From Pseudomonadota bacterium (GTDB taxonomy: Bacteria; Pseudomonadota; Alphaproteobacteria; Acetobacterales; Acetobacteraceae), in assembly GCA_021818425.1 (NCBI GenBank), contig JAKAEC010000016.1, positions 1 to 36,526 on the forward strand: 36,526 bases of DNA, in the 5' to 3' direction. The notes below the pieces were generated by a model that was given only the letters and a program-made list of their open reading frames with translations, had not been told where the DNA came from and did not search any database. Below, one piece after another: positions 1-36,526 of the stretch; positions within the stretch are counted from its first letter, which is position 1, and each line of letters starts with the position of its first letter. Made by a program: the position numbers and the translations under genes.

Positions 1-78
1 CTCGAACCAATGCCGCGCCGCGTTCTCGTCGGGAAACAACTCGTTGAAGGCGCGAAGAGACATGGATGAACGGCTCAT
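1..78 (-). CDS. IS1595-family transposase, N-terminal fragment cut by window edge
   Basis: The reverse strand opens with ATG at 78 and reads 26 codons to the window edge without a stop. The fragment contains FNELFPDENAARHWFE. An F-x-x-x-FPDE segment followed by a short helix is typical of the start of IS1595 (ISXO2-like) transposases, just before their CxxC zinc ribbon, which here would lie outside the window. Only 27 bases separate its start codon from the stop of mop on the same strand, so the right end of the element would have to be very short or overlap mop. Whether the element is complete cannot be judged from 78 bases. Confidence 0.55.
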   Translation of the reverse strand, partial: MSRSSMSLRAFNELFPDENAARHWFE

Positions 79-105
79 CGATGCGATACTAAATCTATCT
101 AGTAC

Positions 106-312
106 CTACGCCAAATAGATAGTTCCGGAAGCCTTTATGACGGCATAGGCTATATCGCCTACCCTCAGTACCAGCTCATCCACGGCCACGTTGGTGATTG
201 ACGATGTGATCATGATGCCGCCGCCGTTGTCTACCCGGACATGTGAGGTGGTTGGGCCCTTCGCGACTTCGACAATCTTACCTTGCAGTTGGTTGCGCGC
301 GCTCAGTTTCAT
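106..312 (-). CDS. mop: Mop-type molybdenum-pterin-binding protein (single TOBE domain)
   Basis: This 68-residue protein is one TOBE/Mop domain. It begins MKLSARNQLQGKI and ends VGDIAYAVIKASGTIYLA; the SARN-x-L-x-G start and the YAVIKAS end are hallmarks of molbindins, which assemble into small oligomers and bind molybdate or tungstate in the cytoplasm. The length matches the family (about 68-70 residues). A strong Shine-Dalgarno sequence, AGGAGG, stands just before the ATG. Transcription probably comes through the 124-base gap after secB, which holds two competing hairpins. No molybdate transport or cofactor genes are adjacent; moeB lies 22 kb away. The family assignment is secure; the role as a molybdate store is known for the family and not shown here. 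Confidence 0.9.
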   Translation of the reverse strand: MKLSARNQLQGKIVEVAKGPTTSHVRVDNGGGIMITSSITNVAVDELVLRVGDIAYAVIKASGTIYLA

Positions 313-366
313 TTATGCCTCCTGGTGATAGGTGCCTTTGTTATATTCCAGGAGAGCGGCAATTTT

Positions 367-412
367 GGCATGGGAGGAATCGTTAAGCGATCTCTCCCAT
401 GCCGTCCGGCAT
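367..412 (-). promoter_or_regulatory. two overlapping inverted repeats between secB and mop
   Basis: GGCATGGGAG at 367-376 is perfectly complementary to CTCCCATGCC at 394-403, with a further four-base pairing inside. ATGCCG at 399-404 also pairs with CGGCAT at 407-412. The two stems share bases 399-403, so only one can form at a time. No T-run follows on either strand, so this is not a standard intrinsic terminator. It lies 25 bases after the secB stop and 54 bases before the mop start, inside the probable mop leader. Confidence 0.5.
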
Positions 413-436
413 TTATGATGCGGCTTTGGCAGTGGT

Positions 437-943
437 TCAGGCGTTGGCCATCGGCGTGGCGCTCGCCGCTGCGCGGCGTTGATTCCAGAGCCCAACGAAG
501 TCGATCGGTCCGAGCATAACGGGGGGGAAACCGCCATCGCGCGTGACGTCCGCCAGAATGTTGCGTGCGAAGGGGAAGAGCAGGCGGGGGCATTCCACGA
601 GCAGGATTGGCTCGTGCTGGCTTTCCGGGACGCCGTTTAGCGTGAACACGCCAGCATAATGCAGGTCCGCGATGAACACCACCGGCGGCTTTTCCTGTGT
701 GCCGCCATTGGCCTTGGACGGCTCAATGGTGCCTTCGGCGCGGATGGCTAGCGTTACCTCGAATACGGTTCGCTCTTCCTCGATGCGGCTCACCTGCACG
801 TCCAGGTTTAGGCTGACATGCGGTTGAGTGCGCAGTTGCGTGAAAATGGCCGGCGCCCCTGGCACTTCGAAGGACAGGTCTTTGGTGTATTGAATGTTAA
901 GGATCAATGGTTGCGGCGGCGTGCCGGTCGCTTGTTCGGACAT
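437..943 (-). CDS. secB: protein-export chaperone SecB
   Basis: SecB is a homotetrameric cytoplasmic chaperone that keeps pre-proteins unfolded and hands them to SecA. The 168-residue product shows the family pattern: an N-terminal segment with YTKDLSFEVPGAP, a middle strand region (VSLNLDVQVSRI, FEVTLAI), HYAGVFTLNGVPE, and the conserved VECPRLLFPFARNILADVTRDGGFPPVMLGPIDF near the C-terminus, of which the LFPFAR and GGFPP parts are the most diagnostic. ATG at 943 gives the normal start; an in-frame extension to 1024 is not SecB-like and would run into argC. The gene is divergent from argC with a 67-base shared upstream gap and is followed by mop on the same strand. Confidence 0.97.
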   Translation of the reverse strand: MSEQATGTPPQPLILNIQYTKDLSFEVPGAPAIFTQLRTQPHVSLNLDVQVSRIEEERTVFEVTLAIRAEGTIEPSKANGGTQEKPPVVFIADLHYAGVFTLNGVPESQHEPILLVECPRLLFPFARNILADVTRDGGFPPVMLGPIDFVGLWNQRRAAASATPMANA

Positions 944-1010
944 ATCTGGTTTCCCTGTTTGCGCTGCCGGTGCCCTAGCATGCTGCCCTTGCCATGATAA
1001 GAGTGGCACC

Positions 1011-1922
1011 ATGAGTTCACGCATCTTCGTTGACGGTCAGGTTGGCACGACCGGGCTGGGAATTGCCCGGCGGCTTGCGGCTGCCGGTGGTTTTTCACTC
1101 GTCACCCTGCCCGAGGCTAACCGCAAGAACCTGCAAGCCCGGGTCGAGGCGATGGGCCGCGCGGACCTTACTGTGCTCTGTCTTCCGGACGATGCGGCAC
1201 GCGAGGCTGTTACCATCGCTCCGTCGGGGGCACGGATTCTAGACGCTAGCACCGCCCACCGTGTGGCCGAGGGCTGGGTGTATGGTTTTGCTGAGGCCCT
1301 GCCCGGTCAGGCGGAGAGGATTGCAAGCGCCAAACGGGTCGCTAACCCCGGCTGCTACGCTACCGGCGCCATTGCATTGCTGCGCCCGCTCACCGCTCTT
1401 GGCTTGCTAACGGCGGAGGCGCCGCTCTGCATCAATGCTGTTTCCGGATATTCCGGAGGTGGCAAGGTAATGATCACGGACCATGAGATCACTGGCGGCC
1501 CAGCTTTCGAGCTTTACGCGCTGGGGCTGAGGCACAAGCATCTGCCAGAGATCATGCATTACAGCGGGCTGGCTCGCGCGCCAGTCTTTGTGCCGTCTGT
1601 CGGACACTTTCCGCAAGGCATGCTGGTGTGCATCCCGCTATATCTAGAGCAGCTTACCACGCCGTGCAGCGCCGTGCAGCTGACCGAAGCCTATGCCGAT
1701 TATTATGCAGGAAAGGTAAATATTTTGGTGCATCGTGGTATTTGGGGGGCAAACCTAGATCCACAGGCGCTGAATGATACGGACCAATTGGAGATATTTG
1801 TGGCGGCCAACGAGGAGGCGGGCCAGGTGGTTTTAATTGCGCGGTTGGATAATCTCGGCAAGGGCGCTTCGGGTGCCGCAGTGCAGAACATCAAGTTGAT
1901 GCTGGGGATAGAAAATGGGTGA
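1011..1922 (+). CDS. argC: N-acetyl-gamma-glutamyl-phosphate reductase (type 2)
   Basis: This enzyme performs the NADPH-dependent reduction of N-acetylglutamyl phosphate to the semialdehyde, the third step of arginine synthesis. The 303-residue length is that of the short type-2 ArgC subgroup. Visible features are the N-terminal dinucleotide-binding segment DGQVGTTGLGIARRL, the DASTAHR loop, and the active-site NPGCYATGA with catalytic Cys at about residue 115; GHFPQGM lies further on. The start at 1011 gives MSSRIFVDGQ; an upstream in-frame extension has no family match. The last eight bases overlap the next gene, which suggests translational coupling. An exact 10-base tandem duplication (1661-1680) lies inside the gene and does not break the frame. 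Confidence 0.96.
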   Translation: MSSRIFVDGQVGTTGLGIARRLAAAGGFSLVTLPEANRKNLQARVEAMGRADLTVLCLPDDAAREAVTIAPSGARILDASTAHRVAEGWVYGFAEALPGQAERIASAKRVANPGCYATGAIALLRPLTALGLLTAEAPLCINAVSGYSGGGKVMITDHEITGGPAFELYALGLRHKHLPEIMHYSGLARAPVFVPSVGHFPQGMLVCIPLYLEQLTTPCSAVQLTEAYADYYAGKVNILVHRGIWGANLDPQALNDTDQLEIFVAANEEAGQVVLIARLDNLGKGASGAAVQNIKLMLGIENG

Positions 1923-2466
1923 GGCGCAGCGGCAGGGTGGCTTGCTCTACGCCCTGGGCGGCTTGATGCCCCAGGTTGATCCCACGGCTTGGGTGGCACC
2001 CACGGCGGTCCTAGTTGGTGACGTACGAGTGGGGCCGGGTGCGAATATCTGGTTCAACTGCGTTTTGCGTGGGGATACCAACCCAGTGGTTGTGGGCGCG
2101 CGCACCAACGTGCAGGATGGCACTGTGGTGCATGTGGACCATGACGATTGCCCCGCCATCATCGGCGATGATGTGACCATCGGCCATGCCGCCATCATTC
2201 ATGCCTGCCGACTCGAAAACCGTGCCTTCATTGGCATGGGAGCAACGGTGCTGGATGGTGCCGTGGTAGAAGAAGGCGGGCTGCTCGGTGCGCGCGGCTT
2301 GCTGGGGCCGGGCAAGCGTATTGGTCGGCAGCAGCTTTGGGCCGGCTCGCCCGCGCGCTTAGTGAGGACCATGAGCGACGAGGAGCGCGCGCGCTGGGAC
2401 ATTATCGGACCGCATTACGTGGAGCTGGCCGGACGCTACCGCGAAACGTTCCGGTCAATTGATTAA
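1915..2466 (+). CDS. gamma-carbonic-anhydrase-like left-handed beta-helix protein
   Basis: The 183-residue protein is built of hexapeptide repeats (for example VLVGDVRVGPGANIW and IGDDVTIGHAAII) that fold into a left-handed parallel beta-helix, as in the YrdA/CaiE/PaaY gamma-carbonic-anhydrase-like family. Three zinc-ligand histidines are visible at about H73 (VVHVDHDD), H91 (TIGHAA) and H96 (IIHACRL). The following segment IGMGATVLDGAVVEEG is typical, and a short C-terminal helix closes the protein. It is cytoplasmic, probably trimeric, and its start overlaps the argC stop by eight bases. Many family members have no proven carbonic anhydrase activity, so the reaction remains inferred. The bacterial-type proton-shuttle loop of archaeal Cam is absent, as is usual in this subgroup. 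Confidence 0.88.
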   Translation: MGEAQRQGGLLYALGGLMPQVDPTAWVAPTAVLVGDVRVGPGANIWFNCVLRGDTNPVVVGARTNVQDGTVVHVDHDDCPAIIGDDVTIGHAAIIHACRLENRAFIGMGATVLDGAVVEEGGLLGARGLLGPGKRIGRQQLWAGSPARLVRTMSDEERARWDIIGPHYVELAGRYRETFRSID

Positions 2467-2508
2467 TTATCCTGGAAACCCCAGTGTTATGTACCTAAAT
2501 CATGGCAC

Positions 2509-3123
2509 ATGACCGATCACGAATTTGAGGCCGTTCTAGTTGACGCCGCTTTTGCGCTAGGGGCACAGGTGGGGTGGCTGCGGGTGACGCCGCCAGCGGC
2601 CGCTCGTCATGCGGGGTTGGACCTCGTCCGGGCGCGGCGCTTGGTTCCCTGCACGGGCATCATTCTGAGAACATTCGGCCGCCAAGCCGATGCGGCGGCA
2701 CTCGGTCATGTGACAGAGGGTGGCAATGTAAGGGACAAGTTGTTCGACATTCTGCTGCGCCGTTTCGATTATTTGCAGCGTCAGCGCGCTGGGGTGAAGG
2801 CGCTTATGCGGGCTCTGCCCCTTTGCCCGCCGCTGGCCCTCGCGATTGCGGAGATGAACTTGGTTTCCATGAGTTGGCTGCTGGAAGGGGCAGGCGTGGA
2901 CGCCACTGGCATTGGCGGGGCGCTGAAGGTACGCGGTCTGCTTGGGGTTTGGCTTTATGGCTTGCGCGCCTGGGCGCAGGATGAAAGCCCGGACCTGACT
3001 GCCACTATGGCGGCAGTGGACAAGGCGCTGGCCAGGGCGGAGGATTTGGTAAGGCGCGGTTTGGCTTCACCGCCCAGCCCTGGCGGGTCGGTGTCGCAGA
3101 CTAAGGACGATTCCATTCTTTAA
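2509..3123 (+). CDS. COQ9-family protein
   Basis: The 204-residue product has the COQ9 pattern: the middle segment VRDKLFDILLRRFDYLQRQRAGVKALMRALP and, near the C-terminus, WAQDESPDLTATMAAVDKALARAEDL, each read as family signatures through the F-D-x-L-x-x-RFD and SPDL-x-x-TMAA-x-D elements. COQ9 proteins have a TetR-like helical fold and bind lipid; the eukaryotic member presents ubiquinone intermediates to COQ7. In bacteria the role is usually assumed to concern ubiquinone synthesis but is little tested. The N-terminal helix-turn-helix part is less conserved. It sits 27 bases upstream of a phasin gene. The family call is good; a direct role in quinone synthesis here is inference. Confidence 0.85.
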   Translation: MTDHEFEAVLVDAAFALGAQVGWLRVTPPAAARHAGLDLVRARRLVPCTGIILRTFGRQADAAALGHVTEGGNVRDKLFDILLRRFDYLQRQRAGVKALMRALPLCPPLALAIAEMNLVSMSWLLEGAGVDATGIGGALKVRGLLGVWLYGLRAWAQDESPDLTATMAAVDKALARAEDLVRRGLASPPSPGGSVSQTKDDSIL

Positions 3124-3150
3124 CGCTTTGCCGCGACCGGGAGAAATGCA

Positions 3151-3600
3151 ATGGCCGAGAAAGCTGTGACGACCGATGGAGTCCGCCCCTCCCTCCCAGA
3201 TGCTGGCATGAAGGCGTTTTTCGAGGATATGAAGTGGCTTGTTTTGCTTGACATGGATGCTTTGCTGGCGGTGCATAAGCGTAATCAGGAGGCCCTGGAG
3301 CAAGCCGGTCGTGCGGCGATGGAAGGGGCGGAACTTGTTGTGCGTCGGCATATGGAGATCGTTCAGGAGGTGGCCGCTGGCTTAACGGGTGCTGTGAAGG
3401 ATCTGTCCTTCGGCCGGACGCCTGCCAGCCATATCGCGCGGCAAACGGAGTTGCTGAAGGCGGCCTATGAAAGCGCTGTTGCCAACACCACGGAGCTCGG
3501 CGATTTGATCCAAAGGTCGAGTGCCGAGGCGGTAGGCCGACTGAACGCGCGCTTTTCCGAGGCGATGGACGAGGTGACGGCCTTGCTCGAGAAACGGTAA
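3151..3600 (+). CDS. phasin family protein
   Basis: The 149-residue protein is almost wholly amphipathic helix, with heptad-like stretches such as VHKRNQEALEQAGRAAMEGAE, which is typical of the phasin_2 family. Phasins coat polyhydroxyalkanoate granules and affect granule size and number; some also act as general chaperones. The N-terminal segment MKAFFEDMKWLVLLDMDALL resembles the granule-contact helix of relatives, and a weakly charged C-terminal helix (FSEAMDEVTALLEK) ends the protein. It follows the COQ9-like gene by 27 bases and precedes uvrB by about 40. No PHA synthase or depolymerase is in the window, so the granule role rests on the family alone. Confidence 0.85.
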   Translation: MAEKAVTTDGVRPSLPDAGMKAFFEDMKWLVLLDMDALLAVHKRNQEALEQAGRAAMEGAELVVRRHMEIVQEVAAGLTGAVKDLSFGRTPASHIARQTELLKAAYESAVANTTELGDLIQRSSAEAVGRLNARFSEAMDEVTALLEKR

Positions 3601-3639
3601 GGCTTTCCCCCGGTACCGGCTAGGGTCATATTGCCTCGT

Positions 3640-5811
3640 ATGTCCACCACCATGCTGCCGCCGCTGCCGCTTACTTTTATTCCTGAGAAACAGCCCCAGC
3701 GTGAGCTGCAAAAGCCGCTGCGCGTGGTTTCAGAATATCAGCCCAACGGGGACCAGCCGACGGCCATCGCTCAACTGGTCGAGGGGATCGGAGCGCAGGA
3801 GCGCGACCAGGTGCTGCTTGGCGTCACAGGCTCCGGCAAGACCTTTACTATGGCCAAGATTATTGAAGCGACACAGCGACCAGCCTTGGTGTTGGCGCCA
3901 AATAAAACGCTCGCCGCCCAACTTTATGCTGAGATGAAAAGCTTCTTCCCAGAAAATGCGGTGGAATATTTTGTCTCGTACTACGACTACTATCAGCCAG
4001 AAGCCTATGTGCCGCGCTCGGATACTTACATCGAAAAAGACAGCGCCATTAACGAAACCATCGACCGCATGCGCCACGCGGCCACACAAGCACTGCTGGA
4101 GCGCGGCGATGTGGTCATCGTTGCTTCCGTCTCCTGTATTTACGGTATCGGATCGGTTGAGACCTATTCCAAGATGGTGGTGCGACTAGAAACCGGCGGG
4201 CGAATTGAACGTGACGAACTGGTGAAGGCGCTGGTGGAGCTGCAATACCGCCGCAATGACATGGCTTTTACCCGCGGCTGCTTTCGCCTGCGCGGCGAGA
4301 TCGTGGACATTTTCCCCTCTCAATATGAGGACCGTGCATGGCGAGTATCATTATTTGGAGACGAGATCGAGAAAATTTCTGAGTTTGATCCGCTGACCGG
4401 TGAGCATAGCGCGGTGCTGAATGATATCTCGGTTTATGCCAATTCCCACTACGTTACCCCGCGCCCGACGCTGACCCAGGCCATTTCATGCATCAAGGTT
4501 GAGCTGAAACAGCGCCTGAATGAGTTGACCGCTGCAGGCAAGCTGCTGGAGGCCGAGCGGCTACTGCAACGCACGACCTTTGACATCGAGATGATGGAAA
4601 CTACTGGCGTCTGTAAAGGCATCGAGAATTATTCCCGCTATCTCTCCGGTCGGAACGCGGGCGAGCCGCCGCCCACATTGTTTGAATATTTGCCTAAAAA
4701 CGCCTTGCTGTTCGTGGATGAGAGCCATGTGACGGTGCCGCAGATCGGCGGGATGTTCAAAGGGGACTTTGCACGAAAATCCATCCTCGCGGAATATGGT
4801 TTCCGGTTGCCGAGCTGCGTCGATAACCGGCCGCTAAGATTTGAGGAATGGGAGAGCTTTCGCCCGCAAAGCATCTTTGTTTCGGCCACTCCCGGTCCCT
4901 GGGAGATGGAGCGCACCGCGGGCGTCTTCGCCGAGCAGGTGATCCGCCCCACAGGGCTTGTTGATCCTGTTACCGAAGTCCGACCCGTCGAACATCAGGT
5001 GGATGACCTGCTGGGAGAGATCAGACTGGTGACGAAGCGCGGCGGGCGCGTGCTCGTGACCACTCTCACCAAGCGCATGGCGGAGGATCTTACCGAGTAC
5101 CTCACTGAACAAGGTATCCGTGTGCGCTACCTACATTCGGATGTGGACACGCTGGAGAGGGTCGAGATCATCCGCGATCTTCGGCTTGGTGCTTACGATG
5201 TTCTCGTCGGCATTAATCTGTTGCGCGAGGGGCTGGATATTCCCGAATGCATGCTCGTCGCCATTCTGGATGCAGACAAAGAAGGCTTCTTGCGTTCCGT
5301 CACTTCGCTCATCCAGACCATAGGTCGTGCGGCGCGCAATGTGGATGGCCGAGTGATTCTTTATGCCGACACGATGACCAGAAGCTTGAAGCAGGCCATT
5401 GGCGAAACCGAACGTCGCCGCGCCAAGCAGGTGGCCTGGAACGAGGAGCATGGCATAACTCCGCAAAGCGTGCGTAAAAATATTAGTGAGGTGATCCATT
5501 CGGTGTTCGAGCAGGATTATGTGACCGTGGCGCCGGTAAAGGATACCAGCATGGGCGAGTTCGTGGGCATGGATATTGGTGCCAGCATCGCGGCACTGGA
5601 AACCCGCATGCGCGCCGCAGCAGCGGATCTGGAATTCGAGGAAGCCGCCCGGCTGCGCGATGAGCTTAAGCGGTTGGAAGCGCTACAACTGGGGTTGGAG
5701 CCGCCGCCTGCAACCGGCCGCGCCCATCCCAAGCCAAAAGGCCCGGTACCCATGGGGCCCGGCGGCGGCGGGTACGACACAGCAAAGAGAAGGGGCCGGA
5801 GGCGGGCTTGA
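3640..5811 (+). CDS. uvrB: UvrABC excision nuclease subunit B
   Basis: UvrB is the central helicase-like damage verifier of nucleotide excision repair; it is loaded by UvrA and recruits UvrC. The product shows the Walker A GVTGSGKT (about residues 61-68), the beta-hairpin region around [20 protein letters not shown] that clamps the DNA, the FVDESHVT helicase box, the SATPGPWE segment, the [13 protein letters not shown] and QTIGRAARN helicase motifs, and a C-terminal UVR domain ([16 protein letters not shown]) for UvrC contact. It is about 720 residues, with roughly 25 extra N-terminal residues compared with Escherichia coli. A TTG at 3631 has a better placed AGGG (3622-3625) than ATG 3640, so the exact start is uncertain. 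No obvious LexA-type repeat lies upstream. Confidence 0.98.
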
Positions 5812-5868
5812 CGATTGGCACACCCGATAAGCAAAACAGCAAAAAATCGTAACCAGGGGGCTCCTCGG

Positions 5869-6081
5869 ATGAAGAAGGCTTTAAGATGGGGCAGGAACTG
5901 CGCTTTTATTGGTGCTGCATTGGGGATTGTGTTAAGCATTATGGATAATCTGCTGTTGTGGCCACCAACCACCCTCACTCCGTTGGGCGTGAAGTATTTG
6001 ATTGGTTCAATTGCTGTGCCAGCTCTGTTTATGTTCCTGTTGGGGGTTGGCGCCGGGCTTGTATGGAAAACCCCAAACTGA
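5869..6081 (+). CDS. small membrane protein of unknown function, two predicted TM helices
   Basis: A 70-residue protein starts at ATG 5869 with AGGGGG (5855-5860) well placed upstream. It begins with a basic segment (MKKALRWGRN), followed by two hydrophobic helices (CAFIGAALGIVLSIMDNLLLW and YLIGSIAVPALFMFLLGVGAGLVW), and ends almost at once after the second. I recognise no family. It lies between uvrB and the EipB-like gene on the same strand, 57 bases after the uvrB stop. The Shine-Dalgarno sequence and clean two-helix topology argue that it is real; a function cannot be given. Confidence 0.6.
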   Translation: MKKALRWGRNCAFIGAALGIVLSIMDNLLLWPPTTLTPLGVKYLIGSIAVPALFMFLLGVGAGLVWKTPN

Positions 6082-6145
6082 CCTGGTGGCTCTGGCAGAC
6101 AAGCTTGGTTTGACGGCACTGTTGGGCAGGGCATACATGCATGCC

Positions 6146-6958
6146 ATGAAGCTTTCCATATTTGCTTTGCTGGCGGCGCTGGCACCTTTGCCTGCCCTGG
6201 CCAATACTAACCTTGCCAGCCAGCTTACCGGCCAGCACGCGGTTTATACCCTCGTGCTCTCGAAGCTGCGCACGCACGGCATTACAGGTGCCACCGGACA
6301 GATGAGCTTCAACGTGGTGGATGGCTGCACCGGATGGGCCACCAATCAGCATATGACGCTGATCGTGCGCAATGTGGATGGCTCGCTTACCAAATCGGTA
6401 AGCGACTATGTGACCTGGGAAAGCAAGGACGGCAAAACACTGAGTTTTTCGCTAAGCGAGAGCGATAATGACGGTAAGGTGAAGATCGATGATGCCGGAA
6501 TTGCCACTCATACTGGGCCCGATGATAGCGGCGTAATAAAATACACCACCCCCGCCCATACCGAGATGAAGATGCCGCCCGGCACGCTGTTTCCCATGCA
6601 GCATACCGAAGCGCTGCTCGCCGCTGGGCGAGAAGGCAAGAGGTTTATCTCGCCTTTGCTGTTCGACGGTACGACCGCAGACGGCGCGCAGGCTACATTC
6701 GTAACCGTGCTTGGCCATCACGGACCGGAAAAAGGCAAGTGGTCTGCGCTGGATAAATATGCCAGCACTGACGTGGACATTGCCTTCTTCGAACGTAAGA
6801 ATGACGATGAGACGCCGGATTTCCGAACCGCCATGCGCTATTACGAAAACGGCGTAGCCACCGGGCTGGTGTTAGATTTCGGAGATTTTGTGATGACCGG
6901 TAAGCTAACCTCGCTTAGCGTCCCGGCTTCTTCCTGTCCGCAGCCAAAGTCGCCTTGA
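6146..6958 (+). CDS. EipB/DUF1849 family periplasmic envelope-integrity protein
   Basis: The 270-residue product begins with a Sec signal peptide, MKLSIFALLAALAPLPALA, predicted to be cut after ALA. The mature part is beta-rich: HAVYTLVLSKLR, GATGQMSFNVVDGCTGWATNQHMTLIV, and YYENGVATGLVLDFGDFVMTGKLTSL near the end. This matches the DUF1849 family, whose Brucella member EipB is a periplasmic beta-spiral protein needed for envelope integrity. The Cys in VDGCTGW and a C-terminal Cys (ASSCPQP) correspond in position to the conserved disulfide pair of the family. ATG at 6137 would add only three residues. Its 3' end overlaps the convergent transporter gene by 44 bases. Confidence 0.82.
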   Translation: MKLSIFALLAALAPLPALANTNLASQLTGQHAVYTLVLSKLRTHGITGATGQMSFNVVDGCTGWATNQHMTLIVRNVDGSLTKSVSDYVTWESKDGKTLSFSLSESDNDGKVKIDDAGIATHTGPDDSGVIKYTTPAHTEMKMPPGTLFPMQHTEALLAAGREGKRFISPLLFDGTTADGAQATFVTVLGHHGPEKGKWSALDKYASTDVDIAFFERKNDDETPDFRTAMRYYENGVATGLVLDFGDFVMTGKLTSLSVPASSCPQPKSP

Positions 6959-7826
6959 GACCGGTGATTCGTCGTCCTTGTTTCTCATCATTGGTCAACC
7001 GTTCCTCAATCTCCGGCGCGATGGAACCGTGATTGAGCACCGAGACCATGACGATTCCGCCCGCCATGTTGCCGAGCAGGGTGGGGAAGAAAAAGTGCAG
7101 CGCATAGGCCGAAAGCGGTGCACCGCCTGAAAGTACCTCATAGGCAGCCTCGGCTGACCCGGCGATCACGTGCGAGAGCTTAGCCAGCGCCACTACATAG
7201 GTGATTAGTAGTACGATGAGGGGACGGGAATTTGAGGCGCTGGGCAAAATCCAAACCATCAGCGCGATCAACCAGCCAGCGAAGAAGGCGCGCACGAAGG
7301 TGCTGGCAAATCCCAAGGTAATGGCCTTGTTCGCCAGCTGTTGCAAGGCGGGGGTCACGGGGGTCAGAAACAGTCCGGGTGCATGCACCAGTGCGGCAAA
7401 TATCCATGTGCCTGCGATATTCGTGGCGAGCACCACCAGCCATAGACGCAGCGTGTCCATCAAGGTCTTACGGTCGCGCCGCGTGATCAGCGGCAAAATC
7501 GCAGTGAGCGTGCTTTCCGTGAAAAGCTGCTGGCGGGCCAACACCACTATGATGAAGCCAACTGCATAGCCGAAGCTGGCTATCGTGTACCGCCATTGCG
7601 TGTTTGGCAGCCCGGCCAGCAACAGCGCCTCGGTTAGGAAGGAGAACCCCATTGAAAGTCCGGCCGCGAGGCCGGATAGCGCCAGCGCGCCAGCTTTGCG
7701 TTCGAGCTCCTCCTCCCCCTCATTTCTGATGATCTCATGAATCAGGAAGGCGCGGGGCACCGAATGGCGCTCGGCTAGGCGCAACTCGCCATCATCCAGA
7801 TGCTGGAAACTACTATCTTCCGCCAT
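6915..7826 (-). CDS. formate/nitrite transporter (FNT) family protein, YfdC-like
   Basis: This 303-residue integral membrane protein has about six hydrophobic segments after a charged N-terminal region (to about residue 45). The pattern is that of the FNT family: ALALSGLAAGLSMGFSF in TM1, LFTESTLTAI after TM2, and the late segment LAKLSHVIAGSAEAAY, where the His aligns with the conserved central pore His of FocA. The long hydrophilic N-terminus resembles the YfdC subgroup rather than FocA. The transported anion cannot be read from sequence. It starts with GGAGG well placed before ATG 7826, lies 80 bases after a MarR gene on the same strand, and its stop end overlaps the EipB-like gene tail to tail. 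Confidence 0.88.
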   Translation of the reverse strand: MAEDSSFQHLDDGELRLAERHSVPRAFLIHEIIRNEGEEELERKAGALALSGLAAGLSMGFSFLTEALLLAGLPNTQWRYTIASFGYAVGFIIVVLARQQLFTESTLTAILPLITRRDRKTLMDTLRLWLVVLATNIAGTWIFAALVHAPGLFLTPVTPALQQLANKAITLGFASTFVRAFFAGWLIALMVWILPSASNSRPLIVLLITYVVALAKLSHVIAGSAEAAYEVLSGGAPLSAYALHFFFPTLLGNMAGGIVMVSVLNHGSIAPEIEERLTNDEKQGRRITGLKATLAADRKKPGR

Positions 7827-7844
7827 GAATACCTCCAGCTAGAG

Positions 7845-7892
7845 GAAATAGTAGCTCACCTCCTCCGGCGCTTCACGGTTTCATTACTATTT
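7845..7892. promoter_or_regulatory. inverted repeat upstream of the FNT gene, candidate MarR operator
   Basis: AAATAGTA at 7846-7853 is the exact reverse complement of TACTATTT at 7885-7892. The first arm lies 20 bases before the FNT start. The 8-mer GAAATAGT at 7845-7852 recurs at 8428-8435 upstream of the marR gene. Shared half-sites before a regulator and its downstream neighbour suggest a common operator, but this is inferred from two copies only. Confidence 0.4.
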
Positions 7893-7906
7893 AGGTAGGC
7901 CCGCGA

Positions 7907-8404
7907 TTAGTCCGTCAGCTGGCCGAGGCATAGCTTGGCCCGGGCGTGCTCGTTGCCGCCATCCACTAGAATGGCGAGCAGTGAGAGAAACTGTGCCTGC
8001 TGGGGCAGAGTCAGCGGCTCCAGAACCCGTTCGTTGGCTCGCGAGGCATATTTCTGCATTTTGGCGAGAGTGGTTTTGCCCTTGGCAGTCAGATAGAGCA
8101 ATTTCTGCCTTTGATCGACACGGCTGATCGCGCGCCGCAGCAGACGTGCCTTTTCCAGGCGCGCCGCCACGCTGGCCAAGGTGGCGCGGTCGACGCCGAT
8201 TTCTTCCGCAATGGAGGATTGGTCCCGTCCGTCTTGCCTGGCAACGGCGCCGAGCACACTGTACTGTACGGGTGTAACGTCGAAGCCGGAGGCTTCTTCC
8301 GCGAACAGGGCAAGATGGATCTGGTTCAGGCGGCGGATAAGGAATCCAGGATTTTGCAAGGAAGCTGAGATCGTGGGATTTTTTTCGCCGATGCCGATAT
8401 CCAT
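7907..8404 (-). CDS. MarR-family transcriptional regulator
   Basis: The 165-residue protein has the MarR winged-helix layout: an N-terminal dimer helix (NPGFLIRRLNQIHLALFAEE), the recognition region VTPVQYSVLGAVARQDGRDQSSIAEEIGVDRATLASVAARLEKARLL, and the wing RVDQRQKLLYLTAKGKTTL with the usual D-x-R element. A C-terminal helix pair (TLPQQAQFLSLLAIL) completes the dimer domain. ATG 8404 is preferred over a GTG one codon upstream. It lies between glk and the FNT gene on the same strand. An AGAAA-TAG-TTTCT repeat upstream could be its own binding site. The ligand is unknown; MarR proteins often sense phenolic or oxidising compounds. Confidence 0.9.
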   Translation of the reverse strand: MDIGIGEKNPTISASLQNPGFLIRRLNQIHLALFAEEASGFDVTPVQYSVLGAVARQDGRDQSSIAEEIGVDRATLASVAARLEKARLLRRAISRVDQRQKLLYLTAKGKTTLAKMQKYASRANERVLEPLTLPQQAQFLSLLAILVDGGNEHARAKLCLGQLTD

Positions 8405-8426
8405 CACCTACGCTGTCCTCGTGTCT

Positions 8427-8439
8427 AGAAATAGTTTCT
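8427..8439. promoter_or_regulatory. perfect inverted repeat upstream of marR, candidate operator
   Basis: AGAAA (8427-8431), a three-base centre TAG, and TTTCT (8435-8439) form a perfect inverted repeat 23 bases before the marR start. Its left part GAAATAGT is repeated upstream of the next gene on the same strand. The size fits a MarR dimer site. Autoregulation is common in the family, but nothing here proves it. Confidence 0.42.
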
Positions 8440-8486
8440 CTTTGACTGGATTAGATTAAATAACATTTAGCGTATCAAAAAAACAA

Positions 8487-9482
8487 CTATTGGAGGAGGT
8501 CACGTCTTTTTGAACAACTTGTTGTAGATACGGCGGCTGCGGCGGCGCCAAGCAAGCCGGGCTCAGGGTGGACGATGAGCTTCACGGGGAGTCCTGCCAG
8601 CAAGATCTGAAAACGTCCCTTTGCGACAAAACGCTGAGCGAACTCTGTTTGCGGTAAGAGCGTGGCGAGTCGGGGTGCAATGCCGCCCGCGATGACGACA
8701 GCCCGCGCGCCGTGAGCCAGCGCGTAGTCGCCGGCCACGGTTCCCAGCATCTGACAGAACCGCCGTACGGCAAGTGCGGCCAACTCGTCGGTTCCGCAAA
8801 TGCCTGCCTGCCACAGTTTGGCGTCGTCCCGTATGCGTCCCTCTTGCCCTGCCAGCATATTGTATATGTGCAGAAGGCCGGGTCCAGAGACAATTCGTTC
8901 CACTGAAACGTGCTCATATCTGGCGCGTAGTCGAGCCAGCAACGCGTCCTCGAATTCATCCTGCGGAGCAAAGCTGATATGGCCGCCTTCGGTTTCCACG
9001 ACCTGGGCGGTGTCGTTCTGGCGTAGCACCTGGGCGACACCCAACCCCGTTCCCGGGCCGACAACCGAAATCATGCCTTTTGCCGGCAGCTCTTGCGTTG
9101 GCCCTGAAAGGTGCAAGTAATCCGTGGACTGCAACTGCGCAAGGGCATGGCCTATGGCGCCGAAATCGTTCACGAAGCGCAGCATATCTAGCCTAAGTTG
9201 CTGCTTCAGCTCTGCGGGGTGCAGGGTCCAGGGACTGTTAGTCAATTTCAGTACATCGCCATGGGCCGGGCAGGCAACGGCGATCACGGCCTCGCGGGGC
9301 AGGGGGCGCCGGAGGCGGTTCTCAAGGACTCGCCAAGCGTCTGCGAAGCTGGCGTATTCGTGGGTTCTAATCTTGATCGTCTCGCCTAGCGAAACAACCT
9401 CGCTTCCGGCAAGTACTGCTAAGCAGAACCGCGCATTGGTGCCGCCGATGTCTCCCGCGACGATTTCACGATGGTCTGACAT
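8487..9482 (-). CDS. glk: glucokinase (Glk family)
   Basis: Glucokinase phosphorylates glucose with ATP to glucose 6-phosphate in the cytoplasm. The 331-residue product opens with the ATP-binding DIGGTNARF, followed by AVACPAHGDVLKLTNSPW, the sugar-binding FVNDFGAIGHAL, VVGPGTGLGVA, and ETEGGHISFAP with the zinc-free Glk signature rather than the ROK zinc motif. VVIAGGIAPR is the second phosphate-binding element. ATG 9482 gives the normal N-terminus; eight upstream in-frame codons look like leader. It follows pdxJ after a 69-base AT-rich gap and precedes the marR gene. No Entner-Doudoroff genes are adjacent. Confidence 0.94.
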   Translation of the reverse strand: MSDHREIVAGDIGGTNARFCLAVLAGSEVVSLGETIKIRTHEYASFADAWRVLENRLRRPLPREAVIAVACPAHGDVLKLTNSPWTLHPAELKQQLRLDMLRFVNDFGAIGHALAQLQSTDYLHLSGPTQELPAKGMISVVGPGTGLGVAQVLRQNDTAQVVETEGGHISFAPQDEFEDALLARLRARYEHVSVERIVSGPGLLHIYNMLAGQEGRIRDDAKLWQAGICGTDELAALAVRRFCQMLGTVAGDYALAHGARAVVIAGGIAPRLATLLPQTEFAQRFVAKGRFQILLAGLPVKLIVHPEPGLLGAAAAAVSTTSCSKRRDLLQ

Positions 9483-9551
9483 CTTTCTAATATGTTTTGC
9501 ACGCAAGTGGATGATAGGGAAAGTGGCAGGTTTTTAAAAAATTATTTTTTG

Positions 9552-10265
9552 TCAGCGGGTTCTTGCCTCGATCATCAGTCGCTTCATCTCCGCGATCGCG
9601 GATGGCAGGCCAATAAGAAGCGCTTCGCCGATGAGATAATGGCCGATATTCAGCTCACGAATCTCGGGCAGAGCCGCAATGGGTGAGACATTTGCGAAGG
9701 TCAGCCCGTGACCGGCGTGGCATTCCAACCCGGCATTGGCGGTCAGCCTAGCCCCTTCGGCTAGCCGCTCTAGCTCGTTCAAGCGGCCATTAGCATAGGC
9801 ACCGGTGTGTAGTTCCACAACCTGCGCACCCACTTCGGCGGCAGCATGAATCTGGGCCGGCTCCGGATCAACGAACAGCGACACGCGGATGCCCGCGTCT
9901 TTCAGCCGGGCAATAGCGGTGCGCAGGCTTTCGCGATGGTTTGCTACATCTAATCCGCCTTCGGTAGTGATCTCAGCCCTTCGTTCCGGCACGATGCAGC
10001 AGCCATGCGGTTTAAGCCTGGTCGCGATGGCAACCATCTCGGTCGTTGCTGCCATTTCGAAATTGACGGGCTTTCCTGCCCAGGCGCAGATCGCCTCGGC
10101 ATCGGCATCGCGGATATGCCGCCGGTCCTCGCGCAGATGGATGGTAATGCCATCCATACCTGAGCCAACTAGTGATTTCGCGACAGTCAGCGGGTCCGGA
10201 TGGTTGCCGCCCCTCGCATTGCGCAGCGTCGCGACATGATCGATATTAACGCCGAGTCGGATCAT
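9552..10265 (-). CDS. pdxJ: pyridoxine 5'-phosphate synthase
   Basis: PdxJ condenses 3-amino-2-oxopropyl phosphate with 1-deoxyxylulose 5-phosphate to make pyridoxine 5'-phosphate, the last ring-forming step of the DXP-dependent vitamin B6 route. The 237-residue length is normal for this TIM-barrel enzyme. It starts with LGVNIDHVATLRNARGG, then DGITIHLREDRRHI, FEMAATTEM, ELHTGAYA and, near the end, ECHAGHGLTF and ELNIGHYLIGEALLIGL, all family signatures with the expected catalytic His and Glu. Its ATG shares one base with the lpdA stop (TAATG), so the two are translationally coupled. Confidence 0.98.
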   Translation of the reverse strand: MIRLGVNIDHVATLRNARGGNHPDPLTVAKSLVGSGMDGITIHLREDRRHIRDADAEAICAWAGKPVNFEMAATTEMVAIATRLKPHGCCIVPERRAEITTEGGLDVANHRESLRTAIARLKDAGIRVSLFVDPEPAQIHAAAEVGAQVVELHTGAYANGRLNELERLAEGARLTANAGLECHAGHGLTFANVSPIAALPEIRELNIGHYLIGEALLIGLPSAIAEMKRLMIEARTR

Positions 10266-11656
10266 TAGATATGCAGCGCCCGGCCATCTGCGGCCAGGGC
10301 GGCCTCCTTAACGGCTTCGCTCAACGTGGGGTGGGCATGGCAAATACGGGCCACATCTTCGGCCGAGGCGCCGAATTCGATGGCTGTGACGCATTCGGCG
10401 ATCAGCGTGCCCGCTTCTGGTCCGATGATGTGGGCGCCCAGGAGTTTGTCTGTCGTCTTTTCTGCGATCAGCTTAACGAAGCCTTCAGTGCTGCCCATGG
10501 CGCGGGCGCGACCATTGGCCATGAACGGGAATTTTCCGACCCTGTAGGCTATGCCGGCGGCCCTTACCTCTTCCTCGGTTTGGCCCACGCACGCCGCTTC
10601 CGGCCAAGTGTAGACCACGCTTGGGATGGCACCGTAATTTACGTGGCCAGCTTGGCCGGCGAGAATTTCGGCAAGGGCGACGCCTTCCTCTTCTGCCTTG
10701 TGGGCCAGCATAGCGCCAGCCACTACGTCGCCAATAGCATACACTCCTGGCACGTTGGTTTCGAAATGCGGGCCAATTTTTACACGGCCGCGCTCGTCGA
10801 TTTCAACGCCTGCGGCGGCCAGGTTCAGACCCTCGGTATAGGCGTGGCGGCCGATGGCCAACAGCACCACATCTGCGGTGATGGTCTCGGTTGCGCCGCC
10901 ATTAGCGGGTTCGAGCGTAAGAACGACGCTATCTCCTTTGGTGTTGGCCGAGGTAACCTTGTGGCCGAGCTTGAACGTGAAGCCCTGCCTAGTCAGGATC
11001 TGATGGAAGCTCTTGGAGATATCGGCATCCATGGTGGGTGCTATGTGGTCTAGGAACTCGATCACCGTGACTTCGGCACCCAAGCGGCGCCACACGGAGC
11101 CAAGCTCCAACCCAATCACGCCGCCGCCGATGACGACTAAATGGCCCGGCACTTTGTCCAACTCCAAGGCGCCAGTGGAGGTGACGATATGCTTCTCATC
11201 AACGTCCACGCCCTTTAAGGGCATGGAATCTGAGCCGGTGGCGATGACGATGTGATTAGCGGTGTAGGCTTTGCCAGCCACTTCGACCTTGTTGGTGTCG
11301 ATGAACTTGGCTTCGCCCTTCAGCCAAGTGATCCTGTTCTTCTTGAAGAGGAATTCGACCCCCTTGGTATTGGCGGCGACTACCTCGCCCTTTCGTGCCT
11401 GCATGCGGGCGAGATCCAGCTTGATGCCTTCGACCTCGATGCCGTGATCTTTGAGACTGTGCGCGGCATCGTAGAAAATCTCGGAGGAGTGCAGAAGTGC
11501 CTTGGAGGGGATACAGCCGATATTTAGGCAGGTACCGCCCAGGGTTGCGCGTTTCTCCACGCAGGCGACCTTGAAGCCAAGCTGCGCGGCGCGAATGGCG
11601 CAGATATAGCCGCCTGGCCCAGACCCGATCACGATGACATCGAATGTTTCGGCCAT
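10265..11656 (-). CDS. lpdA: dihydrolipoyl dehydrogenase
   Basis: This FAD enzyme (E3) reoxidises dihydrolipoamide for 2-oxoacid dehydrogenase complexes and the glycine cleavage system, reducing NAD. The 463-residue product has the FAD-binding GSGPGG (about 11-16), the redox disulfide in GGTCLNIGCIPSKALL (Cys43 and Cys48), the NAD-binding VIGGGVIGLELGSVW, the second FAD contact VYAIGDVV, and the C-terminal catalytic HAHPTLSEA. There is no lipoyl domain at the N-terminus. No E1 or E2 gene is nearby, so it may serve several complexes. It is coupled to pdxJ and divergent from the chemotaxis operon, with about 225 bases between starts. Confidence 0.98.
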   Translation of the reverse strand: MAETFDVIVIGSGPGGYICAIRAAQLGFKVACVEKRATLGGTCLNIGCIPSKALLHSSEIFYDAAHSLKDHGIEVEGIKLDLARMQARKGEVVAANTKGVEFLFKKNRITWLKGEAKFIDTNKVEVAGKAYTANHIVIATGSDSMPLKGVDVDEKHIVTSTGALELDKVPGHLVVIGGGVIGLELGSVWRRLGAEVTVIEFLDHIAPTMDADISKSFHQILTRQGFTFKLGHKVTSANTKGDSVVLTLEPANGGATETITADVVLLAIGRHAYTEGLNLAAAGVEIDERGRVKIGPHFETNVPGVYAIGDVVAGAMLAHKAEEEGVALAEILAGQAGHVNYGAIPSVVYTWPEAACVGQTEEEVRAAGIAYRVGKFPFMANGRARAMGSTEGFVKLIAEKTTDKLLGAHIIGPEAGTLIAECVTAIEFGASAEDVARICHAHPTLSEAVKEAALAADGRALHI

Positions 11657-11841
11657 ATTTCCTCTCCCAAGGACAATTTCGCCTCGTGGTCATAGACCCA
11701 CTTTGGGCGCCGAACAATTCACGCTAGGCAGGGCTGCCCGGTATTTACCGTCTTTTCAGCGATATATGTCAACATCTTGTCTGTTTGGCGACGGCTACGA
11801 CGCTAAGAGCTGTGGTGAGCAGGAAAATACTCCAGGTGATG

Positions 11842-11857
11842 TTAACGTAACTTTATC
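11842..11857 (+). promoter_or_regulatory. CtrA-like site upstream of the chemotaxis operon
   Basis: TTAAC, six bases, then TTATC. This matches nine of ten bases of the alphaproteobacterial CtrA consensus TTAAC-N6-TTAAC. It ends 23 bases before the first che gene. CtrA controls motility and chemotaxis genes in many alphaproteobacteria, so the position makes sense, but no ctrA gene is in the window and the match was found by eye. Confidence 0.42.
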
Positions 11858-11880
11858 AAATGGCGGCGAATGTTGGCTGC

Positions 11881-12180
11881 ATGAGTGATGCCATTGATTT
11901 GCCCCCTGTATTGGACCTAGTTGCCGCGCCCGGATTGCTGGAAAGCTTTGTTCAGCGGCGAGGTGACCGGCTATGCATAGACGCCAGCCGCGTGCAGCGG
12001 CTGGGTGCGCAATGCCTGCAGATATTGCTGGCGGCCCGCAATGCCTGGGCCGAAGATGGCAACGCGCTGGACATTCAGAATCCATCCGAGGATTTCACTG
12101 CTTCATTGGAGCTGTTGGGCACTTCGGTCGGCGGGTTAACAAATGGTACCCAAAAGGCGAGCGGAGAAACCGATAGATGA
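11881..12180 (+). CDS. STAS-domain protein at the head of the che operon (CheS-like position)
   Basis: The 99-residue product is a single STAS_2 domain: LDLVAAPGLLESF, LCIDASRVQRLGAQCLQILLAA, and NPSEDFTASLELLG. The DAS element (Ser36) is where anti-sigma antagonists are phosphorylated, so it could be a switch residue. Size and position, directly before cheY-cheA, equal those of Sinorhizobium meliloti cheS, whose product binds CheA and speeds loss of CheY1 phosphate. I infer analogy from context, not from alignment. The start is uncertain: ATG 11881 is preferred, ATG 11860 is also in frame, and neither has a strong Shine-Dalgarno sequence. Its stop overlaps the cheY ATG (ATGA). Confidence 0.72.
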   Translation: MSDAIDLPPVLDLVAAPGLLESFVQRRGDRLCIDASRVQRLGAQCLQILLAARNAWAEDGNALDIQNPSEDFTASLELLGTSVGGLTNGTQKASGETDR

Positions 12181-12542
12181 ATGTAACCGTTCTTACAGTT
12201 GATGATTCTCGGGCCATGCGCGACATGCTGCGCCATTCCCTTGTTGCTGCAGGGTTCAGGGTTATCCAGGCCGAAGACGGACTGCACGGGCTTGAGGTGC
12301 TTGCCTCGGAAAGTCCTGATGTCATCGTCACTGACATCAATATGCCCCGGATGGATGGGTTTGGCTTCATTCAGGCCGTGCGTAGCGACGCCGCGCGTCG
12401 AGCCACGCCTGTTTTAGTTTTGACGACGGAAGTTGATGTTGAAAAGAAGAATCGCGCGCGGGAGGCGGGCGCGACGGGCTGGATCGTAAAACCTTTCGAT
12501 CCCGAAAAGCTGGTGGACGCGATCCGCCGTGTTGCTGCTTGA
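12177..12542 (+). CDS. cheY: single-domain chemotaxis response regulator CheY
   Basis: A 121-residue stand-alone receiver domain. The acidic pair D9-D10 (LTVDDSRAM), phospho-acceptor D53 (VTDINMPRMDG), the switch Thr83 (VLTTE) and K105 (WIVKPFDPE) are all present. In chemotaxis the phosphorylated form binds the flagellar switch. It overlaps the STAS gene by four bases and is followed 17 bases later by cheA. It is the only stand-alone CheY in this cluster; S. meliloti and relatives have two, one acting as phosphate sink. That leaves signal termination to other factors here, see the cheT-like gene. Confidence 0.96.
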   Translation: MNVTVLTVDDSRAMRDMLRHSLVAAGFRVIQAEDGLHGLEVLASESPDVIVTDINMPRMDGFGFIQAVRSDAARRATPVLVLTTEVDVEKKNRAREAGATGWIVKPFDPEKLVDAIRRVAA

Positions 12543-12559
12543 ACGCAGAGGAGAGGATT

Positions 12560-14761
12560 ATGGAAGATCCATTAGCCGCGATAAAGGTCACATTCTTTCA
12601 AGAATGTGAGGAGCAGCTTGCTGAGCTGGAGAGCGGGCTGCTTGCTATGGAGAGCAATGTCGCCGACAGCGAAACGGTTAATGCGGTTTTTCGGGCCGTG
12701 CATTCCATGAAGGGTGGAGCGGGCATCTTTGCTATGGATGCCTTGGTCCGCTTTGCCCATATTTTTGAAACTTCACTGGATAAGGTGCGCTCAGGCGTTT
12801 TATCGGCTACGCCGCCAGTGGTTGCAGTGTTTCTACGCGCGGCCGATCTGCTGGCCGACCTTGTTCGCGCCGCCCGCGAGGATAGTGCAGTTGACGAGGC
12901 GCGCATTGCAGCGCTTGGTGTCGAGTTCGAGCGGATCGATCATCTTGATGGCGCGCCAGAGGCAGCTCACGTGGTACCAGCGAGTGAATGCTCGGCGGGT
13001 GATGGGGGTGGCCAGTCAGGCGGTGTGAGTACGTGGAATATCGTATTCACGCCCGACCAAGCCTTGTACGCCAAAGCAAATGAAACGGCGCTATTGTTGC
13101 GAGAGCTCCACCGCTTGGGTGAGGTCGAGGTCGAACTTGATGAAAGCGGCCTGCCAGAATTGCAGGACATGGATCCAGAGGGGGCATATCTTACATGGCG
13201 CGTCACGCTGAGAGGCGAATGCGGCGAGGAAGACATCCGAGATGTCTTTGAGTTTGTGCAGGAAGATTGTCATCTCGAAATATCTAAGGCCGAGCCTTAT
13301 GGTTTCGATCCGGGTACTGTGATCACTGGAGATAACGGGTTTAAGTTTGAGTTCTTTGCGCCGATTGTTGAGGAGCCCGAAGAGGAAGATCGAAAGGCGG
13401 AGGTCAAGTCAGAGGCTAATGTCCAGGCTGCGGTGGAGAGGCCGGATCCAGCCGCCCCCGCTGCGGCGGGAGCGCCGCCGCCGCAAAGCAAGACCGTGCA
13501 GGCCATAGCGGCCAAGACTGAGGCTGCGAGTTCTGTAGGGGCAACGATTCGCGTCGATTTGGACCGCGTAGACCGGATGATCGATTTAGTCGGTGAATTG
13601 GTCATCAATGAAGCGATGCTGAGCCAGCGAGTTTTGGAGGCGGGCATTGCACGGTCCTCTGGTGTGGCGATGGCGTTGGAGGAACTGGAAAACCTGACGC
13701 GGGAAATTCAGGACAGCGTGATGGCCATTCGCGCTCAGCCTGTGCGTTCTGTATTTCAGCGCATGCCAAGGCTGGTTCGTGAGGTTGCGGCCATGACTGG
13801 AAAGCAGGTCCGGCTAGTGACGGAAGGTGAGGCAACGGAGGTTGATAAGACCGTTATAGAACGCATTGCGGACCCGTTGACGCACATGATCCGCAATGCA
13901 ATTGACCACGGTTTAGAATCGACCGATCGGCGCATTGCAGAAGGAAAGCCTGCGGAGGGTACGGTCAGGTTGACGGCTTTGCATCGCTCCGGACGAATTG
14001 TTCTAGAAGTCTCCGACGACGGGGGCGGTATCAATCGTCCGCGGGTCCGACAAAAGGCGATCGAGAGAGGCTTGATCTCACCAGATGCGCAGCTCACGGA
14101 TGAAGAGGTTGACAACCTTATTTTCCTTCCGGGATTTTCGACGGCAGAACAACTTTCTGACATCTCGGGCCGCGGTGTTGGTATGGATGTGGTACGGCAA
14201 TCTATTCAGGCGCTCGGCGGACGAATTTCGATTTCATCTAGACCTGGGAAGGGTTCAACTTTTAGCTTGTCTTTGCCATTAACCCTCGCCGTTTTGGACG
14301 GCATGGTTGTTTCGGTTCAAGGCCATACCCTTATCATTCCGCTTGGCGTGATTGTTGAAACGCTCAAGCCGCGGCGAGAAGATGTGTTCCCATTGGATGG
14401 TGATCTGAACGTGTTGAAGTTACGAGGCGGCTATGTGCCCATCGTGGACGTTGCCCTTTGCCTTGGTTATGGCGCGCAGCATTCCGATCCGGCACAGAGT
14501 GTGGCACTCCTGGTGGAAGGAGAAGGAGGCGCTCGGGCAGTGCTACTCGTGGATGCGATCCATGGTCAGAAGCAGGTTGTTATCAAGAGTCTTGAGGCAA
14601 ATTACCGGGCGGTACGCGGCATTGCCGCGGCAACCGTGATGGGTGATGGCCGTGTGGCACTGATTCTCGACGTAGACGCAATGGTACAAAACACTGCAAC
14701 AGATGCCCGCCGTGACCTCGCTGAGTCAAGGCAGCTTGAAGCCAGTGCAGGTGAAAGATGA
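12560..14761 (+). CDS. cheA: chemotaxis histidine kinase CheA
   Basis: CheA phosphorylates itself on its HPt domain in response to receptors and passes the phosphate to CheY and CheB. In the 733-residue product I see the HPt domain (1-110) with H48 in FRAVHSMKGGAGIF, a P2-like response-regulator-binding domain (about 155-245, starting WNIVFTPDQ), an Ala/Pro-rich linker, the dimerisation helices (about 330-395, RVDRMIDLVGELVINEAML), the ATPase domain with N box IRNAIDHGLES, G1 VSDDGGGI and G2 SGRGVGMDVV, and a CheW-like P5 domain (about 575-715). ATG 12560 follows GAGAGGA and is preferred over TTG 12539. The stop overlaps the cheW start. Confidence 0.98.
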   Translation: MEDPLAAIKVTFFQECEEQLAELESGLLAMESNVADSETVNAVFRAVHSMKGGAGIFAMDALVRFAHIFETSLDKVRSGVLSATPPVVAVFLRAADLLADLVRAAREDSAVDEARIAALGVEFERIDHLDGAPEAAHVVPASECSAGDGGGQSGGVSTWNIVFTPDQALYAKANETALLLRELHRLGEVEVELDESGLPELQDMDPEGAYLTWRVTLRGECGEEDIRDVFEFVQEDCHLEISKAEPYGFDPGTVITGDNGFKFEFFAPIVEEPEEEDRKAEVKSEANVQAAVERPDPAAPAAAGAPPPQSKTVQAIAAKTEAASSVGATIRVDLDRVDRMIDLVGELVINEAMLSQRVLEAGIARSSGVAMALEELENLTREIQDSVMAIRAQPVRSVFQRMPRLVREVAAMTGKQVRLVTEGEATEVDKTVIERIADPLTHMIRNAIDHGLESTDRRIAEGKPAEGTVRLTALHRSGRIVLEVSDDGGGINRPRVRQKAIERGLISPDAQLTDEEVDNLIFLPGFSTAEQLSDISGRGVGMDVVRQSIQALGGRISISSRPGKGSTFSLSLPLTLAVLDGMVVSVQGHTLIIPLGVIVETLKPRREDVFPLDGDLNVLKLRGGYVPIVDVALCLGYGAQHSDPAQSVALLVEGEGGARAVLLVDAIHGQKQVVIKSLEANYRAVRGIAAATVMGDGRVALILDVDAMVQNTATDARRDLAESRQLEASAGER

Positions 14762-15222
14762 TGGATAAGCCAGAGACGATGCCGGAAGAGCATGAACTGA
14801 TCGCATTTCGTGTTGGGCGCCAGGAATTCTGCATTAATGTGATGATGGTGAGGGAAATCCGTGGATGGACGGAGGCCACAACGCTTCCTAAAGCTCCACG
14901 ATACGTAAAGGGTGTTATCAATTTGCGTGGTTCGGTGTTGCCGATCATTGATCTGGCAGTGCGCCTTGGCATGCCAGGAAAAGCGCCAACTGAACGCAAT
15001 GTAATTATCGTTGTGCAGGTTCTTCAGCGCCAGGTTGGAATTTTGGTCGATGCCGTTTCTGATATTCTGATGGCGGACAAGAGCGCTATTCAGCCGTTAC
15101 CGGACGTTACATCAGATCATGCAAAGCGATTCCTGAAGGGCCTGCTTGCCATGGATGGGCGCATGGTTAGCTTGATAGAGCTAGACGGTATATTGCCGGA
15201 AGAAGATCTGGAGGCCGCGTAG
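14758..15222 (+). CDS. cheW: chemotaxis coupling protein CheW (copy 1)
   Basis: A 154-residue single CheW domain that links receptors to CheA. Signatures are LIAFRVGRQEFCINVMMVREIRG, the loop PRYVKGVINLRGSVLPIIDL, and VGILVDAVSDI, ending with a SLIELDGIL strand. ATG 14758 overlaps the cheA stop; a second ATG at 14761 immediately follows. It is coupled tightly to cheA and cheR. A second, clearly related CheW lies at 18208 (both share REIRGW and KG-x-INLRGSV), so the array may be built from two CheW types. Base composition here is noticeably more AT-rich than in the flanking housekeeping genes. Confidence 0.97.
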   Translation: MMDKPETMPEEHELIAFRVGRQEFCINVMMVREIRGWTEATTLPKAPRYVKGVINLRGSVLPIIDLAVRLGMPGKAPTERNVIIVVQVLQRQVGILVDAVSDILMADKSAIQPLPDVTSDHAKRFLKGLLAMDGRMVSLIELDGILPEEDLEAA

Positions 15223-15223
15223 A

Positions 15224-16117
15224 ATGGCCGATTCGACGGTGGAATCGAGGCCGGTGTCTAGGCTCGTCGAGAATTCAGAATTTGTTTTTACGTCGAAAGA
15301 CATGTCAAAAATTTCTGAAATCATGATGAGCGAGGCAGGGATTGTTTTGCCTGAATCTAAGGCCAGCCTTGTCTATTCTCGTTTGGTCAAGCGGCTTCGT
15401 CATCTAAAGCTCTTTAGCTTTTCTGAATATTGCGAACTCGTCGAGGGGGCAAATGGTAAGGCAGAGAGACAGGAACTGATAGCAGCACTTACCACCAATG
15501 TAACAAGATTCTTCCGTGAGCCGCATCACTTTGAGCATTTGCGGACGAAGGTCCTTCCGGATCTTATCCATCGCGCCAAGGCGGGACAAAAGATTCGAAT
15601 GTGGTCTGCAGCATGCTCGTTCGGTCCGGAGCCATACTCCATGGCCCTAACGCTGTTGCAGGAACTGCCAGATGCCGGACAATACGATATTCGTATCCTT
15701 GCAACGGATATTGATCCTAACGTTCTTGCAACTGCATCGGAAGGAGTTTTTGATGAGGCGCAGCTTGCGCCGGTGCCGGAAGCGCTGCGACGGAAATGGT
15801 TTAAGCCATTAGGCGACGCTTCGAAGAAATGGCAGGCGAAACGTGAGCTTCAGCAGTTCATCTCTTTCCGTCAGCTTAACCTCATTGGCAACTGGCCCAT
15901 GACAGGAAAATTTCAGGTCATTTTCTGCCGTAATGTTGTTATCTACTTTGATAATACAACACAGGAGAAGATCTGGTCTCGCTTTGTGCCCCTCATGGAC
16001 AAGGATAGCGTGCTTTATATTGGTCACTCGGAACGGATATCCGGCATAGCGGACCGGTCTTTAAAGAGCGATGGTATAACAATCTACCGTAATGTGACTG
16101 GAAAGATGTCCGGATGA
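15224..16117 (+). CDS. cheR: chemoreceptor glutamate methyltransferase CheR
   Basis: CheR transfers methyl groups from S-adenosylmethionine to receptor glutamates for adaptation. The 297-residue product has the N-terminal helical domain (about 25-90, with the [12 protein letters not shown] segment at its end) and the Rossmann domain: [33 protein letters not shown], the FRQLNL segment, and [16 protein letters not shown]. The first SAM-binding loop usually reads CSTGEEPYS or CSxGQEPYS; here it is CSFGPEPYS, a Pro in the variable place. The essential Glu and the EPYS are kept, so activity is expected. No C-terminal NWETF-type tether reading is relevant to CheR. It overlaps cheB by four bases. 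Confidence 0.97.
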
Positions 16118-17148
16118 AAACGCGTGTAATCATTGTGGATGACTCCGCAACTATGAGATCCGTTATTGCCGCGCATCTGCAGGCTGACCCGGATGTTGAA
16201 GTTGTTGGGCAGGCGGCTGACCCGCATGAGGCAAGGCAACTTATCAAGGAGTTGGTGCCTGATGTCATCACTCTTGACATCGAGATGCCTAACATGAACG
16301 GCATTGAGTTCCTCGAGAAAATTATGCGGCTGCGGCCAACACCTGTGATTATGGTTTCCACGTTAACACAGGCGGGTGCGGAGATAAGCCTGCGTGCTTT
16401 GGAGATTGGCGCCTTTGACTGTGTTGCTAAGCCATCTTCCATTGCACCGGAGAGTTTCAGCACTCTCGCAGAAAAGGTAAAGGCCGCGGCGCAATATGGC
16501 TGCAAACCCAGAGCCATAAGACCGCCAGCCCGCTTTATGTCCATTGCCAACTACGAACCAGATGGGCGCCTAGTTGCCATAGGATCGTCAACCGGGGGCG
16601 TAGAAGCTTTAATAGCGATTCTGTCAAAGTTTCCGGCCAACTGCCCGCCGGTTGTTGTCAGCCAGCACATGCCGGCAACGTTCACTAAGAGCTTCTCTGC
16701 TAGGCTGAATAAACTGTGCCAGCCCACGGTGAGTGAGGCCGAGGATGGGCAGAAGCTTGAGTTGGGGCATATCTACATTGCCCCCGGTGATTGTCATCTT
16801 GAGATTTCGGGGCGAGGGTACCATAAAATTAGACTGACACATGGCGAGAAGGTGAACGGGCATAGACCATCCGTCGATGTTATGTTGAAGTCGGTTGCCA
16901 ATAGTTACGGCAAGGATGCCATTGGCGTTATTCTGACAGGTATTGGTTGTGATGGCGCCGAAGGCTTACTCGCGATGCGTTCGGCTGGCGCCGAAACGAT
17001 AGGGCAGGATGCCGCTAGCAGCGTGGTTTATGGTATGCCGCGTGCCGCGTTTGAGCTGGGCGCCGTTGAGCGGCAGCTGCCACTTGAGAAGATTGCCGCT
17101 CAAATTTTAGCGACGACATCAGTGCGGCAGAAGGTAATGGCAACATGA
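16114..17148 (+). CDS. cheB: chemotaxis response regulator and protein-glutamate methylesterase CheB
   Basis: CheB removes receptor methyl groups and deamidates receptor glutamines; phosphorylation of its receiver activates it. The 344-residue product has a receiver domain (1-125) with D9-D10, phospho-acceptor D55 ([10 protein letters not shown]) and K107 (VAKPS), a short linker, and the esterase domain with the triad S159 ([11 protein letters not shown]), H185 (SQHMPATF) and D280 ([10 protein letters not shown]). All active residues are in place. The GIGCDG form differs from the more common GMGxDG by one conservative change. It overlaps cheR and cheD by four bases each, so the unit is translated as a chain. 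Confidence 0.98.
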
Positions 17149-17720
17149 TTATGCCCGTAACACTGCGTGAAGTGGACGGAGAGCGGCGAGTGAACATCGT
17201 GCAGGGTCAGCACCATGTCGATAATGATCCGCTGACGGTTTTGACGACGATTTTGGGTTCATGCATTGCCGCTTGCATATGGGACGCCGAGGCAGGCATT
17301 GGGGGAATGAACCATTTTCTTCTGCCTGGCGCAAACCAGGCAAATGGCCAAGTGCAAAAGGGTGAGGCACAGAGATATGGCGTTCACCTCATGGAGTTAT
17401 TGATTAATGATTTACTGCGGCGTGGCGTAAAAAAATCTAGATTGAAGGCCAAGCTTTTCGGTGGTGCCTGCATGATTAAGGGGCTGACGGATATAGGCGC
17501 ATCGAATGCCGATTTTGCCGAAAAGTTCCTGAGAGATGAGGGGATTGAACTGCTTGGCGGAAGTTTGCGTGGTAATCTTGGCCGGCGGGTTCAGTTTTGG
17601 CCAGTAACGGGGCGGGCTCGCCAAGCCTTTTTAGCCAAGGAGACAGATTCGATCCTGCGTGAAGAACTTGTGCGTCGTCCTGTGGTTCCGTCCGGTGCGG
17701 GTTCCGTTGAGCTGTTTTAA
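17145..17720 (+). CDS. cheD: chemoreceptor glutamine deamidase CheD
   Basis: CheD converts certain receptor glutamines to glutamate and modulates adaptation. In the 191-residue product the catalytic Cys40 ([12 protein letters not shown]) and His57 ([10 protein letters not shown]) are 17 residues apart, the same spacing as Cys27 and His44 of Thermotoga maritima CheD. Further family motifs are [17 protein letters not shown] and [13 protein letters not shown]. The C-terminus is SVELF, close to the DLELF that ends the next gene product. The gene overlaps cheB by four bases, and its stop shares a base with the next ATG (TAATG). Confidence 0.97.
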
Positions 17721-18127
17721 TGAAAGGGTATCATGAGATGGAAAGAACCAGCGCTGTGGCTGAGCCGGTTGGTGATAGTTCGCACCATACCCCGCTTCGC
17801 TCTATTCTTTCCGCGATCAGCGACGAGTTCCGTGAGCTTGGCCGTTTTGCGGACCGCTTTCAGCTGACACTGAGCCCCGCCATTCACCGTATGGCTCTAG
17901 ATCAAGCTTGCCACCGGGACATTCAGTCGTTGGATCTTTTGTCGCAGCGCTTGATCGCTCTTTCGAGTTATATATTGGAAATCGTTGAGATTTTACCAGA
18001 GGATTTGCGCCTTGATTCGCGGCAGGCGCTAGCGTCCATTCCGCTTTCTGAGCTTCAATACCGGCTTAAGGGTGCCCCGGTTCCAGAAAATCCGGAGCAC
18101 GTATCAGGCGATCTTGAATTATTCTAA
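17720..18127 (+). CDS. CheT-like protein, candidate CheZ-type CheY-P phosphatase
   Basis: A 135-residue all-helical protein after cheD. It contains DLLSQ at residues 72-76 within a predicted helix (CHRDIQSLDLLSQRLIAL). DxxxQ is the catalytic motif of CheZ, where the Asp and Gln dephosphorylate CheY. Size and position match CheT of S. meliloti (the gene after cheD), a distant CheZ relative reported to speed CheY1-P dephosphorylation and to bind CheR. The C-terminus is acidic and ends DLELF, like CheD's SVELF. The start may instead be ATG 17738, which has AAAGGG (17723-17728) upstream. No zinc, nucleotide or membrane motif is visible. The phosphatase role is inferred from motif plus context. 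Confidence 0.68.
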   Translation: MKGYHEMERTSAVAEPVGDSSHHTPLRSILSAISDEFRELGRFADRFQLTLSPAIHRMALDQACHRDIQSLDLLSQRLIALSSYILEIVEILPEDLRLDSRQALASIPLSELQYRLKGAPVPENPEHVSGDLELF

Positions 18128-18207
18128 TATCGCTCGGCCATGCAATGTTAAGAAATTAGGCGCAAAAATGTCTTTGCCAGCGACACAAATGAAGGAGTTT
18201 TAACGTC

Positions 18208-18696
18208 ATGAACCGGTATGCCGAGCATAAAGGTAACGATCATCGCTCGGAGTTCCTTTCGGTGAGGCTGGGCGAGCAGGAGTTTGCAATTGATATAAAG
18301 TCCATCCGTGAAATTCGCGGTTGGATCGCATCGACGAATCTGCCCTTCGCGCCAGCGTTTATCAAAGGCATGATCAACCTGCGCGGAAGCGTATTGGTTG
18401 TGGTTGATCTTGCGCAACGCCTGGGCTTTGCTGCTACGAAGTTAGACGCCGCTTCTGTCGTTGTGGTGGTGGAATGCGGCGACCGCACGGTAGGGCTGTT
18501 GGTTGATGCTGTGTGCGACATCATTACCGTCACAGATGAGATGCGCCAAAACACGCCTGAAACCGGGAGCGATATGCCAAAATCTTTCATTGAAGGGTTG
18601 GTGATGATGGACAATCGGATCATCAGCATTCTCTCTCTTCCAGTGCTCGTGCCCGACGAAAATGTCCAGCGAATGGCGGAGTTAGCGGCAGCCTGA
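18208..18696 (+). CDS. cheW: chemotaxis coupling protein CheW (copy 2)
   Basis: A second 162-residue CheW domain: EFLSVRLGEQEFAIDIKSIREIRGW, APAFIKGMINLRGSVLVVVDLAQRLG, and VGLLVDAVCDIITV. It is a paralogue of the CheW at 14758, with the same REIRGW and NLRGSV elements but different N- and C-terminal ends. Unlike the other che genes it does not overlap its neighbour; 80 bases precede it, and GGAG stands in a good position before the ATG, so it may have its own promoter. It closes the che cluster. The following 126 bases to cobA hold no convincing terminator. Confidence 0.96.
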   Translation: MNRYAEHKGNDHRSEFLSVRLGEQEFAIDIKSIREIRGWIASTNLPFAPAFIKGMINLRGSVLVVVDLAQRLGFAATKLDAASVVVVVECGDRTVGLLVDAVCDIITVTDEMRQNTPETGSDMPKSFIEGLVMMDNRIISILSLPVLVPDENVQRMAELAAA

Positions 18697-18822
18697 TCTG
18701 AAAGTCTGGTCCCGCGCGGACTAAATATCTAAGTTAATACATGCAGGTGGCAATTTGGGCATTTGTTTGCCTAGCAAGGGGGCCAAACCGCTGTAGTCGC
18801 CGGCTAAACTTTTCCTCGCCTT

Positions 18823-19539
18823 TTACCTGTCGGCCAGTGCCGCGCCCGCGAGAAAGAGTACGGGTCCGGTTGGCGCTGCTCTTGCTAGTGTCTCTGGCAT
18901 TTGTGCGAGATCGGCGCGCAATATGCGCTGCTCAGGCAGGGTTGCTCGTTCGATTGCGATTGCTGGAATTTGCGGATCTATGCCTGCTGCCAAAAGCGAG
19001 GCAACCAATCCGGGTAAGTGTTTTGTGCCCATATAAATCGCGAGCGTGCCGCCAGCCAGCGCCAGCGCGGTCCAATTATGTGCAGGCAAGCCATATTCGG
19101 CCCCGTGCCCGGTGATGATATGCACGGAGCGGGAGACTTGACGTTGAGTAAGAGAGACGTTTAACGCGGCCGCCGCGGCCGAGGCCGCAGTGATGCCGGG
19201 CACGACCTCGAATGCAATGCCGGCTTGGCGTAGTGCCTCCATCTCCTCGGTTAATCTGCCAAAAATGACAGGATCGCCGCCCTTCAGCCGCACTACGCGC
19301 TTGCCCGTAAGGGCAGCCTCCACAAGAAGCCGGCAGATTTCTGTCTGAGCATTGGAGGCTTGGCCGCAACGTTTGCCGACATCGATGATTTGCGCATCCC
19401 GGTCGATCAGCTCCAGAATTGCGGGGCCAACGAGGCTGTCGTGCAGCACGATTTCCGCGCAAGCTAGCAGCCGGGCGGTTTTTAACGTTAGCAGTTCAGG
19501 GGCACCTGGCCCAGCCCCTGCTAGGAATACTTTCACCAT
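18823..19539 (-). CDS. cobA: uroporphyrinogen-III C-methyltransferase
   Basis: The enzyme methylates uroporphyrinogen III at C2 and C7 to give precorrin-2, the branch point toward siroheme and cobalamin. The 238-residue product is a free-standing SUMT without the CysG dehydrogenase/chelatase part. It shows VFLAGAGPGAPELLTLKTARLL, VVRLKGGDPVIFGR, the SAM-binding FEVVPGITAASAAAAALNVSLTQR, and LAIYMGTKHL, all typical. GGGGAG precedes the ATG. Upstream lie two adjacent perfect 10-base palindromes. No other cobalamin or sulfite-reductase gene is in the window, so the downstream product is unclear. Confidence 0.96.
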   Translation of the reverse strand: MVKVFLAGAGPGAPELLTLKTARLLACAEIVLHDSLVGPAILELIDRDAQIIDVGKRCGQASNAQTEICRLLVEAALTGKRVVRLKGGDPVIFGRLTEEMEALRQAGIAFEVVPGITAASAAAAALNVSLTQRQVSRSVHIITGHGAEYGLPAHNWTALALAGGTLAIYMGTKHLPGLVASLLAAGIDPQIPAIAIERATLPEQRILRADLAQMPETLARAAPTGPVLFLAGAALADR

Positions 19540-19553
19540 CTCGCTCCCCGAGG

Positions 19554-19575
19554 GAAAGCTTTCTCATTGGCCAAT
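19554..19575. promoter_or_regulatory. two perfect 10-base palindromes upstream of cobA
   Basis: GAAAGCTTTC (19554-19563) and ATTGGCCAAT (19566-19575) are both exact palindromes, two bases apart, and end 14 to 36 bases before the cobA start codon. They overlap the region where a promoter or operator would lie. Neither matches a regulator I can name with confidence. Confidence 0.4.
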
Positions 19576-19635
19576 AAGATCAGGTATGGCAACGCAATAC
19601 ATTGCGGGTCTGGCCAGCTTCTCGGAAATGAGGGG

Positions 19636-20493
19636 TCAGGCTACCAGTTCCTCGCGCGGGGTCCGCTGTAGGGCGGGCGGCAATTTTATGGCTGAGATAA
19701 GGGCGCGAACTTCATTGCGCGCCGCGATGTGGGAAAGCCCCATGGCGATGCCAACATTGGCCTCGCGGACGTCCATCAACGTCAGCCCCAGGAGGTAAAG
19801 TTCCCGGAAGATCACGCGTTCCCCAAAGCCCTTGAGTGTGCGAAAGCCGATCCGTTTGGCCAGTGCCTCCAGCGTTTCGCCGACATCGCGTTTGTTTCTA
19901 GCCTCGACCGCAGCCAAGCGGTTGCGCATGACAATCCAGTCAATCTTGCCATGATCGCGGTTGAAGCGGTTCTTTCGCGCTTCCCATACCATTTCGGAGT
20001 AAATACTTGGCTTGATGATGTCGTGGTTGTCCGGCTCAACCTTGGCCAGCATCGAAAAATCCACGAAGCTGTCGTTGATCGGGGTAATGAGCGTATCAGC
20101 AAAGGAGTGTCCATAGCGGGAGAGGAAATTATCACTGCCAGGGCAATCCACCACGATCACTTCGATGCCGGCGTGCACTAGTTCGGTCACCGCCTCATCG
20201 AAACGCTCACGCTCCTCGGCCTCGGCCTGCTGGCGTGTGTCCAAATCGGAACGGTTGACGGCACGGAACTCTGGCAGGGGCAGACTGACGCCTTTGCTTT
20301 CAACATAAGCCTGTCGTGCGGCAAGCGTGCCGGCTAAGGTGCCTTGCCGAGCATCGAGATCGATTGCGCCTACACGGTAGCCGTCCCGGAGCAGGGAGAC
20401 GATGATGTGGATCGAGGTGGTAGACTTACCGGAGCCGCCCTTTTCATTTCCCAACACAATGAAATACGGTTTCTGTGCAGCCTGCACCGTCAT
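19636..20493 (-). CDS. mipZ: MipZ-type ParA ATPase, division-plane positioning
   Basis: MipZ forms polar gradients through ParB and chromosomal DNA and inhibits FtsZ polymerisation away from midcell in Caulobacter and relatives. The 285-residue product starts with the deviant Walker A NEKGGSGKSTTS, carrying both lysines K18 and K23, followed by YRVGAIDLDARQGTLAGT, the Walker B VIVVDCPGSDNFLSRYGH, and DTLITPINDSFVDFSMLAKV. NRFNRDHGKIDWIVMRNRL is characteristic of MipZ rather than other ParA proteins. No parB or ftsZ is adjacent. A GANTC site lies 53 bases upstream, consistent with CcrM/GcrA control known for mipZ in Caulobacter. Confidence 0.93.
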   Translation of the reverse strand: MTVQAAQKPYFIVLGNEKGGSGKSTTSIHIIVSLLRDGYRVGAIDLDARQGTLAGTLAARQAYVESKGVSLPLPEFRAVNRSDLDTRQQAEAEERERFDEAVTELVHAGIEVIVVDCPGSDNFLSRYGHSFADTLITPINDSFVDFSMLAKVEPDNHDIIKPSIYSEMVWEARKNRFNRDHGKIDWIVMRNRLAAVEARNKRDVGETLEALAKRIGFRTLKGFGERVIFRELYLLGLTLMDVREANVGIAMGLSHIAARNEVRALISAIKLPPALQRTPREELVA

Positions 20494-20545
20494 GCCCTAT
20501 TCTCCATGGATCCCCCGATTTTCCTCAGGATAGCCCTATGCCAAC

Positions 20546-20550
20546 GATTC
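20546..20550. promoter_or_regulatory. GANTC (CcrM) site in the probable mipZ promoter
   Basis: GATTC at 20546-20550 lies in the 159-base gap between the NMO-like gene and mipZ. In Caulobacter, methylated GANTC sites are read by GcrA, and mipZ is among the known targets. A single five-base site can occur by chance; it gains weight only from its location and from the gcrA gene in this same window. Confidence 0.38.
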
Positions 20551-20584
20551 GCCACATCGTTTCCTGAGTTGCGTTCCGGAGCTT

Positions 20585-20612
20585 GGAATGGCCCGGGCTA
20601 AGCGGCCATTCC
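20585..20612 (-). terminator. perfect 9-bp hairpin after the NMO-like gene, no T-run
   Basis: GGAATGGCC (20585-20593) and GGCCATTCC (20604-20612) form a perfect nine-base stem with a ten-base loop. It lies about 40 bases past the stop of the leftward flavoprotein gene. No T-run follows on either strand, so it could be a processing or Rho-linked stem rather than an intrinsic terminator, or an operator of mipZ. Confidence 0.35.
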
Positions 20613-20652
20613 ATACCAGCATGGATGGAGGCTGAAAGGCGCGGAAAACGCT

Positions 20653-22068
20653 CTACTTGCCAGTAAGAAGGCGCTCCACAAGTTGCTTCACCGTTGGGAT
20701 GAACCCGTTGGAATAAAACGGATCCGAGGCGAAGCGATGCGCGTTATGACCTGCAAACATGAGGTTGTTGTCCATCGCAGCCTCGTCATCTGGCGCGGCA
20801 TGGGCAATGTCCTGAAGTGTCTTCTGTATGCAGAAGCTGCGCGGGTCGGCTCTTTTGCCGTTATCGAAGGTTGGTGGATGCTGGGACCAATTGGAGAAGC
20901 GGCACTGGCTGAGGCAGCCCATGCAATTGACTTGGTCCTCGTGAATGTCGTGCGCTTTGTCTGGCGCCACGAAGATGAGCGTGGAATCAGGCGTACGTAG
21001 GGCCTCGGTGAAGCCGCGCTCCTCCCAATCCCTCACGCGCGCATGGTCGGGCGCGGTAAGATAAACGGGGCGTTTGCGCGTGCCCACCCCATATTCAACG
21101 AGATGCTCTCCAACTGGTTCCGCGCTGTACGCTACTTGGCGCTCGCTACGGTCGCGCAACTCCTTCATGAAATCATTGTTCACTGCCGAGGAGTAGAAAC
21201 CAGTTGGCGAGAATTTGTTGAGAAAGACTTCGCCCGGTTTGAGTCTCAGCAGTCGATCTTTCCAGCTTTGCGGGATCGGGCTCTCTTTGGTTAAAAGCGG
21301 GCGGGTACCGAATTGGAAAGCTATCGGGCCGATTTCTGGATTGTCGATGTAATCTTTCCATTCATCCAGTGCCCATACACCGCCAGCCATGATGATCGGC
21401 GTCTCGTTCAGTCCGAACTCCCGCATCACTTTGCGAAGTGCTACAAGGCGGGGATATGGATTTTCGGGATGCTCAGGGTCCTCCGAGTTGGAAAGCCCGT
21501 TATGTCCTCCTGCCAGCCAGGGGTCTTCATACACAACGCCGCCAAGAAGATGGGTGACCTTCGAATAGGCGCGCTTCCACAACGCTGAAAACGCCCGGCC
21601 CGAGGATACGATGGGGTAGTAATGTACGTTGAATTTGGCGGCAATTTCCGACAAGCGGTACGGCATACCGGCACCGCAGGTGATGCCGTTGACGAGACCC
21701 TTTGTCCGTTCAAGAATTCCCGTGATGACCCGCTCAGCGCCGCCCATCTCCCAAAGGATGTTGGCGTGGACGCGGCCCCTGCCGCCAGAGATGTCCCAGG
21801 CGCGGCGCGCCTGCTCGACGCCGCCCGCAATGGCGTAATTTATCAGCTCTTCATGTCGGTCGCGGCGGGTGCGGCCATGGTAAATCTGTGGAATAACCCG
21901 TCCGTGCTCGTCATAGCTGTCCGCATTTACCGCAGAAAATGTGCCAACGCCGCCGGCCAGCGCCCAATTGCCGGCGCTCGTACCATTAGATGCGGAAACA
22001 CCCTTGCCACCCTCGACCAAAGGAAGAACGTCGATGCCACCCATACGGATGGCGTTAATCACCGTCAT
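20653..22068 (-). CDS. nitronate monooxygenase-like FMN protein with a C-terminal Cys cluster
   Basis: The 471-residue product belongs to the NMO/2-nitropropane dioxygenase TIM-barrel superfamily. Supporting segments are GGKGVSASNGTSAGNWALAGGVGTFS near the N-terminus, LVNGITCGAGMPYRL, the phosphate-binding IIMAGGVWALDEW, and IGPIAFQFGTRPLLTKES. It is longer than classical NMOs (about 320-380). The extra C-terminal part carries C382-x2-C385-x3-C389 and C413, which could bind a metal or Fe-S cluster. The substrate cannot be told; relatives are annotated loosely as flavin oxidoreductases. ATG 22068 (MTVINAIRMGG) is preferred to an upstream in-frame codon at 22095. Confidence 0.8.
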   Translation of the reverse strand: MTVINAIRMGGIDVLPLVEGGKGVSASNGTSAGNWALAGGVGTFSAVNADSYDEHGRVIPQIYHGRTRRDRHEELINYAIAGGVEQARRAWDISGGRGRVHANILWEMGGAERVITGILERTKGLVNGITCGAGMPYRLSEIAAKFNVHYYPIVSSGRAFSALWKRAYSKVTHLLGGVVYEDPWLAGGHNGLSNSEDPEHPENPYPRLVALRKVMREFGLNETPIIMAGGVWALDEWKDYIDNPEIGPIAFQFGTRPLLTKESPIPQSWKDRLLRLKPGEVFLNKFSPTGFYSSAVNNDFMKELRDRSERQVAYSAEPVGEHLVEYGVGTRKRPVYLTAPDHARVRDWEERGFTEALRTPDSTLIFVAPDKAHDIHEDQVNCMGCLSQCRFSNWSQHPPTFDNGKRADPRSFCIQKTLQDIAHAAPDDEAAMDNNLMFAGHNAHRFASDPFYSNGFIPTVKQLVERLLTGK

Positions 22069-22200
22069 TAATAAAACCCCACAATCGGGCCGCAACCCGA
22101 GCTTGAACGCAACCTCATCCTCTCTTGTACCAGATTGGCAGTCGGCGTGAAGTGGTTACGCGGTTTGGCCAGAAGCACACAACCATAATATAAGCGATCT

Positions 22201-22956
22201 ATGGATTTGAATTTTTCAGAGGCCGAAATTCAACGCTATTCTCGGCACATCTTGCTGCCCGAGTTGGGCGGAACCGGCCAAGCTAAGCTCAAGGCGGCAA
22301 AGGTGCTTGTTATCGGCGCAGGCGGGCTGGGTGCGCCGCTGGCGCTTTATCTGGCCGCCGCTGGTGTTGGTACCATCGGGTTGGTGGATGACGACGTTGT
22401 GGAGCTTTCCAACCTGCAACGGCAGGTTTTGCATGGCGTTGCCAGTATCGGTCATCCGAAGGTGCTTTCGGCGCAAGAGGCGCTGGCACGGATTAACCCG
22501 CTCGTGAGCGTGAACATGCATGAAATGCGCGTCGGCCCAAAAAATGTCGCCGACGTCGTGAACGGCTATGATATCGTTTGTGATGGCACAGATAATTTTA
22601 CCACGCGCTTCCTGGTTGCGGATGCATGCGTCGCGGCGCGCAAAACCCTTGTTTCTGCAGCTGTTTTACGTTTCGAGGGGCAAATTTCTACGTTCAAGCC
22701 GCATGTTGGTGGGCCGTGCTACCGCTGCTTGTATCCGGAGCCGCCGCCAGACGGGCTTGTGCCCCCCTGCTCGGAGGCTGGTGTGCTTGGGGCCGTTACC
22801 GGCGTGATGGGCACATTGCAGGCAACGGAAGTTATCAAGGAGATCACGGGAATTGGCCAGTCCCTCTCGGGAGCTTTGCTGGTTTGGGACGCGCTTGCCG
22901 CCGAGTTTCGTAAAATCAGGCTCAAAAAGGACCCCGCATGCCCCGTTTGCGGCTGA
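22201..22956 (+). CDS. moeB: MoeB/ThiF/HesA-family adenylyltransferase
   Basis: These E1-like enzymes adenylate the C-terminal glycine of a small sulfur-carrier protein (MoaD in molybdopterin synthesis, ThiS in thiamine synthesis). The 251-residue product has RYSRHILLPELGGTGQAKL, the nucleotide loop VIGAGGLGAP, the catalytic DGTDNFTTR (D131), and a structural zinc site with C173-x2-C176 (CYRC) and C247-x2-C250 (CPVC). C190 (PPCSEAGVLG) matches the conserved crossover-loop Cys. There is no rhodanese domain, so it fits MoeB better than MOCS3 types. Neither moaD nor thiS is adjacent, so the partner is open. Its end overlaps the SH3 gene by 19 bases. Confidence 0.93.
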   Translation: MDLNFSEAEIQRYSRHILLPELGGTGQAKLKAAKVLVIGAGGLGAPLALYLAAAGVGTIGLVDDDVVELSNLQRQVLHGVASIGHPKVLSAQEALARINPLVSVNMHEMRVGPKNVADVVNGYDIVCDGTDNFTTRFLVADACVAARKTLVSAAVLRFEGQISTFKPHVGGPCYRCLYPEPPPDGLVPPCSEAGVLGAVTGVMGTLQATEVIKEITGIGQSLSGALLVWDALAAEFRKIRLKKDPACPVCG

Positions 22957-23459
22957 TACTGCTGCCTTTGGTGCTGCTCCTTTGCGCTGCTGTGCCCGAC
23001 CCTGGAACTGGCCCCGGGCCTGGTGTTGGCAGCGTGACAGGGCTGCCAGTGCCGCGTTTCGTTAGTTTGCGCTCTGACGATGTCAATGTCCGGGCTGGTC
23101 CCGGATTTCAATATCCGGTCAACTGGGTGTATCAGCGCGCAGGGCTGCCGGTTGAAATTATTGGTGAATTTGACGTTTGGCGGCACATTCTGGCGCCGGA
23201 TGGGGGCACCGGATGGGTGCATGAAGCCATGATTAGGGCCAAGCGTGGTTTTTACGTGACTGCCGCTAAAGCGGTTCTGCGTAGGGCGCCAAATCCCGAT
23301 GCTGGGGTGGTTGCCTATCTGCGTAGAGGCGTCTCTGGGGCATTGCTGCGGTGTAAGGCCAATAGCCAATATTGTAAGGTTGCAATCAAATTTGAGACGG
23401 GATACTTGGCCCGAGCCGACTTCTGGGGCGCTTTCGCGGGCGAAACCGTAAAGCCCTGA
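22938..23459 (+). CDS. secreted bacterial SH3-domain protein
   Basis: The 173-residue product has a signal peptide (MPRLRLILLPLVLLLCAAVP) and a Pro/Gly-rich stretch, followed by two SH3b-type repeats. The first is diagnostic: VNVRAGPGFQYPVNWVYQRAGLPVEIIGEFDVWRHI with GTGWVHEAMI; the second is AVLRRAPNPDAGVVAYLRRGVSG and CKVAIKFETGYL. Such proteins (SH3_4 family) are periplasmic and are assumed to bind cell wall or partner proteins. The Cys at the signal peptide end is not in a clear lipobox. It overlaps moeB by 19 bases. The family is recognised; the function is not known. Confidence 0.82.
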   Translation: MPRLRLILLPLVLLLCAAVPDPGTGPGPGVGSVTGLPVPRFVSLRSDDVNVRAGPGFQYPVNWVYQRAGLPVEIIGEFDVWRHILAPDGGTGWVHEAMIRAKRGFYVTAAKAVLRRAPNPDAGVVAYLRRGVSGALLRCKANSQYCKVAIKFETGYLARADFWGAFAGETVKP

Positions 23460-23483
23460 GCATAGGCTCGGCACACTCAGAAG

Positions 23484-23492
23484 TTTTCCACA
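23484..23492 (+). promoter_or_regulatory. DnaA-box match upstream of gcrA
   Basis: TTTTCCACA fits the TTWTNCACA DnaA-box consensus and differs by one base from the strongest form TTATCCACA. It lies 90 bases before the gcrA start. In Caulobacter DnaA activates gcrA transcription, so the placement is meaningful, though a nine-base match with two degenerate positions could be chance. Confidence 0.4.
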
Positions 23493-23581
23493 GAAAAGGA
23501 ATTTTTGGCCGGCGGCAAATATTGCTCGTCGGCCTTATGGCGGCTACTGTATTTGGTAGATCAAGCAAAGGGAGCCACAAT

Positions 23582-24031
23582 ATGGAGTGGACGGACGAGA
23601 CGATTCTACGCCTGCGCACATTGTGGTCGGAGGGTTTGTCTACCGCTGAGATCGGCCGGCGCCTGAACATTTCTAAGAATGCCGTTGTTGGCAAAGCGCA
23701 CCGGCTCAACTTGCCTGCCCGGCCTTCACCCATTCGCCGCAGCGCTGGAGATGCGCAGCCGCGTCAGGCACCGCCCAAGCGCACGCAAGGTCCCACGTTG
23801 CCGCCGCTCTCAGCCTCGGTTGCCGGGCCGTTGCCGGTGCTGCGAGCCATTTTGCCGGCGGCCAAATCTCAGCAGCCGAGGACCGCGCCGTGCTGTTGGC
23901 CCATCGGCGAGCCGGGTAAGCCTAGCTTTCATTTTTGTAATGCTGCTGCAGCGGCCGGCAAGCCGTATTGCGAGGAGCACGCTGCGATTGCCTACGTGCG
24001 GGTACGTGATAAGCGCGAAGATGTAGCTTAA
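23582..24031 (+). CDS. gcrA: GcrA-family cell-cycle regulator
   Basis: GcrA is an alphaproteobacterial sigma70-binding transcription factor that reads methylated GANTC promoters. The 149-residue product has the N-terminal DNA-binding domain MEWTDETILRLRTLWSEGLS with TAEIGRRLNISKNAVVGKAHRLNL, a Pro/Ala-rich linker, and the C-terminal sigma-contact domain with CCWPIGEPGKPSFHFC and PYCEEHAAIAYV, where Cys and His residues recur as in the family. It is a little shorter than the 173-residue Caulobacter protein because of a shorter linker. ATG 23582 follows GGGAG and gives the canonical MEWTDE start; upstream in-frame codons are not family-like. Confidence 0.96.
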   Translation: MEWTDETILRLRTLWSEGLSTAEIGRRLNISKNAVVGKAHRLNLPARPSPIRRSAGDAQPRQAPPKRTQGPTLPPLSASVAGPLPVLRAILPAAKSQQPRTAPCCWPIGEPGKPSFHFCNAAAAAGKPYCEEHAAIAYVRVRDKREDVA

Positions 24032-24134
24032 AGGCCGGACTTGGAACGCGATGACATCTGTTTGGCCGGTTTTGTAGGCCGGGTGACGTCGTTACTCTTG
24101 GCTTTGATACTGCATTGCAGCAGAAACTTTCCAA

Positions 24135-24164
24135 TTGATCGCCTGTTTCAAATGCGCTTACACT
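24135..24164 (+). promoter_or_regulatory. candidate sigma70 promoter of the cold-shock gene
   Basis: TTGATC (24135-24140) and TACACT (24159-24164) are separated by 18 bases. A start near 24171 would give a leader of about 55 bases before the csp ATG. The match to consensus is moderate. Confidence 0.35.
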
Positions 24165-24225
24165 GCGTGCCGCCTGCTAATAGGCTGGCTCAAGCCCCAA
24201 AGAATGGGCATCGAGAGGTGTCGAC

Positions 24226-24474
24226 ATGGAAACCGTTCAAGACAACATCACCGCGCAGGATTCAGCATCACTTACCGGCATTGTGAAGTGGTTCAACCCA
24301 GGCAAGGGATATGGCTTCATCGCGCCGGACCATGGTGGTAACGATATTTTTGTGCATATTAGCGCTGTGCAGCATGCTGGGCTGCGAAAACTGAATGAAG
24401 GTGAGCGCGTGCGTTTTATTCTTCAGCAGCGTGAAGGCCGAGTAGCTGCCATTGGGATCGAACGCTTGCACTGA
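24226..24474 (+). CDS. cold-shock domain protein (CspA family)
   Basis: An 82-residue single cold-shock domain that binds single-stranded RNA and DNA. The RNP1 motif KGYGFIAP and RNP2 motif DIFVHISAV are intact, preceded by TGIVKWFNPG. An N-terminal extension of about 14 residues (METVQDNITAQDSA) and EGRVAAIGIERL at the end are less typical. The upstream GAGAGG fits a ribosome binding site. It is monocistronic to appearance, 194 bases after gcrA. Whether it is cold-induced cannot be seen; many paralogues are constitutive. Confidence 0.95.
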   Translation: METVQDNITAQDSASLTGIVKWFNPGKGYGFIAPDHGGNDIFVHISAVQHAGLRKLNEGERVRFILQQREGRVAAIGIERLH

Positions 24475-24561
24475 GCCCAAGTTCGGGGCGCCTCTTGGCG
24501 CACTATAAGTATCAGGGCAATCAGTATCCTTGCTTTTTGGCTGCGTGCGCGGTTATGGCCC

Positions 24562-25995
24562 ATGGCCTGGACGCAACCGCCGGTCTATGAACGGGACATG
24601 ACTTTTGATGCCCTGAGCTTCCTCGATGCACCGACCGGCCTGAACAAAGAGGGCGGCAAGACGCTGCCGCTTTACGCGGTGGGCACGCATGATTGGGCGA
24701 CCCGTCTCGGGGAGCTACCAAAATCTGCTGTGGCTCAAGCCAAATTGCTCGGATTTTCAGGCGAAGCCGGGCGTATTCTGTTGCTGCCGGGCCCGCGAGG
24801 CTCTCTTGCCGGAGCGGTGGTTGGGCTAGGGGAGGGCAGCGTGCTCTCTGGTTTTGGGGCGGCGGCGGCGGCGTTGCCAACGGGGCACCTGTGGCGGATT
24901 GAGGCCAACGGAATTTGCGTACAAGAGGCAGAGCTTGGATTTATGCTGGGCGCCTACCGGTATCAGACGTTAAAAACCAGAAAAATAACGTTCAGTAACC
25001 TCGCCGATGCGTCGGCGCGCAGCCGAATTATTGCGGGTAGCATCATGCTGGCGCGTGAGCTGATTAACACGCCAGCTAACGATCTGGGCCCGGCCGAGCT
25101 CGCCGAGGCCGCGCTACAGCTTGCACAGCGCTTTGGCGCGACGGCCGAATGCACGCAAAGCGAGGCGCTTGCAGCATGCTATCCGGCTATTCATGCTGTC
25201 GGCGCTGGGTCCAGCCGCCCCCCTGCGGTGGTCACGTTCAGATGGGAAGGCAGGGCTGCTGGCGCCAAAGCCCCGCTTGTTTCGCTCTGCGGAAAGGGCG
25301 TGTGCTTCGATACCGGCGGCTATAATTTGAAGCCTGGCGCGGCCATGAGGCTCATGCGTAAGGATATGGGCGGCGCGGCGATCGCGCTGGGTTTGTCGGC
25401 TGCCATTATGGCTCTCGACCTGCCAATTCGGCTCGAATTGCGGATCGGTTGTGTTGAAAACAGTATCTCCGGAAGTGCCATGCGGCCGTCTGACGTGTTG
25501 CAGACGCGGGCTGGCTTGACCGTTGAAGTTGGCGATACAGACGCGGAAGGCCGGCTAGTGCTGAGCGATCTGCTTTGTGCCGCTTGTGAGGCAAAGCCAG
25601 ATTGGTTGATTGACATTGCAACATTGACTGGCGCCGCAAGGGTGGCATTGGGTCCAGACTTACCGGCATTGTTTTGTAACTGCGATGAAATGGCGGAAGC
25701 TATTCTTGCTGCCGGCCGCGCGCAGGAGGATCTGCTTTGGCGCATGCCCCTGCATGGAGGCTATGCAGGTTGGCTCGAGTCATCATTCGCCGATATGAGC
25801 AACGTTTCTACCAAACCATTCGCGGGCGCCATCACCGCCGCCTTATTTCTACAACGGTTTGTTCCAGATAAAGTTGCATGGGCACATATCGATACCTACG
25901 CCTGGAACGACTCGACGCGGCCGGCAAAGCCGGAGGGCGGTGAAGCGCAAACCCTAAGGGCCCTGCTGAGCGCGATTGAGCATTTGGCTGGGTAG
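24562..25995 (+). CDS. M17 family leucyl aminopeptidase
   Basis: Cytoplasmic metallo-aminopeptidases of this family use two metal ions to release N-terminal residues. The 477-residue product carries the catalytic C-terminal domain with GKGVCFDTGGYNLKPGAAM, MRKDMGGAA, the signature DTDAEGRLVLSD and DIATLTGAARVALG; these supply the metal ligands Lys, Asp, Asp, Asp and Glu equivalent to those of PepA. The signature begins DTDAEGR where NTDAEGR is classical; this form is common in the alphaproteobacterial subgroup. The N-terminal third is divergent from PepA. The start could also be ATG 24598. It is probably a PepB/PepA-like general peptidase; the specificity is not evident. Confidence 0.9.
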   Translation: MAWTQPPVYERDMTFDALSFLDAPTGLNKEGGKTLPLYAVGTHDWATRLGELPKSAVAQAKLLGFSGEAGRILLLPGPRGSLAGAVVGLGEGSVLSGFGAAAAALPTGHLWRIEANGICVQEAELGFMLGAYRYQTLKTRKITFSNLADASARSRIIAGSIMLARELINTPANDLGPAELAEAALQLAQRFGATAECTQSEALAACYPAIHAVGAGSSRPPAVVTFRWEGRAAGAKAPLVSLCGKGVCFDTGGYNLKPGAAMRLMRKDMGGAAIALGLSAAIMALDLPIRLELRIGCVENSISGSAMRPSDVLQTRAGLTVEVGDTDAEGRLVLSDLLCAACEAKPDWLIDIATLTGAARVALGPDLPALFCNCDEMAEAILAAGRAQEDLLWRMPLHGGYAGWLESSFADMSNVSTKPFAGAITAALFLQRFVPDKVAWAHIDTYAWNDSTRPAKPEGGEAQTLRALLSAIEHLAG

Positions 25996-26306
25996 GCCCG
26001 TGAAGGCGCGTATGAAGAGCAACGGCGAATCGTTACAAGAAAGAAATTTTAAGATAATAAAAAAACACTGAATTAGTTGAGTCTTTTGGTTTTGTGTTGT
26101 TTCTTTTTGTGTCATTTCCCCTGCAATCCCGCATAAACCATTCGAATATCTAACAGATTGTTCGTGACCACAGTTGAGTTTTTTGTTTTCATATTGAATA
26201 TATTTTTAAAGTTCTTATAGTATCGTACACTAATTGTTTGTCGGATGCAGTGCTTTAATTTTTTAAATGTCTGCTTCTGGCTTTATTGTCTGAGGATTCA
26301 ATAAGC
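25996..26306. other. AT-rich intergenic region of about 310 bases with three GANTC sites
   Basis: No credible gene lies here. Counting two 60-base lines by hand gives 14 G+C (26041-26100) and 15 G+C (26161-26220), against roughly 40 in typical housekeeping lines of this window. GANTC sites are at 26027 (GAATC), 26079 (GAGTC) and 26295 (GATTC). The region holds a good promoter for the following MarR gene. Confidence 0.7.
26194..26221 (+). promoter_or_regulatory. candidate sigma70 promoter for the MarR-lolA genes
   Basis: TTGAAT (26194-26199) and TATAGT (26216-26221) are separated by 16 bases; TATAGT matches five of six consensus bases. Transcription would begin near 26228, giving a leader of about 80 bases before ATG 26307. 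Confidence 0.5.
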
Positions 26307-26687
26307 ATGGCTTCTGCACCACTTTCGTCTGACCAGTTGGTTGGTATTCTTAGGGACACTGTCGTTTCGCTTGTCCGGCGAGATGGTGTGGACCTTTCCG
26401 CGCGTCAGCTTGGCGTGTTTCTAACCTGTTATTTGAATGAGGGCGGGCATACGGTCCGCGGATTGGCGCAGGAGCTTAATGTCTCCAAGCCGGCCATTAC
26501 CCGCGCCCTGGACCGGCTGAGCGAGTTGGATTATGTGCGTCGGAAGGTTGACCCATCTGACCGCCGGTCGGTTTTGGTGCAACGTACTGTAAAAGGGGCT
26601 GCTTTTCTTCGCGAAACGCGCCATATTATGGCCGATGCATTTGCTGCCAACAAAACCGAAGCCGCGAGCCGTCGTTCTGCCAGCTAA
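26307..26687 (+). CDS. MarR-family transcriptional regulator
   Basis: A 126-residue compact MarR-type winged helix: LSARQLGVFLTCYLNEGGHTVRGLAQELNVSKPAITRALDRLSELDYV forms the recognition region, and RRKVDPSDRRSVLVQRTVKG the wing. The C-terminal dimer helices are short compared with typical MarR proteins (about 140-160). ATG 26307, with GAGG upstream, is preferred to TTG 26286. It overlaps the start of lolA by 53 bases, so they are probably co-translated. It is not closely similar to the MarR protein at 7907. Its target is not evident; the AT-rich upstream region could hold an operator. Confidence 0.85.
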   Translation: MASAPLSSDQLVGILRDTVVSLVRRDGVDLSARQLGVFLTCYLNEGGHTVRGLAQELNVSKPAITRALDRLSELDYVRRKVDPSDRRSVLVQRTVKGAAFLRETRHIMADAFAANKTEAASRRSAS

Positions 26688-27327
26688 TCTGAGTCGCCGT
26701 CGGGCGCTTGCCGTGGCGGCCGCGCTGCTGATTCTTGCTTACCCGGCCCGCGTGCGCGCACAAGGTATTGTGTTGACGCGGGCCGATCGGGCGCTGGTGT
26801 CTCAGATCGAGGCTTATTTGAATGCCCAGAAAGGGCTGACCGCCAATTTTCTGCAAGTTGACGAGAATGGGACAACAAGAACTGGCAAGGCTTGGCTTCA
26901 GCGTCCCGGCAAAATGCGCTTCGCTTATGACCCGCCGGATCCGCAACTGCTAGTCGCCGGATTTGGGTTGCTAGTTTATCATGATCCTCAATTGGATCAG
27001 ACAACAAACATTCCGCTTAGCTCAACGCCTCTTGGAATTCTTCTTGCCCGTCATGTCGATCTTGAATCGGGCTCTGTCCAAATTACGCGCATAGATAAAC
27101 AGCCGGGCCAGGTTAATATTTCGCTGGTGCGCAAGGGTAAGGAAGCAGCTGGCACATTGACACTTTCGTTTTCGACTGACCCGCTTGAGCTGCAATCCTG
27201 GGTCGTGAGGGATGCGCAAGGCAGGCGGACAAGCGTTCATTTGTATGACATCATGCCTGGCGGGCCTTTTCCTGATTCGTTGTTTGAATATACACAGAGC
27301 GGCGGCCCGAACTCTGGCGGGGGGTAG
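26635..27327 (+). CDS. lolA: LolA-type outer-membrane lipoprotein carrier
   Basis: LolA carries lipoproteins across the periplasm from LolCDE to the outer membrane. The 230-residue product has an N-terminal signal with SRRRALAVAAALLILA, which resembles a twin-arginine signal, followed by IEAYLNAQKGLTANFLQVDENGTTRTGKAWLQRPGKMRFAYDPPDPQLLVAGFGLLVYHDPQ, in which the FLQ, the GxxxLxRPGKMRF-like and the YDPP segments are LolA hallmarks, and a late WVVRDAQGRRTSVHLYDI. The start overlaps the MarR gene, and no good Shine-Dalgarno sequence is visible, so coupling is likely. LolB is not nearby. Some family members act on other lipids. Confidence 0.9.
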   Translation: MHLLPTKPKPRAVVLPANLSRRRALAVAAALLILAYPARVRAQGIVLTRADRALVSQIEAYLNAQKGLTANFLQVDENGTTRTGKAWLQRPGKMRFAYDPPDPQLLVAGFGLLVYHDPQLDQTTNIPLSSTPLGILLARHVDLESGSVQITRIDKQPGQVNISLVRKGKEAAGTLTLSFSTDPLELQSWVVRDAQGRRTSVHLYDIMPGGPFPDSLFEYTQSGGPNSGGG

Positions 27328-27358
27328 CCATTTGCGGGAAAGCTTGTAAAACCCCGGA

Positions 27359-28159
27359 ATGAAGCTGACGATCGTTACGTGGAATATTAATTCATTGCGC
27401 CTACGCCAAGCGCACCTCCGCCGTTTGGCTGCCACGCTTCAGCCTGATATTATATGCTTGCAAGAAACCAAAGTGCCGGATGATTTGTTTCCTGAAACGA
27501 TTGGCGCCGAGGTTGGGTTTGGGCATGTACTTAAGCACGGTATGAAGGGGTATAACGGCGTCGCGATCCTTTCCCGCGAACCAGTCGTTTTATCGGAAGA
27601 CACGCCAAGTTGGTGCGGCCGGGACGATTGCAGGCATATTTCTGCACGTCTGCGCGTTAGGGGTAAGGATCTGACGATCCACAATTTTTATGTGCCAGCG
27701 GGGGGCGATGTGCCCGACCGAACTGCCAATGAGAAATTCGCGCATAAGCTAGATTTTTTGAGTGAGGCTAGGGATTATTTTGCTAAATCCGGCCCGTGCC
27801 GCGCGGTTCTAGTCGGAGATTTGAATGTTGCCCCGCTGGAGCACGACGTTTGGAGCCACAAGCAATTGCTCAATGTCGTCAGCCATACGCCTGTTGAAGT
27901 TGAAGCGCTGAACGCCTGGCGTGAGCAGGGGTTTTACGACGCCGTGCGGCACTTTGTTCCTGAACCGCAAAAGCTTTATACATGGTGGTCCTACCGGAAT
28001 AGGGATTGGGCTGCCTCGAACCGGGGCCGGCGGCTTGACCATGTCTGGGTGACGCCGGATCTAGTGCCGTCGCTGCGTAGTTATGAGATTTTACAGGAGG
28101 CTCGAGGCTGGGATCAGCCATCGGATCATGTGCCAGTTGCCATAACCTTGGATATCTAG
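27359..28159 (+). CDS. xthA: exodeoxyribonuclease III / AP endonuclease
   Basis: ExoIII cleaves abasic sites and trims 3' blocks in base excision repair. The 266-residue product begins LTIVTWNINSLRLRQ, has the metal-binding LQETK, then GYNGVAILSR, the catalytic GDLNVAPLEHDV, YTWWSYR, RRLDHVWVT and the closing SDHVPVAITL with the catalytic His. These cover all motifs of the Xth family. It starts 31 bases after lolA on the same strand and is convergent with leuB (56 bases between stops). No other repair gene is adjacent, uvrB being 22 kb away. Confidence 0.97.
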   Translation: MKLTIVTWNINSLRLRQAHLRRLAATLQPDIICLQETKVPDDLFPETIGAEVGFGHVLKHGMKGYNGVAILSREPVVLSEDTPSWCGRDDCRHISARLRVRGKDLTIHNFYVPAGGDVPDRTANEKFAHKLDFLSEARDYFAKSGPCRAVLVGDLNVAPLEHDVWSHKQLLNVVSHTPVEVEALNAWREQGFYDAVRHFVPEPQKLYTWWSYRNRDWAASNRGRRLDHVWVTPDLVPSLRSYEILQEARGWDQPSDHVPVAITLDI

Positions 28160-28215
28160 AGTGTGATGACCTGAAATAGAGGCGCTTTGCGCATCCATCT
28201 CAGGCCATTTGACAT

Positions 28216-29319
28216 CTATCGCGGCAGCTCGGCCAGCAATGCATCGCCCATTTCGGCAGTGGAGATCACCGCGCGCCCTGGTACTGCGATATCTGGCGTG
28301 CGCCCGGCCTTGGCCAGAACGCGCTCCACTGCGGCTTCGATCGCGTTCGCCTCTTCGCTCATGTCGAATGAATAGCGTAGCATCATGGCGAGGCTAAGCA
28401 CTTGCGCCAGGGGGTTAGCCTTGCCGGTGCCTGCGATATCCGGTGCAGAACCGTGGATCGGCTCATAAAGGCTGGGAACGCGCCCGTTTTCGTCTTTGGC
28501 CCCAAGCGTAGCGGAGGGCAGTAGACCCAGCGAACCGGTGAGCATGGCGGCGAGGTCGGAAAGAATATCCCCAAACAGATTGCTGGTCACGATCACGTCG
28601 AACTGCTTGGGGTTCTTTGCCAATTGCATGGCGCAGTTATCGGCGTACATGTGGGAGAGCGCCACGTCCGGGAATTCTTCCGCGTGCAGCTTGGTCATGA
28701 CCTGGCGCCAGAGGAGGCCGGCCTCCATCACATTCGCCTTCTCCACACTACACACTCGGCCTTGGCGCTTGCGCGCCAGTTCGAAGGCCACGCGGCCCAC
28801 GCGCTGAATTTCGTGGGTGGTGTATACCTCCGTGTTGATGCCACGCTGTTCGCCGTTGGGCAGGGTCTCGATCCCGCGCGGCTGGCCAAAGTAAATGCCG
28901 CCGATACATTCGCGCACGATCATGAGGTCCAGGCCGCTGACAAGTTCAGGTTTGAGAGAAGAAGCATCCGCTAACGCGTGGAATACTTTGGCCGGGCGCA
29001 GATTGGCGAATACTTGCAATTCGGCGCGCAGTTTCAAAAGCCCTGCCTCCGGGCGGATTTCGAAAGGCACTTTGTCCCATTTCGGGCCGCCAACGGAGCC
29101 GAACAGCAGTGCATCGGCTGATTTTGCTTTGGCCAGAGCCGCATCGGTTAGTGGCACACCATGCACATCGATAGCCGCGCCGCCAACGAGTTCTTCATCG
29201 ATAGTAAAGCTGGCGCGCCCGCTTTCTTGTAACCAGTTTAGCACACGCCTTGCTTGGGCCATCACTTCGGGACCGATGCCGTCCCCCGGCATCAGTAGCA
29301 AATTTTTATTGGCGATCAT
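28216..29319 (-). CDS. leuB: 3-isopropylmalate dehydrogenase
   Basis: LeuB oxidises and decarboxylates 3-isopropylmalate to 4-methyl-2-oxopentanoate, using NAD, in leucine synthesis. The 367-residue length is normal. Motifs are [32 protein letters not shown]-type segment ([17 protein letters not shown]), [67 protein letters not shown] and [19 protein letters not shown] Shine-Dalgarno GGGAG lies eight bases before the ATG; the leuD stop is three bases upstream. It ends the leuCDB run. Confidence 0.98.
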
Positions 29320-29322
29320 GAA

Positions 29323-29937
29323 TTAAGCTCCCTGAATTTTCGGCTGCCAGGAGGGCACTTTCGCCTCATAGGCATCAATGGCGGTTTCGTGTTCCAGCGT
29401 TAGGTCGATGTCGTCTAACCCATTCAGCAGGCAATGCTTGCGGAACGGGTCGACATCGAACGGAATTTCTTCGCCGCTTGGGCGGATCACTACTTGGCGG
29501 GCGAGATCAACCGTGAGCTTGGCATTGTTGCCCATGGCGGCATCCTCGCGAAGTCTGTCGCAGATATCTCTGGACAGGGCGATGGGCAGCAACCCGTTCT
29601 TGAAGCTGTTGTTAAAGAAGATATCCGCGAAGCTGGGCGCAATAATGCAGCGGATCCCGAAATCCTTCAGTGCCCAGGGCGCGTGCTCGCGAGATGACCC
29701 GCAGCCGAAATTATCACCAGTCACCAGAATTTCCGCCCTGCGGTAAGGTTCCTGGTTCAGCACGAAATCGGGTTTCTCGCTGCCATCCCGGTTGTAGCGC
29801 ATATCTGCAAAGGCGTTCTTGCCAAGGCCGGTGCGCTTAATGGTTTTTAGGAAGCGGGCCGGAATGATCTTATCCGTGTCGATATTGTCGATATTCAGCG
29901 GCGCAGTAGTAGCGGTGAGGGTGGTGAATTTATCCAT
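29323..29937 (-). CDS. leuD: 3-isopropylmalate dehydratase, small subunit
   Basis: LeuD pairs with LeuC to isomerise 2-isopropylmalate to 3-isopropylmalate. The 204-residue product has [64 protein letters not shown] and a late [17 protein letters not shown], all diagnostic for the aconitase swivel subunit. Its ATG shares one base with the leuC stop (TAATG), which ensures matched translation of the two subunits. Length agrees with the bacterial LeuD family. Confidence 0.98.
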
Positions 29938-31340
29938 TACACCAGTTCCCTTACATCGGTGATTTTGCCGGTTATGGCAGCGGCAGCAGCCATTGCGGGG
30001 GACAGCAAATGGGTGCGTCCGCCTGGCCCCTGGCGGCCTTCGAAATTACGGTTGGAGGTGGAAGCGCAGCGCTCGCCGGGTTTCAGCTTGTCTGGGTTCA
30101 TCCCTAAGCACATTGAGCATCCAGCCTCGCGCCATTCAAACCCGGCATCGGTGAAGATCTGCGCCAAACCCTCGGCTTCCGCCTGCTGCTTCACTAGGCC
30201 CGAGCCTGGCACCACCAGCACACGCACACCATCGGCTACATGGCGGCCCTTGGCGACGGCGGCGGCGGCACGCAGATCCTCAATGCGTGAATTGGTGCAG
30301 GAGCCGATGAACACGACGTCCACCTTGGTGCCTGCGATCTTCTGCCCAGCTTGAAGCCCCATATAGCTCAACATCCGCTCCATCTGGGCACGCTTGGCTT
30401 CATCTTGTTCGGTTGCCGGGTTGGGCACGCTGCCGGTTATGGGAATCACGGTCTCCGGGCTAGTACCCCAGGTGACCTGTGGGATGATGTCTTCTGCACG
30501 TAGTTCCACCACCACGTCGTAATGCGCTCCCTCGTCGCTGGGCAGAGCCTTCCAATATTCCACGGCGCGGTCGAAATCCTCGCCCTTGGGTGCGTAGGGG
30601 CGGCCCCTGATATATTCGAAGGTGGTCTCATCCGGCGCCACTAACCCAGCGCGCGCTCCAGCTTCGATGCTCATGTTGCACATCGTTAGGCGTCCGGCCA
30701 TGTCCAGTGCGCTAATCGCTTCTCCTGCGAACTCCATCACATGGCCTGTGCCGCCGGCGGTGCCGATCTTACCAATGACCGCTAGCATAATGTCCTTGCC
30801 TGTGCAGCCTGCCGTAAGCTTGCCATCCACACGGACAAGCATGTTTTTCGCCGGTTTTTGCAACAGCGTTTGCGTCGCTAGCACATGCTCAACTTCTGAA
30901 GTGCCAATGCCAAACGCTAGTGCCCCTAGTGCGCCATGCGTGGATGTATGGGAATCTCCGCATACAATGGTCATGCCCGGCAGAGAGATGCCTTGCTCCG
31001 GGCCGACAACGTGCACAATGCCCTGGCGCGCATCGGACATCGGGAAATAGGTTACCCCGAAATCCCTCACGTTCTGCTCCAGCGTGGCGATCTGCAAAGC
31101 ACTTTCCGGCTCGTTCGCCTCGGTTAAGCGATCTGGACCGGTGGGCACGTTATGGTCCACCACAGCAATGGTGTTCTCAACCCGTCGTACCTTGCGGCCG
31201 GCCATACGAAGCCCCTCAAATGCCTGCGGGCTGGTAACCTCATGCACGAGATGACGGTCGATGTAGAGAACGCAAGTGCCGTCCTCCAAACGGTTCACCA
31301 CATGGGCATCCCAAATCTTGTCGAACAAGGTCCGCGGCAT
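29937..31340 (-). CDS. leuC: 3-isopropylmalate dehydratase, large subunit
   Basis: LeuC carries the catalytic 4Fe-4S cluster of isopropylmalate isomerase. The 467-residue product starts [15 protein letters not shown] and shows [72 protein letters not shown], and the cluster Cys in [14 protein letters not shown] together with [14 protein letters not shown], then [21 protein letters not shown]. An upstream in-frame extension to 31427 has no family match; GGAGAG stands before ATG 31340. It follows the rplS terminator by about 85 bases, so it probably has its own promoter or depends on readthrough. Confidence 0.98.
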
Positions 31341-31425
31341 TTGATCCAGCTCTCCACAGTTGCGAAAGGCCAGAAAGGCGTAGCCCCTCTGGCCCCGGCG
31401 CCACCCTTTCTGGGCGTGTGCGCTC

Positions 31426-31468
31426 AAAAATCAGCGAGGGCGCTGCCCCCCGGGAGGGGGCAGTCGCC
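31426..31468 (-). terminator. intrinsic-type terminator after rplS
   Basis: Beginning three bases past the rplS stop, GGCG-bulge-CTGCCCCC (31468 down to 31456) pairs with GGGGGCAG-CGCC (31450 down to 31439), giving a 12-pair stem with a five-base loop. A T-run (read on the reverse strand) lies at 31430-31426, eight bases past the stem, somewhat farther than ideal. Confidence 0.6.
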
Positions 31469-31471
31469 AGC

Positions 31472-31852
31472 TCAGGCAGAAGGGGCTTCGGCCTCGCGGG
31501 CCTTCTCGGCAATGCGGGCGGATTTGCCACGGCGGCCGCGTAGATAATATAGCTTCGCGCGGCGCACATCGCCACGGCGCACTACCGTGATGTCAGCGAT
31601 TACCGGTGCATAAAGCGGGAACACGCGTTCGACGCCCTCGCCATAGGAGATTTTACGCACAGTGAACGAGGAGTTGATGCCGCGGTTAGAGCGCGCGATG
31701 CACAGGCCCTCGAATGCCTGGATACGCGAGCGCTCGCCTTCCTTCACGGTCACGTTCACACGTAGGGTGTCGCCTGGCGCGAAGGTGGGAATGGCCTTGC
31801 TTTCGGTCAGCTTCGCGATCTGCTCGGCTTCGAGCGTCTGGATGATATTCAT
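31472..31852 (-). CDS. rplS: 50S ribosomal protein L19
   Basis: L19 sits at the 30S-50S interface. The 126-residue product has [46 protein letters not shown] and [41 protein letters not shown], which is a full L19. A short Ala/Glu-rich tail follows. AGAAGGA precedes the ATG. It is the last gene of the ffh-rpsP-rimM-trmD-rplS series and is followed by a hairpin terminator. Confidence 0.99.
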
Positions 31853-31879
31853 GGGTTTGGTCCTTCTCGAAACAGGTGT

Positions 31880-32581
31880 TTAGGGCGCGCTCGCGCCGGT
31901 TGCAATGTATTGGGCGTACAGGTCGGGTCTGCGGTTTTGTGTAGTGGTGATAGCCTGCGCCTGCCGCCAAGCGGCTATCGCAGCATGGTTGCCTTGGGTA
32001 AGAACTTCCGGGACGGCACGGCCCTGCCATTCAGCAGGGCGGGTGAAATGCGGATATTCTAGCAGTTTTTCCGAGAAGCTCTCTTCAGTGCTGCTTTCTG
32101 CATGACCCATCACGCCGGGTAGTAGGCGGATCACCGCATCCAGCAACACCAGTGCCGGCAGCTCCCCGCCGGAGAGCACATAATCCCCGATGCTGATCTC
32201 CTGGCCCGCACGCGCCTCGATCACACGCTGGTCGAATCCCTCGAACCGGCCGCATACCAGGACGGCGCCCGGTCCCTCCGCCAACTCACGCGCCTTGGCT
32301 TGGGTAAGAGGCGTGCCGCGTGGGGTAAGGAAGATCAGCGGGCGTTCGTCGGCAACTGCTCCGATGGCTGCATCTACGACATCCGGGCGCAGCACCATGC
32401 CGGCGCCACCGCCGAAGGGTGTGTCATCCACCGCGCGGTGGCGGCCCAGCCCAAAATCACGGATATCCGTGATTTTCAAGCTCCAAATGCCGACCTCCAG
32501 TGCACGGCCTGCCAAGCTTTCGCCCAGTGTGCCAGGGAACATGGCGGGGAAGAGAGTCAGTACATCGGCGCGCCAGCTCAT
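31880..32581 (-). CDS. trmD: tRNA (guanine-37-N1)-methyltransferase
   Basis: TrmD methylates G37 of tRNAs next to the anticodon and prevents +1 frameshifting. The 233-residue SPOUT-class enzyme shows [15 protein letters not shown], the trefoil-knot SAM site [44 protein letters not shown] and [18 protein letters not shown]. It overlaps rimM by four bases (ATGA). Length is usual for the family. Confidence 0.98.
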
Positions 32582-33096
32582 TCGCTCGGCCCCTTTGCGT
32601 CCACTTCCAGCGGAGGGTTCACTACGACATAGCCATCCGCGATCCGCACTTGCGGCACGCTAGCTCTGGTGAACGGGATCAGCATGCCGCCCGGCGCCAG
32701 CTCCAAGCTGGCCCCGGCACCGTAATCCAGCACATTGTCCACCTTGCCTACCACCTTGCCGCTCTCATCATAGGCATCGAGCCCGATAAGGTCGGCTAGA
32801 TAGAACTCTTCCGCCTCAATTTTTGGAAGTACGGAGCGAGGCAGGAATAGCTCGGCATTGGTGAGCTTGGTGGCTTCGTCGCGGTCGTTGATCCGGTGCT
32901 GTATTCCGTTGGAAATCACACTGATCCAGGCGACATTGTCATGTGCCCAGTCGAGCGCAAAATGTCGCCCCTCAGCGTCCACAAGCACGTGCTCGGCGAG
33001 GAGCCGCGGCTCCTCCGCGTAGCAATGCACGCGCAGCTGCCCGTGCACGCCATGCGGCTTGCCAATCACGCCCATCAGAATCAACCGGTCTTCCAT
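32578..33096 (-). CDS. rimM: ribosome maturation factor RimM
   Basis: RimM assists 16S rRNA processing and 30S head assembly with S19. The 172-residue product has the N-terminal RimM domain starting [24 protein letters not shown] and the C-terminal PRC-barrel domain [38 protein letters not shown], with the tail VNPPLEVD. It starts 17 bases after the rpsP stop and overlaps trmD. The pair rimM-trmD is widely conserved. Confidence 0.96.
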
Positions 33097-33113
33097 CTAC
33101 GCTCTGGGTTGAA

Positions 33114-33461
33114 TTAAGCGGCGGCTTCGGCCTTGGCCTTGGCGGCGGCGCGCTCTTGGGCTTTCTTCTTCGGTTGCGCTTGCTTCGGCTGCTCCGTGCG
33201 CACCGCGGTCTTGATTAGCTCTGCCTTCGCCAGGAAGCGGGCCACGCGGTCGGTCGCCTGGGCGCCGTTGCTCAGCCAGTATTGCAGGCGCTCGGTCTTC
33301 AGCAGCACGCGCTCGGCATGCTCCGCTGGCAGCATCGGATTATATGTGCCCACACGCTCGATGAACTTACCGTCGCGCGGCGCGTTCGCGTCGGCGATTA
33401 CGATATGGTAAAATGGGCGTTTCTTGGCACCAGCTCGAGAAAGGCGAATTTTAACAGACAT
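33114..33461 (-). CDS. rpsP: 30S ribosomal protein S16
   Basis: The 115-residue product begins [44 protein letters not shown], the unmistakable S16 N-terminus, then [28 protein letters not shown] Lys/Ala-rich C-terminal tail of about 35 residues ([20 protein letters not shown]) extends beyond the E. coli length of 82, as in many alphaproteobacteria. AAGGAG stands in the right place before the ATG. It follows ffh by 27 bases. Confidence 0.99.
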
Positions 33462-33488
33462 AGTGACTCCTTGGTTTAATCTTGACTC

Positions 33489-34862
33489 TTAAAAAGGCTT
33501 GCGGCCGCCTTTTGGGCCGCCCATGGCGGCCTGCATCTGGCGCATGATCGCCTCCGCCCCGCCCATTTTGTTCATGCGCTTCATCATTGTGGCCATATCA
33601 TCGAACTGCTTCAGTAGCTTGTTCACCTCCTGCACCGATGTGCCGGAGCCAGCCGCCACGCGTTTCTTGCGGCTGGCCTTCATAATATCCGGGGCCTTCC
33701 GTTCCGTCGGCGTCATTGAATTGATTATGGCAATATGAGTTTTGAACACGGTCTGGTCGATATTGGCGTTCTCGATCTGCTGCTTGATTTTGCCTATGCC
33801 GGGTAGCAAGCCGAGGATGCCAGACAGCGAGCCCATCTTAGAAATCTGCTTAAGCTGGGCAGCATAATCGTCCAGATCGAACTTGCCCTTTGCCATCTTT
33901 TTGGCAAGTTTTTCCGCCTCAGCCTTGTCGATCGTTTCGGCTGCCTTCTCCACCAGCCCGACGATATCGCCCATGCCCAGGATGCGCCCGGCAATACGTT
34001 CCGGGTTGAATTCATCCAGCGCATCCAGTTTCTCGCCTTGGCCAATGAGTTTGATCGGCGCTCCGGTGACCGAGCGCATGGAAAGTGCGGCACCACCCCG
34101 CGCGTCGCCATCTAACCGGGTAAGCACAATGCCTGTAATCTGCACGGCCTCATTAAAGGCGGTGGCGGTGGTTACGGCGTCCTGGCCGGTCATCGCGTCC
34201 ACTACCAGCAGTGTTTCCACCGGGTTCACGGAGGCCCGGATCGTCTTCACCTCTTCCATCAACGCGAGGTCGATGGAGAGTCGCCCAGCAGTATCCAGAA
34301 TCACTACATCATAGGATTCACGTCGCGCCATATCCATGGCACGGTTTGCGATCTGCAGCGGCGTCTGCCCCGTGATGATCGGCAGGCTGCTCACCTCAGC
34401 GCGCTGGGCCAGCTGCTCTAGCTGCAGCTGGGCAGCTGGACGCTGTGTATCCAGGCTTGCCAGTAGCACCTTTTTGCGCTCGCGGGTACGCAGCCGCAGC
34501 GCGATCTTGCCCGAGGTCGTCGTTTTGCCAGAGCCCTGCAAACCAACCATCAGAATAGGAATGGGCGAGGGGGCATTGAGATTCAGCGGCACCGCCATGC
34601 CGCCCAACGCCTCGATCAGCGCGTCATTGACGATCTTCACCACCATCTGGCCGGGGGTGACGGAGCGCAACACTTCAGTGCCCACTGCCTGTTCCCGTAC
34701 CTTGGCTACGAAATCCTTCACCACCGGAAGTGCTACGTCAGCATCCAGCAGCGCCAGGCGGATTTCTCTCAGCGCATCGCTGACGTCAGACTCCGACAAC
34801 GCCCCGCGACGACGGAGCCTGTCGAAAATTTCTCCAAATCTGCCCGACAGATTGTCGAACAT
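33489..34862 (-). CDS. ffh: signal recognition particle GTPase Ffh
   Basis: Ffh binds signal sequences of nascent membrane proteins and, with 4.5S RNA and FtsY, delivers them to the membrane. The 457-residue product has the N domain (1-85), the G domain with GLQGSGKTTTSGK, DTQRPAAQLQLEQLAQ, DTAGRLSIDLALMEE and TRLDGDARGG, and the Met-rich M domain starting near residue 300, including SGTSVQEVNKLLKQFDDMATMMKRMNKMGG that contacts RNA and signal peptide. The SRP RNA gene was not found in the window. AAGG before the ATG serves as ribosome binding site. Confidence 0.98.
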   Translation of the reverse strand: MFDNLSGRFGEIFDRLRRRGALSESDVSDALREIRLALLDADVALPVVKDFVAKVREQAVGTEVLRSVTPGQMVVKIVNDALIEALGGMAVPLNLNAPSPIPILMVGLQGSGKTTTSGKIALRLRTRERKKVLLASLDTQRPAAQLQLEQLAQRAEVSSLPIITGQTPLQIANRAMDMARRESYDVVILDTAGRLSIDLALMEEVKTIRASVNPVETLLVVDAMTGQDAVTTATAFNEAVQITGIVLTRLDGDARGGAALSMRSVTGAPIKLIGQGEKLDALDEFNPERIAGRILGMGDIVGLVEKAAETIDKAEAEKLAKKMAKGKFDLDDYAAQLKQISKMGSLSGILGLLPGIGKIKQQIENANIDQTVFKTHIAIINSMTPTERKAPDIMKASRKKRVAAGSGTSVQEVNKLLKQFDDMATMMKRMNKMGGAEAIMRQMQAAMGGPKGGRKPF

Positions 34863-34911
34863 CAGTCAACCTTTCAAACAACGCCTCTTATGCGTACATG
34901 GCACGCAAAGC

Positions 34912-34947
34912 AAAAAGCGCCGTGGTGCGAACCCTCGCAGCACGGCG
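34912..34947 (-). terminator. intrinsic terminator after the AraC-type gene
   Basis: Bases 34918-34930 (CGCCGTGGTGCGA) pair with 34935-34947 (TCGCAGCACGGCG) with one mismatch, leaving a four-base loop. On the reverse strand the stem is followed by CTTTTTG (T-run at 34916-34912). It lies 41 bases past the stop of the leftward regulator gene and insulates ffh. Confidence 0.85.
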
Positions 34948-34988
34948 GTTATATCCTGGATGGCCAATGGCCCCCCTGAGAGCTCGAG

Positions 34989-36020
34989 TCAATAGGGGAG
35001 CGAGAAGCTCCCTCTGATCTGCTCCGGTGAGGCGCCAAACCACCGGTGGCACGCGCGGGAGAAGGGGCTCAGCTCAGCATAGCCCAAAAGTTGCGCGATG
35101 CCGGAGATGGAAAGATGCGGTTGGCGTAGATAGCTCTCGGCTAGGGTCTTGCGTACATCCTGCACCGCCTCAGCATAGGTCAGTCCCATTTCGTTCAGGC
35201 GGCGCTGCAGGGTCCAGCGCGCTAGGCCAAGCGCCTCTGCGACCTCGAGAATCGGCGGCGAACCGTCGGGCAGGCGGGAGCGTATTTCCGCCCGCACTCT
35301 CGCTTCCAGTGGCAGCCGTCCGCTGGGTAGGCGGCGACGGTAGGCTTTCGCTGCCAGTCTGGCAAAGCGCACCGCGTCCGTGCCGGGCATCCGGCGGCAG
35401 AGATCGCCCGGTCGGAACATGATGGCGTTGGTACGCTGGCCGAAGAACACAGGCGCGCTGAACACTTCCTCATGAGCGGCTCGTCCCCTGGGCTCCGGAT
35501 GCTCGAAATGCACCTCCTCGGGCCGGAAGCCCGGCCCATACGCCTCGCGCAGCAGGTTTTGGAACATGGCGATGGTGAGCTCTGCGTCCTGCCTTCGCTC
35601 GAAAATTCGCCAATCTAAAATCCTGTATTCTAGGCGCAACAGCCCGGCTTCTTCTACCAGCCTTGCTTCACTGGCCTCCTGATGCAAGGGGAATAAGTCC
35701 GTAAACTGCCGAAGTGCAGTGCCGATGCTGGGGGCCGCCAGGGCGATGTCCCCCACCAGCCCGTGACCGGAGGCCGGGAAGCCGCGCCCATAAAGTAATC
35801 CAAAATCCGTCCTGCCGGATTGCCGTGCCGCGCGCTCCATCACCTCCACATAAGAAGACAACGGGAGCCCGCCCTCGCTGTTAGCGTTCAGATTGCCGGC
35901 GTCGATCCCTGCGGGTCCAAAAATCCGGTCCGCATCCGCGCCTAGCTCCTTTAATAAGGGCAGCAACCCTGCAGTGGCGCACAACGCCACCTGAGGCTCC
36001 CGCCCCGCCACAAAAACCAT
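34989..36020 (-). CDS. AraC-family regulator with N-terminal arabinose-binding-like domain
   Basis: The 343-residue product has an N-terminal domain of the Arabinose_bd type (about 20-205, including YVEVMERAARQSGRTDFGLLYGRGF and GLVGDIALAAPSIGTALRQF), typical of OruR/ArgR-like and TtxR-like AraC regulators. The C-terminal double helix-turn-helix domain has ILEVAEALGLARWTLQRRLNEMGLTYAEAVQDVRKTLAESYLR and ISGIAQLLGYAELSPFSRACHRWFGASPEQIR. It stands alone: its own terminator lies downstream, and an IS607-type gene lies upstream. A direct repeat GATTAAG lies 55-70 bases upstream. The target genes and effector are unknown. Confidence 0.9.
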   Translation of the reverse strand: MVFVAGREPQVALCATAGLLPLLKELGADADRIFGPAGIDAGNLNANSEGGLPLSSYVEVMERAARQSGRTDFGLLYGRGFPASGHGLVGDIALAAPSIGTALRQFTDLFPLHQEASEARLVEEAGLLRLEYRILDWRIFERRQDAELTIAMFQNLLREAYGPGFRPEEVHFEHPEPRGRAAHEEVFSAPVFFGQRTNAIMFRPGDLCRRMPGTDAVRFARLAAKAYRRRLPSGRLPLEARVRAEIRSRLPDGSPPILEVAEALGLARWTLQRRLNEMGLTYAEAVQDVRKTLAESYLRQPHLSISGIAQLLGYAELSPFSRACHRWFGASPEQIRGSFSLPY

Positions 36021-36315
36021 TTTAGTGCCCCCGCCAGGTTGGTCCGTGGTCGGCGTTTTCCTCTGATGGTAAAGATTAAGCTGAGATTAAGGGGGAGGGC
36101 AAGCGAGGGGGAGGAAGGCTATTACGAAGGCTCGCAGCTGCTATCAGACTATGATGCCGCGCTTGTTTAAGAGAGGAGGCACACATTTCTCGCTGCTTAG
36201 AAGTCGTTCAAAAGTGACTGCGACGACATTAGGGCTGCGGCGAGATTACAGAACGAATGGAGGGTTGGATACAGTTATCTCATAATCTTTTTAATTCTAT
36301 GTATATATCTACATT
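36021..36315. other. 295-base intergenic region between the AraC-type gene and the IS607 recombinase
   Basis: It contains a TTAA-N7-TTAA site and direct repeat near the AraC start (36074-36090). The stretch 36100-36290 has no convincing gene; a 44-codon reading frame at 36151 lacks a ribosome binding site. The last 60 bases before the recombinase are AT-rich and probably hold the left end and promoter of the IS607-type element, which by family has no terminal inverted repeats to look for. Confidence 0.5.
36074..36090. promoter_or_regulatory. perfect CtrA-type site and direct repeat upstream of the AraC-type gene
   Basis: TTAA at 36076-36079 and TTAA at 36087-36090 with exactly seven bases between match the full CtrA consensus TTAA-N7-TTAA. 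The same bases form a direct repeat, GATTAAG at 36074-36080 and again at 36085-36091, one helical turn apart, which could also be an AraC-family half-site pair. The site is 56-70 bases before the start codon. Confidence 0.45.
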
Positions 36316-36526
36316 ATGGAGAGGTTTTTAGGTATAGGTGAAGCTGCGGAGGCTTTGGGGGTATCGATCACGACGCTCCGGCGTTGGGAGGCCGAAGGCC
36401 GACTGGTGGCGGAGCATGCGCCGGGCGGGCATCGGCGCTACAATCTTGCCAAGCTACGGCCTGAGCAATTCCGTGCCGCCAGTGATGCTGCCCGCAAGAC
36501 CATCGCCTATGCCCGCGTGTCCAGTC
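36316..36526 (+). CDS. IS607-family serine recombinase (TnpA), N-terminal part, cut by window edge
   Basis: The 70 codons visible encode a MerR-like helix-turn-helix, ERFLGIGEAAEALGVSITTL, then LRRWEAEGRLVAEHAPGGHRRYNLAKL, and then the start of the serine recombinase catalytic domain, KTIAYARVSS. The YARVSS contains the catalytic serine. This order (MerR-type HTH first, resolvase domain second) is specific for IS607 transposases. In complete elements a tnpB gene, an RNA-guided nuclease ancestor of Cas12, usually follows and often overlaps; it would lie outside the window. There is no weak or frameshifted segment in the visible part. Confidence 0.92.
   Translation, partial: MERFLGIGEAAEALGVSITTLRRWEAEGRLVAEHAPGGHRRYNLAKLRPEQFRAASDAARKTIAYARVSS

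Follow-up and report, generated by a model that had tools for sequence, protein, structure and literature searches.

A CheT-family protein encoded after cheD in an Acetobacteraceae chemotaxis operon: a probable CheY1-P phosphatase

The small gene that follows cheD in the chemotaxis operon of a member of the Acetobacteraceae encodes a protein of the wider CheT family, and three of its residues (Gln69, Asp72, and Gln76) have been retained without exception in 47 aligned relatives. The protein is probably (at a probability of about 0.7) a small helical auxiliary phosphatase that acts on the phosphorylated form of CheY1, the CheY encoded at position 12177, and that does the job of CheZ in this lineage. 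The window, by which we mean the whole stretch of DNA analysed (36,526 nucleotides, contig JAKAEC010000016.1), belongs to a draft genome of 2.1 Mb that is 86% complete, and the features discussed are collected in Table 1.

Table 1. Features of the chemotaxis operon in the window, with the evidence for each.
Feature	Position	Strand	Evidence
STAS-domain gene, 5' of cheY1	11860..12180	+	Pfam STAS_2
CheY1 orthologue, proposed substrate	12177..12542	+	28-row CheY1 clade including two rhizobial CheY1, support 98/90
cheA	12539..14761	+	
cheW	14758..15222	+	
cheR	15224..16117	+	also aligned to solved CheR
cheB	16114..17148	+	
cheD, ending GSVELF (tail of the same kind as that of the CheT-like protein)	17145..17720	+	Pfam CheD 1.8e-24
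CheT-family gene, 135 aa (129 aa if the start is 17738)	17720..18127	+	ORF; relatives; rhizobial CheT homology
Codons Q69 to Q76 (QxxDxxxQ), invariant Q69, D72, and Q76	17924..17947	+	sole invariant columns of alignment A3, 47/47
C-terminal tail SGDLELF of the CheT-like protein	18104..18124	+	psi-[ED]-[LFA]-F ends 31/47 CheT
Second cheW	18208..18696	+	

According to Pfam, the operon runs STAS, CheY, CheA, CheW, CheR, CheB, CheD, the CheT-like gene, and CheW, which matches the neighbours listed by the sequence-only reading; that reading had also placed a CheT-like frame with DLLSQ at residues 72–76 directly after cheD, and the coordinates, length, and motif that it gave are all borne out. The stop codon of cheD and the ATG of the frame share one base; an alternative start at Met7 (17738), with AAAGGG 9 nt upstream, is equally plausible and would make the motif residues 66–70. 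The protein hits nothing in Pfam at E-values up to 1, and its score with the curated NCBIfam equivalog for CheT (NF047973), 15.7 bits (E = 0.011), falls short of the cut-off of 200 bits; the match is weak but in register, aligning residues 29–119 with model positions 19–110. As Pfam is silent and this score lies far under the cut-off, automatic annotation would name the protein "hypothetical", as had been anticipated. At the other end of the operon, a BLAST relative of the STAS-domain gene occupies the same slot in Sinorhizobium and Shinella, which in Sinorhizobium we take to be the position of cheS, and the window gene may be a CheS relative.

Relatives of the protein were sought with searches of different breadth: the single sequence found matches in 6 of 100 genomes of the family (its own included), a 10-row profile detected CheT-like genes in 60 of 397 family genomes, and a 47-row profile, applied to the class, matched 11 of 385 genomes, again including its own, with two of these matches read as false; at most 11 candidates per genome were scored with the 10-row profile. 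The alignment comprises 47 rows, namely the window protein, 36 family loci, four class loci, and six named loci from plasmid records (Sinorhizobium sp. K101, Shinella, Sphingobium sp. V4, Acetobacter persici, Tritonibacter, and Phaeobacter), so that, counting the window, loci were read from 37 of the 60 family genomes in which a CheT-like gene was matched. Several candidates were discarded: the sole locus from the single-protein scan of genome contigs (L007) is a chance match within a gene of another kind, and L013, which lies beside or inside an isocitrate dehydrogenase-like gene, as well as L145 and L146, which lie within a chemoreceptor and a histidine kinase, were excluded before the motif counts.

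The CheT-like gene is found directly 3' of cheD at 40 of the 47 loci and directly 3' of a CheY gene at the other seven. It stands after cheR-cheY rather than after cheD at L057, L058, L065, L067, L142, and L144, which comprise Tritonibacter, Phaeobacter, and four loci of one family. Among eight named plasmid regions taken at cheD matches, two (Rhizobium leguminosarum pRlX5 and Azospirillum brasilense) have no CheT-like gene after cheD, and cheD by itself is therefore no predictor of CheT.

The connection to rhizobial CheT is made by profile: a 45-row profile lacking the two rhizobial rows (Sinorhizobium and Shinella) scores these at 52.3 and 47.3 bits, compared with 7.0 bits for the best of 200 shuffled controls, and the Sinorhizobium protein is CheT according to the NCBI model (228 bits, above the cut-off). 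Two relatives from another genus of the window's family match that model over most of their length (1.2e-9 and 4.1e-9), the Tritonibacter relative reaches only 0.0075, and the Acetobacter persici relative gives no match at E-values up to 1. On this sequence evidence, the window protein belongs to CheT in the wider sense, though not to the curated equivalog, and is a homologue of rhizobial CheT (Sinorhizobium/Agrobacterium, NF047973), with which it shares QxxDxxxQ in register, a gene position after cheD, a tail of like type (AAGDFEAF in the rhizobial protein), and a CheY1 of the same clade encoded 5' of cheA; it differs in its low identity to the two rhizobial rows (18–21%), in its score far under the NCBI cut-off, and in an operon without a second CheY. 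The homology establishes the CheT-like identity proposed by the sequence-only reading. The occurrence of such a protein outside the rhizobia is likewise confirmed, but not as news, since it is already known: Caulobacter crescentus is listed among the holders of CheT homologues in a review (PMC12654446). A scan of 190 class genomes with NF047973 gave no match, but its controls were equally silent, making it uninformative, and the weak matches of this model in Caulobacter at E-values up to 1 may be noise, as it also matches in Methanosarcina. At one locus of the window's family (L063), the genes run cheB-cheY-cheD-CheT-like gene-response regulator-152 aa protein, an order that is presumably also that of Caulobacter, ending cheD-cheU-cheYIII-cheE; compared by position alone in this presumed order, CheU of Caulobacter crescentus corresponds to the CheT-like gene of L063. 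According to PMC10579534, Caulobacter cheD, cheU, and cheE have received hardly any description.

Among the 47 aligned relatives, whose identity to the window protein goes down to 15%, no column is invariant except Q69, D72, and Q76, and the same three alone stay invariant in the 40, 30, 20, and 12 representatives retained at identity thresholds of 80, 60, 40, and 30%, counts that are to be read with the knowledge that the search profiles include the motif and so favour sequences retaining it, possibly missing those that have lost it. QxxDxxxQ also occurs in four further relatives from the class. DxxxQ alone is weak evidence, since by a rough estimate between a quarter and a third of random proteins of 135 aa would contain one, and the motif is judged to be real because it is conserved across relatives. 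Coincidental occurrence of the motif in some unrelated small helical protein would agree with the helical, low-information sequence, with the frequency of DxxxQ, and with the silence of Pfam, but it is countered by the 47/47 invariance and by the homology to CheT, and is highly improbable.

On a helical wheel drawn from the column pattern of the alignment, Q69, D72, and Q76 fall within 60 degrees of one another on the polar side, and the opposite face (positions 71, 74, 78, 81, 85, and 88) is rich in Leu, Ile, and Val. A catalytic pair exposed on an amphipathic helix would be expected to be placed in this way. Loss of Asp72 or Gln76 among orthologues, or their burial, had been named as observations that would speak against a phosphatase; both residues are invariant, and the column pattern, which is not a structure, disfavours burial. 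A single-sequence structure model of low confidence (mean pLDDT 51) has its longest helices at residues 23–49 and 56–91, the motif lying inside the second. A profile search against solved structures returned 26 chains at E-values up to 10; designed coiled coils head the list (best 1.4e-4), other helical proteins follow, and CheZ is not among them.

In E. coli CheZ, Asp143 engages a conserved Lys and Gln147 positions the attacking water. Separated by one turn of the helix on its predicted exposed face, Asp72 and Gln76 would enter the active site of CheY1-P and act in the same manner, Asp72 reaching the conserved Lys and Gln76 placing the water. Gln69, on the same face, possibly helps to hold the CheY active site, and the CheZ proteins inspected have no Gln there. 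The proposal offers testable residues (Q69, D72, and Q76) and a predicted substrate (CheY1).

If it works as proposed, the protein acts like CheZ; the sequence comparisons give no convincing support for its being a CheZ. Pfam finds neither CheZ (PF04344) nor CheC in the window protein or in its own draft genome (86% complete), in which FliM is present, and the absence of both from the operon noted earlier can be extended to that draft. A profile comparison with 29 CheZ sequences, a check that the sequence-only reading had suggested, gave a probability of 0.9% and left the two motifs unpaired; its score of 17.7, against a maximum of 16.5 in 40 column shuffles, comes from a best stretch that pairs the C-terminal regions, and a sequence relationship to CheZ was not convincingly detected. 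At the level of structure, a review (PMC12654446) states that S. meliloti CheT, as modelled by AlphaFold, resembles E. coli CheZ. The window protein and CheZ have in common a DxxxQ within a helix, on what the column pattern suggests is an exposed face, and presumably the same reaction. They differ in that the window protein is shorter, in that Ser, Gly, or Ala, as opposed to the invariant Gln, stands three residues before the Asp in all of the family CheZ proteins whose motif was read (26 of 30), and in their tails, most of the family CheZ proteins inspected being of the DQSDIDKLLASF type, unlike SGDLELF. The CheC/CheX/FliY phosphatases do the same kind of job as that proposed for the window protein, and CheC also acts beside CheD; the window protein differs from them in having no Pfam match, and its own genome has no match to CheC.

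Across the 397 family genomes, CheZ is found in 209, CheT-like proteins in 60, and both in only one (Fisher p 9e-21), and by genus, CheT-like proteins occur in 13 and CheZ in 58 of 102, with two shared (p 0.002), an exclusion that common descent within genera, together with divergent CheT proteins overlooked by the profile search, may make look stronger than it is. The one genome that holds both (G006) speaks against a CheY1-P phosphatase. In the window's lineage, the CheT-type protein would fill the role that CheZ has in many relatives, and the data suggest that a phosphatase of the CheT type, should its activity be as proposed, is used far beyond the rhizobia, standing in for CheZ. For rhizobia that have no CheZ, PMC8429497 describes a sink CheY through which CheY-P is drained. 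In the literature searched, which did not include the original CheT paper, the near-exclusion of CheT and CheZ, the invariant Q69, and the common tail of CheT and CheD are not reported.

The CheY proteins of these operons form two groups, one encoded before cheA (CheY1) and one after cheB (CheY2); the branch dividing them has a support of 64/90, and in each of 200 bootstrap trees one change is enough to account for the labels; three rows labelled CheY1 there are in truth copies of a type linked to fliM. The window CheY clusters with the two rhizobial CheY1 proteins in the 28-row clade, and the rows of Acetobacter persici group with those of the window's family. CheY1 is present at all 45 loci whose contig extends to it, while CheY2 is missing from 14 of the 47 loci that keep CheT, namely all 12 read of the window's genus and two of one other (L098 was counted as having CheY2 despite a cut contig). 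CheT is retained where CheY2 is absent, presumably through loss of CheY2. S. meliloti CheT dephosphorylates just one of its two CheY proteins, as stated in the review PMC12654446.

The sequence-only reading held that there was no second stand-alone CheY, which is true of the operon but not of the genome, where at least one more, a CheY-like protein of 123 aa, is encoded about 4.6 kb from fliM (own genome contig C16, L101:2491-2862); five short response-regulator frames were retrieved from that genome, and all but those on C4 and C84 were read. In five relatives, proteins similar to this fliM-linked one are encoded close to the che operon. As CheY2 is missing from the operon and a CheY-like protein lies near fliM, the motor CheY may be encoded elsewhere, with the fliM-linked protein as a candidate. 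A phosphatase acting chiefly on a receiver other than CheY1, for example CheB or this CheY-like protein, would accommodate the further stand-alone CheY-like protein and the seven of 47 CheT genes that directly follow a CheY gene of the second type; it is improbable, as CheT persists without a second operon CheY and CheY1 accompanies it wherever the contig reaches, and as the fliM-linked protein forms a separate, long-branched clade on the CheY1 side of the tree. CheY1 is thus the preferred substrate, and, from the 2024 work of Agbekudzi, CheY1 is said to be the CheY on which S. meliloti CheT acts.

S. meliloti CheT reportedly speeds the decay of CheY1-P merely about two-fold, and its deletion and motif mutants reportedly differ; this small effect and the difference between mutants make a second role likely. 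The C-terminus may bear on such a role. In the window, CheD and the CheT-like protein end alike (SVELF, 17703-17717, and DLELF, 18110-18124), and the strict tail pattern given in Table 1 ends 32 of 43 CheD but none of 3440 other ORFs of the loci, a looser pattern ending 40 of 47 CheT, 36 of 43 CheD, and 36 of the 3440. Counted by eye, 17 of 21 chemoreceptors of these loci end in xWxxF. S. meliloti CheT forms a complex with CheR, according to the review PMC12654446. We tentatively consider, as a possibility that is rather doubtful, that CheT and CheD share a C-terminal tag for docking (psi-[E/D]-x-F), a mimic of the chemoreceptor xWxxF, with phosphatase, deamidase, and receptors all competing for the same site, on either CheR or CheB; the tail could alternatively serve in CheY docking. 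If the former is true, the common tag would tie signal termination to adaptation and account for the reported CheT–CheR complex.

The same tail counts and the same complex would also agree with an adaptor that binds CheR or the array, its tail anchoring it at the signalling array, where it would act mainly in adaptation, and its DxxxQ helix binding rather than catalysing. This is unlikely on several grounds: the tail is absent from L052, L057, L058, and L067, all of which retain QxxDxxxQ; the aromatic residue that marks receptor pentapeptides is missing from most tails, the published xZxxZ rule describing 8 of 47 CheT and 0 of 43 CheD; and the invariance of precisely Q, D, and Q is left unexplained. 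Less clearly, Arg197 of CheR is named as the contact of the receptor Trp in PMC5907407, and the window CheR has Gln at that position by alignment, its pentapeptide loop aligning without gaps to that of S. typhimurium CheR; the loop varies among loci. A phosphatase acting on CheY1-P remains the reading preferred here, with the tail that it shares with CheD as a feature that may explain CheT–CheR binding.

Two side observations concern FliM. Its usual start is LSQxEIDALL, and the FliM of the window's own genome seems to begin MLEIDPNSEVIDLLD (L135 near 1426), without that motif. At another locus (L006:1722-2336), the response regulator encoded after the CheT-like gene carries LSQSEIDAML near its end, which we take to be like the CheY-binding N-terminus of FliM.
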